Part shown: in pieces, positions 1 through 54,476 of the stretch | How the letters are laid out: each line of letters starts with the position of its first letter | Numbering within the stretch: the first letter of the stretch is position 1 | Notes under the pieces: generated by a model | Seen by the model: the letters and a program-made list of their open reading frames with translations, nothing else | The model's database searches: none | What the model was told of the DNA's origin: nothing | Source of the DNA: Chryseobacterium gleum | GTDB lineage: Bacteria; Bacteroidota; Bacteroidia; UBA10329 | Reading direction: 5' to 3' | Assembly: GCA_945903645.1 (NCBI GenBank) | Contig: CAMDOM010000016.1 | Location: 1-54,476, forward strand | Length of the DNA stretch: 54,476 nucleotides | Translations under genes and position numbers: made by a program

Positions 1-57
1 AAATGCGCCACGGTCAAGTTTGGAGATTATTTGGGCGAACAGCGTTAGATTTGCCAT

Positions 58-122
58 GGGAGAAGCGCGGTTTTGTTGTGCAACTCAAAGTTAACTTTGA
101 GATACAGACTATCGCTTCTCCC
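58..122. repeat. Nested inverted repeat around an 18-bp palindrome
   Basis: A perfect 10-bp inverted repeat (GGGAGAAGCG at 58-67, CGCTTCTCCC at 113-122) encloses a perfect 18-bp palindrome, CTCAAAGTTAACTTTGAG, at 84-101. Each half of the palindrome contains a Bacteroidota -7-like box (TAACTTTG on both strands), so it could hold divergent promoters or an operator. It lies about 50 bases upstream of the LamG/T9SS reading frame. No known element type was recognised. Confidence 0.5.
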
Positions 123-149
123 TTTCTTATTCGTTTAGGACGGGATTGA

Positions 150-1124
150 CTCTTAACTATTTATTTTATAGTTTCGGCATTAAATTGTTTTTCCCAAATA
201 CCAAACTACCTCCCAAGTAATGGATTGGTGGCATGGTTTCCTTTCAATGGGAACGCAAACGATGAAAGTGGAGTAGGGAATAATGGCATAGTGAATGGCT
301 CTACACTGACAACAGATAGATTAGGCAATCCCGATGCATCTTATTTGTTTGATGGTATTGATGACCATATTTATGTTGGAGTCTTAAATGGCATACTATC
401 CACTTCTAGTCACTCGGTGGCCTTTTGGGTTAAAAAAGAGGCAGATGGCTGCAATAATGAAATGGTATTTGCAACTTCCGAAAACTTGCCTAATGATAAC
501 TTTAATCTTCATTATGGCTTTAAGGATTGTGCGAAAGGCTGCGAAACTGCTATGTGCATGGGCATGGACTTTTATGCAAACAGCCTTGTCACAAGTGTAG
601 CATTAGATGTCGAATGGGTTCACTGGGTATTAGTTTATGATTCAAATTCATTAGAAAGAAAAATCTATCAAGGATGCACGGAAATTGGTCAGAACTTTGC
701 GACTGCTGCTTATGAAGGCGACTTAGATGTCCTTATCGGAAGTGCTAAATTTGCTGGACAACCGATGTCCGCTTTTTTCAACGGTAAAATTGATGACATA
801 GCAATTTGGAATAGGGTCTTAACCCCTCAAGAGGCTGTAAGTGTTTGTAATTCAGGCATGACAGTTGGCTTAAATTCGTTAGTAGATAGTGCTTTAGAAA
901 TTTATCCAAACCCATCAAACGGATTTGTTTCTATTACCAACCAAGACCTAAAAAATATTTCGTTGAATGTGTATGATGCACTTGGTAAGTTGGTTTACTC
1001 AACCTCAATAAATGATGGTAATGGTAAAACAGTACTCGATTTAAGCTGGTTAGATAATGGCGTTTATTCGATTGTGTGCCATTCTCAAAATTATTTAAGC
1101 AGTAAAAAACTAATAATTCAGTAA
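150..1124 (+). CDS. LamG-domain protein with T9SS sorting domain; start codon missing
   Basis: This is a secreted carbohydrate- or protein-binding type. Residues counted from TTG at 225 show a LamG/concanavalin-A-like domain opening with WFPFNGNANDESG (about 4-205) and a C-terminal T9SS domain (IYPNPSNG, about 225-299). The frame is open upstream to 150, just after an in-frame TGA at 147-149, and those 25 codons read like a signal peptide plus the usual linker (YFIVSALNCFSQIPNYLPS). The natural protein therefore very probably began upstream of 225. No ATG, GTG or TTG opens that extension, only an ATT at 159. Either the start was lost or shifted by mutation or assembly error, or a rare start is used. 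The gene is clearly more AT-rich than the one at 1462, suggesting transfer or a junction. The domain call is firm; intactness is doubtful. Confidence 0.7.
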   Translation, partial: LLTIYFIVSALNCFSQIPNYLPSNGLVAWFPFNGNANDESGVGNNGIVNGSTLTTDRLGNPDASYLFDGIDDHIYVGVLNGILSTSSHSVAFWVKKEADGCNNEMVFATSENLPNDNFNLHYGFKDCAKGCETAMCMGMDFYANSLVTSVALDVEWVHWVLVYDSNSLERKIYQGCTEIGQNFATAAYEGDLDVLIGSAKFAGQPMSAFFNGKIDDIAIWNRVLTPQEAVSVCNSGMTVGLNSLVDSALEIYPNPSNGFVSITNQDLKNISLNVYDALGKLVYSTSINDGNGKTVLDLSWLDNGVYSIVCHSQNYLSSKKLIIQ

Positions 1125-1461
1125 ACCGGTCAAAAGTTCATGGATTGTTGCCTTTTGCTAATCCACCACATCAATAGTGCTACTTTTGAAAGGCGATTTT
1201 TTCCGAAAGTCATCAAAGTCACGTTCGATAATTTTGGCGCTAACAATTTAGCAACCGCCAGCATAAACCGAAAACGGGTTTCGGGGTCGGTGGCTCGTAA
1301 ATAGAGGTGAAGCGGGCCTCTGTTCAGTGTTTTCCTAAATCCTGAAGCCCAAACAGCATCCTTTCCTACCCCTTCGCAATTCTTCCCGCTATCTGCAACA
1401 TAGGTAGCAAGCCCAGCGAGAGTTGTAGGGTATTTTTGCACACCAAATCTTAACTCGCTTC
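1125..1461. other. Intergenic region, no supported gene
   Basis: This 337-base gap holds -7-like boxes TACTTTTG (1182-1189) and TATTTTTG (1431-1438) on the plus strand. A GTG-started minus frame (1130-1441, 103 codons) fills it, but it has no recognisable domain and its start lies inside the promoter of the next gene. I do not support it as a gene. Confidence 0.4.
1431..1438 (+). promoter_or_regulatory. -7 box for the secreted hydrolase
   Basis: TATTTTTG matches the Bacteroidota -7 consensus TAnnTTTG and ends 23 bases before the ATG at 1462. No good -33 TTTG was seen at the usual distance. Confidence 0.5.
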
Positions 1462-3588
1462 ATGTTTCTTCGTTTGTTGCTTTGCGCCTTGGTGGCGCTG
1501 CCTTTCGGCTCGCTTGCTCAGTATAAACCCCAAAAAGACTACAAGCCTTCGGACATCAGCACGGTGTCGCCTGCGCCCTACAACCGAGGTTCCAAGCTAT
1601 ATAAGGGCTACAGCATGCAATCGTATTATGTAGAAATGCGCGATGGAGTGGCCATTGCCGTAGATGTGTATTTGCCCAAGGGCAAGGTGAAGGACCAGAA
1701 ATTCCCCACCGTATTGCACCAAACCCGCTATTGGAGAAGCATTGAGCTGAAATGGCCCTACCGTTGGTTTCGCAAGAATCCGATAGGGCCGCTGGGCGAT
1801 TTTATGATTCCCGTTATTCTGCAAGGCTATGCGGTGGTGGTGGTAGACTCGCGCGGAAGCGGTGCTTCGGGTGGGGTTAGTTTTCACCCATGGAACAAAG
1901 ACGAAGTGGCCGATATGACCGAAATTGTAGACCACATCATTGCCCAAAAATGGAGCAATGGCATAGTGGGAGGAGCAGGCGCATCGTATAGTGGCACCAC
2001 ATCAGAGTTTTTGACGACCTTAAAACACCCAGCCGTGAAGGCGGTGGTGAACATGAATTCGCTGTTTGATGTGTATGCCGACAACGCATTTACCGGAGGT
2101 ATGCACAACGCATGGTTTACGCGGGTTTGGGGCGAGGCCAACGAATCGTTGGATGCCAACCAACTGCCGGCCCATGCGGTGAAAGCCAAGAAGTTTATCA
2201 AAGGTGTGTTGCCCGTGAAGCCAGGATACAAGGGCGAAAGCGGTCGCGATTTTCTGAACAGAATGGTGGCCCAGCGCACCAACCGCAATGTGCACGAAGG
2301 TGCCCTCACCATTACCTACCGCGATGATGTGCCAGCCAACGGAGCGGCCGAAAGTGCTGACGAGTTTAGCCCCCACATGCGCTGGAAAGCCCAAGATGCA
2401 TCTAGTGCTGCCGTGTATAGCTGGAGCGGATGGTATGATGGCGCCTACCAAAATGCCGCCACCAAGCGCCACATGACCCTCGGCAATCCCAACAACCGCC
2501 TGCTATTGGGGCCGTGGGACCATAGCGGAAGCCGCAATTGTGGGCATACCAACCCTGGACCATCGGGTTTTGACCATCTTGGCGAGGTGTTGCGCTTTTT
2601 CGACCAGCATTTAAAAGGATGGGACACCGGCATCACCAAAGAGAAGCCCGTGCATTATTTCACCATGGTAGAAGAGAAATGGAAGGCATCTGATGTGTGG
2701 CCGCCCAAGGAAGCCAAGCCGCTAGCTGCCTACTTTGGCGCCAAGCATGGGTTGGATTGGAACAACGATTTTTCGCAGCAAGCCCAAATGAAAGCCGACC
2801 TGAAGTATTGGGGCGATTCGGTGAACGTGTTGAAAAGCAAAGGTGTGCAACGCATATTGGACGAAATGAAGGGCGAAGGCCGACTTACCGCTGCGCAAGA
2901 GCAGCAATTGGCCCACTACAAGGTGATAGAGTCCAACTTTAACGATGCTATTACCAAGCTAAACGCCATTGCGCCCAAGATTCGCGACCTGCGCGACAAT
3001 ACGCCTGCTTTCGATGTGTTGGCGGTAGACACCACCGCTACTACCGGCCAAGTGACCCGCTACGAGAGTGTGGCAGGACGGTTGAAAACCCCATTGGTAT
3101 ACCCAGACCGCGCCAGTTGCGACAGTGCCCTTTTGGTGTACGACAGCGCGGTGCTTGATGCCGATATGGAGGTAACGGGCCACCCCGAGGTGATGCTTTA
3201 CTTGGCATCTACCAGTAATGACGCCCAAGTGTTTATTTATTTGGAAGATGTGGCGCCCAATGGCGATGTGGAATACGTTACCGAGGGTGTGTTTCGAGCA
3301 CTGCACCGAAAAATAGGCACAGGCGAATTGCCTTACCAAATGGCCGAACCCTACCACACCTACCTCAAGGCCGATGCCATGCCCCTAGTGCCGGGCGAGG
3401 CGGTGGAGCTTAACTTTGGAATGCTGCCTGTGTCGTATCTCTTCAAAAAAGGACATCGGGTGCGCATCGCTATATCGGGTGCAGATGCAGAGCACTACCG
3501 CAACATGACCAAAGACCAACCTACCTACACGGTGCATCGGTCGTTTGCCATGCCAAGTAGGGTGGTGTTGCCGGTAGTGGGTCGTTAG
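1462..3588 (+). CDS. Secreted CocE/NonD family hydrolase (X-Pro dipeptidyl-peptidase S15 type)
   Basis: This is a serine hydrolase of the alpha/beta-hydrolase S15/CocE group, whose members cleave X-Pro dipeptides, esters or beta-lactam acyl groups; the substrate cannot be told from sequence. A signal peptide (residues 1-20, ending SLAQ) predicts export. The catalytic domain carries the nucleophile motif GASYSG with Ser175, the acid in SGWYDG (Asp326) and GPWDHSG with His354. The C-terminal part (about 530-708) is the jelly-roll X-Pro DPP C-terminal domain. Length (708 residues) fits the family. There is no T9SS domain, so it is probably periplasmic, unlike the larger relative at 47285-50404. 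The gene appears monocistronic. Family assignment is firm, exact activity open. Confidence 0.88.
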   Translation: MFLRLLLCALVALPFGSLAQYKPQKDYKPSDISTVSPAPYNRGSKLYKGYSMQSYYVEMRDGVAIAVDVYLPKGKVKDQKFPTVLHQTRYWRSIELKWPYRWFRKNPIGPLGDFMIPVILQGYAVVVVDSRGSGASGGVSFHPWNKDEVADMTEIVDHIIAQKWSNGIVGGAGASYSGTTSEFLTTLKHPAVKAVVNMNSLFDVYADNAFTGGMHNAWFTRVWGEANESLDANQLPAHAVKAKKFIKGVLPVKPGYKGESGRDFLNRMVAQRTNRNVHEGALTITYRDDVPANGAAESADEFSPHMRWKAQDASSAAVYSWSGWYDGAYQNAATKRHMTLGNPNNRLLLGPWDHSGSRNCGHTNPGPSGFDHLGEVLRFFDQHLKGWDTGITKEKPVHYFTMVEEKWKASDVWPPKEAKPLAAYFGAKHGLDWNNDFSQQAQMKADLKYWGDSVNVLKSKGVQRILDEMKGEGRLTAAQEQQLAHYKVIESNFNDAITKLNAIAPKIRDLRDNTPAFDVLAVDTTATTGQVTRYESVAGRLKTPLVYPDRASCDSALLVYDSAVLDADMEVTGHPEVMLYLASTSNDAQVFIYLEDVAPNGDVEYVTEGVFRALHRKIGTGELPYQMAEPYHTYLKADAMPLVPGEAVELNFGMLPVSYLFKKGHRVRIAISGADAEHYRNMTKDQPTYTVHRSFAMPSRVVLPVVGR

Positions 3589-3682
3589 GTTACTTTCACG
3601 CTTACAACCTCTAGTTCGGCTAAAATTTGTCAAAAAATAAACTACATTTATCATCAAATTGGACTAATGTTCCATCAACACA

Positions 3683-4705
3683 ATGAAACCAATCCTGCTC
3701 CTCACTATTCTTCTTTCCGCCATCTCCCTTACCGCTTCGGCCCAAAGTGCCTCCCTTGCGGGTAGCATACTGGCCCCAACGGGCGATAGCGTTTTTGTGC
3801 TCCTCAATCAAATGGTGGATGGCAGAATGAAAACCGACAAACTGGCCGCTGCCAAACTCGATAGCCAAGGCCAGTTTTCCATGAAGTTTTCTCTCGATAG
3901 CGCCAAACTGCTCTCCTTTTTTGATGGCTCCGAACGCAGCGATTTCTTCCTCCTACCGGGCGAGGCGCTTTCCCTTTCGCTCCACACCGCCTATTTTGAC
4001 GAAACCCTCACTTACAGCGGCCAAGGTGCCAACCGCAACAATACCCTAGCTGCACTTGCCTTGGCTGACGAGATGAACTGGATTCCAGTATATGCCCAAT
4101 GGGAAAACCCTGACACGGCTACCCTTTACCCCCAAATAGACGAATTCACCAAAAAGATAAGCGCCACCCTTCAAGACTACAGCCTTGCCTATCCCGAAAT
4201 GTCCGCCCACCTAACGGATATGATAGCCCAAAAGGAAGAAGCCGCCAATCAAACCAAAGACCAGTTTCGCGAAACAATCCAATTCAAAAAGCGAGCACAA
4301 GCCATGGTGGGCAAACCCATAGCAGACATTGCAGGTGTTGACCTCGAAGGCAAAAAAGTTAACCTATCTCAATTTAAAGGAAAAACAACGGTGGTAGATT
4401 TTTGGGCCACATGGTGCGGACCATGCAAAGCAGAAATGCCCTCGTGGGCCAAGTTGCAAGCCCAATATGGCAAAGACATCAACTTTGTGAGCATAGGAGT
4501 GTGGTGTAAAGAAGATGGCTGGAAAACAATGGCTAAAGAACTTGGCCTTGCCCACAACATCTATGTAAATAAAGAGGGCGAAGCTGCCCTTGCCCCCTAC
4601 GAAGTAAATTCTATACCGCGATATATGGTGATTGACAAAAACGGCAACATTGTTACCATCGATGCCCCACGTCCATCATCGCCAGATATGGTGAAGTTTT
4701 TCTAA
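3683..4705 (+). CDS. TlpA-like thiol-disulfide oxidoreductase with DUF4369-like N-terminus
   Basis: A signal peptide (about 1-21, ending ASAQ) is followed by an N-terminal region of the DUF4369 type (about 24-190) and a C-terminal TlpA/AhpC-TSA thioredoxin fold (about 205-335). The active-site motif is WCGPC with Cys245 and Cys248, preceded by VVDFWAT. Such proteins act in the periplasm or at the outer membrane as reductases for cytochrome c maturation or other disulfide exchange in Bacteroidota. The protein stops soon after the cis-Pro loop region (SIPRYMVID), so its last helix is shorter than usual. A strong hairpin terminator follows directly. No operon partner is visible. Confidence 0.87.
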   Translation: MKPILLLTILLSAISLTASAQSASLAGSILAPTGDSVFVLLNQMVDGRMKTDKLAAAKLDSQGQFSMKFSLDSAKLLSFFDGSERSDFFLLPGEALSLSLHTAYFDETLTYSGQGANRNNTLAALALADEMNWIPVYAQWENPDTATLYPQIDEFTKKISATLQDYSLAYPEMSAHLTDMIAQKEEAANQTKDQFRETIQFKKRAQAMVGKPIADIAGVDLEGKKVNLSQFKGKTTVVDFWATWCGPCKAEMPSWAKLQAQYGKDINFVSIGVWCKEDGWKTMAKELGLAHNIYVNKEGEAALAPYEVNSIPRYMVIDKNGNIVTIDAPRPSSPDMVKFF

Positions 4706-4730
4706 CATTTCTCAAAAGCACTACAGCATA

Positions 4731-4765
4731 GAAAGCCTCGCTACATCCGCGGGGCTTTCTTTTTT
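4731..4765 (+). terminator. Rho-independent terminator of the TlpA-like gene
   Basis: An 11-bp stem (4731-4741 with 4749-4759, one G-U pair, loop TACATCC) is followed by six T residues. It lies 25 bases after the stop codon. The T tract also provides the -33 element of the next promoter. Confidence 0.88.
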
Positions 4766-4794
4766 GCCGGACCTCATTTCGCCCCCTACCTTTG
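4763..4794 (+). promoter_or_regulatory. Bacteroidota-type promoter of the ABC ATPase
   Basis: TTTG (4763-4766), a 20-base spacer and TACCTTTG (4787-4794) give a near-perfect -33/-7 pair. Transcription should begin around 4800, only a few bases before the ATG at 4807, so the message is leaderless or nearly so. Confidence 0.75.
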
Positions 4795-4806
4795 TAGCCC
4801 ATCCTT

Positions 4807-5433
4807 ATGCTGCAAACTAACCAACTCCACTATTCCTACCCCAGCGGCCCAGCATTCGCCTTTCCCAATGTGGAGGTGAATAGGCAAGAGGTGCTCCTCG
4901 TTTTGGGTAAGTCGGGCAGCGGCAAAACCACCTTGCTGCACCTCTTGGCTGGACTCATGAAACCCACCCAGGGCATCATTTCGGTAGCAAACACCACTCT
5001 TTCCTCCCTTTCTGCCATGGGGTTAGATTCCTTTAGGGGCAGTCATATTGGCCTTGTGTTTCAGCAGCCGTTGTTTATTCGCTCGGTGAGTGTGTTGCAC
5101 AACTTGCAACTGGCCTGCACTCTCGCTGGCTTGCCTACTGATACCGACCGTGCCATGCAACTGCTCAGCGAACTGGGCATAGCCAACAAAGCCATTCAAC
5201 TTCCGCAATCGCTAAGCATTGGCGAACGCCAACGTGCCTCCATTGCCCGTGCGTTGATGGCCTCCCCTGGCCTTGTGCTAGCCGATGAGCCCACTTCGGC
5301 CTTAGACGATACAAATTGCCAGCGCGTGGCTCAATTGCTGCATACCACCGCCACCCGCCACAATGCCGCCCTTGTTATCGTTACCCACGACAGGCGCCTC
5401 AAAGACCAATTCACGAATACCTTGGAGCTATAA
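4807..5433 (+). CDS. ABC transporter ATP-binding protein, MacB/LolD type
   Basis: This is the nucleotide-binding subunit of a type VII (MacB/LolCDE-like) ABC system. Visible motifs are Walker A GKSGSGKTT (34-42), Q-loop VFQQPL, a signature in the variant form LSIGE (136-140), Walker B LVLADE (Asp160, Glu161) and the switch His194 in VTHD. The length of 208 residues is normal for the family. Its natural partner is the FtsX-type permease starting at 6931; the two are separated only by the Fic gene and about 330 bases of AT-rich DNA. The start is fixed by the promoter ending 12 bases upstream. The context (His-rich permease, DUF3299 proteins) suggests a metal-related exporter rather than lipoprotein release. 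Confidence 0.92.
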   Translation: MLQTNQLHYSYPSGPAFAFPNVEVNRQEVLLVLGKSGSGKTTLLHLLAGLMKPTQGIISVANTTLSSLSAMGLDSFRGSHIGLVFQQPLFIRSVSVLHNLQLACTLAGLPTDTDRAMQLLSELGIANKAIQLPQSLSIGERQRASIARALMASPGLVLADEPTSALDDTNCQRVAQLLHTTATRHNAALVIVTHDRRLKDQFTNTLEL

Positions 5434-5620
5434 TGTTCAATTCATCTGGCTCGGATGTAATCCCACATTTTGCACATAGGCCACATAAAAATTCACGTGT
5501 TGCACTACTAGTTGTTAAATGATAAAATCACCTTTTGTTAATTCTTTAAAGCACAATTGTTAATTGTTCGATATTACAATATGCTCTATAAGTGTTGATA
5601 AATAAAGAATTTAATGATAA

Positions 5621-5656
5621 ATTTGTTAAATCTTATTTTCAAGTTTGTTAAATCTT
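5621..5656. repeat. Two direct repeats upstream of the Fic gene
   Basis: The 13-mer TTTGTTAAATCTT occurs at 5622-5634 and 5644-5656, a spacing of 22 bp (two helical turns), ending 11 bases before the Fic start codon. Such phased repeats upstream of a gene whose product carries its own winged-helix tail could be an operator, but this is inference from position only. Confidence 0.4.
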
Positions 5657-5667
5657 TTTAGCTGCTA

Positions 5668-6837
5668 ATGCAAATGGTAGAGGCCCAATTTTCACATTTC
5701 GATTTGAAATTGATAGCGCCTTCTTTCGGGTCTACGCTCACCGATTTAATCATTGAATTGGACTATCTCCGCAAGAAACCACTTAGCGGGTCAACTCATC
5801 CAAAAGTCTTCTTTCAACTAAAACACATCTTTCATACCCTCGAAAGTATTGGGTCTGCACGCATTGAAGGCAACAACACCACCGTGGCCGAATACATTGA
5901 AACAAAACTTGAAGTTCCCACCCAAGTTTCGCCTAGCATAAAGGAAATTCAGAACATTGAAAAAGCGATGGTTTTCATCGAAGAGAATGTGAAGGATTAC
6001 CCCATCAACAGAGCATTTTTAAGTGAAATCCACAAAATGATTGTGGATGGATTAGTGCCACCACCTCATGGAGAAGGCGATGCAACTCCGGGAGAATACA
6101 GAAAAGCAAATCTGAAAATCAATAAGTCTACCCATATTCCACCCGATTGGTTGACGATAAAGGATTACATGACCGAGTTGCTCGACTTTATCAATAACGT
6201 AGACAGCCCGAAATACGATTTGCTCAAAGTAGCCATTGCTCATCACCGTTTTGTTTGGATTCACCCGTTTGGCAATGGCAATGGAAGAACGGTTCGTCTG
6301 TTCACCTATGCCATGCTGGTCAAAACAGGATTCAATGTAAATGTGGGTAGAATTATAAACCCAACCGCTGTGTTTTGCAGCAATCGCAATGATTACTACT
6401 ACAATTTATCTGAGGCGGACAAAGGCACTGATGAAGGAATAATGACGTGGATAACCTACGTTTTGACAGGCTTGAAAGAGGAAATAGAGAAAATTGATAA
6501 GCTGTTGGACTATGATTTTCTGCGAAAGGAAATTCTACTTCCCACCATTATCCATTCGTTAGAACAGAAATATATTACAACTATCGAAGCTAAAATTTTA
6601 CGTAAAGCGGTGGATATGCAGGTTATTCAAGCAGTTGATGTCAAAGAATATTTTGTAGGAAAAGCAGATGCCGAGGTTTCCCGACAAATCCGAAAGCTGA
6701 TTGATAAAAAAATGCTTGCTCCCGAAAAGGAAGGTGCGCGCAAATACGTTTTGCGGTTTGACAATAGCCATTTATTACGCAGTGTAATGAAGGCGTTAGG
6801 TGAAAAAGGTTTTCTTCCCGTTCTCGATGAATTTTGA
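5668..6837 (+). CDS. Fic family AMP-transferase with N-terminal inhibitory motif
   Basis: Fic enzymes transfer AMP (or another nucleotide part) to hydroxyl groups of target proteins. The catalytic motif HPFGNGNGRT starts at His199. A helix with the inhibitory pattern S/T-xxx-E-G/N is seen as SARIEG (Ser63 to Gly68), placing the protein in the self-inhibited class with the inhibitory helix N-terminal to the core. The C-terminal third (about 285-389) looks like a winged-helix DNA-binding region, as in many chromosomal Fic proteins. The gene has no toxin-antitoxin partner nearby. It is AT-rich compared with both neighbours and sits between an ABC ATPase and its permease, suggesting insertion into an existing operon. 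Confidence 0.9.
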   Translation: MQMVEAQFSHFDLKLIAPSFGSTLTDLIIELDYLRKKPLSGSTHPKVFFQLKHIFHTLESIGSARIEGNNTTVAEYIETKLEVPTQVSPSIKEIQNIEKAMVFIEENVKDYPINRAFLSEIHKMIVDGLVPPPHGEGDATPGEYRKANLKINKSTHIPPDWLTIKDYMTELLDFINNVDSPKYDLLKVAIAHHRFVWIHPFGNGNGRTVRLFTYAMLVKTGFNVNVGRIINPTAVFCSNRNDYYYNLSEADKGTDEGIMTWITYVLTGLKEEIEKIDKLLDYDFLRKEILLPTIIHSLEQKYITTIEAKILRKAVDMQVIQAVDVKEYFVGKADAEVSRQIRKLIDKKMLAPEKEGARKYVLRFDNSHLLRSVMKALGEKGFLPVLDEF

Positions 6838-6930
6838 TGTTCAGATAGCATTGGGATGGCGCACTTCTAGTGGCGAACTTCGCAGCATTCAAAGGTGTCA
6901 AATTGTGCCAATAAGCCGTTGTTTTCCATC

Positions 6931-8169
6931 ATGAACATGTTTCGCCTCAGTTGGGCCAATCTCAAGGTCGATAGCCTTTCTACTGCGTTAAGCATTATGC
7001 TGCTGGCCATTGGTGTGGGCATGGTAGCCTTTGTGCTGGTCATTAGTCAGCAGCTCAACGATAGGTTCAACCGCGATATTCGAGGAATAGATATGGTGGT
7101 GGGCGCCAAGGGCAGTCCGCTGCAATTGATTCTTTCGGCAGTGTACCAAATAGACAATCCTACGGGAAACATTCCCCTAAGCGAGGCTGAGAGGTTGCAA
7201 AAACATCCGTTGGTTAAATACAGCATTCCGTTGGCCTATGGCGATAGTTACCGCGGTTATCGCATTGTGGGCACTGAAGAAAAATACCTCAAGCACTATG
7301 ACGCCACCTTTGGCGATGGTTCAATTTGGACAACCGATTTTGAAGCCGTAGTGGGCAGCACCGTGGCCCAACAACTTGAGCTATCGCTTGGCAGTCACTT
7401 TCACGGCACCCACGGATTGGAGCAAGAAGGCCAAGCCCACGAAGAAATGGACTACCGTGTGGTGGGCACACTGAAGCCAACGGGTACGGTGATAGATAAA
7501 CTCATTCTTACCAACATCAGCAGCGTGTGGCACATTCATGGCGAAGCCAATCCTACGGAAGAAGAACACGCCCACCACGACCATAAACACGACACTGCCC
7601 ACCATCACGAATTGGAGGAAGACACCCGCGAAATAACTGCCCTTCTAGTTAAGTTTAAAAGCCCAATGGGCATGATGCAGCTGCCGCGCCACATCAACGC
7701 CAACACTACCATGCAAGCCGCTTTGCCCGCCATTGAGGTAAACCGGCTGTATGAATTACTGGGTGTGGGCTTCACCACCCTTCAAATAATAGGCGGCATC
7801 ATCATGTGCATTGCCGCTATCAGTGTGTTCATTTCCCTACTCAATTCCCTCAAAAACAGGAAATACGAATTGGCGTTGATGCGTTCGCTGGGTGCATCGC
7901 CTTCCAAGCTTTTCGCCATGGTAGTGCTCGAAAGCCTGCTCATTTGCAGCATGGGCTATACAGCAGGGATTGCCCTTGGGCGCCTGGGGCAGGTTATGAT
8001 GCAGCACTTTGGCGAGCAACAATTGCAAATGGGTGCTTCGCTACTCACATTCTCATATCAAGAACTGATGCTGTTGCCCATTACCTTGTTCATTGGCCTG
8101 ATTGCCGCGTTGATACCTGCCGTGCAAGCCTACCGAACCGATATTTCCAACGTGCTGCGCAATGAGTGA
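6931..8169 (+). CDS. FtsX/MacB-type ABC permease with His-rich periplasmic insert
   Basis: This is the membrane subunit matching the ATPase at 4807. Counted from ATG 6931 (MNMFRLSWANL; an ATG at 6937 is also possible, and the longer GTG frame from 6895 is less likely), one hydrophobic helix lies near 15-36. It is followed by a large MacB-type periplasmic domain and three C-terminal helices of the FtsX fold (about 275-305, 325-352, 372-395). Residues 213-227 read HAHHDHKHDTAHHHE, eight histidines in fifteen residues flanked by acids, a likely metal-binding loop. The stop overlaps the start of the DUF3299 gene by 8 bases, implying coupling. The combination resembles Zur-regulated MacB-like zinc operons of Pseudomonas, so a role in zinc handling is inferred, not shown. 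Confidence 0.88.
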   Translation: MNMFRLSWANLKVDSLSTALSIMLLAIGVGMVAFVLVISQQLNDRFNRDIRGIDMVVGAKGSPLQLILSAVYQIDNPTGNIPLSEAERLQKHPLVKYSIPLAYGDSYRGYRIVGTEEKYLKHYDATFGDGSIWTTDFEAVVGSTVAQQLELSLGSHFHGTHGLEQEGQAHEEMDYRVVGTLKPTGTVIDKLILTNISSVWHIHGEANPTEEEHAHHDHKHDTAHHHELEEDTREITALLVKFKSPMGMMQLPRHINANTTMQAALPAIEVNRLYELLGVGFTTLQIIGGIIMCIAAISVFISLLNSLKNRKYELALMRSLGASPSKLFAMVVLESLLICSMGYTAGIALGRLGQVMMQHFGEQQLQMGASLLTFSYQELMLLPITLFIGLIAALIPAVQAYRTDISNVLRNE

Positions 8170-8674
8170 GCCATTGGAAAATTGCATCCAACAAGTAAGC
8201 GAAAGAAGAAAAAGAGGTGTCCACACATTCCTTCAATTCATCATTCGTAATTCATCATTCGTAATTCTATTAGTTCCCGCACTTTCCTTTGCCCAGAACC
8301 GCACCATCGACTGGAAACTGCTCTCCAAGGTGGAATGGAGCGAGAAATATTCGAAAGAACATGACGAAACGTTTTACTACCCAAAGTTTGCCCCAGAGGT
8401 GCTCAACCTCAATGGACAGCTAATCGAAATCGAAGGTTTCGTAATTCCTGTGGATGTGGAAACGGGCTATTTTGTCCTTTCGGCCAATCCATTTGCCAGT
8501 TGTTTCTTTTGCGGACAGGCAGGCCCCGAAACCATACTCGAACTGCAATTGAAGGCAGGAGGAAAACGCTTTAAGACCGATGAAGTGGTTACCTTTCGAG
8601 GCCGTCTCAAACTGAACTACGAAGATTTGATGCACTGTAACTACATACTCGAACTTGCCCAACCAGTGAAATGA
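8162..8674 (+). CDS. DUF3299 secreted protein, first copy
   Basis: This is a small exported DUF3299 protein. The conserved core runs from about residue 64 (PKFAPEV) through VIPVD to SANPFASCFFCG with Cys114 and Cys117, then GPE. The FFCG cysteine pair suggests metal binding or a disulfide. The first 45 residues form an odd signal peptide whose hydrophobic stretch is encoded by a 14-bp tandem repeat (8237-8264). The start at 8162 overlaps the permease stop. The stop overlaps the next ATG in the form ATGA, so permease, this gene and its paralogue are translationally coupled. Biochemical function of the family is not established. Confidence 0.82.
   Translation: MSEPLENCIQQVSERRKRGVHTFLQFIIRNSSFVILLVPALSFAQNRTIDWKLLSKVEWSEKYSKEHDETFYYPKFAPEVLNLNGQLIEIEGFVIPVDVETGYFVLSANPFASCFFCGQAGPETILELQLKAGGKRFKTDEVVTFRGRLKLNYEDLMHCNYILELAQPVK
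8237..8264. repeat. 14-bp perfect tandem repeat inside a signal-peptide region
   Basis: TTCATCATTCGTAA is repeated back to back (8237-8250, 8251-8264) and a third partial copy follows. Because 14 is not a multiple of three, the copies are read in different frames (FIIRNSSFVI). Similar short ATTCGTAA-type runs are common between genes in Bacteroidota, so this may be an intergenic repeat captured into the reading frame. Confidence 0.7.
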
Positions 8675-9111
8675 GAGTGCTGCTCACTATCCTATTTGCA
8701 TTCACCTTGCAAGGCGCTAGTGCCCAACGTATGATAGAATGGAGCACATTGGCAAACGTGAAGTTTACCCGCGAATTCTCGAAGCAATTTGGATTTGAGG
8801 TGAATGTGAAACCGCCAAAATTTGCCCCAGAAATACTTGCTATCCACGGTCAAACCGTGAAAGTGCGCGGCTACGTTATTCCCATCGACATGGAATTGGG
8901 GCTGTATATGGTATCGGCCAATCCGTTTGCCAACTGCTTTTTTTGCGGTGGCGCTGGCCCCGAAACTGTGGTAGAACTATTCGCTGCCGAACGATTCCCA
9001 CGCTTCAATACCGACCAAGTAGTCACATTCACAGGTAAATTTCAAGTGAGCCAAGGCGGTGAAATGAATGGTGTGCCCTATCAGCTTTTTCAGGCCAGAG
9101 TGGCGAAATAA
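8671..9111 (+). CDS. DUF3299 secreted protein, second copy
   Basis: This is a paralogue of the preceding gene with a normal signal peptide (about 1-18, ending ASAQ). It keeps PKFAPEI, VIPID and SANPFANCFFCG with Cys89 and Cys92, and ends with a beta-rich tail. The two copies align along their whole core, so they arose by tandem duplication or one was recruited next to the other. The ATG overlaps the upstream TGA. Having two DUF3299 proteins behind one permease suggests distinct partners or a hetero-oligomer; this is inference. Confidence 0.82.
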   Translation: MRVLLTILFAFTLQGASAQRMIEWSTLANVKFTREFSKQFGFEVNVKPPKFAPEILAIHGQTVKVRGYVIPIDMELGLYMVSANPFANCFFCGGAGPETVVELFAAERFPRFNTDQVVTFTGKFQVSQGGEMNGVPYQLFQARVAK

Positions 9112-9127
9112 ACGAATCTCACCCCTC

Positions 9128-9649
9128 ATGGTCAAAGTATTTCCCCTCCTTTTCCTCCCGTTCATCTCGTTTGCGCAGCACACGCTTATTATGAAAGATG
9201 GCACCTTCATTTCGGGCGAATTGCAAAGCATGAAGGGAAATACCATCAGTTTTTTCGCTGCCGAACGGCCCTTGGATATTGACATCTCTACCGTGAGCAC
9301 CATTCATTTCTATGATACCCAAAAGAAAGAGCCCGTAGCAGTTTCTACTGTCAAAAAAATGTTCAATAGTGGATTCGACCGCATAGAATACAGCATGGAC
9401 GGGCGCAACATGATTAAGTTCCCCAAGATTACCATTGGAAACGATGCCAAAGGAATTGTGGTGGTTGATGTGACCATCGACAAATATGGCAACGTAATGA
9501 GTGCCGAACCTGGAGCAGCTGGCTCCAAAACCACAGACGATAAATACTTGTTTTATAAAGCAAAATTTGCCTGTCAAGAGGCCAAATTCGATACCTATCC
9601 CACAGCACCGCTTTCCACCTCAGGAAAGGTCTTTGTGGTGTTCAAGTAG
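9128..9649 (+). CDS. Secreted protein with C-terminal TonB-C-like domain
   Basis: ATG 9128 is preferred over the upstream TTG frame start because it opens a clean signal peptide (MVKVFPLLFLPFISFAQ). Residues about 20-60 contain a small beta-rich unit (KDGTFISGELQSMKGN). The C-terminal 75 residues (VVVDVTIDKYGNVMSAEPG onward) resemble the TonB C-terminal energy-transducer fold seen in many Bacteroidota proteins. The N-terminus is a cleavable signal, not a TonB membrane anchor. It lies 16 bases after the second DUF3299 gene and is probably the last gene of the exporter operon. Confidence 0.65.
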   Translation: MVKVFPLLFLPFISFAQHTLIMKDGTFISGELQSMKGNTISFFAAERPLDIDISTVSTIHFYDTQKKEPVAVSTVKKMFNSGFDRIEYSMDGRNMIKFPKITIGNDAKGIVVVDVTIDKYGNVMSAEPGAAGSKTTDDKYLFYKAKFACQEAKFDTYPTAPLSTSGKVFVVFK

Positions 9650-9712
9650 CCTTAAGGGTATAAAAAAAACCTCAATTTCTTGAAAGGCTTTTTACTACAT
9701 CCTATGTGCTGA

Positions 9713-10534
9713 TTACATTTTTGTTTTGTTCAAGTCCAGTTTAAACTCCGCCTTGTCGAACGTAAAGGATGTTTTTGAAACTTCTTGGAAAGCTTCGCCA
9801 AACGACACAAAAAGCGTGGCGAATTGCATGTCTACAACATTTGCAGGAATTCTTACCATCACAGAAAATCCATCTTCCTCACCCGGCATTATCAAAACGG
9901 GATTCACTTTCGAAAATGCATTGGCAAACATTCTGCCCGATTCTATTTTGACTCCCACTTTACTTGGGTCCACAATAGCAATTTTACTACCCGTGTATTT
10001 CACGACAAATCTTGCATTAGTGGCATCTGTCTCTTGATTATGGTACTTCAGGTTCAGGCTAAACGGACCTGAACTCATCGAATTCTGTGAAGGAGGTAAC
10101 ACAAAATCATCCAACTCAAAAGCCACTCCTTTGGTAGATGCTTTTTCCAAACCATCAAAGGTTATCGAGAATGTTTCTTGATGATAATCGGTTTGACCAG
10201 CCAAATCAAGAACCCTTGTTTTGTCAGAAAACGGCTCAATGATAAAAGGCTTTTCTTTGAACGGATAGGACTGCCCATTTACATTCAACCTCATTTTGCT
10301 TGGATTTACAAATACATACTCGTTCGTTTTATTGGTGAACTTTATTCGGAATTTGAGTAAATCTTTCTGAGAAACGGCATCCTTAACCTCAACCTTCAAA
10401 AAATCATTCTCCATTTCCGCATTCTGGTACCAGAATTCGTGCTTATTAGAATATTTTTTTTGGTCTTGCGCAAATGTGTTCAATGTGGATAGACCAATTA
10501 AGGCAACTACCGCGCCCATTATTACGTGTTTCAT
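9713..10534 (-). CDS. Secreted hypothetical protein
   Basis: No family was recognised. A signal peptide (about 1-22, ending NTFAQ) is followed by about 250 residues alternating short beta-like segments (FRIKFTNKTNEYVFVNP, LNVNGQSYPF), suggesting two beta-sandwich units, each comparable to an accessory domain. No lipobox, T9SS domain or transmembrane helix is seen. It is transcribed towards the exporter operon and is separated from it by 63 bases with no clear terminator. Confidence 0.7.
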   Translation of the reverse strand: MKHVIMGAVVALIGLSTLNTFAQDQKKYSNKHEFWYQNAEMENDFLKVEVKDAVSQKDLLKFRIKFTNKTNEYVFVNPSKMRLNVNGQSYPFKEKPFIIEPFSDKTRVLDLAGQTDYHQETFSITFDGLEKASTKGVAFELDDFVLPPSQNSMSSGPFSLNLKYHNQETDATNARFVVKYTGSKIAIVDPSKVGVKIESGRMFANAFSKVNPVLIMPGEEDGFSVMVRIPANVVDMQFATLFVSFGEAFQEVSKTSFTFDKAEFKLDLNKTKM

Positions 10535-10583
10535 ATTCGTTTAAGGATTTGGTTAATGGGATTGAGGTTACAATTAACGCTTC

Positions 10584-10591
10584 CAAAAATA
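10584..10591 (-). promoter_or_regulatory. -7 box for the secreted hypothetical
   Basis: On the minus strand the sequence reads TATTTTTG, fitting TAnnTTTG, 49 bases upstream of the start codon at 10534. Confidence 0.45.
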
Positions 10592-10643
10592 GAACAAGGA
10601 ATTAAAACTGTGAAAATGGAATACGTGGCCTAGTCCTTTGGCC

Positions 10644-10686
10644 TTCTTCGCGAAGAACCAACAAATGGTTCATTCTGGTACTTTTG
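10644..10686 (+). promoter_or_regulatory. Palindrome and -7 box upstream of the DUF4476 gene
   Basis: A perfect 14-bp palindrome TTCTTCGCGAAGAA (10644-10657) is followed 21 bases later by TACTTTTG (10679-10686), a good -7 box. The palindrome sits where a -33 element or an operator would be expected. The coding start at 10761 leaves a 74-base leader. Confidence 0.4.
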
Positions 10687-10760
10687 AAAGTTCAATATAT
10701 AAGCATATCCATTCTGATTTTTTCAGTTTGGTCTTACATAAATACATTCTTCAAAAAACC

Positions 10761-11687
10761 ATGAAACTATTGTTTTTTATATCTGCCATGCTAGGCATAA
10801 CAACCATGACATCCGCACAGTCCAATCATTTTACCGTGTTTTCCGAAGAAGGATTTCCCTTCTATCTCATAGTGAATGGCATAGCCCAGAATACCGAACC
10901 AGAAACCAGTGTTAAGGTGCTTGACCTTGGGGCTCAAAACTTGAAGCTCAAGTTCATCTTTAATGATAAGTCACTTGGCGAGGTAGATAAAACTGCTTAC
11001 CTCAACACTTTTGGTAGAGAATATATGTACAAAGTGAAAAGAAGTGCTTCGGGCGATTGGGTGCTTAAACTTGAAAACTCCGTTCCCATAGCTGGTTTAA
11101 TGCCCCAACCAGCGGTGGTGCAACAAACCACTTTGGTGCAGCAAGGACCAAACGTTACTACCACAACTAACGGTACTTATTTCAATTCCTCAAGCACCAG
11201 CACTTCAAGTTCATTTGCCACTAATGCTGTTGGAGGTATAAGCGTTAATGTTAGCGGAATGGGGATGAACCCAAATCTGCCTGCTGGTCAAGATGTATCA
11301 ATTGCTATGAATACCTTTCAGGCAGTTAACGACCATTATACACCTCCAGCACCAACCCATTATGTAATGGTGGGCTATAATGGACCCATCGGTTGTACGT
11401 GGCCTATGGACGATGCCCAATTTGCCACTGCGCGCCAATCTGTGGCTTCAAACGCATGGGACGAAACCAAACTCACCGTTTCTAAGCAAATTATTAGCGC
11501 CAATTGCCTCACTTGCGCGCAAGTAAAAGTGTTGATGCAATTGATGGGCTGGGAAGAATCGAAACTTGACCTTGCCAAATTTGCCTACAAATACACCTAC
11601 GATTTGGGCAACTATTACCAATTGAATGGCGCGTTTGAGTGGGAATCGAGCACCACGGAGCTCAATGCACACATCAACGGGCAATAG
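10761..11687 (+). CDS. Secreted DUF4476 domain protein
   Basis: ATG 10761 is chosen over the longer frame from 10638 because it opens a signal peptide (MKLLFFISAMLG, cleaved near TSAQ) and leaves the promoter untranslated. The N-terminal part (about 22-110) is beta-rich. A low-complexity Ser/Thr/Asn linker (about 120-160) follows. The last 95 residues are a DUF4476 domain, an all-helical unit with SANCLTCAQVKVLM and YTYDLGNYYQLNGAF. DUF4476 is frequent in Bacteroidota exported proteins and has no established function. The stop lies one base from the stop of the convergent GluQ-type gene. Confidence 0.8.
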   Translation: MKLLFFISAMLGITTMTSAQSNHFTVFSEEGFPFYLIVNGIAQNTEPETSVKVLDLGAQNLKLKFIFNDKSLGEVDKTAYLNTFGREYMYKVKRSASGDWVLKLENSVPIAGLMPQPAVVQQTTLVQQGPNVTTTTNGTYFNSSSTSTSSSFATNAVGGISVNVSGMGMNPNLPAGQDVSIAMNTFQAVNDHYTPPAPTHYVMVGYNGPIGCTWPMDDAQFATARQSVASNAWDETKLTVSKQIISANCLTCAQVKVLMQLMGWEESKLDLAKFAYKYTYDLGNYYQLNGAFEWESSTTELNAHINGQ

Positions 11688-11688
11688 A

Positions 11689-12582
11689 TTACCCGAGCTT
11701 TTCGGCAAGCCGCTGGGCAAATGTGCTCAGCTTGGTTACCTCCAAGCCAAGATTATGAAAGGAAGCGAGTTTGCGATATAACGCAACGCTCGCTTCCTTT
11801 TTTTTATCGAATTTCTTGATGGCTTCTGCACCTGCAGACTTGCTCCACTTCTCACCATTTGCGTTCAAGAGCAACGGATGATGGTAAAATGTAGCTTGTT
11901 TAAAATTTTCGAATCCTAGCTTTTCTGCCAACCAAAGTTGCACCGCTGTAGAAGGTCGCAAATCTTCACCACGAACAATAAGGTCGATGCCAAAATAATT
12001 GTCGTCACACACCGATGCTACTTGATACGCAGGTATGCCATCTCTTCGCCTCACCACGGGGTCGGGCAACATTTGGCTTTCGGGCATTGAAATCCAACCT
12101 AGATGTAAATCGTTGTAGTGAATCTCCAATTGCTGTGGAATGCGAACCCGCCAAGCTACATCCTCAGCATCCAGTGGCAACAAACCTTTGCGGCAATAGT
12201 GGCGCTCGTCCATTGGATTTTCATAGCGCGCCAATTCACTTCGCGAACAGCCGCAAGCGTAAATCAGCCCTTGGTTTCGCAAGCTAAGAAGCGCAGTTTC
12301 GTACAGATGCAACCGATGGCGCTGCGACCATTCAGCATCCAATTCTAAGGCATCTTGTGGGCCTTGCGTCCATGTAATTCCGAGCCAATGCAGCGTGTCG
12401 AATATATTAGAGATGTAGTCAGGGCGCTTGCGATCGTTGTCTAAATCGTCAATGCGCAACAGCAATTCTGCACCTGAAATTTTCGCCAATGCCGCAGTTA
12501 CAACAAAGGCATACGCATTGCCTTCATGCAAAAATCCACTTGGCGTTGGCGCAATTCGAGTGGTTCGAAATGCTAGGCTCAT
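11689..12582 (-). CDS. gluQ: GluQRS-type glutamyl-tRNA(Asp) synthetase-like enzyme
   Basis: This is a class I synthetase catalytic core without an anticodon-binding domain (297 residues, as in GluQRS, against about 470 or more for GltX). The HIGH-type signature is APTPSGFLHEGN (11-22), a zinc-knuckle-like pair Cys110 and Cys112 pairs with Tyr129/Cys130, and the KMSKS-type loop is KWSKS (245-249). GluQRS attaches glutamate to the queuosine of tRNA-Asp; by homology this is the likely role, although Bacteroidota members are often annotated only as glutamate-tRNA ligase family. Its start overlaps the stop of murF-alr by four bases, making it the last gene of the 16692-11689 operon. Confidence 0.8.
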   Translation of the reverse strand: MSLAFRTTRIAPTPSGFLHEGNAYAFVVTAALAKISGAELLLRIDDLDNDRKRPDYISNIFDTLHWLGITWTQGPQDALELDAEWSQRHRLHLYETALLSLRNQGLIYACGCSRSELARYENPMDERHYCRKGLLPLDAEDVAWRVRIPQQLEIHYNDLHLGWISMPESQMLPDPVVRRRDGIPAYQVASVCDDNYFGIDLIVRGEDLRPSTAVQLWLAEKLGFENFKQATFYHHPLLLNANGEKWSKSAGAEAIKKFDKKKEASVALYRKLASFHNLGLEVTKLSTFAQRLAEKLG

Positions 12583-15050
12583 TCCTGAAAATACACCCGT
12601 TTCACTCGGCTCGAAATGCCTGTGAGTATTTCATACGAGATGGTTTCGGCATTGCGTGCAAATTCCTCGATAGGATACCCTTCTCCGAAAATAATCACTT
12701 CATCGCCTTCATTGCATGGAATATCGGTCACGTCTACCATAATCATATCCATACACACACTGCCAATTATAGGCGCAGGTTCGCCATTCACTAAAATATG
12801 TCCTTTGCGATTTCCATGTTTGCGGCTAAGTCCATCTGCATAACCCACCGGAATGGTGGCAGTAACCATTGGAGCTAGCACATGCTCCAATCGGCCATAG
12901 CCAACCGTGTCGCCTGCTTGCAAATGATGGAGCTGAGTAATGGTGCTTTTTAATGTACTCACGTTGCGCAGCAAATGCGAAATAGGACTGTCGGGAGCTA
13001 CGCCATACAATCCAATTCCTAGACGCACCATATCAAACTGCGCTTCAGGAAAACGCAAAATTCCAAACGAATTGCAGATATGTCGTGGCACTGTTTTGCC
13101 CAAATGCTGCATAATTATGCTGCTCATTCGGTCTAGAGCAGTTATTTGCTGCCGTGTAAATGCATCTTCCTTAGGACTATCGCTAGCGGCTAAGTGCGAA
13201 AATATGGAGGCTACCTCTATGCCACGATTGTTGCTAAGACGAACGCACAATTCATTCAAATCGCGCTCATGAAATCCCAACCGATTCATGCCTGTGTTTA
13301 ATTTCACATGCACTCGAACAGGCTTTGTGGGCATTCCTCCACGGCCCAACACAGATTCAAGCGCACGAAGGGCTCGCATGCTGTAAATCTCTGGTTCCAA
13401 ATCGTAGCGAATCATGGCGTCAAAGGTGTGCTCCTCTGGACTCATCACCATTATGGGAAGGGTAATTCCAGCTTTGCGCAATTCGATGCCTTCATCGGCA
13501 TAGGCAACGGCCAAATAATGCACGCGGTGAAATTGAAGCACCCGCGCAATTTCAAAACTACCACTACCGTATCCAGAAGCTTTTACCATAGCCATAAGCT
13601 TGGTTTCGGGCTTTAGCAGCGAACGGATAAGATTGAGATTGTGGACAATGGCCCCAAGGTCAATCTCCAAAACGGTTTGATGCGTTTTTTGCTGCAACAC
13701 TTGCCCAATGGCTTCGAAACCAAATGTTCGCGCGCCTTTTAACAGGATGGCTTCATCTTGAAAGGTTAGGTTTGGCAGGTTGCTGAGAAAAGCTGCGGTG
13801 TTGGGATAGAAACTAGCATCCGATTGAAAAAGTGCAGCCTGCGCAGAAATGTGCGGGCCAATGCCAATAATGCGGTGCACTTGTTTTTGCCGAAGCAACG
13901 CTGCCACTTCAGCATAGAGTTCGTTGTCCGTTCTTCCCGTTTGAAGAATGTCCGAAAGAATCAACGTTCGCTTTGGATGTTGGTGTTGTTGCTCCAGAAA
14001 ATCGAGCGCGATAGAGATAGACTGTAAATCAGAATTGTACGTGTCGTTGATCACCGAACAATTGTTTAAGCCTTGTTTCAACTCGAGACGCATTGCCACT
14101 GGAGTTAGTAGCAACATCCGCTCAGCAATTTGTGCATCACTTCTACCACTTAATAACAGCAATGCCCAGCAATGAATAGCATTTTCGATAGATGCTTCGT
14201 CTGTAAAAGGTATTGCAATGCGAATAAACCGGTGCTGAAAAATGGCTTGTATTGAGGTTTGCCCATCGTGTTTTTCAATACGCCCAACTTGTAAATCAGC
14301 CGAAGATTTTCTGCTCCACGTGAACATTCTTGGCCGTTTCACAAAAACGTAATGCGCCAATTCTTCCTCAATAATCAGGTAGTCTTTGCAATAAATCAAT
14401 GTATCGCAATGCTGAAAAAGGTCGAGCTTTTCGTGCGCTTTTTGCTTCAAACTCGTAAAGTTCTCATCGTGTGCGTGGCCCAGATTGGTAAGAATTCCAA
14501 TTGTTGGACGAATAATGCGTTCCAACCGAATCATCTCTCCAGGTTCTGAAATTCCTGCTTCAAAAAGTGCAAGGCCATGTTCTGGACCGAGCTTCCACAC
14601 AGAAAGTGGAACGCCAACCTGAGAATTATAGCTTTTGGGGCTGCGCACAATGTTTACATCGGGCGAAAGCAGCTGATAGAGCCATTCTTTCACTATCGTT
14701 TTCCCATTGCTGCCGGTGATGCCAACTACAGGAATGTTGGAAGCGTTTCGTTTGGTGGCTGCCACTTGCTGCAACGCAATCAGCGTATCATCTACAGAAA
14801 AGAAAACCGCATCCGGAAATTGATTGGCCGCATACGTGCTATTGACAACAAATGCTCGCACTCCTTTGGCATACACCTCGGCTATAAACCGATGTCCATC
14901 GTGCCGTTCGCCTGCAATGGCAAAAAACAACGCTTGCGATGAAACAACAATTTTGCGGCTATCAATAGCCAATTCGGTCACAACACCATCCTGAAATTCG
15001 AACGGAACATGCGCTTTAAGCACAACGGCAATTTCGCGGAGCGTGGACAT
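12579..15050 (-). CDS. murF-alr: MurF-Alr fusion: MurNAc-tripeptide D-Ala-D-Ala ligase / alanine racemase
   Basis: This bifunctional enzyme makes D-alanine and adds D-Ala-D-Ala to the UDP-MurNAc-tripeptide in the cytoplasm. The N-terminal half (about 1-450) is a Mur ligase with the ATP loop GITGSNGKT (110-118). The C-terminal half (about 455-823) is a fold-type III PLP racemase with the cofactor lysine Lys490 in MVKASGYG, the GDTVGYG segment and a C-terminal beta domain (SVCMDMIMVDV). The fusion is characteristic of Bacteroidota. It is translationally coupled to the downstream gluQ-like gene and lies 17 bases after the lipoprotein gene. Both active-site regions look intact. Confidence 0.95.
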   Translation of the reverse strand: MSTLREIAVVLKAHVPFEFQDGVVTELAIDSRKIVVSSQALFFAIAGERHDGHRFIAEVYAKGVRAFVVNSTYAANQFPDAVFFSVDDTLIALQQVAATKRNASNIPVVGITGSNGKTIVKEWLYQLLSPDVNIVRSPKSYNSQVGVPLSVWKLGPEHGLALFEAGISEPGEMIRLERIIRPTIGILTNLGHAHDENFTSLKQKAHEKLDLFQHCDTLIYCKDYLIIEEELAHYVFVKRPRMFTWSRKSSADLQVGRIEKHDGQTSIQAIFQHRFIRIAIPFTDEASIENAIHCWALLLLSGRSDAQIAERMLLLTPVAMRLELKQGLNNCSVINDTYNSDLQSISIALDFLEQQHQHPKRTLILSDILQTGRTDNELYAEVAALLRQKQVHRIIGIGPHISAQAALFQSDASFYPNTAAFLSNLPNLTFQDEAILLKGARTFGFEAIGQVLQQKTHQTVLEIDLGAIVHNLNLIRSLLKPETKLMAMVKASGYGSGSFEIARVLQFHRVHYLAVAYADEGIELRKAGITLPIMVMSPEEHTFDAMIRYDLEPEIYSMRALRALESVLGRGGMPTKPVRVHVKLNTGMNRLGFHERDLNELCVRLSNNRGIEVASIFSHLAASDSPKEDAFTRQQITALDRMSSIIMQHLGKTVPRHICNSFGILRFPEAQFDMVRLGIGLYGVAPDSPISHLLRNVSTLKSTITQLHHLQAGDTVGYGRLEHVLAPMVTATIPVGYADGLSRKHGNRKGHILVNGEPAPIIGSVCMDMIMVDVTDIPCNEGDEVIIFGEGYPIEEFARNAETISYEILTGISSRVKRVYFQE

Positions 15051-15067
15051 TTCTACCTGCGAAAACC

Positions 15068-15571
15068 TTACGGATGAAAATCGTAAATGGTAAGAGAAAG
15101 CACAGGGCGGCCATATTCTGTGCTGGCATCCATCATGGTAAACTCTACCATCTCACCTTCGGCATTCACACTTTTCCAAACTTCAAAATCGCCTTGGCCT
15201 TCTTGTCGGGCATACTTATTATCGAATGACGTGCGTATTTCTTCTGCCATTTGATCCAAATCTACCTCCTCTAAAAAGAACCAATCTGCTTGTATGGTAT
15301 GGAGCGTGTCCTCCTCAAATTCGTAGCTTACTTGTAGCACGCAGGTATCGGTGCCAATGTTGTACATGACCTGGTTTGGAATGCTGAACACCACGCTATC
15401 AATCGGTTCGCGTTTGAGCACCACATCCATTGCATCTCCAATAGAAATGCCTCTAAAATGGCCAAGTGGAACGCTATGCGAAGTGGTAGGCCCTTCGCTA
15501 TTCACCTCTTCATTGCTGCACGAAATGAAGAGCAAAACAATTGTGCTCAAAAGGATAAGTTGTCCTTTCAT
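15068..15571 (-). CDS. Hypothetical lipoprotein
   Basis: The N-terminus is a lipoprotein signal with lipobox FISC (Cys18) followed by Ser-Asn-Glu, so no inner-membrane retention Asp. The remaining 150 residues are not recognised; they are acidic and contain GHFRGISIGDAMD and a probable beta-rich body. The start codon overlaps the stop of the exonuclease gene (ATGA), and murF-alr follows 17 bases later, so it is co-expressed with cell-wall synthesis. Function unknown. Confidence 0.72.
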   Translation of the reverse strand: MKGQLILLSTIVLLFISCSNEEVNSEGPTTSHSVPLGHFRGISIGDAMDVVLKREPIDSVVFSIPNQVMYNIGTDTCVLQVSYEFEEDTLHTIQADWFFLEEVDLDQMAEEIRTSFDNKYARQEGQGDFEVWKSVNAEGEMVEFTMMDASTEYGRPVLSLTIYDFHP

Positions 15572-16287
15572 CGCTCTAAAATCTCATCTTCCTTTAGCAA
15601 TTCTTCCCCTCTAAAACGCAAAAGAATTTGGGCAACTGCTACTACATCGCGTTTGCAATAGCGCTCAATGCGGTAAATATCGTTTTCTACGTAATAGACA
15701 CGTGCCACATCTTTACCTTCTATATCTGTTTTTGGGGTAGGAATGCACAATACGTGGGTAAGCAACTTTAGCGAGGTAAAACTCTTACGGTCGCCAAATT
15801 TCCATAACTCCATGGTGTCCAAATGACGCACTTCCCATGGTTTTTTTCCTGTTAAGTCAAGGATTTTAGGAATCTGAATTCCGTTTATCACCATTCTTCG
15901 GGCGATGTAGGGAAAATCGAATTCCTTGCCATTGTGTGCGCAAAGCAAATGGTCTACGCGGCCAAAGTGACGAGTCACCATTTGGCTAAATTCTTTCAGT
16001 AGAGCAGTTTCATCATGACCGAAATAGGAATGGACCCGAAACTCGCGCTTACCGCCTTCTAATGCATGAAATGCGCCAACGGAGATGCAAATAATTTTTC
16101 CGAATTCGGCATATATACCTGCGCGCTCGTAGACTTCCTCTTCCGTCAAATCTTCAGCGGCTAGCCTATCGGCCTTAACATCCCAAAGTGCCCGGGTGGT
16201 TTCGTCTAGCGCAGCATAGGTAGGCGAAATGGGTACCGTTTCGATATCGAGAAATAGGATTTTGCTGAGATTGAGCTGATTAAGCAT
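15568..16287 (-). CDS. DEDDy 3'-5' exonuclease, PolB-exonuclease-like (DNA_pol_B_exo2)
   Basis: This is a ribonuclease-H-like exonuclease. The three exo motifs are visible: DIET (Asp14, Glu16), the NGKEFDFP segment and YCKRDVVA near the C-terminus, the last with the Tyr-xxx-Asp form of the DEDDy class. Length (239 residues) matches the stand-alone PolB-exonuclease relatives of Bacteroidota. Substrate is unknown, but a nucleic-acid 3' end is expected. It starts 3 bases after the stop of the conserved 133-residue gene and overlaps the lipoprotein start. Confidence 0.85.
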   Translation of the reverse strand: MLNQLNLSKILFLDIETVPISPTYAALDETTRALWDVKADRLAAEDLTEEEVYERAGIYAEFGKIICISVGAFHALEGGKREFRVHSYFGHDETALLKEFSQMVTRHFGRVDHLLCAHNGKEFDFPYIARRMVINGIQIPKILDLTGKKPWEVRHLDTMELWKFGDRKSFTSLKLLTHVLCIPTPKTDIEGKDVARVYYVENDIYRIERYCKRDVVAVAQILLRFRGEELLKEDEILER

Positions 16288-16290
16288 GGA

Positions 16291-16692
16291 TTAACGGATT
16301 AGAATTCCGGGCAAGTTTACCAGTGGAACTTCAATCAGATTTTCATCTGCAACACTGCCCGGTACAAAAATGAATTTGCGGTCGTAAATCTCACCATCCA
16401 AATAGAATGTGAGGAAATATTGGTTGTTTAACCCAAATACTTCGGGCACAATGCGTTCTACTTTATGCACCGAATGGGCGTCTAATCCATCAAAATAATG
16501 CCGCAATTCGGAAGTAGCCACTTTCTCTCCATTCAATTCACCGTAACCTTTAGACGAAACAATAATATCCTTTAGGGCTTGGTCTTTTTGGTTGATGAGA
16601 TACACGCCCCAATCGGCATCCAAGCCTTCTGTTTCGCGCACAATTGCCATAGATACATCAACCACTTTGGGAATGCGAATGTCTTTCTTCAT
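16291..16692 (-). CDS. Conserved Bacteroidota hypothetical protein
   Basis: The 133-residue soluble protein has no signal peptide. Its pattern (KVVDVSMAIVRE, WGVYLINQKD, VSSKGYGE, FGLNNQYFLTFYLDG, DRKFIFVPGS) is one I recognise as widespread in the phylum, where it is sometimes mislabelled as a phenylalanyl-tRNA synthetase subunit. No biochemical function is known to me. It heads the five-gene minus-strand operon reaching down to gluQ. Confidence 0.8.
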   Translation of the reverse strand: MKKDIRIPKVVDVSMAIVRETEGLDADWGVYLINQKDQALKDIIVSSKGYGELNGEKVATSELRHYFDGLDAHSVHKVERIVPEVFGLNNQYFLTFYLDGEIYDRKFIFVPGSVADENLIEVPLVNLPGILIR

Positions 16693-16709
16693 GGTGTTTC
16701 TACAGCACG

Positions 16710-16717
16710 CGAAGCTA
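16710..16717 (-). promoter_or_regulatory. Variant -7 box for the murF-alr operon
   Basis: The minus strand reads TAGCTTCG, one mismatch from TAnnTTTG, 17 bases upstream of the start codon at 16692. The same TTCG ending is seen upstream of two phosphatase genes. Confidence 0.35.
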
Positions 16718-16919
16718 CTGAAAATGGGTGCGCGGTGCGCTTATCTGCGATGAAGCTCGTTAAAACCGCCAATATCATTAATAACAGGCACCAACATTCG
16801 CCTTACGGGAACATCAATCTGTGAATGATGCAATTTGTTGCCGCATAAATGTAAAACGGCTGCGATTTGGCTGCTTGACCTTTGCTGAGTGAAAATTCAT
16901 TCCTTTATAAACCAATAAA

Positions 16920-17744
16920 ATGAACGCATTTACGAATAGAATTACCAATGGACTAGCCATTTGTGCAGTCTTTGTTTCAGTAGCAATAACGGGTTGTTCT
17001 GAGGACGAAGTAGTTGTGAACAGCACTTCCTACGACTTTAAAGTAGTGAATCAGTTGGGTATTTCTGGCACAGTCACATTTACCGAAACGACTAGCGAGG
17101 TTACCACTATAGTTATCGAAATGACGGGTGGTGATGCTGTTTCGCATCCTGCACACATTCATGTGAATTCGGCAGTAGAAGGTGGCAGCGTTGCTATTTC
17201 GTTGAATCCAGTGGTGAACGGACGCAGCACAACAGAAGTTACCAAGTTGGACAACAATGCAGCAATCAGCTATGCGCAACTTGTGAGTTTTGATGGCTAC
17301 TTAAACGTGCACCAAAGCAATAGCGATTTGAATACCATTGTTGGCCAAACCGACATAGGTGGAAACGCTTTAACAGTAAACAGCATCGTCTATCAATTGG
17401 CAGAATTTGGTGTTTCGGGTGTTTCTGGAACTGCCAAATTTCAACAACGTAAGAATGGTCATGCATTGGTGACTATTGCGCTTAATGGCACTATTGCAGA
17501 TGGCATTCATCCTGCGGTAATTCATATTGGCTCGGTAGCTACAGTGGGCGGAGGTCCAGCTGTGAAGATTCTTAATCCGGTAGATGGTACTACTGGAATG
17601 AGCTATTCAAACCTTAAAGCACTTGACGATAGCACGCCAATTTCTTACGACCAAATCCTTGTGTATGATGGTTATCTTGCCATTCATCAATCGGCTCTTG
17701 TGCCAGAAGTTGTTTTGTGTCAAGGCAATATCGGCAGCAACTAG
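16920..17744 (+). CDS. Lipoprotein with two CHRD-like domains
   Basis: A signal with lipobox ITGC (Cys26 region) is followed by acidic residues. The rest is an internal duplication: two units (about 36-150 and 155-274) each holding an HPA-type histidine motif (SHPAHIHVNSA in the first, GIHPAVIHIGS in the second), an LNPV segment and a closing YDGYLxxHQS. The pattern resembles the CHRD/Cu-Zn superoxide dismutase-like fold. Metal binding is possible but not shown. A good terminator follows. Confidence 0.72.
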   Translation: MNAFTNRITNGLAICAVFVSVAITGCSEDEVVVNSTSYDFKVVNQLGISGTVTFTETTSEVTTIVIEMTGGDAVSHPAHIHVNSAVEGGSVAISLNPVVNGRSTTEVTKLDNNAAISYAQLVSFDGYLNVHQSNSDLNTIVGQTDIGGNALTVNSIVYQLAEFGVSGVSGTAKFQQRKNGHALVTIALNGTIADGIHPAVIHIGSVATVGGGPAVKILNPVDGTTGMSYSNLKALDDSTPISYDQILVYDGYLAIHQSALVPEVVLCQGNIGSN

Positions 17745-17776
17745 TCTGAAAGAAGTTTAATCTATCCTTTACTTAG

Positions 17777-17808
17777 AGCATCTCTGTTGAAAAACAGGGG
17801 TGCTTTTG
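17777..17808 (+). terminator. Rho-independent terminator of the CHRD-like gene
   Basis: A 12-bp stem (17777-17788 with 17793-17804, two G-U pairs) with a GAAA tetraloop is followed by a short T run. It lies 33 bases after the stop codon. Confidence 0.8.
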
Positions 17809-17810
17809 TG

Positions 17811-17945
17811 TTTGGGCGTTACTGCCTCACCATCAATGCGGGCATCGAAAATATGCTCGATACCAAGTACCGCACGCATTTAGATTGGGGAGGCATTCCT
17901 CGCCCGGGCATCAATGGATTTACCAACGTGAGTCTTACGTTCTAG
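17811..17945 (+). pseudogene. 3'-terminal remnant of a TonB-dependent receptor
   Basis: The frame ending at TAG 17943-17945 encodes the last beta-strands of a TBDR: INAGIENMLDTKYRTHLDW, then GGIPRPG and a terminal strand ending LTF. This is the canonical C-terminus, complete with the final aromatic residue. Nothing upstream can supply the other roughly 700 residues, because the terminator of the CHRD gene ends only a few bases before. The receptor was therefore deleted, leaving about 44 codons. The same frame continues after the stop for another 32 codons (17946-18041) with no recognisable origin. Confidence 0.85.
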
Positions 17946-18027
17946 GACGAAAAACAAGTTCTAAATCTGGACTTTTCTGGAGATGTGGATGTAGATGGCG
18001 CGCACCGACTTGTTGAACGAATCACCG

Positions 18028-18035
18028 TACTTTTG
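18028..18035 (+). promoter_or_regulatory. -7 box 8 bases from the start of the T9SS protein gene
   Basis: TACTTTTG ends 8 bases before ATG 18044, implying a leaderless or nearly leaderless message. Confidence 0.5.
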
Positions 18036-18043
18036 AATGACGA

Positions 18044-19015
18044 ATGAGATACGTCTTGGTCATACTTGTTGCCCTGCCCCTCCTTTCTTGGGGGCAGGGT
18101 AATCTTGTTCCTAATTGGAGTTTTGAAGGGCACAGTTCGTGCCCTAGTGTTGGGGTGCCATGGACAGTTGATTATTGGGAAATCGCCAACGGTCTATCGC
18201 CTGATTATTTCCATGTTTGTAGCAACCACATTGGATTTCTAGTACCATGCAATGCAAGGGGATGTCAGGAACCCCATAGTGGCGATGCTTATGTTGGTAT
18301 ATGGTGTTTTAGTAAGATTCATCCCCAAGGAAGAGAATATGTACAAATTGAATTGCCTAATCCTCTGATAGCAAGTATACGATATCTTGTTAGCTTTTAC
18401 TGTAGTTTGGCAGAGAGATACGGTGGTTATGCCGTATCTACTTTGGGAGCCGCACTTACCGAATTTCCACCAAGCGAGGTTAGCTCAAATGGTTTGCTTG
18501 CTGCTGAACCGCAGGTACTAAACGAACCACTATACGCTATTACAGACACGGCCAATTGGGTACTTATTAGCGATACAGTGTTTAGTAGGTATGGGGGAGA
18601 GCGATACCTAACCATCGGAAATTTTAATTCGGATGGAGAAAGTGACACCACTTTTTTCAATCCCAATGCACCCGTTTCAGCTATTTCCTACTACTACATA
18701 GATGATGTTTCGGTAATAGCCTTAGATAGCGTGCCTAGCGGAGTGGAGGAGGCAGAGGAAAACCAAGGGGCATACCACATCTACCCTAACCCCAGCAATG
18801 GAATATTTACCATTGCCCATACCCTTCGCACCAATCAAATGGCCCAGGTGGAGGTGTACGATTTGCTTGGTCAGCGCATACTCGCCCAGCAATGGAGTGG
18901 GTCTGCACCAGTAGAAGTAGACCTTACGGGTGTTTCGTCTGGCCTTTACACCCTACGAATTTTAGTAGGTAATGAGCTAAAGTTCTCCGAAAAGGTGAGT
19001 GTCATTCGGCCATGA
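18044..19015 (+). CDS. Secreted T9SS cargo protein with CBM-like N-terminal domain
   Basis: A signal peptide (about 1-17, ending SWGQ) precedes NLVPNWSFE, the usual opening of carbohydrate-binding-like beta-sandwich domains in Bacteroidota (about 19-230). The C-terminal 80 residues form a T9SS sorting domain (IYPNPSNG, LGQRILAQ, SSGLYTLRI), so the protein should be delivered to the cell surface or medium. Cysteines are frequent in the first 90 residues. Ligand unknown. It starts about 100 bases after the TBDR remnant. Confidence 0.78.
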   Translation: MRYVLVILVALPLLSWGQGNLVPNWSFEGHSSCPSVGVPWTVDYWEIANGLSPDYFHVCSNHIGFLVPCNARGCQEPHSGDAYVGIWCFSKIHPQGREYVQIELPNPLIASIRYLVSFYCSLAERYGGYAVSTLGAALTEFPPSEVSSNGLLAAEPQVLNEPLYAITDTANWVLISDTVFSRYGGERYLTIGNFNSDGESDTTFFNPNAPVSAISYYYIDDVSVIALDSVPSGVEEAEENQGAYHIYPNPSNGIFTIAHTLRTNQMAQVEVYDLLGQRILAQQWSGSAPVEVDLTGVSSGLYTLRILVGNELKFSEKVSVIRP

Positions 19016-19101
19016 AAGCCGACCGTGAACGAAATAGTAGTGTCCTTAGGTGAATCTCAAATGAACTATGCAAACGCAACTATCGGGTGACTTGAGCCTG
19101 C

Positions 19102-19109
19102 TACTTTTG
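19102..19109 (+). promoter_or_regulatory. -7 box 8 bases from the lipoprotein start
   Basis: TACTTTTG ends 8 bases before ATG 19118. Confidence 0.5.
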
Positions 19110-19117
19110 ATAGTCCT

Positions 19118-19756
19118 ATGAAACACGCTTTTTGGATAGTTCTGTTCTGCACGTTTGGAGGATGCACGCCAACTTCGGAAGTCTTTGTGTTCGACTGTGT
19201 GATACAAAACGCATTGAACAATGCCCCATTAGAGGGAGTGGCCATTGTGCTTCAAGGCCAACGGGTAACGGGAGGTTCATTCAACCCGAATTTTCAAACC
19301 TTAGGAACCGCAACAACGGATGCCAACGGGCATTTTGTACTAGAAGTAGACAAGGAATTGTTCAATGCCTATCGCTTGAATATATCGCTTCCCCAATACT
19401 TCAATGCATCCGTGGCCATTAGCCCAGACGATGTTCCATTGAGCACGGCCTATACCAACACCTTTAGCCTTGAACCTGAAGCGTGGGTTTCTACGCGAAT
19501 TCGCAATACTTCTGAATCGCAACACATAGATGTTACCATTAATGGCGCTTCTGATAATGGTGCTGAATCTTGCAACGCACTGCATGTAATTCATGAAGGC
19601 ACAGTTTTCGACACCACGCTCGTTTGCCGTATGTATGGAAATAGATTGGTTACCACCACAGGAAATTACCGCAACAGCGATGGGCAAACCATCATTATTA
19701 GCAATCAATATACCTCTGTGGCGTTCGACACGCTTCACATTAACTTAACCTACTGA
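19118..19756 (+). CDS. Hypothetical lipoprotein with carboxypeptidase-regulatory-like domain
   Basis: A short signal ends in lipobox FGGC (Cys16). Residues about 22-115 resemble a carboxypeptidase-regulatory/Greek-key unit (VIQNALNNAPLEGVAIVLQG ... TATTDANGHFVLEVD). The rest is not recognised. No enzymatic motif is visible. The gene stands alone between the T9SS protein and the acyltransferase. Confidence 0.68.
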   Translation: MKHAFWIVLFCTFGGCTPTSEVFVFDCVIQNALNNAPLEGVAIVLQGQRVTGGSFNPNFQTLGTATTDANGHFVLEVDKELFNAYRLNISLPQYFNASVAISPDDVPLSTAYTNTFSLEPEAWVSTRIRNTSESQHIDVTINGASDNGAESCNALHVIHEGTVFDTTLVCRMYGNRLVTTTGNYRNSDGQTIIISNQYTSVAFDTLHINLTY

Positions 19757-19795
19757 CAGGCAGTGGAGTTAGAGGTGATGTAGCTTTCTAGATTG

Positions 19796-19803
19796 TATTT
19801 TTG
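19796..19803 (+). promoter_or_regulatory. -7 box 4 bases from the acyltransferase start
   Basis: TATTTTTG ends only 4 bases before ATG 19808. Transcription should begin at or near the A of the start codon. Confidence 0.55.
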
Positions 19804-19807
19804 CGGC

Positions 19808-20665
19808 ATGACAGACCATGCCACTCCACTGGGCGATTACACGCCCGATTTTGAGCGCCCTTCCAAAGATTTAGTTCGCAACATTACAGCGGGTGCGCGG
19901 CTTTATTTCGATCCCCAGTTTGTTGGACTCGAAGAAGTTGACGCCTCAAAGCCAGCGTTGTATGTAACCCACCACAACGTGACAGGCACGTTGGATGGCG
20001 TGTTTTGGGCTGCTGAACTTTACTTGGTGAAGGATATTTTTTGTCGTTCTCTGGTGGATGATTTACATTACAAAATTCCAGGTTGGCGCAATGTGAGTGC
20101 GCAATTGATGGGTTTTGTGCGGGGTTCGCGCGAAAACTGCGATGCCATGATGGAGGCTGGGGAGAACATAATTGTTTATCCAGGAGGTGCGCGAGAAACC
20201 TGCAAACGCAAAGGCGAAGCGCATCAGTTGACATGGAAACAGCGCACTGGCTTTGCACGTATGGCCATTGAGCATGGCTACGATATTATTACCGTTGCCC
20301 AAGTGGGTGCCGATGATTCGTTTGACATCATTGCCGACTCGGACGAAATTATGGAGTCACGTTTTGGGCAATGGCTAAAAAGTAGTGGAATAGCAGGCAA
20401 GTTTTTCAAAGATGGTGATACGTTTCCTCCGTTGGTTCGTGGCATTGGTCCAACATTAATTCCTCGGCCCGAGCGCCAATACATTAGCTATGGTTCGCGC
20501 ATTAGCACTACCGAATATGCGGGCAAAGGCGATGATAAAGAAACGTTGTGGGAGTTGCGCACCAAGGTGGAAAACCAATTGGAGTTGCAAATTCTTCAAC
20601 TGCGCATTCAAAAACTTGCGGAAGATAAAAAAACAGGATTACGGGCTTTCCTCAATCGGCTGTAA
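19808..20665 (+). CDS. Lysophospholipid-type acyltransferase (LPLAT superfamily)
   Basis: ATG 19808 is preferred to the TTG at 19793, which lies within the promoter. The 285-residue protein shows block I as THHNVTGTLDG (a longer spacing than the usual HxxxxD), then RNVSAQLMGFVRG and the phosphate-binding block as VYPGGARE, a form typical of the DGAT/TMEM68-like branch. It probably acylates a glycerolipid or hydroxylated lipid at the membrane surface. Its 3' end overlaps the convergent gene by 14 bases. Confidence 0.78.
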   Translation: MTDHATPLGDYTPDFERPSKDLVRNITAGARLYFDPQFVGLEEVDASKPALYVTHHNVTGTLDGVFWAAELYLVKDIFCRSLVDDLHYKIPGWRNVSAQLMGFVRGSRENCDAMMEAGENIIVYPGGARETCKRKGEAHQLTWKQRTGFARMAIEHGYDIITVAQVGADDSFDIIADSDEIMESRFGQWLKSSGIAGKFFKDGDTFPPLVRGIGPTLIPRPERQYISYGSRISTTEYAGKGDDKETLWELRTKVENQLELQILQLRIQKLAEDKKTGLRAFLNRL

Positions 20666-21590
20666 GGCCAAATAGTTGCACAATAGTTTCGGGCCATAAA
20701 TCGTGGTTTACCACTATTACGTGTGGCTTCTTTGCTTCAAAATCGTATCCTGCGCCATAACGAAACGATAAGCCTTTTTGGCACGGAAACTCAGTAGAAC
20801 TAATCTTTTGCACAAGGGTGTACGGGTCTGCTTTTGTGTTCAATTGAAACACATCAACGCGATTTATTTTTCCATCCAAGCAAAATCCTGAGAGATAAAC
20901 GGCACCGCTATCGGACGTTAGCTGAATACTCTGATAGCTTCCGTATTCACGGTCCGTCCATGTTTTGCGTAGCGCTTCTCTGCTATCCCAAGATGTCCAA
21001 AGTTTAAAATTGAAATCTGCGGCATAGGGGTCCAACCCATTGGAAATGTAAAAGTCGATGACCGTGCTATTCCAACTGCCTACCGCCAACAGAAAATGGT
21101 CTTTTCTGCGCAGCAATGCCACGGCACCAGCAGTGCTGCGCCCTTGTTGCCCTTTGCGATGCAACACAAAGGCAGGTGGCGCAGAAAAACTTTTGGAAGT
21201 AGACACATCAATCAATTGCACCTGCGATTCGCGCCTGCTTGCGGGGTCTTCTATGCCAATGGCCAACCAATTATCTGCCAGTTGAAACCCACCAGCGTGG
21301 TTCATTGGTTTTTCGCCCAGTTTCTTGGTTCCAATAAACTTGAGCTCTGCTTCTTGCATCGCGAAGATGGTGAGGTAAGCAAAGCGATCTGAGCTTCCCG
21401 ACACATAGAGTTTCCCCTCACGAAGTTGAACGCCTTGCAGGTGACCACCTTTCAAATCGGGCTGTTCGGTCACTTGCCCTTTGGCAATTCCTGCTGTGAT
21501 GGGAAACCACAATTTGGAATTCGGTAGCGTTTGGGCGAACGCTCCTTGCACAAAAAGGAACGCGCCCACTACCAAAGCTATCCGCTTCAT
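20652..21590 (-). CDS. Secreted hypothetical protein, possible beta-propeller
   Basis: The start at 21590 (MKRIALVVGAFLFVQGAFAQ) gives a clean signal peptide; the longer frame to 21635 is unlikely. The 312-residue protein contains repeated short strands ending in W or G with phrases such as GKLYVSGSSDRFAYLTIF, NWLAIGIEDP and HFLLAVGSWNS, suggesting a propeller-like repeat fold. No catalytic motif or T9SS domain. Family not recognised. Confidence 0.65.
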   Translation of the reverse strand: MKRIALVVGAFLFVQGAFAQTLPNSKLWFPITAGIAKGQVTEQPDLKGGHLQGVQLREGKLYVSGSSDRFAYLTIFAMQEAELKFIGTKKLGEKPMNHAGGFQLADNWLAIGIEDPASRRESQVQLIDVSTSKSFSAPPAFVLHRKGQQGRSTAGAVALLRRKDHFLLAVGSWNSTVIDFYISNGLDPYAADFNFKLWTSWDSREALRKTWTDREYGSYQSIQLTSDSGAVYLSGFCLDGKINRVDVFQLNTKADPYTLVQKISSTEFPCQKGLSFRYGAGYDFEAKKPHVIVVNHDLWPETIVQLFGLTAD

Positions 21591-21668
21591 TCTTGATATG
21601 GCACCGCTCAACCCGTTGTTCCAATCCATGCACAAGGATAAGGAACATCGGGCATTACCCTAATGGGT

Positions 21669-22382
21669 TTAGCTCCCAGGCGTAAACCGCTCAACCGTGT
21701 TTTCTACGGGAGGCACAGTGCGCAAGAAACGGTAAATGGCCGATAGGTCGGCCGTGTCCATGCCTGCATACATAATCCAAGGCATTGCGGTTTGAAACTC
21801 GCCCTGTTTCACAGGTTGTGGCACATACGAGCTATCTGCATAGGCTTTGAAACGGGCAATAAACTGCTCCTCTGTCCAACGGCCAATGCCTGTTTCGTGG
21901 AGAGTGATGTTCATAGAACGCACTATTGTGCCACCACCCAAATTAAACTCAAATCCACCTGCATACAGTTCGCCTACCATTTCGCCTTTCACTTTTTTGG
22001 TATGGCATTCGTTGCATCCTGCGGCATTGACCATATACGCATCATACTCTATGGAACTTTTATTTTTCGGCAACTTGCCCATTTCTGCCTTAGCAGGAAT
22101 GGTATTGATGATGAAATTGAACGGAAAGTCGGGCTCAGAAACAGGCAAATCGTTTATCACTGGAGCCAAACCACGGATATATGCTATCACGGCATAAATA
22201 TCTTCTGGGTCCAGTTTGCTGTAATTTTTACAGGGCATAATAGGGAAAAATGCATGGCCGTCTTTGCTCACTCCTGTTGTGATAGCGCGATAAAATTCAC
22301 CATCGGCCCAATCGCATATTCCGTGTGGCGTGATATTGCGGCAACAAATTTGCCGGGAAAGCAAAATTTTGTGAAACAAAGT
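21669..22382 (-). pseudogene. 5'-truncated diheme cytochrome c
   Basis: The frame encodes the C-terminal two thirds of a Bacteroidota diheme cytochrome c: NITPHGICDWADGEFYRAI, the IMPCKNYSKLDPEDIYAVIAY segment and the second heme site CNECH, then the MPWIMYAGM ligand region. Full-length relatives carry a membrane anchor and a first CxxCH domain before NITP; here the homology breaks off just upstream (the residues before it read LLSRQICC). The frame has no ATG, only a TTG, and an in-frame TGA lies directly before it. The first heme domain and anchor are absent, so the product cannot be exported and hemylated normally. Confidence 0.75.
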
Positions 22383-22407
22383 TCATTCGCCACATAATAA
22401 CGCAGGC

Positions 22408-22440
22408 TTAACGTGCCTTAAATTGCCACGAGTATTTTTG
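22408..22440 (+). promoter_or_regulatory. -7 box with upstream TTAA direct repeat, phosphonatase-like gene
   Basis: TATTTTTG (22433-22440) is a good -7 box 17 bases before the start codon. Nine bases upstream lies TTAACG-N4-TTAAAT (22408-22423), an imperfect direct repeat at 10-bp spacing positioned like an activator (Pho-box-like) site. Confidence 0.4.
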
Positions 22441-22457
22441 CGCAACATTCAAAAACT

Positions 22458-23204
22458 ATGAACATTTCCAATCATATTTCTCTAGTTGTATTCGATATGG
22501 CAGGCACCACTTTTGTGGACCGTGGCGAAATTGAAGATTGTTTTTTAGAGGCTTGCCAGCGTTCTGGACTGGATGTGACTGGCGCGCAAATAAATGGCAT
22601 GATGGGCTGGAGCAAGATTGTGGTGTTTCAAACCTTTTGGAAGGAAAAACTGGGAGAACATCATCCCGACCTGGACGCCAAGGTGAAAGAATCGTACGAT
22701 TTGTTTCGCGAGATATTGGAAAACTTCTACCGCAACGAAACCCTTTATCCTACCGAAGGCGCTCTTGAAGTAATTCAATGGCTGCGCGAAAGTGGAGTGA
22801 AGGTGGTTTTGAACACAGGATTCTATCGCGTGGTGACGGATATTATTCTTGCCAAATTGGGTTGGGATAAAGGATTGAACGCACAGTATGTGGCCAAAGG
22901 CGATTCGTTTATGGATATGAGCATCACTTCTGACGAGGTGGAGAAAGGACGTCCGCATGCGTTTATGATAGAAAAAGCTATGCGCCAATTTGGAATAACC
23001 GACCCAAAACGCGTGGTGAAGGTGGGCGATACTCCTGTTGACTTGGGAGAAGGCCGCAGCGCCAATTGCTTGTTTAGCCTAGCTGTAACCAATGGTTCGC
23101 ACACCAAAGCAGAACTGGAAGTGTGCGACAATGATGGGCTGCTTCCCACAACAGGGCACTTAAAAGGCTTTCTGCAAGAGCGATTTGCAGTGACCAATGC
23201 CTAA
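22458..23204 (+). CDS. Phosphonatase-like HAD hydrolase (PhnX/TIGR03351 type)
   Basis: This haloacid-dehalogenase enzyme probably hydrolyses the C-P bond of phosphonoacetaldehyde. The nucleophile motif is FDMAGTT (Asp13): Ala replaces the second Asp of ordinary HAD phosphatases, exactly as in phosphonatase (DWAGTT). The cap carries MMGWSKI with Lys53, aligning with the MGLLKIDH lysine that forms the Schiff base in PhnX. Later motifs are VVLNTGFYR, KGRPHAFMI and VVKVGDTPVDL. Length (248) fits. The stop overlaps the start of the PhnZ-like gene by 8 bases. A PhnW able to supply its substrate is encoded at 45562 in the same window. Family call firm, substrate inferred. Confidence 0.8.
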   Translation: MNISNHISLVVFDMAGTTFVDRGEIEDCFLEACQRSGLDVTGAQINGMMGWSKIVVFQTFWKEKLGEHHPDLDAKVKESYDLFREILENFYRNETLYPTEGALEVIQWLRESGVKVVLNTGFYRVVTDIILAKLGWDKGLNAQYVAKGDSFMDMSITSDEVEKGRPHAFMIEKAMRQFGITDPKRVVKVGDTPVDLGEGRSANCLFSLAVTNGSHTKAELEVCDNDGLLPTTGHLKGFLQERFAVTNA

Positions 23205-23796
23205 ACCAACGTTGCAACAGTTGGTGCATGAGGTGTTCGCCCTCTTTGAGCAGCATGGCAGCGCCAACTATATTGGGGAGCAAATTTCACAATGGGAACA
23301 TGCTTGCCAAGCTGCGATGATGGCACAATGGGAAGGCTGTGATGATGAGGTTATTCTTGCTGCTCTATTGCATGACATTGGGCATCTGCTTGTATTAAAT
23401 GGAGAAGAGCATCCGCAAATGGCTACTTGTGGTACCATGGAACATGAGAAATTAGGAGCTGACTTTCTGCGAGTCCGTGGATTCTCCCCAAAAGTGGCTC
23501 AACTTGTAGAAAGCCATGTGGCCGCTAAGCGCTACCTCTGCTTTGCCCAGCCCAAGTACTATGATTCTTTATCTGAAGCATCGCAGAAAACACTCGCTTT
23601 CCAAGGTGGGCCAATGACCCCAACCGAGGCCAAACAGATGGAACAAAACCCGCTGTTTACCACCATAATCCGCATGAGAAGTTGGGATGAAATGGCGAAA
23701 GAAGTGGATTTATCCCTTACAAACGTTTCCGTTTTTAGAAAAATGGCCGAAAAACATTTGCTTGAACAGAATTTTTCGACAGCACCCTCTGCATAA
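23197..23796 (+). CDS. PhnZ/TmpB-like HD-domain diiron oxygenase
   Basis: PhnZ-type HD oxygenases cleave the C-P bond of 1-hydroxyphosphonates using a mixed-valence diiron centre. The diagnostic pattern is present with nearly PhnZ numbering: Tyr25 and Glu28 in YIGE (lid residues), His35, HDIGH with His59, Asp60 and His63, EHEKLGAD with His83, and SHVAAKRY with His107 and Lys111. A late Asp (in RSWDEM) could be the final ligand. The 199-residue length fits. It overlaps the phosphonatase-like gene. The usual partner, a PhnY/TmpA iron/2-oxoglutarate hydroxylase, is not in the window. Confidence 0.8.
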   Translation: MPKPTLQQLVHEVFALFEQHGSANYIGEQISQWEHACQAAMMAQWEGCDDEVILAALLHDIGHLLVLNGEEHPQMATCGTMEHEKLGADFLRVRGFSPKVAQLVESHVAAKRYLCFAQPKYYDSLSEASQKTLAFQGGPMTPTEAKQMEQNPLFTTIIRMRSWDEMAKEVDLSLTNVSVFRKMAEKHLLEQNFSTAPSA

Positions 23797-23838
23797 GGCA
23801 GTTAATTCGCATATTCGCTCATTCGCTTACTGCCTTAT
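23793..23838. repeat. Hairpin element with three 8-bp repeats in the loop
   Basis: A perfect 10-bp stem (ATAAGGCAGT at 23793-23802, ACTGCCTTAT at 23829-23838) encloses a loop containing ATTCGCAT, ATTCGCTC and ATTCGCTT. The stop codon of the PhnZ-like gene lies in the left arm. There is no T run, so it is not a typical terminator; it may be a small repetitive extragenic element. Confidence 0.6.
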
Positions 23839-23846
23839 CGAATTAT

Positions 23847-24713
23847 ATGACCTGGAACAATTACCACAGTCACACCAACTTTTGTGATGGGACCGACAGC
23901 CCCGAAACCTATGTAAAAGCTGCCATTGCCCAAGGCATGAAAGTGTATGGTTTCTCATCGCACGCCCCAATTCCTTTTTTCGATTGCAAATGGGCGATGA
24001 ATCTCGAAAACTTGGAGGAATACACCCAAGATGTCACGCGACTAAAACGAAAATATGCTGACCACATCGAGATACTTTTGAGTTTGGAAATTGACTATAT
24101 TCCTGATTTAATAGGGCCAACAGCACAATTTTTGCAAACAGCAGGGTTAGACTATTCCATAGGATCTGTGCATTTTGTAGACTCCATTGGAGTAGGAAAA
24201 GGTTGGGAAATAGATGGCCCTTTGGATATTTTCAAAAAAGGATTGCACGAAATCTTCGGTGGGGATATTGAAAAAGCCGTGACCCGTTACTTCGAACTTA
24301 CCCGCATGATGCTTATTGAAGATTGCCCGGACATTGTGGGCCATTTGGATAAGATTAAAATGCAAAATTCGAGGGAACATTTCTTCAACGAAGATGCCAA
24401 ATGGTATCGCGATGAGCTGCGCACCACCCTTGAAGCTATTGCCGATAGTGGCGCCATTTTGGAAGTGAACACCCGAGGCATTTACAAGAAGAAATCCAGC
24501 GAACTCTATCCCGGCACATGGGCTATAGGCCAAGCCCTTGAACTCGACATTCCTATTATGCTGAACAGCGATGGGCATCATCCCAACGAAATTGTTGCCG
24601 AATTTGAAACCGCTGCCGAAATACTCAATACTGTAGGCTACAAAAGCTGCATGATATTGGCCGAGGGCGAATGGCAAGAAGTGGGATTATCGCCTGCGGG
24701 GATGGATTATTGA
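23847..24713 (+). CDS. hisJ: PHP-family histidinol-phosphatase (HisJ type)
   Basis: This is a metal-dependent phosphoesterase of the PHP fold. YHSHTNFCDG near the N-terminus supplies the first metal-binding His pair (His7, His9), SSHAPIPF follows, and later metal ligands lie in EIDY, GSVHFVD, VGHLDKIK and NSDGHHPNE. The pattern and the 288-residue length match HisJ/HisK-type histidinol-phosphatases, which release histidinol in histidine synthesis. No other his gene is nearby, so another phosphomonoester substrate is possible. Confidence 0.78.
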   Translation: MTWNNYHSHTNFCDGTDSPETYVKAAIAQGMKVYGFSSHAPIPFFDCKWAMNLENLEEYTQDVTRLKRKYADHIEILLSLEIDYIPDLIGPTAQFLQTAGLDYSIGSVHFVDSIGVGKGWEIDGPLDIFKKGLHEIFGGDIEKAVTRYFELTRMMLIEDCPDIVGHLDKIKMQNSREHFFNEDAKWYRDELRTTLEAIADSGAILEVNTRGIYKKKSSELYPGTWAIGQALELDIPIMLNSDGHHPNEIVAEFETAAEILNTVGYKSCMILAEGEWQEVGLSPAGMDY

Positions 24714-24743
24714 ACCTCGCCTAGAATTCTTTCTAAAATATAT

Positions 24744-24788
24744 CAAAGCACGAACGCCATAGAGATTTTCCATGGCGTTCGTGCTTTG
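24744..24788. terminator. Strong bidirectional terminator
   Basis: A perfect 17-bp stem (24744-24760 with 24772-24788, 11-base loop) lies between the convergent HisJ-type and phosphatase genes, 20 bases from the stop of the latter. It ends in TTTG one way and, on the other strand, in a T/A-rich run, so it can serve both. Confidence 0.85.
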
Positions 24789-24807
24789 TTAAAGAATTTG
24801 TTACAGA

Positions 24808-26013
24808 TTAGCGCACTGCCACACGCTTCACCGAAGTTTTTCCTCCAGCAGTTAAGCGTAGGGTATACACACCTGCTTTTAAGTCGGTAAGGTTGAATGG
24901 GATTTTTAGTTCCGCTCCATTCACAGCATCCAATTGGCCTTTGCGTTGCAACTTTCCAGTAACATCAATAAGTTCCCAAGCCACTTTTCCACCATAGATA
25001 CCACTGGTGGTAAGCACTTCAAATTGGCCATTGCTCGGGTTAGGATATACGCTCATGCCAAGATCGTTCTGTGGCTCGTCAGCTATGTAAGTTGAATAGT
25101 TGAGCCACGATTGGCCATCTAAGCTCCATTCAGCAATGAAATCTTCGGTGGGTTCGTCAAGCAAGTGGTCGAGTGCCGTAACTGCAATGTCCACAATCAT
25201 TGGAGCAGAGCGGTAGTTGGCTGGATCAGGGAACAGTTCAAACACATTGGGCAAGTCGATAGAAATTTGGGCATTGGGTACGCTTGGACCAGCTGCCACC
25301 CACCATATTTCGCGCTCTTCACGAGTTGGGCCACCATGGCCTGTTCCAATACCACCATGGTCTGTGGTCATCACCACTAACCAATCTTCGTTGGCATAAT
25401 TGGCGCGAGCCTTCAAGGCGTTTAGAATCCGCTTCAATTGTCCATCTATGTAATCAATCTGATTCATGTAAGACGGTACGGTAGTGCTAAATCCGTTGGC
25501 ATGTCCTTGCGCATCGCAATCGTCAATGTGGATGAAAAGCACATCCAAATCTGGGTCGGCAAGCGTAGCGATACCCGCAGCTTCGCAGGCGTCATCCGAT
25601 GGAACAACAATTTTTTCATCCCATCCATCATTATAAACAGCCGAACTCATAGGGTCCCAAGAGGTTACCTGTACGGCTTTCAAATCTGGGCGATACTGCT
25701 TAGCACGTGTTACGAAATAGGGATAAGTATTGAAATCGCTGCCCGTATAGTTGTTATTGGTAACGCCATGTTTGCCATGCCATACCCCCGTAAGCATCGT
25801 TGACCAAGATGGTCCGCTCACCGTTATGCCCACATGCCATGAAGTGTAGGTATAAAGGCCAGATGCGCAAAGGCTATCCCAAGTTGGGGTGTTTGCCAAT
25901 TCAAGCGCATCAGAGCGAAGCCCATCAACACCTATAAAAAGAACTTTTTTCTCTTGAGCCAAAGCAGCTACAGAAAGAGAAACAGCACATGCAATAAGTA
26001 CAAATTTTTTCAT
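24808..26013 (-). CDS. Secreted alkaline-phosphatase-superfamily enzyme with T9SS domain
   Basis: This is a phosphodiesterase/pyrophosphatase-like member of the alkaline phosphatase superfamily. The signal peptide covers about 1-20. Metal and nucleophile residues are visible: GVDG (Asp30), GPSWSTMLTG with Ser69 as likely nucleophile, DDCDAQGH, and TTDHGGIGTGHGG. The C-terminal 80 residues are a T9SS sorting domain (VYPNPSNG ... GVYTLRL), so the enzyme acts at the cell surface. It follows the TBDR gene by 69 bases on the same strand, suggesting that phosphate esters or their products feed that receptor. Substrate specificity is unknown. Confidence 0.85.
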   Translation of the reverse strand: MKKFVLIACAVSLSVAALAQEKKVLFIGVDGLRSDALELANTPTWDSLCASGLYTYTSWHVGITVSGPSWSTMLTGVWHGKHGVTNNNYTGSDFNTYPYFVTRAKQYRPDLKAVQVTSWDPMSSAVYNDGWDEKIVVPSDDACEAAGIATLADPDLDVLFIHIDDCDAQGHANGFSTTVPSYMNQIDYIDGQLKRILNALKARANYANEDWLVVMTTDHGGIGTGHGGPTREEREIWWVAAGPSVPNAQISIDLPNVFELFPDPANYRSAPMIVDIAVTALDHLLDEPTEDFIAEWSLDGQSWLNYSTYIADEPQNDLGMSVYPNPSNGQFEVLTTSGIYGGKVAWELIDVTGKLQRKGQLDAVNGAELKIPFNLTDLKAGVYTLRLTAGGKTSVKRVAVR

Positions 26014-26038
26014 GGAATGAAGGATTGGTTTGATGTCC

Positions 26039-26083
26039 CGAAAGTATCGGTGGCATACTAGGAGAACGTTACCGTGCTGTTAC
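26039..26083 (-). promoter_or_regulatory. Variant -7 box and GTAAC direct repeat upstream of the phosphatase
   Basis: On the minus strand GTAACA-N5-GTAACG (26083-26067) is a direct repeat with the 11-bp period typical of Pho boxes. It is followed 20 bases later by TACTTTCG (26046-26039), one mismatch from the -7 consensus. The start codon lies 25 bases downstream. Confidence 0.4.
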
Positions 26084-29000
26084 TATAAAGAGAATTTCAC
26101 CCCCAATTGACCCCGCACCGAATAGTATTCGAGTTGCACAGGCCGCGTGCTTTTTCCACGATATAAATGAAAGGGCCAGTTGAGCAAATTGTTAGCATCT
26201 CCGAACACCGTCCAACGCTTGTTGAACTGATAGGAGGCCGAGAAATCCAAACTCAGGAAGTCATCCATAAACACATCGTAATCTGTGTTGTCGTGCAGCA
26301 GCAGTTGGTTGCCCTCGCTGTCTTGCACGGCAGCCAAGTTGAGCTCCATCAAGTAGGGACCGCGATAGTTGAGTGCCAAACGTGCTTGCACATTCTTCAA
26401 CTCATAAAACAATGCTACGTTGAACAAATGGTCGGCCTGCCGAGGTAACGATTGCGCATTTGGCCTGCCGGGCACATTCATCCGCGAATAGATGTAGGTA
26501 TAGTTGGTATTGATGCCGAAGCCTTTGAGAAATCCGGGCAAAAAATCGAACCGTCTGTTGATGGCAAATTCCGCACCCACCACATACGATTCTTCGGCAT
26601 TCTGATAGCTTTTGAAAATAATACCGGTGCGCTGGTCCACATCTGCACTTATGGTAGCGAAGATGTGGTCGGTAACAATTTTGCCAAAAACACCTACCGA
26701 CACCATGCCGATGTTTCCAAAAAAATACTCGCCCATCAGGTCGAGATTATAGCTGTGGCTGGGACGAAGCAATCGGTTCCCAGTATTGAACTCCAAATCG
26801 GTGTAGTCTATCACTGCCGAACCTGGTTTTGTCTCGTTGAAGTTTGGCCTGCGCAGACTTCGCGTAAATGCAAAGCGTAGGTTCAACTTTTCTTGTGGCC
26901 TGTAGTTTACATGAAGCGAAGGAAGAAATGAAAAGTAGCCGCTGCTGGATGCTACTTGCTCTACTGGATAGATATAGCGCAATTGCTCCAAATCAAAATA
27001 ACCCTTGAGCACTGTGTCGGCTTCCATGGTAAGTTGCGTGTGCTCCATTCTGAGACCACTAATCACTTGTATCTTCTTGGAGAGTTCCCATTCGGCCATG
27101 GCGTAAGCTGAGGTAACATATTCCCTGTAGGTATAGCGGCTTCCAACCCATTCCTGAAAGGCAGGATGTTGAGCATCCATGGGCCGCTCGCGTACCGAAT
27201 CGCCCACAGTGGTGTAGAAATTCGCCATAGCATCATCGGTTAGAAATGGCATGAAGGTGCCCGCATACGGCTCGTCCAATTCTTGTAGAAACCCACCCTT
27301 TTCGTCCAATGGCTCCGTTTCAAACTGGGTTAGGCGCATGGCATTGGTGGTTACCGTGTAATTCTGCAACCATTCGTGCAAACTCAGTTTGCGACTACCT
27401 TCCTTCATCCGAAACTTTGCCCCCATTTTCAGCTTTAGGTTGGTGGTGGATAGCCAATCCGAAATCTGATTTAAACCACCCACTATCTTGTTTAACCATA
27501 GCATCTTTGACTCTGGAATAGTTCCAAGATTGAGGTTGGGAGTGAAATTCAGGTCGAACTGTCCCACAATAGGGTCGCGCTCCCATGTTTCGTTTAGCTC
27601 AGTGTAGGAACCTGAGAATTCAAAATCTTGTGCCCGCAGTTCTTCCTGAAAGCGTGGTTGGATATTGCGTGAGTCATCGCCCGTGCCACCAGGATGATCA
27701 TCGCCAATAAGCTTAATGCGCCAAGCCCCAGGAGTATCGAATGGCACTTCTAGTCCAGAATTGGGGTCCACATAAATTTGATCGGTATAGTTGATGCCAA
27801 ACCGCTCGAATTGCACCACGTGATAACCATTGCGCGCATCGCCACGATCGAAAGGCACAGGGCCATATCCCCAACTGTTGTGGTAAGTAGCGGCTTTCCA
27901 TTGCGCAGAAAAACGCGGATGCAATCGCACTTGTCCACCTATTTCCCCACCAAAGAGCATGGATTCGGCAATGCTGTGAATGTTCTGCAAAAGGACGGTC
28001 TGCCCTGCACCCACAGCCCAGTTGTAGCGTGTTTTGCGATGCTGCTCATCATCCTTCATTCGTCCGAGAATGCCTTTGACATGAATAGAAGTTCCGGGAT
28101 TAAACTCATACTCTGCACTTACGTTGGCTCCTATTGTCTCTCTATTTCCGAGATAATCCCGCAACTCAAGGCGGTTTACGCCATGGTTGTAATTGCTGCC
28201 ATAAACCACCTCAAAGTTGTCGGTGCCATAGCTGCGGTTGAAGTAATTGCCGTTAATGATGTAGCCGAACTTCTTGTTCTTGCTCCTATCGCCCCACATC
28301 ACCGAAGCACTGCCGATGGGGCCTTGCGCCTGCGCGTTGTACCCCCCAGAAAGACTGACCACCAAAGTCCGTTCCCGTGGGGCGGTGCGCGTGATGAAGT
28401 TGACACTGCCGCCTATGGCATCGCCTTCTTGGTCGGGCGTAAGTGCCTTGCTCAATACGATAAACTCGATTAACTCTGAAGGAAGTACGTCAAAGGCCAT
28501 GGTGCGGGAGTCTCCGTTCTCATCGGCAACGGGCAGGCGGTCGCCATTGAGCAGGGCCGAACTCCAGTCCGTAGGTGTGCCCCGCACCGAAACGTAGCGC
28601 CCTTCGCCCATGTCGCGCTCCAACGCCACGGCAGGCACGCGCTGCACGGCTTCGGCAGCATTGCGGTCGGGCAGTTTACCCACTCCGTCCGCGGCAAGCA
28701 CATTCACAATGCGCGTACTCATTCGCGTCATATTTATGGCTTTCGCTTCGCTGCCTCTAAAATCGGCTTGCACCACCACTTCATTCAATTTTTTACCTTG
28801 AGAAAGCGTGAGTTTGCCTATATCCAGTGTGCCATCTTTAATGGTGACATCTACCGAAAGGGGCTCATAGCCGATAAAAGAAACAGCCAGCTTTACCGCG
28901 CCCGAAGGTGCTCCCACAATACGGAAACGGCCATCCATATCGGTGCTGTTACCAATGGACTTTCCTTCTATAAATACATTGGCTCCAGGAAGTGGCCCTG

Positions 29001-29088
29001 TGGCATCCACAACAGTTCCAGTAATCACGCTCTGCGCAAGTACGCTCAGATTAGCAGTTACCAGTACGAAGATGAGAACATACCTCAT
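26083..29088 (-). CDS. TonB-dependent receptor with carboxypeptidase-regulatory N-terminus
   Basis: This is an outer-membrane active transporter. The order is signal peptide (about 1-18), a CarboxypepD_reg-like domain (about 20-105: ITGTVVDATGPLPGANVFIEG), plug (about 115-240) and a large barrel ending in the terminal strand YYSVRGQLGVKFSL. The plug contains GKLPDRNAAEAVQRVPAV and RYVSVRGT, the signature of the TonB-Xanth-Caul (TIGR01782-like) group, which imports sugars, peptides or other nutrients. It is translationally coupled (ATGA) to the upstream small secreted protein and is followed by the secreted phosphatase. Substrate not determinable. Confidence 0.92.
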   Translation of the reverse strand: MRYVLIFVLVTANLSVLAQSVITGTVVDATGPLPGANVFIEGKSIGNSTDMDGRFRIVGAPSGAVKLAVSFIGYEPLSVDVTIKDGTLDIGKLTLSQGKKLNEVVVQADFRGSEAKAINMTRMSTRIVNVLAADGVGKLPDRNAAEAVQRVPAVALERDMGEGRYVSVRGTPTDWSSALLNGDRLPVADENGDSRTMAFDVLPSELIEFIVLSKALTPDQEGDAIGGSVNFITRTAPRERTLVVSLSGGYNAQAQGPIGSASVMWGDRSKNKKFGYIINGNYFNRSYGTDNFEVVYGSNYNHGVNRLELRDYLGNRETIGANVSAEYEFNPGTSIHVKGILGRMKDDEQHRKTRYNWAVGAGQTVLLQNIHSIAESMLFGGEIGGQVRLHPRFSAQWKAATYHNSWGYGPVPFDRGDARNGYHVVQFERFGINYTDQIYVDPNSGLEVPFDTPGAWRIKLIGDDHPGGTGDDSRNIQPRFQEELRAQDFEFSGSYTELNETWERDPIVGQFDLNFTPNLNLGTIPESKMLWLNKIVGGLNQISDWLSTTNLKLKMGAKFRMKEGSRKLSLHEWLQNYTVTTNAMRLTQFETEPLDEKGGFLQELDEPYAGTFMPFLTDDAMANFYTTVGDSVRERPMDAQHPAFQEWVGSRYTYREYVTSAYAMAEWELSKKIQVISGLRMEHTQLTMEADTVLKGYFDLEQLRYIYPVEQVASSSGYFSFLPSLHVNYRPQEKLNLRFAFTRSLRRPNFNETKPGSAVIDYTDLEFNTGNRLLRPSHSYNLDLMGEYFFGNIGMVSVGVFGKIVTDHIFATISADVDQRTGIIFKSYQNAEESYVVGAEFAINRRFDFLPGFLKGFGINTNYTYIYSRMNVPGRPNAQSLPRQADHLFNVALFYELKNVQARLALNYRGPYLMELNLAAVQDSEGNQLLLHDNTDYDVFMDDFLSLDFSASYQFNKRWTVFGDANNLLNWPFHLYRGKSTRPVQLEYYSVRGQLGVKFSL

Positions 29089-29516
29089 TGATGCTTGCAG
29101 TTATGCAGTGCGCCATACGGGCCCCAAGGGTGCGCTGCCCGCGATTCTTCTATGTAATACACCCCCAAGGCGATATAGCGCAGGCGGTTGGCAAGCGCCA
29201 CCACGCGGTCGTAGTCTGCGGTCTTGATTAGCGCAGCGATTACGGGCAAGGTGCTTGCCTTTTCGCGCAGCGATTTATATTTCGTTGTGAAAGCCTTGAG
29301 GGCTTCGGGCAGTGCCTTTACATCCAACTTCTCCATTAAGGCAATCTCTTCGCGGAGGGCATTGGCATCGTTCTCCAATGCTGTGAAGCGGAGAGAGTCT
29401 TTAGCGGTGAACTTGTCTTTAGAGTGGTCGTGCTGATCGCAAGGGTAATGTTCTTGAGCCGAGGCCAAAGAACCCCAGAGCAATAGGGCAAAAATGAGAG
29501 TGGATAACGTTTTCAT
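29085..29516 (-). CDS. Small secreted His/Cys-containing helical protein
   Basis: Start 29516 (MKTLSTLIFALLLWGSLASAQ) is preferred to the longer frame from 29543, because it opens the signal peptide directly. The mature protein of about 120 residues begins EHYPCDQHDHSKDK and ends HNCKHQ, placing a His/Cys cluster at each end of a mainly helical middle (LENDANALREEIALMEKL). A heme, iron or other metal site, or a helical hairpin, is possible. Its stop overlaps the TBDR start, so it is probably a dedicated partner of that receptor. Family not recognised. Confidence 0.65.
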   Translation of the reverse strand: MKTLSTLIFALLLWGSLASAQEHYPCDQHDHSKDKFTAKDSLRFTALENDANALREEIALMEKLDVKALPEALKAFTTKYKSLREKASTLPVIAALIKTADYDRVVALANRLRYIALGVYYIEESRAAHPWGPYGALHNCKHQ

Positions 29517-29686
29517 GTGAGCAAGCGAAGAAACTATCTCCACCCAATTTTAAACGATTGGTTAGATTTAAGAAAGTGTTAAATAAAACACGCCAACACT
29601 TATTGCAATGGTAATCTAGGATGGCATTTCTGCTGTTCGCAGGTAATAGTGAGCGGTCATATTTGCCCGTCCTTAAAAACTATATC

Positions 29687-30628
29687 ATGAAACTTTTTTA
29701 CATTCTGAGTATCTCAATTGCCGCTCTAGCCTCGCAGCCAACTTATGGTCAATGGATTAACTGTTCCGGAACCTCCATTCCAGGTGAACTGCCTTCGTCC
29801 GAAATAACCATTATTCCAGTTGGTAGTGGCACTTCTGCCCCAAGCTACACAGTTATGCCATCTGGAAACGATGCACCCACCCATGAATTTGCCATTACCA
29901 GAAGCGATGTGATGGCCCTAGACAATCTTGGCTTCGAGCTTTTAGGAGCGGATGATGACGGAGTGTTTAACCCTGAGGATTTCGGCATTTTGGCGGGTCA
30001 AGGATTTTGCGTTACTCCCGTTTCTTATGATAGAGACCAGATTCGCTTGTTGTTAGATAGCATTTTCCTGAACAACTCCGTTTGCTGCCCTATTTTGAAC
30101 CTCGCTAGCGAAGGGTTTTGCGATACCCTAACTACATTGGGTTACACTTCTGGTGGCGACCTAAACAACTTGAATGACGTGTTTCGAGTTATAAGTCTAT
30201 TCGCTTCCACAGAAACCATTTCCCTCGAAGGCTTCGTTTTTCAGATTACAGAAGTGAATAATGCCGCTGCTATTCTTCCCGAAAATTGTGGTTCTACGGC
30301 ATTTCCTTTCTGCTATGCGGTGCGGTTTCCTTTTACCCAGCAATGCTATAATTATGGCCCTTTAAGTGTGAACGATGCAGCCTCCCTTAAGGGCTTAAAC
30401 AGTTATTACAACGGCTCCGACTTGGTGGTGGATGTTCAATCTATGACTGCTGGACTGTTCGACCTTCGGGTGTCTGACCTTGCTGGTCGCACCGTTAGTC
30501 AAGCATCGCACATGCTTGGTCTAGGGCCAAATAGGTTTCAAATTCCTTTCGCTGCCTCTGGTGTGTTTCTGGTGCATTTGAGCAATGCATCTGGTCAAAG
30601 TGCGGTAACTAAAGTTGCAGTGCGCTAA
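29687..30628 (+). CDS. Secreted hypothetical protein with degenerate T9SS-like C-terminus
   Basis: ATG 29687 (MKLFYILSISIAALA) opens a signal peptide; the longer frame from 29621 is unlikely. The middle is cysteine-containing and acidic with no recognised domain (DDDGVFNPEDFG resembles a calcium-type loop). The last 75 residues follow the T9SS sorting-domain pattern (FDLRVSDLAGRTVSQ ... GVFLVHLSN ... KVAVR) without the usual YPNP opening. The cupin-fold gene starts 9 bases after its stop. Confidence 0.68.
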   Translation: MKLFYILSISIAALASQPTYGQWINCSGTSIPGELPSSEITIIPVGSGTSAPSYTVMPSGNDAPTHEFAITRSDVMALDNLGFELLGADDDGVFNPEDFGILAGQGFCVTPVSYDRDQIRLLLDSIFLNNSVCCPILNLASEGFCDTLTTLGYTSGGDLNNLNDVFRVISLFASTETISLEGFVFQITEVNNAAAILPENCGSTAFPFCYAVRFPFTQQCYNYGPLSVNDAASLKGLNSYYNGSDLVVDVQSMTAGLFDLRVSDLAGRTVSQASHMLGLGPNRFQIPFAASGVFLVHLSNASGQSAVTKVAVR

Positions 30629-30637
30629 GTTTCCTTT

Positions 30638-31294
30638 ATGGTTATCGACTATTTGAACCCTGATGTTCCCAGCGAACTGCCTTGGCACGAAGTACCGCTG
30701 ATAAAAGCTACCAATGCCACTTTAAATGGGTACGGAAAGTTGGTGAAGCGCAAGGAACTTGATGGTTATCCTATCGAAATAGTACGGTGGCCTGCAAGCG
30801 GTTGGCGCCCTGTGGATGAAGATACTGGTGATGAGGCTGGAACCATTTCAGGCGATTTCGAATTCTATTGGGAAGGCGATTTTTTTCGAGGGAAAAACCA
30901 CGCTGTTGGCTCTTCTTACCTCTTCGGTTGGTCGAAAAACCCAAAGGATGCATTGCCAACAAGCACGGATTTACCCACTCGCGTTCTATTGTGGCACGCC
31001 AACTATCACCCGGATGGAGGGCAGCTTTTCTTCCCGAAGGACAACGTGGCTTTTATCACTGCGTTGGCGTTACCAGGCGATTATGTGCAACCCAATAGGT
31101 TCAGAGCTTTCCTTGTGCCAAAGGGCCATGGAATCTACATTCATCCGAATGTGTGGCATGAAGCCATTGTGCCGCTGGCAAGTGCTGCCACATTCTATGA
31201 CGAGCAAGGGGCGGTGCATGCCCGCGTAAGTGTCAATTTCCCTAAGGAGTTCGGAGTTTTTTTGAGTATTCCACTTCTACCAAGCTTAGTTTGA
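30638..31294 (+). CDS. Ureidoglycolate-lyase-like cupin protein
   Basis: The C-terminal half matches the AllA/ureidoglycolate lyase fold: DGGQLFFPKD, FITALALPGD, FRAFLVPKGHGIYIHPNVWHEAI. His residues in the IHPNVWHE segment correspond to the metal/active-site histidines of the family. At 218 residues it is longer than AllA (about 160), with an extended N-terminus. No other allantoin or purine genes are present, so activity on ureidoglycolate is uncertain. No signal peptide. It is probably co-transcribed with the preceding secreted protein. Confidence 0.68.
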   Translation: MVIDYLNPDVPSELPWHEVPLIKATNATLNGYGKLVKRKELDGYPIEIVRWPASGWRPVDEDTGDEAGTISGDFEFYWEGDFFRGKNHAVGSSYLFGWSKNPKDALPTSTDLPTRVLLWHANYHPDGGQLFFPKDNVAFITALALPGDYVQPNRFRAFLVPKGHGIYIHPNVWHEAIVPLASAATFYDEQGAVHARVSVNFPKEFGVFLSIPLLPSLV

Positions 31295-31393
31295 CAGCAA
31301 TGGTATTTATTGATTAATGCCTTTTGCCCAACTGTTAACGTTACAAAAGCGCAAGCGTAACCTTAGCTTAAAGATGGGGATATGGACCGGAAA

Positions 31394-31401
31394 TAACTTC
31401 G
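31394..31401 (+). promoter_or_regulatory. Variant -7 box for the PhoX-type gene
   Basis: TAACTTCG lies 17 bases upstream of ATG 31419 and has the same TTCG ending as the box of the other secreted phosphatase. A GTTAACGTTAC segment lies about 60 bases further upstream (31333-31343). Confidence 0.35.
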
Positions 31402-31418
31402 CAGAACTTTAAAACATC

Positions 31419-33002
31419 ATGAAAAACATCTACGTCACGGCAGCTATGCTGTCATTAGTTCTTGGAGCGCAAGCCCAACACATCAGTTCGTTCACATCTG
31501 TAAATCCTGTTGATATTCAGGACAGCTATATCACTATTCCGCCATCGCATGCGTTTCAATTATTGTTTCATTCTGGCGACCCGCTTACCGAGGGTGGCGA
31601 TGTTGGAACTTGGAGCGATTACACTGGGTTTTTGCCATTAAATGGAACCAGTAGCACCGAGGGCCATTTGTGCGTGAACTCCGAGTTTGTCCCTGGAGGT
31701 GTTTCCATACACGATTTACAGTTTAACGCTACCACTAATTTATGGGATATTATCGCCTCAGGTGGAGTAGATTTTGGTGCGTTCAATTGCTTAGTGGCAG
31801 GAGGAACAGTGGCCAACTGTTCGGGCGGCATCACGCCTTGGGGCACTATGGTTACGTGCGAGGAAAACACAGAATCTTTCTTTTGCTCTTATGAAGGCTA
31901 CAGAAACTTTGGTTGGAATGTAGAAATAGACCCAGTGACCCGCACTGTGATAGACCAAAACAACAACAGCACTCCCGACAAACTATGGGCAATGGGCCGC
32001 ATGAAGCACGAGAATGTATGCTTTACATCAGATAGCCTTACCAGCTATTTTGGAGAAGATAACTCGGCATCTGGATACCTCTACAAATTTGTGATGGCTC
32101 AAAAAGCCAATCTTTCAGAAGGAGACCTATTTGTATATGTACTAAACCAGCAGACCCTAACTGGCCAATGGGTACAGGTGGCAAACACTACTGTGGACGA
32201 CCGAAACAATACCATCAGTTTATCTCAAGGATTAGGTGCAACGCCATTCGACCGTGTTGAAGACGTTGAGCTAGGACCTGATGGAAAAATCTATTTTGCA
32301 TCTACAGGTGCTGACCGTATTTACCGTCTCAATCAGGATGGTAGTGCATTCGAAACCTATGTAGACAATGTGGATGTAACCATCACCCATGAAGGTGGTA
32401 ACAAGACCGTGCGTTTCGATTCGCCCGACAACCTTTGCTTTGATGACCTGGGTAATCTTTGGATTAATCAAGACGGGGGCAACAACTATCTGTGGGTGAT
32501 TGATGCGGACCACACCTTAGCATCACCAAAGGTTCGCATGTTTGCGAATACCCCAAAGGGTTGCGAATCTACAGGGCTAACCTTCACACCTGACTTTCGC
32601 TACATGTTTATGTCCATCCAGCATCCTGACGTTGCCAATGCTTCATCTCAGGCCGATGCTGCCGTCCAGAACGTAGTTTTTAACAAGGACGCGACTTTGG
32701 TTATCGCCCGTGGCGAATATCTTGGTGCGCCAGAAAGTGTGGCCGATGCACAGATTTTCGAATCTCAAAAGTGTTTTGTGGATATGGATGGCCGCCTATT
32801 CAGTTCATTTGTTAGCCGTGTGCATGGACAAGCTACTGTTGAAGTTTTGGATTTGTCTGGACGAGTTGTACTTACCACCGCATTGCCCGTTCATATTGGG
32901 ATAAACAATTTTCAGGTAAATATGAATGGCGTTGCCAAAGGGGCACACGTGCTGCGCGTTGCCTTGGGCGACCGCGCTTTCAGCACCAAGTTTGTGCGCT
33001 AA
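31419..33002 (+). CDS. PhoX-type secreted phosphatase (DUF839) with T9SS domain
   Basis: PhoX enzymes are calcium/iron-dependent alkaline phosphatases that release phosphate from monoesters outside the cell. A signal peptide (1-20) is followed by a beta-propeller with the family hallmark SGGITPWGTMVTCEE (TPWGT 139-143, Cys147, Glu148, Glu149) and later RMKHENV and the FASTGADRIYRL region. The last 75 residues are a T9SS-type sorting domain (VEVLDLSGRVVLTT ... FSTKFVR). It lies opposite the TBDR/lipoprotein pair at 33318-37651. Family call is good; catalytic competence of every metal ligand was not checked. Confidence 0.82.
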   Translation: MKNIYVTAAMLSLVLGAQAQHISSFTSVNPVDIQDSYITIPPSHAFQLLFHSGDPLTEGGDVGTWSDYTGFLPLNGTSSTEGHLCVNSEFVPGGVSIHDLQFNATTNLWDIIASGGVDFGAFNCLVAGGTVANCSGGITPWGTMVTCEENTESFFCSYEGYRNFGWNVEIDPVTRTVIDQNNNSTPDKLWAMGRMKHENVCFTSDSLTSYFGEDNSASGYLYKFVMAQKANLSEGDLFVYVLNQQTLTGQWVQVANTTVDDRNNTISLSQGLGATPFDRVEDVELGPDGKIYFASTGADRIYRLNQDGSAFETYVDNVDVTITHEGGNKTVRFDSPDNLCFDDLGNLWINQDGGNNYLWVIDADHTLASPKVRMFANTPKGCESTGLTFTPDFRYMFMSIQHPDVANASSQADAAVQNVVFNKDATLVIARGEYLGAPESVADAQIFESQKCFVDMDGRLFSSFVSRVHGQATVEVLDLSGRVVLTTALPVHIGINNFQVNMNGVAKGAHVLRVALGDRAFSTKFVR

Positions 33003-33261
33003 TTTCACAACCAAAAAGAACGTAATGCAAAAGCGTTGGCAACCTTCGGGACGTCAGCGCTTTTTGGTTTTACGCTGGTGCTATTTTGGAGCCGCGCAGA
33101 GAGCGATATGTTAAGAACAAGTCGCCCAGGAGGATTGGCTGCTCACAAGAATGGATTACGCCTAATAAAAAGACCATTGAAGAAGAATGTAGCGCCATTG
33201 TACACCCGCAATGTATGCATACTGCATGCTCCGTAGGCGCTGCATCATCGTTGAATTTGCT
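33003..33261. other. Intergenic region, no supported gene
   Basis: Between PhoX and the terminator of the convergent lipoprotein gene there are short overlapping plus-strand frames (for example 33086-33397) without recognisable domains. I see no RNA gene or repeat. Confidence 0.4.
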
Positions 33262-33299
33262 GCACAAAAAAAGCCGCATGAATCGAATCATGCGGCTTT
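33262..33299 (-). terminator. Rho-independent terminator of the lipoprotein gene
   Basis: A 12-bp stem (33270-33281 with 33288-33299, loop ATCGAA) is followed on the minus strand by a T run, just after the stop codon at 33318. Confidence 0.85.
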
Positions 33300-33317
33300 C
33301 AAACACTACGGGAAATT

Positions 33318-34721
33318 TCAGTAGACCGTATTCTGAGGGTCGAAATTGGCCCAACCTGAAAGCCAGTTGTCGGTGCCAAATGCGCCACGAAAACTGACGG
33401 ATGTAATGTCGTGCTGAGGTTGAGAAAGAAATGGGTCGGAAAAAGAGGCACCACTCAATAACAGAGAGCCGCCATTTGGCATAGGATTCGGAGCAGTTAG
33501 GTTGACTGGAGCAGTGAGATTAAGGTCTGCGATGTTTTCAAAGGCCTCGTTGGCATTAGCATCGAACCAAGCAGTGATGTCGAATGTGCTGAAAAGGTCA
33601 ACTTTAAGATTCACCTCGCAGCCTGCTATCACAGAGTTTTTGACTACCAATTCGCCTGCCAAAGCGTTATTCTGTGCAAAATTCCCTTTCACATAGATGC
33701 CTTCCGGAAACCCGGTAACTACGCTATTGAAGATGCGCAATCGTGTGTTGCTGCGCAAGTGCATACCACTCTCAAACTGAAAGTCAACACTAGTTTGTGG
33801 AGTGGCTTTTGGGCCAAAACAACTCACGTTAGTGAATACAGCAGTAGTGTTGGGCGTATTGTTCGTTCCGCCTGCATCGTTATCGCTTTCAAAGCCATTA
33901 GAACCCGATGCATCGGCAACAACAGGGTCGCGGAAACCGACAGCAAACTGAACCGAACCACTGAAGCCATTGTCGGTGTCAAAATCATCGTCCCAACCGC
34001 GATGCGCCACCAGATATTTGGCATTTACTGTTCCTCCGAACCATTCATAACTATCATCTCCACTATAGCTTACTTGCACGTGGTCTATTTGGGTGCCACG
34101 GCCTACGCCCGCCATGGTGAGGCCGTTGATCTCCTGATTGGGCTGAAAGGCAATGCCTGCAAACTCAATACGTACAAAACGAATAATTCCTGAATTATCC
34201 TCTGGGTCGTTGCCTCCAAAAAAAGCTTCTGTACCGCCTTCCACCACACCTTGCCCACCTGGCACATTGATGGGCGCACGTCCGCAGACGATAATACCAC
34301 CCCAATCGCCATAACCCCGCTGCCCCGCTGGCAGCGCAGAGGTGAACACGATAGGACTTGAAGCCGTTCCGTTGGCTATGAGCATCGCGCCACGCTCCAC
34401 TACCAGTGTGCCTTTGCTTGCCTTATCGCCTTTGATGATGGTGCCTGGCTCGATGGTGAGCGTCACGCCTTCTTTCACATAAACGAAGCCTTGGATAAGA
34501 TATTTACGTTCGGCCTCCCATGTCACATTCGCGGTGATGTCACCCGTGATGTTCACCGTGGCTGTGTCTTGGAAATAGGTGCAAGATCCGTTGTCCGTTT
34601 CAGCCTCAGGGTCATAGTTGGTGGCCGTTGGGTCGATGCATCCTTCCTTTTTTTCGGGCGAACAAGCAGCTACCATGAAAAGAGAAGAAAGGGCAAGAAT
34701 CGGGAAGAAATTCTGAGTCAT
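33318..34721 (-). CDS. Beta-helix lipoprotein paired with TBDR
   Basis: A lipoprotein signal ends in VAAC (Cys20). The mature protein opens with GCIDPTATNYDPEAETDNG, a cysteine-bracketed motif common in Bacteroidota surface proteins. Then come parallel beta-helix coils: YLIQGFVYVKEGVTLTIEPG, KGTLVVERGAMLIANG, GYGDWGGIIVCGRAPIN. It lacks a T9SS domain. It lies 116 bases downstream of the TBDR on the same strand, and such lipoprotein/TBDR pairs usually capture and import one ligand. Ligand unknown; the PhoX gene next door suggests a phosphorus compound, as inference. Confidence 0.8.
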   Translation of the reverse strand: MTQNFFPILALSSLFMVAACSPEKKEGCIDPTATNYDPEAETDNGSCTYFQDTATVNITGDITANVTWEAERKYLIQGFVYVKEGVTLTIEPGTIIKGDKASKGTLVVERGAMLIANGTASSPIVFTSALPAGQRGYGDWGGIIVCGRAPINVPGGQGVVEGGTEAFFGGNDPEDNSGIIRFVRIEFAGIAFQPNQEINGLTMAGVGRGTQIDHVQVSYSGDDSYEWFGGTVNAKYLVAHRGWDDDFDTDNGFSGSVQFAVGFRDPVVADASGSNGFESDNDAGGTNNTPNTTAVFTNVSCFGPKATPQTSVDFQFESGMHLRSNTRLRIFNSVVTGFPEGIYVKGNFAQNNALAGELVVKNSVIAGCEVNLKVDLFSTFDITAWFDANANEAFENIADLNLTAPVNLTAPNPMPNGGSLLLSGASFSDPFLSQPQHDITSVSFRGAFGTDNWLSGWANFDPQNTVY

Positions 34722-34837
34722 GATTTTGGTTAAAAATTGGTATTAAACTATGGGATTCATGGGGCTATCGTCCAATCTTCCTATTTCCTTGAAAATGCGA
34801 AGCTACCCTCATTGCTTACCAACCATGTTAAGCCAAC

Positions 34838-37651
34838 TTAAAGATTGACCTGCACTCCGATTTGTACCAACTGCCCATCGCGAAAGCGGTAGATAGCCTC
34901 ATCCACATCATTTATGGCGCCATTTTTGTCAGAATCTTGAATAAGCGCGAAGGGTGCGTTAAGGAGGTTCTTAACATTTGCGTAAACTTCAAAACGCTTT
35001 CCAATAGCCTTTCTCACATTGATATCTAGCATATGGCGGGGCATTTCATAGATGTCGGGGTCGAAAGCCGAACCAGCCGCAAAAAGCCTTGGTCCAACCA
35101 CATTATACACCACATTTACCGATAGACTTATCTTTTCATTGGAATAGTAGAGCCCTGCATTGGCGATGTAGGGTGCTTGCCCCATCATTGGCCGATTGGT
35201 TGCCTGGGCGGCCACATCGCCCAAATTCACACCGCTGAGGATATAACTGCCATTCGCAATCAAGCTAAGGTCACGAAGGAATGGCGCATCTGTCAAATTC
35301 CGAAAACCATAGCGCAGTTCCAACTCCAATCCAGCGCTGTAGCCAGATTCTGCATTTCGAAAGCGAAAGCTATTTGTGCCCGCACCGCCAGCGGCTTCAA
35401 ATACGGTTTCAATTGGACGAATGAAGTACTTGTAGAATCCCGAAACACGAATGAGGTCGGTGCCCTTACCAAACCATTCCCAACCTAGGTCTGCATTGTG
35501 TATGTCGGGTACGGTGAGGGTTGGATTGCCAGCCAAGGTGTTGTTTAGCTCAAAATCATAGTACGTGAATGGTGCCAATTCCCTAAACTCCGGCCGGTTT
35601 ACCGAACGGAAGTAGGCTGCGCGGAAAAGCATTTTCCCTCTGGTAACGGTTACATTTAACGAAGGAAGAATGGAAAGCAGCGCAAGATTGACCCGCACAG
35701 GTTGCAAATTCTGACCGCTTTCTAACCGTTGAGTATTCTGCTCTATACGCACCCCGCCCCGCAACTTTAGATTGTCCCACAGCACTGTTTCGGTGCCGAT
35801 GTAGGAAGCAAAAAGGTCGTTGGTTGCGGTGTAGGCATCACTTTCGTTCGTGCCCTCGGCCATCACAAGGCCATTGGTAGCGCTCAGGTTATCAGCACCA
35901 AAAACAGAATCTATCGGTTGGAACAGAATGCTTTGGTCAAACTGAGTCTGATTGCCAGCCACATAACTCATCCATCGGGCGTTAAAAGCCCTGTCTTTTC
36001 GCTCATAAAACACACCGCCAAACAACGACACCGCATGCTTTTCTTTGCTATGCACCAACCATTCTATATGCTGACGCGCAGAAATGACATGTTCAGAAAG
36101 GTTGGAGTAGAATCGGCCAGCATCGAACGTACTTGCGCCCGGTGGCAATACTAATCTAAATACATCATCGCTGCCCGCATTTCTACGGTAACGTACCTTG
36201 CGAAAATCGGGTTCTTCGCGGCCAGCATAGCTGTAGCCCAATGCCCATTCGTATATCCAACGGTCTTGGCGAAAACGATGGCGCCCAGCCAATTGCCCAT
36301 TATACACCGAATTGCTGCGATATCGGAAATTGTAGTTGCGGTCTTCGCGGTTTTCTAAATCATGGATTCCAGTCCGCAAAACCGTCTCGTTCACTCCCAA
36401 TTGATCGAAAGTGTTGCGCAGGTCGATGCGGTGGTTTTCGCCAACGGCAAAACCCCAGTTGCTAAGCACTCCCAGCCGCACATTCTCCTGTAGGGATGCA
36501 TCTGAATATGTATAGATGGGTTCACTGCGTCCAAGACTATCGATGTAGTTGAGGTAGCTATTGTTTTCTGCGGTAAAAGAGCGCGTGTTTCGTCCATAAG
36601 CAAGGGAATTGACGGTGCTTACGCGCAACTTGCCATTTCCGCCTTTGATGAAGTCTGCGTAAGTGATGCGTAGGTTTTGGTCGGGAATTACGGTGGTCTG
36701 CTTCGTTGCCCAAAGGTTTTGGAATTTTCGGGTCTCATTCTCCCTTATTTGCGAGCTTTGAATAGCGCTGAGGTTGGCGGCAAGTCCATCAGGCAATGCT
36801 CTAGCTCCATCATCAAACCCAATATCATCTGTGGACGAGCGAGGTCCAGAGAGCCTATTTTCAAATGAGGTGCCTATTCGTGCGCCCAAGGAATAATCGA
36901 TGCTTATTCTCCGCGCTTCGGCTTGCGAACGAGTAATGATACGCACAGTGCCACCCGCAAAATCGCCAGGCAATTCAGGGCTACCTGTTTTGTAAATGAG
37001 CATGCGTTCGAGCACGCTGCTGCTTAGCATATTGAAGCTGAAAGCCTTACGGTCGGGCTCTATACTGGGCGTGCCAAGATCGTGTATGAGCACTCGGTTG
37101 TACCGTTCCCCAAGTCCACGAACGAAAATAAACCTACCGTCCATGATGGTAATGCCCGGAATTCTCCGAACCAAATCAGCAGCGGTGCGGTCTTGAGTTT
37201 CGCGTATTTGTTGCTCGGTTATGCCAGTAACTAGCGTGCCGCTGTTGCGAATATCCGTAATAAGCGACATTTCTGTGCCCGTTATTCGTGCAGCCGCTAC
37301 GGTAACTGCTGCCAAGGCAATGCTCGATTGGCGCAGAGCGACATTCAGGTCAATAGCCTGACCTAACTTCACAGTCAAATCAAGCGTATCGTTCTCGTGG
37401 CCCACATGACTCACCAAAAGCCTATAATTGCCTGTTGGAGCAGTGAAGCTAAACTTGCCATCAAAATCGGTGCTTGCCCCGATACTTGTTCCTATCAATT
37501 GCACATTTGCAAAAGGAAGCGCTTGCTGTTTGCCGTCTATTGTTTCGGTCACGGTTCCAGCGAGCGTGCCAATTTGACCCAAGCTTTTCGAGGCTATTCC
37601 AAGAGTTAAGAAAAGTAAAATAAACAGGTGTAGAACTAGGTATCGGGTCAT
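34838..37651 (-). CDS. TonB-dependent receptor paired with beta-helix lipoprotein
   Basis: This is an outer-membrane transporter. A signal peptide (about 1-25) precedes a CarboxypepD_reg-like domain (about 30-115), a plug with TAADLVRRIPGITIMDGRF and FVRGLGERYNRVLI (about 130-245), and a barrel of about 690 residues ending LVQIGVQVNL. The plug phrase RGLGERYN is typical of a distinct Bacteroidota TBDR group. On the minus strand a GTTACA-N5-TTAACA repeat lies 56-72 bases upstream of the start. Probable operon with the lipoprotein. Confidence 0.92.
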   Translation of the reverse strand: MTRYLVLHLFILLFLTLGIASKSLGQIGTLAGTVTETIDGKQQALPFANVQLIGTSIGASTDFDGKFSFTAPTGNYRLLVSHVGHENDTLDLTVKLGQAIDLNVALRQSSIALAAVTVAAARITGTEMSLITDIRNSGTLVTGITEQQIRETQDRTAADLVRRIPGITIMDGRFIFVRGLGERYNRVLIHDLGTPSIEPDRKAFSFNMLSSSVLERMLIYKTGSPELPGDFAGGTVRIITRSQAEARRISIDYSLGARIGTSFENRLSGPRSSTDDIGFDDGARALPDGLAANLSAIQSSQIRENETRKFQNLWATKQTTVIPDQNLRITYADFIKGGNGKLRVSTVNSLAYGRNTRSFTAENNSYLNYIDSLGRSEPIYTYSDASLQENVRLGVLSNWGFAVGENHRIDLRNTFDQLGVNETVLRTGIHDLENREDRNYNFRYRSNSVYNGQLAGRHRFRQDRWIYEWALGYSYAGREEPDFRKVRYRRNAGSDDVFRLVLPPGASTFDAGRFYSNLSEHVISARQHIEWLVHSKEKHAVSLFGGVFYERKDRAFNARWMSYVAGNQTQFDQSILFQPIDSVFGADNLSATNGLVMAEGTNESDAYTATNDLFASYIGTETVLWDNLKLRGGVRIEQNTQRLESGQNLQPVRVNLALLSILPSLNVTVTRGKMLFRAAYFRSVNRPEFRELAPFTYYDFELNNTLAGNPTLTVPDIHNADLGWEWFGKGTDLIRVSGFYKYFIRPIETVFEAAGGAGTNSFRFRNAESGYSAGLELELRYGFRNLTDAPFLRDLSLIANGSYILSGVNLGDVAAQATNRPMMGQAPYIANAGLYYSNEKISLSVNVVYNVVGPRLFAAGSAFDPDIYEMPRHMLDINVRKAIGKRFEVYANVKNLLNAPFALIQDSDKNGAINDVDEAIYRFRDGQLVQIGVQVNL

Positions 37652-37706
37652 AAGCGTCAGCGGCTTGCGAAATTACCTTGCCGACTTCACGAGTATGTTT
37701 TGTGGA

Positions 37707-37723
37707 TGTTAAGATGATGTAAC
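37707..37723 (-). promoter_or_regulatory. Pho-box-like direct repeat upstream of the TBDR
   Basis: Read on the minus strand: GTTACA, five bases, TTAACA, an 11-bp period. The form is close to PhoP/PhoB-type boxes (TTAACA-like repeats at 11 bp). The match is short and could be chance. Confidence 0.35.
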
Positions 37724-37978
37724 TAGAGTGTTTCGTCAACTCACAATCTTTTAAGCTCCCAATTACCTTTTCAACTTCGCTAGCCATGGATTGCCTATAG
37801 ACCTTCGCAAGAAGCATTTTGAGTGATACCATCTCCAAATGCCGCATAGAAGAAGGAGGGAGGCCCTTCAGTTTAACATTAAACACCATTTAGGCTACTG
37901 TTTGTAAAGACAGGCTTACGATGAAATCATTTTTGCATTAACGTTCTGAATCACAACATTCAAGGCACAATAGAATGA

Positions 37979-37986
37979 TAGGTTTG
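37979..37986 (+). promoter_or_regulatory. -7 box 7 bases from the sphingomyelinase-like start
   Basis: TAGGTTTG ends 7 bases before ATG 37994, again giving a leaderless or nearly leaderless message. Confidence 0.45.
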
Positions 37987-37993
37987 AAACCGA

Positions 37994-38908
37994 ATGAAAC
38001 AGCACTTTTTGTTCAGAAGCGCATTTTTGGTTCTCTTAGGTCTTTTTTTGGGCCTCGTTTCTTTTTCCGAAACACCACGCTCCACACAATTGAAAGTGCT
38101 CACCTGGAATGTGTTCCTTCGTCCACGAGCAATTCTTTGGGGCGACCACCAAGCTGCCAGAGCGCGAGAAATGGTCGCACTGCTTCAAAACGCAGATTAT
38201 GATGTCATAGTATTACAAGAAGCCTTTGATAATCGAAGCATTCGCATTTTAACTCAGGGACTTCGGCAGCAATATCCTTATGCCTTACTTCCGCAGCAGA
38301 GAAATATTTTGCACACCAATAATGGTTTAATGGTTCTTTCCCGATTGCCCATAGAAGATACCGCAACCATTTTCTTTGACCGATGCGCGGGCAACGATTG
38401 TATGGCCGACAAAGGCGCAGTGCTCATTCAAGTAACCAAAGGTGGGCAACGCTATCAGGTCATTGGCACCCATGCGCAGGCCGAAGAAGGAAAGCACTAT
38501 GCCAGTATTCGTGGCCATCAGTACCAACAAATTCGCGAATTGCTCATTGAAAAACACGCCCAACATGGGGTAACCCAACTTGTTGTAGGAGACATGAACA
38601 CCGATCAATCGCAGCATTTGGACTACGAGATGATGCTCCATTCCCTTGGCGCAGAAAACGGAGATGTGCGCACCGCTAGTGGCGAAAATCTGCCCTGTGA
38701 TGGCATATATACCTGGGGCTGTGCAAATAATGCCTTAGTGCCTGACAAGCAAAAGGGAAAAACATCCTTGCTCGATTATCTGCTGTGCCGACCCAATGGC
38801 ACGAATCCTCGAATAGAACGCGTGCTTCACATCTTCAAACGTAAGTGGAAGAAAGACCGCTCAGACCTTTCCGACCACTATGCCCTAAGTATGACGGTGG
38901 GGCCTTAA
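37994..38908 (+). CDS. Secreted sphingomyelinase-like EEP phosphodiesterase
   Basis: This endonuclease/exonuclease/phosphatase-fold enzyme is of the neutral sphingomyelinase C type. An N-terminal signal or anchor (about 5-25) is followed by LTWNVF (Asn39), LQEAFDN (Glu76), GTHAQAEEG (His160), VGDMNTD (Asp200, Asn202), LLDYLL (Asp261) and LSDHYAL (Asp294, His295), the complete set of metal and catalytic residues. It would release phosphocholine- or phosphoethanolamine-type head groups from phospholipids or sphingolipids. Length (304) is normal. It is divergent from the TBDR and stands alone on its strand. Confidence 0.85.
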   Translation: MKQHFLFRSAFLVLLGLFLGLVSFSETPRSTQLKVLTWNVFLRPRAILWGDHQAARAREMVALLQNADYDVIVLQEAFDNRSIRILTQGLRQQYPYALLPQQRNILHTNNGLMVLSRLPIEDTATIFFDRCAGNDCMADKGAVLIQVTKGGQRYQVIGTHAQAEEGKHYASIRGHQYQQIRELLIEKHAQHGVTQLVVGDMNTDQSQHLDYEMMLHSLGAENGDVRTASGENLPCDGIYTWGCANNALVPDKQKGKTSLLDYLLCRPNGTNPRIERVLHIFKRKWKKDRSDLSDHYALSMTVGP

Positions 38909-39144
38909 TGGTAAACTATGATTACGAACCAACTAGGAAGTTACATCCTTAAGCCTGAGGACGGAATGATTCAACTTAGACTGTACAACTGGTACTTTGA
39001 CCTTTCAAATCAAACACCAAATCAATAGAATCCATTGTTTAAGACCGAGGCATATATAGGCCTGCATCTTTAGTCAATGGCATCTACAAATCTGCATACG
39101 AAAGATAAGCTAAGCGCCTAGCACGTGGTGCGCAGGAAACACCG

Positions 39145-40185
39145 TTAGGCTACATTGATTCCTGCAAAGGCCATTTTCTCAGAAAGAGAGATGGATGGCA
39201 GCAAGGCATCGCGCAATATCTGGCTAACTATTGCATCAGCATTATCGGGATAATTGACCCGAATTTTGGAATTGGTGCTCAACCATTCTTCCATCTTGGG
39301 CACATGCTTCTTCTTCAATGATTTCAAAGTTAGAATGCCCATGCCCGCCAATGCTACCGCATTACACTGTTGTTCAAACTGGCCTTTCATGGGAATTACA
39401 CAAAGTTTCTTGCGCAGAAACAGTGCCTCGGTTGTAGTGCCAAACCCTGCGGCACAAAACACGCCACTGCTGCTCGCCATGCTTTCTAAAAACGACTGTG
39501 TGGCTATAGGTCGCATTAATACATTGCCCACCTGCTGTTCAGCACTAACGTGTTTGGCAAACAATTCCCAACGCACCTGCGGCATTCGTGCCAAAAAACG
39601 CAGCACCTTTTCGGTGTCGTGGGCAGGCAGATAGACCGTGTAATGCCCCAAATCTGTAACGGGCATTTTGCGCACTTCCTTGCGAATTATGGGCGTATTG
39701 ATGGTAGGATTGTAGCGCTGAAAATGAAAACCGTACGATTGCGTAACAGGGGCATAGCGCGATAATATCAGCTTGCCCAACGGGTCTACAATATCGGCCA
39801 CTGGCGCTCCTTCCAATTGCAATGCTGCCTGATTGCTAAGACCAATGCACGGTTTTTTGTTTAGGTAGCACGCCCACGATGCTATGGGTTCAAAATCGGA
39901 AATAATCAGGTCGTAGTCGTTTACGGGTAAGCTTTCCACTTCGCGCATAAATTGCCGTATGCGGGTAGTGGCCAACGTAGTCATCACATCAATGCCTCCC
40001 TTTTTTCCGAACACAAAACTGAGCCCATGAAACCGATAGCGCACTGGAAAAGGCAGCTCCAACTGACTCTGCGTGCCGCTAATAAGCACATCCACCTCGG
40101 CTCGTTTCATAAAATGAGGAACTATTTCCATGGCCCTGCTCAAATGCCCGTTGCCCGTTCCCTGTATGGCGTAAAGGATTCTCAA
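39145..40185 (-). CDS. MJ1255-type glycosyltransferase (GT-B fold)
   Basis: The protein starts AIQGTGNGHLSRA (5-17), the nucleotide-sugar-enzyme opening of the GT28-like MJ1255/VC2487 family, and carries FCAAGFGTTTEALF plus PMKGQFEQQCNA in the C-terminal half, equivalent to the donor-binding region of MurG-like enzymes. It probably transfers a sugar to a lipid or surface acceptor at the membrane. It overlaps the upstream metallophosphoesterase gene by four bases (ATGA); this pairing suggests a shared glycolipid pathway. Substrate unknown. Confidence 0.83.
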   Translation of the reverse strand: MRILYAIQGTGNGHLSRAMEIVPHFMKRAEVDVLISGTQSQLELPFPVRYRFHGLSFVFGKKGGIDVMTTLATTRIRQFMREVESLPVNDYDLIISDFEPIASWACYLNKKPCIGLSNQAALQLEGAPVADIVDPLGKLILSRYAPVTQSYGFHFQRYNPTINTPIIRKEVRKMPVTDLGHYTVYLPAHDTEKVLRFLARMPQVRWELFAKHVSAEQQVGNVLMRPIATQSFLESMASSSGVFCAAGFGTTTEALFLRKKLCVIPMKGQFEQQCNAVALAGMGILTLKSLKKKHVPKMEEWLSTNSKIRVNYPDNADAIVSQILRDALLPSISLSEKMAFAGINVA

Positions 40186-41033
40186 GCCCTGCGAATGTTG
40201 AATTCCGTAAGCAGTTCGGTATACATCTGCGAAGCGGAATAGGCCATCACCAAATCGGCTTCGGTTTCTGGCTCTGCGGTGTAGTGTTTTGGGTCATACA
40301 CGTAGAGCTCCCATTGCTTGTCGTTGTATTCCAACGCGGTTAGATTTTCTACCCAATCGCCCGAATTCATGTACGTAATCGAACCCTTTTCGGTGGTTAT
40401 GGTCGTTATTTCTGGTCGATGAATGTGGCCACATATCACACTGTCGTAGCCTTGTTCAATACCAATTTCCGATACCGTATTTTCAAAATCGTTCACATGG
40501 GCAATGGCCGCCTTCACGCTGTCTTTCACCTTTTTCGACAACGATATTTTTTCGCGACCCATGCGCACCAACATAAGATTTACGGCTCTGTTAAACAGAA
40601 TAAGCAAGTCATACCCAAATCCTCCCAACTTGGCCAACCATTTGGAATGGCGCATGCTAACGTCAAACACATCGCCATGAAAAATCCATGTTTTCGCTCC
40701 GTCCAATTCCAGCACCACTTTATTGTCAATGTATAAGTTGCCCATGCGCTGGCCTACAAATTTTCGGAGCATCTCGTCATGGTTTCCCGGTATGTAATAT
40801 ACCTCCACTCCTTTAGACAGGTGTTTCATAATCTCCTTCACCACTTTCATGTGAGATGCAGGGAAATAGCTCTTACTAAACTGCCACACATCAATAATAT
40901 CCCCGTTCAGCACCAACTTTTCGGGGCGAATGCTGCGGAGGTAATTGACCAGCTCATCGGCATGGCAACCGTATGTGCCCAAATGCACATCGCTTATTAC
41001 TACGGTGTTCACAGCGCGTCTGTTTATTTTCAT
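40182..41033 (-). CDS. LpxH-like metallophosphoesterase
   Basis: Start 41033 (MKINRRAVNTVVISDVHLG) is chosen over the longer frame to 41084. The calcineurin-type metal motifs are all present: SDVHLG (Asp15, His17), NGDIIDVW (Asp45), PGNHDE (Asn84, His85), IFHGDVFD and ICGHIHRP. The closest familiar relatives are UDP-2,3-diacylglucosamine hydrolases (LpxH), but this 283-residue branch is usually linked to an MJ1255-type glycosyltransferase rather than lipid A genes. It is translationally coupled to that gene here. A phospholipid- or lipid-diphosphate substrate is inferred. Confidence 0.83.
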   Translation of the reverse strand: MKINRRAVNTVVISDVHLGTYGCHADELVNYLRSIRPEKLVLNGDIIDVWQFSKSYFPASHMKVVKEIMKHLSKGVEVYYIPGNHDEMLRKFVGQRMGNLYIDNKVVLELDGAKTWIFHGDVFDVSMRHSKWLAKLGGFGYDLLILFNRAVNLMLVRMGREKISLSKKVKDSVKAAIAHVNDFENTVSEIGIEQGYDSVICGHIHRPEITTITTEKGSITYMNSGDWVENLTALEYNDKQWELYVYDPKHYTAEPETEADLVMAYSASQMYTELLTEFNIRRA

Positions 41034-41130
41034 AGCTCTACAATGTTGATATACACATGGGGTTGAATGCAGGCGCCAAAACACGGCAGCCTATTGGCTG
41101 AATAATGCAGTGAAAAACCTGTTGATTGTG

Positions 41131-41215
41131 AGGGAAGGAATCCACCCTGACCGTAAGTCAGGTGTCTGTTCGTGTGGAAAGCGGTGTTATCCGCTCTAAC
41201 CATTTAGACTTCCCT
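41131..41215. other. Multi-hairpin element with tRNA-like outline
   Basis: A 7-bp closing stem (AGGGAAG 41131-41137, CTTCCCT 41209-41215) encloses three hairpins: 41143-41164 (about 8 bp, one bulge, loop CGTAA), 41180-41195 (AGCGG/CCGCT) and 41195-41208 (TCTAA/TTAGA). On the minus strand the last of these reads like a tRNA D arm (AAATGGTTAGA) next to an acceptor-like stem. There is no T arm with GTTC and the arm lengths are wrong, so it is not a functional tRNA. It may be a decayed tRNA, an unknown structured RNA, or chance. Confidence 0.45.
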
Positions 41216-41356
41216 TAGTTTGTACAAACTACCACCTCTGTTGTGACCAAGGCATTTCCCGCACGTTATGTTTTGGGCAAGCCAGTGCTATCAAAATGAA
41301 ACTAAAGTGCTGTGTTTTTGGGATGCTCGTACTGGAAGTTACAGCTTTTCCAAAAC

Positions 41357-42475
41357 TCATTTCCGCTTGTCCCAGTTGAAGGCATAGCCCACCTTAAGGT
41401 CGAGGTAGTCGGCTACTTGGTTGTGGGCTTTTAGGCCAGCACTTACAAAAATCCATGGGGTTATATGAAAGCTCAACTCATGGCGATGATACCACCCTGC
41501 TATTTCAGGAAAATCGTCAAAGGCATACACCCCAATGTATTGCCCAAACTGCACCTTGCCCAACCAAAACTCGTGGCCTACATAAAACGATAGGCGGTTG
41601 TGGTCGCGGGTTGGGTCGTCAGAGCGAAGAATGCGCATGCGCTTGGAGTTGTCCATTTCCCACGTAAACCCGCCAGCCACAGCACTTGACCGATGAAACC
41701 ACCGGGCATATTGCAGATTAACGTTGAGTACCCAAAACTGGGCAGGGCTTTTAGCATCGGCATTTTTGAGGGCATTGCCAATATCTAACTCTAGGCGGTT
41801 TCGTTTTTCGGGAGGAGGTCTGCGCAACTTACCTCGTGCAGCTAGCTTTAAAGGACGAAAGGTGTAGTCTAACCCCACATTGACTGTCGGATAATTAAGC
41901 CCTTTGTTGGGATTGCTGATGCCTCCGTTGCTAATGTGGTTGTAGTTGCCCGCAAGGCGCACCGCCAAATGGTCGGTGATGCGGTAGTTGAATCCAATGC
42001 CCAACATCAGCGGAAAAGCCACATAACTACTGTAGGCCAAGTTGTAGGGATTATCGGTTTCGTCATACGGCCTATCGAGCACCGCAACACCCACCAACCC
42101 AATGCGAAAGGAAAGATTGAACCTACGGGGCACAAAAAACACAGGTTCTACATAACCATACACGTAATAGGCCGAACCAAGCACAGGCCCGTTGTCGAAA
42201 TTGAAATAGTTGGCCGCAAACCCAACACGCGGATAGCAACTGCAAAAGCGATAGACTTTATCCGTTGCCAATTGCCAACTAAAATCGCCTTCTAGGCCCC
42301 AAGGGTACGACTCTTTAAACTCGAAATCGGCCGAGTGCTTAAGCAAATACCCATAGTGCCCACGCAGGCCAAAGGAAAACACCGATTTGCGCAGACTATC
42401 CGGCTGCACCTGCGCCATTGCGCTGCCAGCATAGGCAAACAGCGCCAAAACCATAAGCACCACACGCCAAACCAT
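41357..42475 (-). CDS. PagL-like lipid A 3-O-deacylase / acyloxyacyl hydrolase
   Basis: This is an outer-membrane beta-barrel enzyme. A signal peptide (1-21, AMAQ) is followed by many amphipathic strands. The PagL active-site phrase NHISNGGISNPNKGLN supplies His180 and Ser182 and the conserved asparagines. At 372 residues it is longer than proteobacterial PagL (about 150-190 mature), as is usual for Bacteroidota members, which carry a second barrel-like half. It would remove an acyl chain from lipid A at the cell surface. It sits near the LpxH-like and glycosyltransferase genes but is separated from them by the structured element at 41131-41215. Confidence 0.78.
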   Translation of the reverse strand: MVWRVVLMVLALFAYAGSAMAQVQPDSLRKSVFSFGLRGHYGYLLKHSADFEFKESYPWGLEGDFSWQLATDKVYRFCSCYPRVGFAANYFNFDNGPVLGSAYYVYGYVEPVFFVPRRFNLSFRIGLVGVAVLDRPYDETDNPYNLAYSSYVAFPLMLGIGFNYRITDHLAVRLAGNYNHISNGGISNPNKGLNYPTVNVGLDYTFRPLKLAARGKLRRPPPEKRNRLELDIGNALKNADAKSPAQFWVLNVNLQYARWFHRSSAVAGGFTWEMDNSKRMRILRSDDPTRDHNRLSFYVGHEFWLGKVQFGQYIGVYAFDDFPEIAGWYHRHELSFHITPWIFVSAGLKAHNQVADYLDLKVGYAFNWDKRK

Positions 42476-42553
42476 GCACCAATTTAGGGAAGAATGGAAT
42501 ACGTGAATATCCTCAAAGACGTAGCGCCTTTTTGGAAAGTGCTGCGCTGCTTT

Positions 42554-42973
42554 TCAGCTTGGTAAGATTATGGCAACATTGGGATTTATTTGACCAACTA
42601 GGAAATTATCGAAATTGGCGCGTTTGCTAATAAAGAATAGAGCTTGTTTATATTTTTCTTTAATCTCCTTTTGCTTTTTAAGGCTTAAATCAACATGTTT
42701 TCCATCATGAAGTATAAAGCGGAGCCCGGCAGAAGGAGAGAATAAATTGCTGTTGCTCAGTTATTGTAGCACCAAGTCTGGGTCAATATGGTTCAACACT
42801 CGAACCACATTCAAATCGAGCCCATCCCCACAAATTTTATCTCGAGGAAAAATGGCCGCATCCACAATCATGTGAGGAATACCCATCTTAGCCAAAAATA
42901 TGGAAGTAGTTGCCCCAGCTGTGCCTGCGCCTACTATGCATATTTTGGTGGAATACACCATGTTTTTCTGCAT
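42554..42973 (-). pseudogene. Decayed FAD-dependent oxidoreductase (geranylgeranyl-reductase-like)
   Basis: The N-terminus is a clear Rossmann FAD-binding start (ICIVGAGTAGATTSIFLAK) followed by FPRDKICGDGLDL, as in the geranylgeranyl reductase/halogenase-like family. At 42763-42761 an in-frame TAA interrupts it. The same frame then continues with recognisable family sequence: GLRFILHDGKHVDLSL, YKQALFFISKRANFDNFLV. Homology ends there and a TGA follows at 42556-42554. So the gene carries a nonsense mutation and has lost the remaining two thirds (about 400 residues expected). The region is AT-rich. Confidence 0.82.
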
Positions 42974-43032
42974 TTCAATCCTCGTTGATTTGGCGAAAAT
43001 AGGGTTTTAGCAACCTAAAGGTGCCGCAGAGA

Positions 43033-43953
43033 TTATTCCTCTTCTCCTCCCAAAATCAATTTGTACCCAATGCCGCGCACATTCACAATGCGAACGTTGG
43101 GGTCGGATTCTAGTTTTTTGCGAAGCTTGGAGATAAATACATCTAAGGTTCGGCCTACATACGCACCTTCGTCTCCCCACACTTTTTTGAGTAGCACATC
43201 GCGCTCCACTGTAGTGTTTACCGAAGCATGCAGCAGGGCCAGCAAATCGGCCTCTTTGCTGGTAAGCTCGTCTTTGGTGGTGTTGTGCCATAGCGCCATG
43301 TTGCGCGCGTCAAACTGGTAATGGCCAATGGCAATGGTGTTGGCAGAGGGCTTCGGCATGGGCGCTTGCTTTTTCTTCCGCAAAACCATGAACAAACCAA
43401 TGCATCCCATGGCTATCAAAGCCAAGAGCGCAGGCCACAGCATGTTTGCGCCTTGCGTTGCCAAAAGCGTAGGGCTTAGGGCACTGGTGTTGTCCAGCTG
43501 GGCAAGGGTTGGGTCAGGGTCGGTTAGGGTAATCAGTATGCTATAGCATCCTATGGGTAGCATTCTGCTTTTGCAGGCTACCTCGTGGGGGCCAATGGCA
43601 TCGTTTATCACATAGCTATACGCTACTTGGTTGGTTTCGCACTGCTCCACTTCGAGCACATAGCCTTTGGCAATATGGGTTAGGCGCATCACGCTGTCTA
43701 CGGTGGTCACCAATTGGTCGGGGTCTAGGGCGAAGTCTGCCCCAAACCGAATACGGTATCCATCGCCCTCTTGCTCTATGGGCAACACCCGCGATAGATA
43801 ATCCCCAGAGGAGAGCAATACCTGGTGGCCAATCATGCGCATGGCAACCAACGTATGCTTTTGGTGGGTATCGCGTATAGTTTGCCCTTGCCCTATAAGC
43901 CAAAGCAAGCAGAACAGCACTGGCACTACAAAGCGAAGAAAACGGGAGTGCAT
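43033..43953 (-). CDS. Membrane-anchored OmpR-type winged-helix regulator (inverted ToxR-like)
   Basis: This is a one-component regulator. An N-terminal signal/anchor (about 5-22) is followed by a periplasmic domain (about 24-170), a transmembrane helix (about 171-191) with RKKK stop-transfer residues, and a cytoplasmic OmpR/PhoB-type winged helix (about 208-301: TSKEADLLALL, RDVLLKKVWG, VFISKLRKKL, VRGIGYKL). This is the reverse of ToxR, whose DNA-binding domain is N-terminal. It should read an envelope signal and bind direct-repeat DNA. A -7 box lies 4 bases from its start, and three 10-bp-phased TTTACA-like repeats lie about 50 bases upstream. Confidence 0.82.
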   Translation of the reverse strand: MHSRFLRFVVPVLFCLLWLIGQGQTIRDTHQKHTLVAMRMIGHQVLLSSGDYLSRVLPIEQEGDGYRIRFGADFALDPDQLVTTVDSVMRLTHIAKGYVLEVEQCETNQVAYSYVINDAIGPHEVACKSRMLPIGCYSILITLTDPDPTLAQLDNTSALSPTLLATQGANMLWPALLALIAMGCIGLFMVLRKKKQAPMPKPSANTIAIGHYQFDARNMALWHNTTKDELTSKEADLLALLHASVNTTVERDVLLKKVWGDEGAYVGRTLDVFISKLRKKLESDPNVRIVNVRGIGYKLILGGEEE

Positions 43954-43957
43954 GACG

Positions 43958-43965
43958 CAAATTTA
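43958..43965 (-). promoter_or_regulatory. -7 box 4 bases from the regulator start
   Basis: The minus strand reads TAAATTTG ending 4 bases before the ATG of the winged-helix gene. Confidence 0.5.
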
Positions 43966-44004
43966 CTTGGATAGTGCCCCCAAGTGCGTATGCTACCGCG
44001 TCAT

Positions 44005-44030
44005 TTTACATTGATTTACACTTGTTTAAC
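44005..44030 (+). promoter_or_regulatory. Three 10-bp-phased TTTACA-type repeats
   Basis: TTTACA (44005-44010), TTTACA (44015-44020) and TTTAAC (44025-44030) follow one another at an exact 10-bp period. They lie between the divergent winged-helix regulator and the DUF5690 transporter genes. OmpR/PhoB-type proteins bind such tandem repeats, so this is a candidate operator for the neighbouring regulator or a Pho-type box. Confidence 0.5.
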
Positions 44031-44220
44031 ACCCATGGAACTAGGCCAGAATAGTTTTGACCCACATAAAACCTAAAGCCATGCACACCCAACGCACCTC
44101 AGCACCATTTTCTTTAAGGCGTACTCTTTTCGTTTCTTCACACTTCCATAACACACGGCAGTTCGGTTTGTAGGTGATAAATAAGAACTTAGCCCATTCT
44201 TATCTGTCCGCAGTCCTTTC

Positions 44221-45501
44221 GTGAACATAGGCTCATCCATTACCCAACGCTTGTCGCGCCTACCCGGACTACTGTTGTCCGTTTACGCCATTATTGCAGC
44301 GTTTAGCACCTATTCGTGCATGTATGCCTTTCGCAAGCCCTTCACGGCTACGGGCTACGATGATGTGCAGGATATGTGGGGGCTAAAATTTAAATCGGCT
44401 CTTGTTATTGCGCAAGTATTAGGCTACACGCTGAGCAAGTTTATTGGCATCAAGGTGGTGAGCGAAATGGGGCGCAACAAGCGCGGCCTTGCCTTATTGG
44501 CGTTAATCGCGGTTTCAGAAATAGCATTGCTTGGTTTTGCCGTGGTTCCGGTAGAGTTGAAGTTTCTTTTTCTTTTTCTCAACGGCATACCATTGGGTAT
44601 GGTGTGGGGGCTTGTGTTCAGCTTTTTAGAAGGTAGACGCTACACCGAATTGATGGGTGCTGGTTTGTGTGCCAGCTTCATCTTTGCCAGTGGATTTGTG
44701 AAAACCGTAGGTAAATGGCTTTTGGTAGAAGGCGTTTCGGAATTTTGGATGCCAGCCGCTACTGGGTTGGTATTCGCCTTGCCCATGGTGTTTTTTGTAT
44801 GGATGCTGGGCCTTTTGCCCAACCCCAATGCCGAAGATATAGCATTGCGCACCGAACGTTTGCCTATGAAAGGCCCAGAACGCAAAGCGTTCTTTATGAA
44901 ATTCGCTTTCGGTCTCACTTCGTTAATTCTGTTTTATGTGGCGCTAACCGCCTTCCGCGATTTCCGCGACAACTTTATGGCCGAACTGCTTACTGCCTTA
45001 GGTTTTGGAGAAACGCCTGGCATTTTCACCGCCACCGAAGTGCCCGTAACTATCGGAGTGTTGACCTTGCTGGCTTTCCTCATGTTTATTAAAAACAATA
45101 TGCGGGCGTTGATGGTGAACCACATCATTATTGCCTTTGGTGCTGTTGTGGTGGGCGCATCCACTTGGCTTTTCCATCATGGCAGCATTGGTGCGGTATG
45201 GTGGATTATCCTCACAGGGTTTGGCGCCTACACCAGCTACATTCCCTTCAATTGCATCCTTTTCGAACGCTTGATTGCCGCTTTTAAGTATCCAAGCAAT
45301 GCGGGTTTTCTCATCTATTTGTCCGATGCTTTTGGCTATTTGGGAAGTGTGACCGTATTGCTTTACAAAGATTTCTTCGTGAGCGAATTGGATTGGATTA
45401 CCTTTTTCACCTATGCGTGCTATGGTGTTAGTGCCACAGGAGTGCTGTTTACTACTGCAGCATTATTCTATTTTCTACGGAAAAGTGCAACTATCGCTTA
45501 A
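44221..45501 (+). CDS. DUF5690 family MFS-like transporter
   Basis: The start is GTG at 44221. The 426-residue protein has about twelve hydrophobic helices and a major-facilitator-like layout (SCMYAFRKPFTATGY near the first helix resembles the sugar-phosphate/organophosphate antiporter group; FRDFRDNFMAEL lies in the middle). It belongs to DUF5690. It is followed 60 bases later by phnW on the same strand, so uptake of 2-aminoethylphosphonate or a related compound is a reasonable inference; direct evidence is lacking. Confidence 0.8.
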   Translation: MNIGSSITQRLSRLPGLLLSVYAIIAAFSTYSCMYAFRKPFTATGYDDVQDMWGLKFKSALVIAQVLGYTLSKFIGIKVVSEMGRNKRGLALLALIAVSEIALLGFAVVPVELKFLFLFLNGIPLGMVWGLVFSFLEGRRYTELMGAGLCASFIFASGFVKTVGKWLLVEGVSEFWMPAATGLVFALPMVFFVWMLGLLPNPNAEDIALRTERLPMKGPERKAFFMKFAFGLTSLILFYVALTAFRDFRDNFMAELLTALGFGETPGIFTATEVPVTIGVLTLLAFLMFIKNNMRALMVNHIIIAFGAVVVGASTWLFHHGSIGAVWWIILTGFGAYTSYIPFNCILFERLIAAFKYPSNAGFLIYLSDAFGYLGSVTVLLYKDFFVSELDWITFFTYACYGVSATGVLFTTAALFYFLRKSATIA

Positions 45502-45561
45502 CACGACTAGGCATACGAAACTCAAAACTTTTAAAGTTACATATATACGATTACACCAGCC

Positions 45562-46662
45562 ATGCCCGACAAACTGCTCTTTACTCCCGGCCCACTCACC
45601 ACCTCTATTACGGTAAAAGAAGCAATGCTTCGCGACCTAGGCTCTAGAGATTATGAGTTCATAGATTTGGTAAAATCTATCCGAACCGACCTTTTGGCCT
45701 TGGGTGAAGTGTCGCAACAGTCGGGCTACGACTGCATCATCATTCAAGGCTCGGGCACCTTTGGTATAGAGGCAGTTATATCGAGTGCTATAGCCAAAGA
45801 TGGGCATCTGTTGCTTTTGATAAATGGCGCCTACGGCAAACGCATGGCACAAATTGCCAAAGTGCATGGCATTCGCTGCGATAGTATCGAAAGTGCGGAA
45901 AACGAATCACCTTCCGCAGATGAATTGGAAGCTTTTCTGCGCAGCAATCCTTCAGTAACACATGTTGCGGTGGTGCATTGCGAGACTACCACTGGAATAT
46001 TGAATCCCATTGAAGCCTATGGAAAAGTGATTCAACAACATGGCAAACGCTACATTGTAGATGCCATGAGTAGCTTCGGTGGCATACCCGTTAACCTAGA
46101 AACTTGTGGAATTGATTTTCTGATTTCCAGCAGCAACAAGTGCATTGAAGGCGTACCCGGATTCAGTATTGTGCTTGGTAGCAAAGCCGCCATTGCCGAA
46201 TGTGAAGGCCGCTCACGCACCCTAAGCTTCGACCTCTATGCTCAATGGAAAGGATTGGAAAATGATGGGCAATTTCGTTTCACTCCGCCCACACATTCTT
46301 TATTGGCCTACCATCAAGCCATCAAAGAATTGCATGCCGAAGGGGGAGTGGCAGGCAGAGCTGCACGCTATGGCGCCAACCATCAGGCCCTATCTGAGGG
46401 TATGCGCGCCCTCGATTTTGAAGAATATCTCCCCAAAGAAAAGCAGGCGCATATCATCACCACTTATCGCTATCCTACCAATACAGCTTTCCATTTTGGG
46501 AATTTCTACGAGAAACTAAACCAACGAGGCTTTGCCATTTACCCGGGCAAACTGACCCAAGGCGATTGTTTTAGAATTGGAAACATTGGGCGCATTTCTG
46601 TGACCGATGTGAATGCACTCGTTGAAGCTATTACCGAGGTAAAATCCGAAATGGGCTTTTAG
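45562..46662 (+). CDS. phnW: 2-aminoethylphosphonate--pyruvate transaminase
   Basis: This class V PLP aminotransferase converts 2-aminoethylphosphonate and pyruvate into phosphonoacetaldehyde and alanine. Conserved PhnW phrases run through the protein: LLFTPGPLTTS, MLRDLGSRDYEF, QGSGTFGIEAV, NGAYGKRM, VVHCETTTGILNP, VDAMSSFGG, SSSNKCIEGVPGF with the cofactor Lys193, FTPPTHSLLA and IYPGKLTQGDCFRIGNIG. Length (366) is exactly typical. The product fits the phosphonatase-like enzyme encoded at 22458. Its 3' end overlaps the convergent thioesterase gene by 4 bases. Confidence 0.93.
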   Translation: MPDKLLFTPGPLTTSITVKEAMLRDLGSRDYEFIDLVKSIRTDLLALGEVSQQSGYDCIIIQGSGTFGIEAVISSAIAKDGHLLLLINGAYGKRMAQIAKVHGIRCDSIESAENESPSADELEAFLRSNPSVTHVAVVHCETTTGILNPIEAYGKVIQQHGKRYIVDAMSSFGGIPVNLETCGIDFLISSSNKCIEGVPGFSIVLGSKAAIAECEGRSRTLSFDLYAQWKGLENDGQFRFTPPTHSLLAYHQAIKELHAEGGVAGRAARYGANHQALSEGMRALDFEEYLPKEKQAHIITTYRYPTNTAFHFGNFYEKLNQRGFAIYPGKLTQGDCFRIGNIGRISVTDVNALVEAITEVKSEMGF

Positions 46663-47174
46663 ATTCCGAATAATGCCCGAAGTTCGGTAGCATCATCGGG
46701 TTTCATTTTTCCTGCCAGAATAAGGCTGAGTTGCCGTCTGCGCATAGCCCCTTCATAGCGTTCCTTTTCTTCGTCCGTTTCTGGAACCACCTCTGGCACT
46801 GGTATGGGATTTCCCATTTGATCAACAGCCACAAAAGTGTAAATAGCTTCGTTGCATTTAATCTGCGCGGCAGTGCTGCGGTCTTCCACATACACATCTA
46901 TAAATATCTCCATACTGGAGCTAAATGAGCGGCTTACTTTAGCTTTTAGCGTCACGATATCGCCCAATGCAATGGCTTTATTAAAGGCCACATTGTTCAC
47001 TGCAGCAGTCACCGAAATACGCTTGCACAATCGATGGGCAGCCACCGCAGCAATCACATCCATCCAATGCAACAGCTTGCCGCCCATCAAGTTGCCAAGG
47101 GTGTTAGTATCGTTGGGCAACACAATTTCGGTGCTTATGCTAAGCGTGTCTATCGGGTGTTTTTTAAGTGCCAT
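46659..47174 (-). CDS. Acyl-CoA thioesterase (hotdog fold)
   Basis: This is a cytosolic hotdog-fold thioesterase of the YciA/BACH type. The central helix segment NTLGNLMGGKLLHWMDVIAA and the strand-rich VTAAVNNVAFNKAIALGD follow the family pattern, and the C-terminal EEKERYEGAMRRR helix is common in Bacteroidota members. It would hydrolyse acyl-CoA esters. It is monocistronic; a -7 box TACCTTTG lies 19 bases upstream (47201-47194, minus strand). Confidence 0.87.
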   Translation of the reverse strand: MALKKHPIDTLSISTEIVLPNDTNTLGNLMGGKLLHWMDVIAAVAAHRLCKRISVTAAVNNVAFNKAIALGDIVTLKAKVSRSFSSSMEIFIDVYVEDRSTAAQIKCNEAIYTFVAVDQMGNPIPVPEVVPETDEEKERYEGAMRRRQLSLILAGKMKPDDATELRALFGI

Positions 47175-47193
47175 GTGGTGTGGGATTGTGGCA

Positions 47194-47201
47194 CAAAGGT
47201 A
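47194..47201 (-). promoter_or_regulatory. -7 box of the thioesterase gene
   Basis: The minus strand reads TACCTTTG, a full consensus match, 19 bases before the start codon. Confidence 0.5.
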
Positions 47202-47228
47202 ACCCTACGCTTACCGCCATTTAGCGCA

Positions 47229-47262
47229 TAAAAAAACCGCGATGAACATGCCATCGCGGTTT
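47229..47262 (-). terminator. Rho-independent terminator of the TBDR/hydrolase operon
   Basis: An 11-bp stem (47234-47244 with 47252-47262) followed on the minus strand by seven T residues, 22 bases after the stop of the hydrolase gene. Confidence 0.87.
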
Positions 47263-47284
47263 CTTTATTGAATTTAACCAGCCG

Positions 47285-50200
47285 TTAGATGCGGGTCAAC
47301 TTCTGAGTTTCGCGCTCGCCTGTTTTCATATTGGTCATTTCTACGATGTAGATACCCGATGAAAGGAAAGATACATTTAAGTTAATGTGATCTTCAAACG
47401 AAGTTTCTTCAAACATCAACTTTCCATTGATATCCATAATACGAATTTTTTGCTCATCCTGATTTCCTACAAAAATGGTCACTTGGTCAGATGCTGGATT
47501 TGGATAAATAAGCATACTGTTTCCTGGATCAACTTCAGTAGCTAAGTCCTCTACATCTGTGTACTTTTTGCTTAGGACGGGTAAAGAGATACTGCTAGGA
47601 TGCTCTGGCGAGAAAGCAATACGCTGAATTGCTACACGGGGCATCATGAAAGGGGCATCTGGACCACCAAATTTGTATCCACGGCCATCGCCTGGCTTTC
47701 TGCGGAAGAATTCGCCATCGTTGATTGGAATGTTCGGGTTAACCTGATAACGATTATAGTTACTGCTGGCAACTAAGATTTTTACTCTATGTCCATGGCC
47801 AAATGTGTAGGCAACGGGAAGCAGATTAAACACATATTCATACACCTCACCAATTTGAATATTGGTGTAAGGGATATTATCGCCAGGATATGGAGCTTCC
47901 GAATCTAACCAAGGTTCCTCTACAAGCATACGTGCATAGTTGCGGGCACGTGCGTTTATACATCCATCCTGAACAAAATACTCCCGTCCATCAGGATAAA
48001 CGTCTACGATACGTACATGAAAGTCGGTGTCTGTAAGTCCAGAGGCCAAACCGCCCACATTACTTTTTGCATATAACTTAACAGATGGAAACCCAACAAT
48101 GGAAAGTGAATCTTCAATGGGCTCAGTTTCAAAAGCAATTACCCCTTCGCGGTCAATAGTGTAAGGTGCATAGCGCGGGTCTTTTAGATTAAACTGTCCT
48201 TGCGAATCACGCTCGCCATCGGGAGTTCTAACAATCATATTTGCTCCACCAATGGTGCGAATTGGATCATCTGGGTCGTGCACATACATGGTGAACCCTT
48301 CATCTACTGTAGGAGCACTTTGATTAAGCGTTCCGCCCTTGTGCATATAATAACGGGTGCGCTGAATGGCATCCCAATCACGCCCTTCTGGGAGCGGGAA
48401 GGTATCGGCAGCCAACCAGTAGTTGCCCAGGTTAACGTTATTAGGGTCAGTATCATCGTTTGGCCCAATTACATAGGCACGCACATTGGGAACAACTGCA
48501 GGATTACCAAAATCTTTGAATGGTATTGGTGTAATGTCATCGCTTGCGAGCCCCGGGATAAGTGTTCCTATCTCAATATCTGGAACCGCTATTTCAAATG
48601 ATTGACCATCTAAAAGTCCACCACTAACTACAAGTTCCGCCTTTAATCCGCTGATTGGTCTTGATCCGTTAAGAATTCCAACTAACTCATCAAATGGAAC
48701 GCGCAATTCGTCAGAAGGCACACGCACATTGACAAAACCCAATATTGAAGCATCGAATAATGGTATAAGGTTTTGCGTCTCTGGCAAAATGAACGTAGGC
48801 TCGCCAATGTATTGCTCCGCACGATAGTTTAGATTGTAGCGATACCAACCAATCAATTCAGAGTTTAGCGCTTTGGAAATTTTTAAATCATTGGTGTTGA
48901 AATCATCAAAATTGATTCCCATCACATCAATTACGTTTTCAGGGTAGGTGCGGTCACCCGTAGTGCGATTACCGATGGTTTGATGCGCCCATGGTCCGAT
49001 TACTATCTTTTGAAGGTTCCGATTTTCCGGGCTTAAATGTTTGCGCATGTTAGACCATGTTTCGGCCTGTCCATCAATAAATATGTCCCACCATCCAACA
49101 AGATGATAGCCGGGCACTTCCATGTTTTTCCAACGCACGGTGTTTCTTCCTTCTAATGGTGTAGAACCGAACCCAAGCAATCCATCTGGGTCACTATCAT
49201 CTGTATCTTCTACTATTAAGGTTCCATTTATGCGCTTTCCTTTCGATACAGATTCTCCATCAGGACGAACCATGGCCCGGCTCACGTCCATATCAGCTCG
49301 TCCTGGAGAATTTGGATAATACCCAGCTGGTAAAACTTCTCCAGTTTCCGCATCAGTATATCGCACATTCAAAAAGTGGTCAATAGACAAGTTAGCCGCA
49401 GCAAACATATTTTGACCGTAACTTTTCGTCTCGCCATTTACCGTAATGTCCTGTGGCAAGTTATAGTCCGCTGAGCTATGGAGGTTGTTGTCCATGTCAT
49501 TGTCAATTGGAATCAAATCGTCATCTGTTCCAGAAAAGATTTGACCAGCTAGCCAACCAGTTACCAATCTATCGCGAAGTACTCCGTTAGGGAAACCAAC
49601 GCTTTTGTAGAAATCTGCTGGAGCCACAATAGGTAGAATACACTTGAGACCCGGTTGAGTCACGTCAATTTTGTGTGATGCTGCTGCTTGGTATTGATTA
49701 TAGCCCAAAGCTGAAGCTCCAAACATTCCAATACGACCGTTAATCATTTTATCGCGCGTTTCGAATATTCCGTCTCCATCTAAGTCATAATCACGCATTA
49801 AGCTATCTGTTGCGTAGCGAATAGTCCAGTATCCATCTTCGTTGCGATTACCATTACGTGCATCATTAAATGCCGTTTTGTCCAACACGTGTTTGTAGTT
49901 AGGATGATAGGCGTTTTTGTTCCAAGAGTCGCTCATTAAAGGCAAATACACGCCTCCTGATTCATAACGTCCTCGCATGTCTTGTTTGGCATACACATAA
50001 CCCAATAGGCCAATCACAGCTCCTTCTTCCGCGTTTTGATCACCTTTATCATAAGGTGTTCTCGAGAGAATCATTGGTAATTGATACGGGTTTGGATTCA
50101 ACCCGCCATTCAGTGAGTCGTAAACCAAAAATTGTTTACCTCTAGGAATAAGCTCCAAACTGAAGGATTGTGTTCCTCCTCCCAAAGCCGCTGGAATATC

Positions 50201-50404
50201 CAAAGCTACCGGAACCACCAAGCAGTCTTGAAGAATGGGTAGATACAAATCAGTCATCAGTTTGACTCCATCAGGCATCACGAATTCTTGTGATATTACG
50301 GTGGTAAGTTCACTGAAATTGTCGATTTGACCATTCAAAATGTTTTGAGCTTGAGACTGCAAAGCAGTTCCGGCAAGCGCAACATAGAGTAGTATTTTTT
50401 TCAT
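47285..50404 (-). CDS. Large secreted CocE/NonD hydrolase with T9SS domain
   Basis: This is a surface-delivered alpha/beta hydrolase of the S15/CocE family. A signal peptide (1-19) precedes the catalytic domain with TPYDKG, DMRGRYESGG, nucleophile Ser231 in GASALG, VGWWDIF and GPWAHQT. The C-terminal jelly-roll shows VAYTFGHGHRVKI. The last 75 residues are a T9SS domain (IYPNPASDQ ... GIYIVEM). At 1039 residues it is about 330 longer than the relative at 1462 because of insertions and the sorting domain. It starts 5 bases after the TBDR stop, so products of its reaction are probably imported by that receptor. Confidence 0.88.
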   Translation of the reverse strand: MKKILLYVALAGTALQSQAQNILNGQIDNFSELTTVISQEFVMPDGVKLMTDLYLPILQDCLVVPVALDIPAALGGGTQSFSLELIPRGKQFLVYDSLNGGLNPNPYQLPMILSRTPYDKGDQNAEEGAVIGLLGYVYAKQDMRGRYESGGVYLPLMSDSWNKNAYHPNYKHVLDKTAFNDARNGNRNEDGYWTIRYATDSLMRDYDLDGDGIFETRDKMINGRIGMFGASALGYNQYQAAASHKIDVTQPGLKCILPIVAPADFYKSVGFPNGVLRDRLVTGWLAGQIFSGTDDDLIPIDNDMDNNLHSSADYNLPQDITVNGETKSYGQNMFAAANLSIDHFLNVRYTDAETGEVLPAGYYPNSPGRADMDVSRAMVRPDGESVSKGKRINGTLIVEDTDDSDPDGLLGFGSTPLEGRNTVRWKNMEVPGYHLVGWWDIFIDGQAETWSNMRKHLSPENRNLQKIVIGPWAHQTIGNRTTGDRTYPENVIDVMGINFDDFNTNDLKISKALNSELIGWYRYNLNYRAEQYIGEPTFILPETQNLIPLFDASILGFVNVRVPSDELRVPFDELVGILNGSRPISGLKAELVVSGGLLDGQSFEIAVPDIEIGTLIPGLASDDITPIPFKDFGNPAVVPNVRAYVIGPNDDTDPNNVNLGNYWLAADTFPLPEGRDWDAIQRTRYYMHKGGTLNQSAPTVDEGFTMYVHDPDDPIRTIGGANMIVRTPDGERDSQGQFNLKDPRYAPYTIDREGVIAFETEPIEDSLSIVGFPSVKLYAKSNVGGLASGLTDTDFHVRIVDVYPDGREYFVQDGCINARARNYARMLVEEPWLDSEAPYPGDNIPYTNIQIGEVYEYVFNLLPVAYTFGHGHRVKILVASSNYNRYQVNPNIPINDGEFFRRKPGDGRGYKFGGPDAPFMMPRVAIQRIAFSPEHPSSISLPVLSKKYTDVEDLATEVDPGNSMLIYPNPASDQVTIFVGNQDEQKIRIMDINGKLMFEETSFEDHINLNVSFLSSGIYIVEMTNMKTGERETQKLTRI

Positions 50405-50409
50405 GGCAA

Positions 50410-53229
50410 TTATTTTTTAAGTTTTTTAATGTCAACTGTTACTGAACCATAAACCATAGCACCAATTGTTGGTGATCCATAGGCCTCTATGCGTCTTTGA
50501 TTGTAGACGTTAGATGCCCCTAAGCGAAGTACGCTAAACCATTTTGGAATATCGTAGCTAAGGGATAAATCGAGCGTGTGATAGGAAGGTACGGAACCAT
50601 CACCGAAAGTACTCTGCCACTCGAAACTATCTACCCATTGGAAATTGGCTGCAAAACCCAATCCTTTCCACACATTTCTACCTTTTACACCAACATTGAT
50701 TTTATTGGCGGGCGTATTAAATCCAGGAATAATTGGATCATCCAAATCGGATGTCATCAATTTGGCGTATGTGTAATTCACTGTGGCCGTATATTTCTGG
50801 TTGAAATAGTACGACAATCCTAAAGTAGCACCCATTGAACGCACTTCTTGTTCGGCATTGACAGGTATTTGATAAATCTGGCGTGTAGGGCTGCCAGCAG
50901 TATTTGACAATAATTGATCTACACCACTTTCTTCACCAGCAATTGCATTAAAAGGTTGAACCACACGAATCTCACCAATGAAGTCGGTATACCAGTTGTA
51001 ATAGAATGTCGCATCCACAAACAAGCGCTTGAAATATGTGCCACGGTAGCCAACTTCAATTGTTTTTACCTGTTCTGGGCGGATGGGTTTGGCCTTGTAC
51101 GTTTCAAGTTTGCCACTTGCCACGTCATACACCGAATCGTTCCAAATACCTGCAACCTGAACACTATCAATATAATCGTTAAAAGAAGTGACCGATTCTA
51201 ATGTGTAAAGATTCTCCCACCCATTCAAGTTACCTGCAATAATAAGCGGACCTACATCTAACCGAATATACTGATTTTGCAGGGTTGGGCTACGAAATGC
51301 GCTTTGACCAGAAACTCGGAAACTGTGTCCTTTGTAGTCATACATTAACGACAAACGAGGAGAAAATTGCGCAGCAAAGTTTTGATTCTTATCTACTCGT
51401 ATAGACCCTTGTATTTTGAATTTATCGTCAAACAAACGCTTGGTCAATTGCATAAACCCACCATACTCTATCTGAGATAAATCCACAAACTCAGCATCCA
51501 AGTTTGCCGCTCCATTAGCTAATGTATCTGCGCGATTAACAAGTGTATCTGCGAAAATGGAACCATAAGATTGTGGGTCATATCTGCGGAAGCTAGCACC
51601 TACTAACACATCCATCCATTTCCAGTCGAATTGATATTGACCCTCTACGTGTTGTAGGTTAGATTTATCGGTAAACAATGAACCCGATTCCAAATCAGGA
51701 TTAGTGATGATGGCCTGCCGCAACGAATCGAACTCGGTAGAACCAGCAGCTATCCATCCATTTGCTTCGGCTTGAGCTGTTGCAAACGCACGTGCATCAG
51801 CTACCTGAGCTGCAGAAACACTATTGTCGAAATCGTTAGACATCACCCGAAGTGTATCGAAATAAGTTCCGAGATATTCTCCCACATAATTGCCAATACC
51901 TTGCTTAGAGATATTGATGGCTGTGAAAACAGCATCGTACGAATCTCCAGCATCTTCTAATGTGGTGTAAGCTCTAACCTTCCAATTGCGTCCTGACACT
52001 TCCAACTTGTGTTGTTGAAACATAATGTTGTTGATGCTATAACGATTGGACCCTTGGTAAATCCCTTTACCCATACCAAATTTGTAGGTGTAGGAAGCCT
52101 CTATGTTATTCTTAAAACGATAATGCAGAGCAGCAGTGGCTTTTGCACTAAACGCATCTGTATCTGCAACCTCACGCTCCATATAACCAGGGGCTTTCAC
52201 GTTAATAGTTCCAGGGAACGCATTTGGCGATACTAATCCTAAATAGCCGCCTACCAAGGAAACAAAGTCGTCTCTCTCTTCTTGCGTTAGGTCAGGGTTT
52301 GTTTGTTGTTGCTCGATGATAGAAGATAGATTCACATCTGTTTCAATGTCACCATACCGGTTCGCCACAGCATCATCCGCAACCCAGTCATCTACACGCT
52401 TGTATTGTCCTGTAACTTTAAGTCCCCAACGCTTTTCCTTCCCAAGCGTGGTTGCAAAACGAAGTTGTCCATCAATATAATTACGAGAGCCTCCTTTAAG
52501 TTGAACGGATAATCCTTGATAATCATAAGGATTTTTGGTAGTCATACTCACCACGCCTTGAAAAGCGTTTGGACCATATAATGCCGATGCTGCACCACTA
52601 ATAACCTCCACGCTTTCCAAATCCAAATCGTTTGCGCCCACCATGTTGCCTACAGGGAAGTTTAATCCAGGCGCTTGGTTGTCCATTCCATCAATAAACT
52701 GAACTACACGAACTGGTGCGGTGCTATTAAAACCACGCATGTTTACCACTTGAAACCCAAGACTGGTAGTGGTGATGTCCACACCTTGAAGCGTGCTCAA
52801 TGCACCATAAAAATCACCAGATGCCACCTCTTGTATATCCTTGGTGTTCATCTTTTGAATAGAGGTGGTACTTTGTAAAATAGTTTCGGAAACCCGCGAA
52901 CCCGATACAACTACTTCCTGCCCACGCATGGTTATCATTTCCAACTGAACATCAAAATTGGTGGTAGTTCCATCCACCACAATTTCTTGTTTTTGATAGC
53001 CCAAATAGTTAATCTCCAATGTTTTTGGAGTAGTCAAATCCAAAGAAATAGCGAACTTTCCATTCACATCTGTCATAACCCCTGTTGTTGTGCCTTTCAC
53101 AATTACAGATGCGGCAATCATTGTTTCGCCACTCTTAGAATCTTTTACAGTTCCAGTTATCGTCTTCTTTTGGGCCTGAACCGCAACACTAGATAGGATA
53201 AGACAGAGGATAGTAATGAGTTTTCTCAT
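50410..53229 (-). CDS. TonB-dependent receptor co-transcribed with CocE-type hydrolase
   Basis: Start 53229 (MRKLITILCLILSSVAVQAQ) gives a clean signal peptide; the frame extends to 53274. Next come a CarboxypepD_reg-like domain (KKTITGTVKDSKSGETMIAA), a plug with VVNMRGFNSTAPVRVVQ, FIDGMDNQAPG and SGAASALYGPNAFQGVV, and a barrel with the terminal strand MVYGSVTVDIKKLKK. The hydrolase gene follows 5 bases downstream. The receptor is somewhat more AT-rich than most of the window. Substrate unknown; peptide or ester fragments are suggested by its partner. Confidence 0.92.
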   Translation of the reverse strand: MRKLITILCLILSSVAVQAQKKTITGTVKDSKSGETMIAASVIVKGTTTGVMTDVNGKFAISLDLTTPKTLEINYLGYQKQEIVVDGTTTNFDVQLEMITMRGQEVVVSGSRVSETILQSTTSIQKMNTKDIQEVASGDFYGALSTLQGVDITTTSLGFQVVNMRGFNSTAPVRVVQFIDGMDNQAPGLNFPVGNMVGANDLDLESVEVISGAASALYGPNAFQGVVSMTTKNPYDYQGLSVQLKGGSRNYIDGQLRFATTLGKEKRWGLKVTGQYKRVDDWVADDAVANRYGDIETDVNLSSIIEQQQTNPDLTQEERDDFVSLVGGYLGLVSPNAFPGTINVKAPGYMEREVADTDAFSAKATAALHYRFKNNIEASYTYKFGMGKGIYQGSNRYSINNIMFQQHKLEVSGRNWKVRAYTTLEDAGDSYDAVFTAINISKQGIGNYVGEYLGTYFDTLRVMSNDFDNSVSAAQVADARAFATAQAEANGWIAAGSTEFDSLRQAIITNPDLESGSLFTDKSNLQHVEGQYQFDWKWMDVLVGASFRRYDPQSYGSIFADTLVNRADTLANGAANLDAEFVDLSQIEYGGFMQLTKRLFDDKFKIQGSIRVDKNQNFAAQFSPRLSLMYDYKGHSFRVSGQSAFRSPTLQNQYIRLDVGPLIIAGNLNGWENLYTLESVTSFNDYIDSVQVAGIWNDSVYDVASGKLETYKAKPIRPEQVKTIEVGYRGTYFKRLFVDATFYYNWYTDFIGEIRVVQPFNAIAGEESGVDQLLSNTAGSPTRQIYQIPVNAEQEVRSMGATLGLSYYFNQKYTATVNYTYAKLMTSDLDDPIIPGFNTPANKINVGVKGRNVWKGLGFAANFQWVDSFEWQSTFGDGSVPSYHTLDLSLSYDIPKWFSVLRLGASNVYNQRRIEAYGSPTIGAMVYGSVTVDIKKLKK

Positions 53230-53466
53230 AGTTTGGTTTAAGGGTTGATTTATGGCCGCCAATTTGGTAAACATTTTTTAATCTAAAAGTATTTTATATC
53301 AATTTGATAAGGAAATTATAACTGTAATTTTTGTAGTTTCTTTATATACGACCGCTATATGTCGCATTCCTTACTCAGTAATACCTGCGGGATTCGGAAT
53401 AAATTACCCCCAAGTAAAAAATGACAACGACTTGGGTAACATAGAATGCTTGAAGTTGCTAAAAAG

Positions 53467-54476
53467 CTACTCTGTCAGAATAACTTTAGTCTGCAATACG
53501 GTGTTTTTCACCGTTAGGTGTACAAAATAAATTCCTGCCGCAGCTCTATTTTGGTTTGCGTGGCATCCATCCCACAGAAGCGGATTGCTTCCCTGAAGTA
53601 TTCGAATCTGTTTACCTTTCACATCAAAAATCTGAGCTTTCAATTGTGCTGCACCAGTTACTGCTAATGCAACTGAACCATTAAAGGGATTAGGATACGC
53701 CTTCAATTCAAAAGTGTTTTGCGTCAATTCGGTATCAGTTAATCCAGTAGGTTGATTAGCATAAAACCCGTTCAAATACACCTCTAAATTAGTGTAGCCC
53801 TCCGCATCCAGCCCAGTTCCATTGCGGTCGTTTGCGTCCGCTGGATTGAGGCCATTTTCAAGTTCCCAAGCATCGTCCATTCCATCATTATCCTCATCCA
53901 AATATGGAGTGCCAGCGGCATAAGCGGGAAAACCTCCAGTCGAATTCTCACATAGTGCAGTAATGCTAAACTGCGATGTGGCATCGGGAACAACACCCCA
54001 TGGTGCATCAACAACGGCTTCGACAATTTGATTTTCCGCATCAATGGTATTCATTGCCCCTCCAATACGCATTTGCCCAGCGCCAGTGCCAGAGAGTATG
54101 CGCACCTGCCTTCCTTCAGCCGAATATTTTATGGCATCATCAAACACGCTGTAAACGATAGAATTTAGGGTGGCACTGATGGCAATTCCCTCGTCTAGCA
54201 CAATTGCTCCTTGGCGCACACAGTCTGTAATACGTCCCGTGCTGTCGGCCACCTGCGCCAACACCCGCGTATCCACTGCATCGCGCTGTGGATGAAGCGC
54301 ACCAGCCCATTCAAGCACTGCTTCATAAGCCTCATTCACGGACTGAATAGCTATTTCTGAATCCTCCGTCATTACCGTAGTGGTTGGAAAAAGCTCCCCA
54401 TTCGCTCCAAATGCTGAAATCTGTTCTTGAGTGAGAAAAGGACCGTCTGGCCAAAAATTTCCAGAAATGTGGAGCA
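53467..54476 (-). CDS. C-terminal part of a T9SS protein, probably a pectate-lyase-type polysaccharide lyase (partial)
   Basis: The gene runs off the window: the frame is open from the annotated ATG at 54372 to the edge (reading HISGNFWPDGPF and so on), so the true start lies outside. The visible part contains the end of a beta-helix-like domain (about the first 180 residues), a short calcium-binding thrombospondin-type repeat DEDNDGMDDAWE with NGLNPADANDRNG and GYTNLEVYLN, which in Bacteroidota usually follows pectate lyase domains, and a T9SS sorting domain (YPNPFNGSVAL ... AGIYFVHL). Lyase identity is inferred from this arrangement. Confidence 0.68.
   Translation of the reverse strand, partial: LHISGNFWPDGPFLTQEQISAFGANGELFPTTTVMTEDSEIAIQSVNEAYEAVLEWAGALHPQRDAVDTRVLAQVADSTGRITDCVRQGAIVLDEGIAISATLNSIVYSVFDDAIKYSAEGRQVRILSGTGAGQMRIGGAMNTIDAENQIVEAVVDAPWGVVPDATSQFSITALCENSTGGFPAYAAGTPYLDEDNDGMDDAWELENGLNPADANDRNGTGLDAEGYTNLEVYLNGFYANQPTGLTDTELTQNTFELKAYPNPFNGSVALAVTGAAQLKAQIFDVKGKQIRILQGSNPLLWDGCHANQNRAAAGIYFVHLTVKNTVLQTKVILTE

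Follow-up and report, generated by a model that had tools for sequence, protein, structure and literature searches.

A MacB-like operon with DUF3299-like genes in a Bacteroidota genome: a probable ZrgA-less relative of the Zrg and PA4063-PA4066 zinc-scarcity systems

The window studied here, a 54,476-nucleotide stretch of a Chryseobacterium gleum assembly, carries genes for an ABC ATPase, a MacB-like permease with a histidine-rich loop and two small secreted proteins, and raises the question of which transport system these genes encode. The best explanation, which we consider probable, is that they form a Bacteroidota-type relative, without ZrgA, of the zinc-scarcity system known as Zrg or PA4063-PA4066. 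The core of the module was shown, by sequence comparison and structure prediction, to comprise a split MacB/LolE-like, predicted ATP-driven permease and one to three putatively secreted DUF3299-like CxxC proteins of OB fold.

Layout of the locus and the Fic insertion

The features of the locus are listed in Table 1. The original prediction described one co-directional, partly overlapping set consisting of an ATPase, a permease with a His-rich loop, two DUF3299 proteins and a TonB-C protein. The ATPase, the permease and the two tandem genes are all present, but the set is not uninterrupted, as a complete Fic gene between ATPase and permease had been left out, and the TonB-C gene does not belong to it. 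The two small proteins (a and b) are homologous and have signal-peptide-like N-termini, and their tandem genes overlap by a few bases. All reading frames of the operon are intact in the list of open reading frames. For the permease, an ATG start at 6931 is more likely than the GTG at 6895.

Table 1. Positions of the features of the locus within the window.
Feature	Position	Strand	Evidence
ABC ATPase, 208 aa, LolD/FtsE/MacB-NBD type (ZrgC-like)	4807..5433	+	Pfam ABC_tran PF00005, E 3e-29
Inserted segment of ~1.5 kb (28% GC leader, then Fic), breaks the ATPase/permease junction	5432..6930	+	Junction comparison, GC
Fic/DOC-family protein, 389 aa, insertion-borne	5668..6837	+	Pfam Fic, E 1.5e-18; phrog_5978, E 4e-71
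FtsX/MacB-type permease, ZrgB/PA4065-like	6931..8169	+	Pfam FtsX, MacB_PCD; AlphaFold model; VIA-align
First invariant periplasmic histidine, H161 (from ATG 6931)	7411..7413	+	Alignments
Second invariant histidine, H170 (from ATG 6931)	7438..7440	+	Alignments
Third invariant histidine, H203, immediately before the His-rich loop	7537..7539	+	Alignments
Permease loop rich in His/Asp/Glu, predicted disordered	7540..7623	+	Sequence; pLDDT
DUF3299-like secreted protein a, CFFC motif 8501-8512, start codon uncertain	8162..8674	+	
DUF3299-like secreted protein b, CFFC motif 8935-8946	8671..9111	+	45% identical to protein a

In same-genus sibling genomes with sequence across the junction, the ATPase and permease genes overlap by 4 bases. 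The junction is intact in the closest sibling, where it reads GGAGCTATGAACATG, and the window ATPase is 75% identical to that of sibling L169, which overlaps its permease. In the window, both sides of the junction are kept, the left up to 5431 and the right from ~6930 on, with about 1.5 kb between them. Since the sibling genomes have no Fic gene at this junction, the Fic segment is best read as an insertion. Its GC content is 28% in the leader and 41% in the Fic gene, against 51-55% in the neighbouring genes, and the Fic protein is matched by phrog_5978, a family of phage proteins (Table 1). The insertion is present in the window genome alone among the genomes examined. Fic was ruled out as a partner of the transport operon, being absent at the sibling junctions and never found between ATPase and permease in the 114 related loci described below. 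The segment may also reflect an assembly join instead of a real insertion. The insertion splits the operon in the window genome, so expression may be changed, and this copy may have been inactivated or uncoupled.

The gene taken for a TonB-C member (likely 9128-9649) starts 16 bases after the preceding stop and has no overlap with the operon. Its product has no TonB_C match in Pfam or NCBIfam. Because its orthologues are found on other contigs than the operon in six sibling genomes, the gene is not an operon member and was set aside as a candidate partner. The C-terminal half of the protein resembles the C-terminus of proteins of about 280 residues.

Conserved histidines of the permease and the DUF3299-like proteins

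The permease passes the Pfam cut-offs for both PF02687 (FtsX) and PF12704 (MacB_PCD). With an FtsX C-terminal domain, a MacB_PCD periplasmic domain and four transmembrane segments, it belongs to the FtsX/MacB-type (type VII) class. Its AlphaFold model (mean pLDDT 86.5) gives VIA-align Z scores of 20-26 to MacB (20.5), LolE (22.5) and a non-canonical ABC transporter. The locus thus has its permease fold and ATPase class in common with MacB (of MacAB-TolC) and LolCDE, and the best NCBIfam model for the ATPase is LolD, although the score lies below the cut-off of that equivalog. Unlike MacB, where the two are one chain, ATPase and permease are encoded by separate genes in the window and its siblings.

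The permease differs from both MacB and LolCDE by three invariant histidines and a His-rich loop. H161, H170 and H203 are invariant in all aligned rows from the three phyla sampled (Bacteroidota, Pseudomonadota and Deinococcota, from P. aeruginosa to Deinococcus) and are kept in 41/41 rows of a second alignment; the other FtsX permeases of the window genome do not have them. As all three sit in the predicted periplasmic domain, they may form a metal site. The loop that follows, GEANPTEEEHAHHDHKHDTAHHHELEED, falls below a pLDDT of 50 over model residues 206-227. The histidines had been thought to distinguish this locus, but at least three are found in the loop of 98 of the 104 Bacteroidota permeases, and a His-rich loop is also found in Ruegeria, Paracoccus and Rhizobium.

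These results bear on the possibility of a general MacB/LolCDE-like exporter of lipoproteins, peptides or antibiotics, with no metal role and a His-rich loop that is incidental. Such an exporter would share the fold family, would explain why LolE, MacB and non-canonical exporters are the top structural matches and LolD the best ATPase model, and would fit the Ruegeria relative, which adjoins a gene for a biotin/lipoyl-binding (MacA-like) protein. The invariant histidines and the widespread loop speak against it, as do the gene linkages and the shared box described in the next section. No MacA-like gene was found at the window operon either, the ORF list and Pfam giving none between 1462 and 11687. 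We regard this alternative as decidedly unlikely. An HrtBA-like heme exporter is highly improbable: the structural matches include HrtB (Z 19.7), but LolE and MacB match equally well or better. A hemB (ALAD) gene is divergent from the operon in several siblings, but this linkage is confined to the genus and the genes under the box do not seem to be connected with heme.

For the small proteins, Pfam DUF3299 gives E 0.099 with protein a and no match with protein b, both below the cut-off, which other proteins of their BLAST family do reach. A search of the window genome with the Pfam DUF3299 model gave no match, but the controls were unmatched too. A profile of 21 family members finds 4hsp, the crystal structure of PA4066 (E 0.0021). 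When protein a is modelled with AlphaFold (mean pLDDT 85), 4hsp is the sole PDB match with an E-value below 0.001 and also the top VIA-align match (Z 9.5, rmsd 3.0 over 109 residues). The remaining VIA-align matches are OB folds that score just below 4hsp, so the fold match is supportive but not decisive alone. Taken from profile and model, the assignment of both proteins to DUF3299 is remote but sound. The first cysteine is invariant in all members compared, those of the PA4066 type included. It is part of a CxxC motif (CFFC, CYFC and similar) in 84/85 Bacteroidota proteins, where the Pseudomonadota proteins show C-x-H-x-PPP.

The a/b pair is found in all seven sibling genomes that have the operon, and in the tree the a and b copies form two genus-wide clades, from which we conclude that the duplication is older than the genus. 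Other lineages have two to four copies, and Pseudooceanicola has two. A duplication unique to the window was thus ruled out, and the tandem DUF3299 genes do not set this locus apart as had been proposed.

A widespread module and a putative Zur-like box

DUF3299-like relatives were found in 36 of 296 evenly sampled Bacteroidota genomes. We collected 114 related loci, defined by a permease relative; for 80 of them the permease was the sole basis of selection. In 92 of the 114, no more than 50 bp separate ATPase and permease, and 99 have a DUF3299-like gene at a distance of up to 200 bp. Of the 80 loci selected on the permease only, 68 carry a DUF3299-like gene downstream, which puts the gene set far beyond chance. 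ATPase, permease and DUF3299 are a widespread Bacteroidota module, and the co-occurrence of DUF3299 with MacB-like permeases in this phylum, on which the original prediction depended, is borne out.

The recurrent order in these islands is <CobW >MerC >ATPase >permease >DUF3299(1-3) >FUR. CobW is a neighbour at 22 of the 114 loci, MerC at 20 and FUR at 19, and in many Pedobacter a small FUR gene is directly 3' of DUF3299. Since these genomes of 3-6.6 Mb have 1-6 FUR genes each, fewer than one such neighbour would be expected, and the FUR linkage is therefore far above chance.

A palindrome search upstream of the operon revealed a box. The exact form, TGCAA-N5-TTGCA, is present in 13 of 103 operon upstream regions and absent in the other 90, compared with 0.14% of shuffled sequences and 1% of pieces drawn at random from these loci; several loci have two copies about 38 bp apart. 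Because these upstream regions served both to identify the pattern and to score it, an independent test was needed, for which TGCAAYNNNRTTGCA was counted in six whole genomes. This gave 2-7 copies each, with a reverse-read control of 0 in five genomes and 2 in one. Copies precede genes for CobW/COG0523, a small FUR protein, MerC and TonB-dependent receptors, and others stand by unrelated genes. In sibling G302, the box lies before a gene with a DUF4625-like product, with a small FUR gene just behind.

A box common to the operon and to CobW, FUR, MerC and TonB-receptor genes points to a putative Zur-like regulon in these other Bacteroidota. COG0523 proteins and TonB receptors usually go with zinc scarcity and not with zinc excess. 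COG0523 proteins in particular are known companions of Zur regulons (PMC2770081). Combined, the box, the FUR linkage and the company of COG0523, MerC and TonB receptors point to a role in zinc scarcity, although the set of TonB receptors, MerC and COG0523 could fit another metal too.

The module might instead serve in detoxification, as a pump for zinc, cobalt or mercury in excess. MerC neighbours and a MacB-like export logic would agree with this, as would the cobalt that accumulates in a PA4065 mutant (PMC11481552). Against it stand the COG0523 and TonB-receptor genes under the same box, as well as the experimentally studied Zrg/PA4063-PA4066 relatives, which are Zur-repressed and induced by zinc starvation (PMC9817125, PMC11481552). 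On balance we find such a pump quite improbable.

The proposed zinc link is supported in other Bacteroidota, with their operator-like boxes and their CobW, FUR and MerC neighbours, but not at the window operon itself. No box was found within two mismatches at this operon or at the sibling operons, and the closest site in the window has three. The single FUR gene of the window genome is of the larger, not the small type, and a search of this genome gave no match for CobW. Because box, small FUR gene and CobW were not found there, zinc control at the window operon, and in its genus, may be proposed by homology alone. The window operon could then be a broken or rewired relic, in which Fic cuts the ATPase off from the genes for the permease and DUF3299, after a loss of Zur-like control throughout the genus. 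The insertion, present here alone, and the missing box, small FUR gene and CobW would fit this view. On the other side, the reading frames are all intact and the insertion falls precisely between two genes. The box is missing in siblings that have no insertion as well, and the regulatory difference must therefore be older than the Fic insertion. We judge a relic unlikely.

Comparison with Zrg-type systems and a possible role

The likeness to PA4063-PA4066 of P. aeruginosa noted in the original prediction is confirmed by homology (a permease 28-30% identical to the P. aeruginosa and Aeromonas relatives, and the fold match of the DUF3299-like proteins to PA4066), but the name zrm given to it was wrong. 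The zrm operon (zrmABCD) is that of pseudopaline (PMC8561739), and PA4063-PA4066 is a zrg-type operon. It has the split MacB of the PA4064/65 type, the PA4066 fold and the order ATPase-permease-DUF3299 in common with the window, which differs in having no PA4063 (a His-rich DUF2796 protein) and no known partner of the pyochelin type. With tblastn against plasmids, P. aeruginosa and Phaeobacter relatives were found in the order DUF2796-ATPase-permease-DUF3299. The P. aeruginosa relatives have no ZrgD (DUF2607), and the Phaeobacter operon adjoins a Fur-family gene.

ZrgABCDE of V. cholerae and V. parahaemolyticus likewise includes an ATPase (ZrgC), a MacB-like permease with four transmembrane segments (ZrgB) and a periplasmic DUF3299 protein (ZrgE), and acts in a zinc-scarcity context that the Bacteroidota relatives may share (PMC9817125, PMC9820375). 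The Zur site that PMC9817125 quotes for Vibrio is different from the Bacteroidota box. In addition to the CxxC that replaces C-x-H-x-PPP and the duplication of DUF3299 in its genus, the window locus differs from ZrgABCDE by the absence of ZrgA (DUF2796, now Pfam 'ZrgA') and by the His-rich loop in the permease. Related ATPase-permease pairs with the same three histidines are found in Ruegeria, Paracoccus, Rhizobium, Deinococcus and Thermus, where CxxC small proteins adjoin the transporter; unlike the window, all of these except Ruegeria adjoin an alkaline phosphatase gene.

ZrgA is critical in Vibrio cholerae. We found no ZrgA/DUF2796 ORF in the window locus (ORF list, Pfam), and BLAST with two DUF2796 proteins gave none in the related loci. 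PF10986 (ZrgA, DUF2796) scored over its cut-off in 0/296 Bacteroidota genomes, but no control genome matched either. P. aeruginosa, Phaeobacter and Pseudooceanicola, which carry ZrgA, have a permease without the His-rich loop; Ruegeria, Paracoccus and Rhizobium have the loop and no ZrgA in the stretch compared; Catenovulum, Deinococcus and Thermus have neither. ZrgA and the permease loop may exclude each other, a pattern drawn from few cases. We would give even chances to a broader reading, in which Bacteroidota and some Alphaproteobacteria have a self-contained Zrg: the histidines would have moved from ZrgA to the permease, DUF3299 would have gained CxxC, and several lineages would have come under a Zur-like FUR via TGCAAY-N3-RTTGCA, a box held in common with COG0523, MerC and TonB receptors.

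For the ZrgA-less relative represented by the window genes, we propose that a Zur-like repressor would release the operon when zinc is scarce. The permease loop and the conserved histidines would bind zinc, or a zinc/metallophore complex, in the periplasm, replacing a separate ZrgA. ATP hydrolysis in the cytoplasm would then move the periplasmic domain of the permease (mechanotransmission, as in MacB and LolCDE) and so pass on the metal, possibly with DUF3299 proteins as partners in the periplasm. The net effect could be uptake, as the Vibrio studies argue for zinc and Zrg (PMC9817125, PMC9820375), or export of a metal-metallophore complex, as the Pseudomonas study argues for PA4064/65 and cobalt-pyochelin (PMC11481552).

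Our literature search found no report of DUF3299 or Zrg in Bacteroidota and, in a zinc RNA-seq paper on Paracoccus, no mention of the Paracoccus relative. The ZepA zinc system was ruled out as a precedent, its genes being unrelated. According to a 2025 review, the mechanisms of zinc uptake and export in gut commensals remain to be elucidated (PMC12574912). The response of Bacteroidota to zinc scarcity is poorly known, and this analysis contributes a named set of genes along with candidates for the operator and the regulator. It also bears on the roles of the DUF3299 protein and the MacB-like permease in Zrg, and on why Vibrio needs ZrgA if whole clades lack it and carry histidines in the permease.

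The inserted Fic gene and the upstream neighbours

The gene inserted between the ATPase and permease genes encodes a Fic protein with the motif HPFGNGNGRTVR, which carries Asn at one motif position; Asp or Glu is the usual residue there. Upstream of the motif, the stretch SARIEGN resembles the Fic inhibitory motif.

Features neighbouring or interrupting the operon in the window
Feature	Positions	Placement	Match
TlpA/ResA-like thiol-disulfide protein	3683-4705	immediately upstream of operon	
Fic protein	5668-6837	between ATPase and permease	phrog_5978 (phage-protein family)

No counterpart of the TlpA/ResA-like protein was found at the same place in the siblings, the other genomes of the genus. 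In several of these (loci L170-L174), hemB (ALAD) lies upstream of the ATPase gene, divergent from the operon, in many cases with a short shared intergenic stretch. Two-component sensor genes (hybrid kinase with a Y_Y_Y domain, response-regulator kinase) lie immediately 5′ of the ATPase gene in loci L048, L050, L055 and L074; Algoriphagus is among the permease-found loci with this arrangement.

The operator-like box and DUF4625

The TGCAA-N5-TTGCA box precedes a DUF4625-type gene in two genomes, sibling G302 (C146, L240) and that of L214. In G302, this gene is also adjoined by one for a small FUR, the candidate regulator.

Related loci

Among named relatives, the one closest to the operon (L089; permease identity 65%) is recorded as "MAG: Chryseobacterium gleum". 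Its contig is the same as that of a genome in the window's genus, and the name may be a mislabel. On a Pseudooceanicola algae plasmid (L242), genes for two GTP-binding proteins, DUF1826, DUF2796 (ZrgA), the ATPase, the permease and two DUF3299 proteins form one row. Finally, in Deinococcus, Paracoccus, Rhizobium and Thermus (L184, L243, L244 and L245), related ATPase-permease pairs are adjoined by an alkaline phosphatase gene and by one for a small CxxC (CPFC) protein, annotated as hypothetical, that is similar to the DUF3299-like family.
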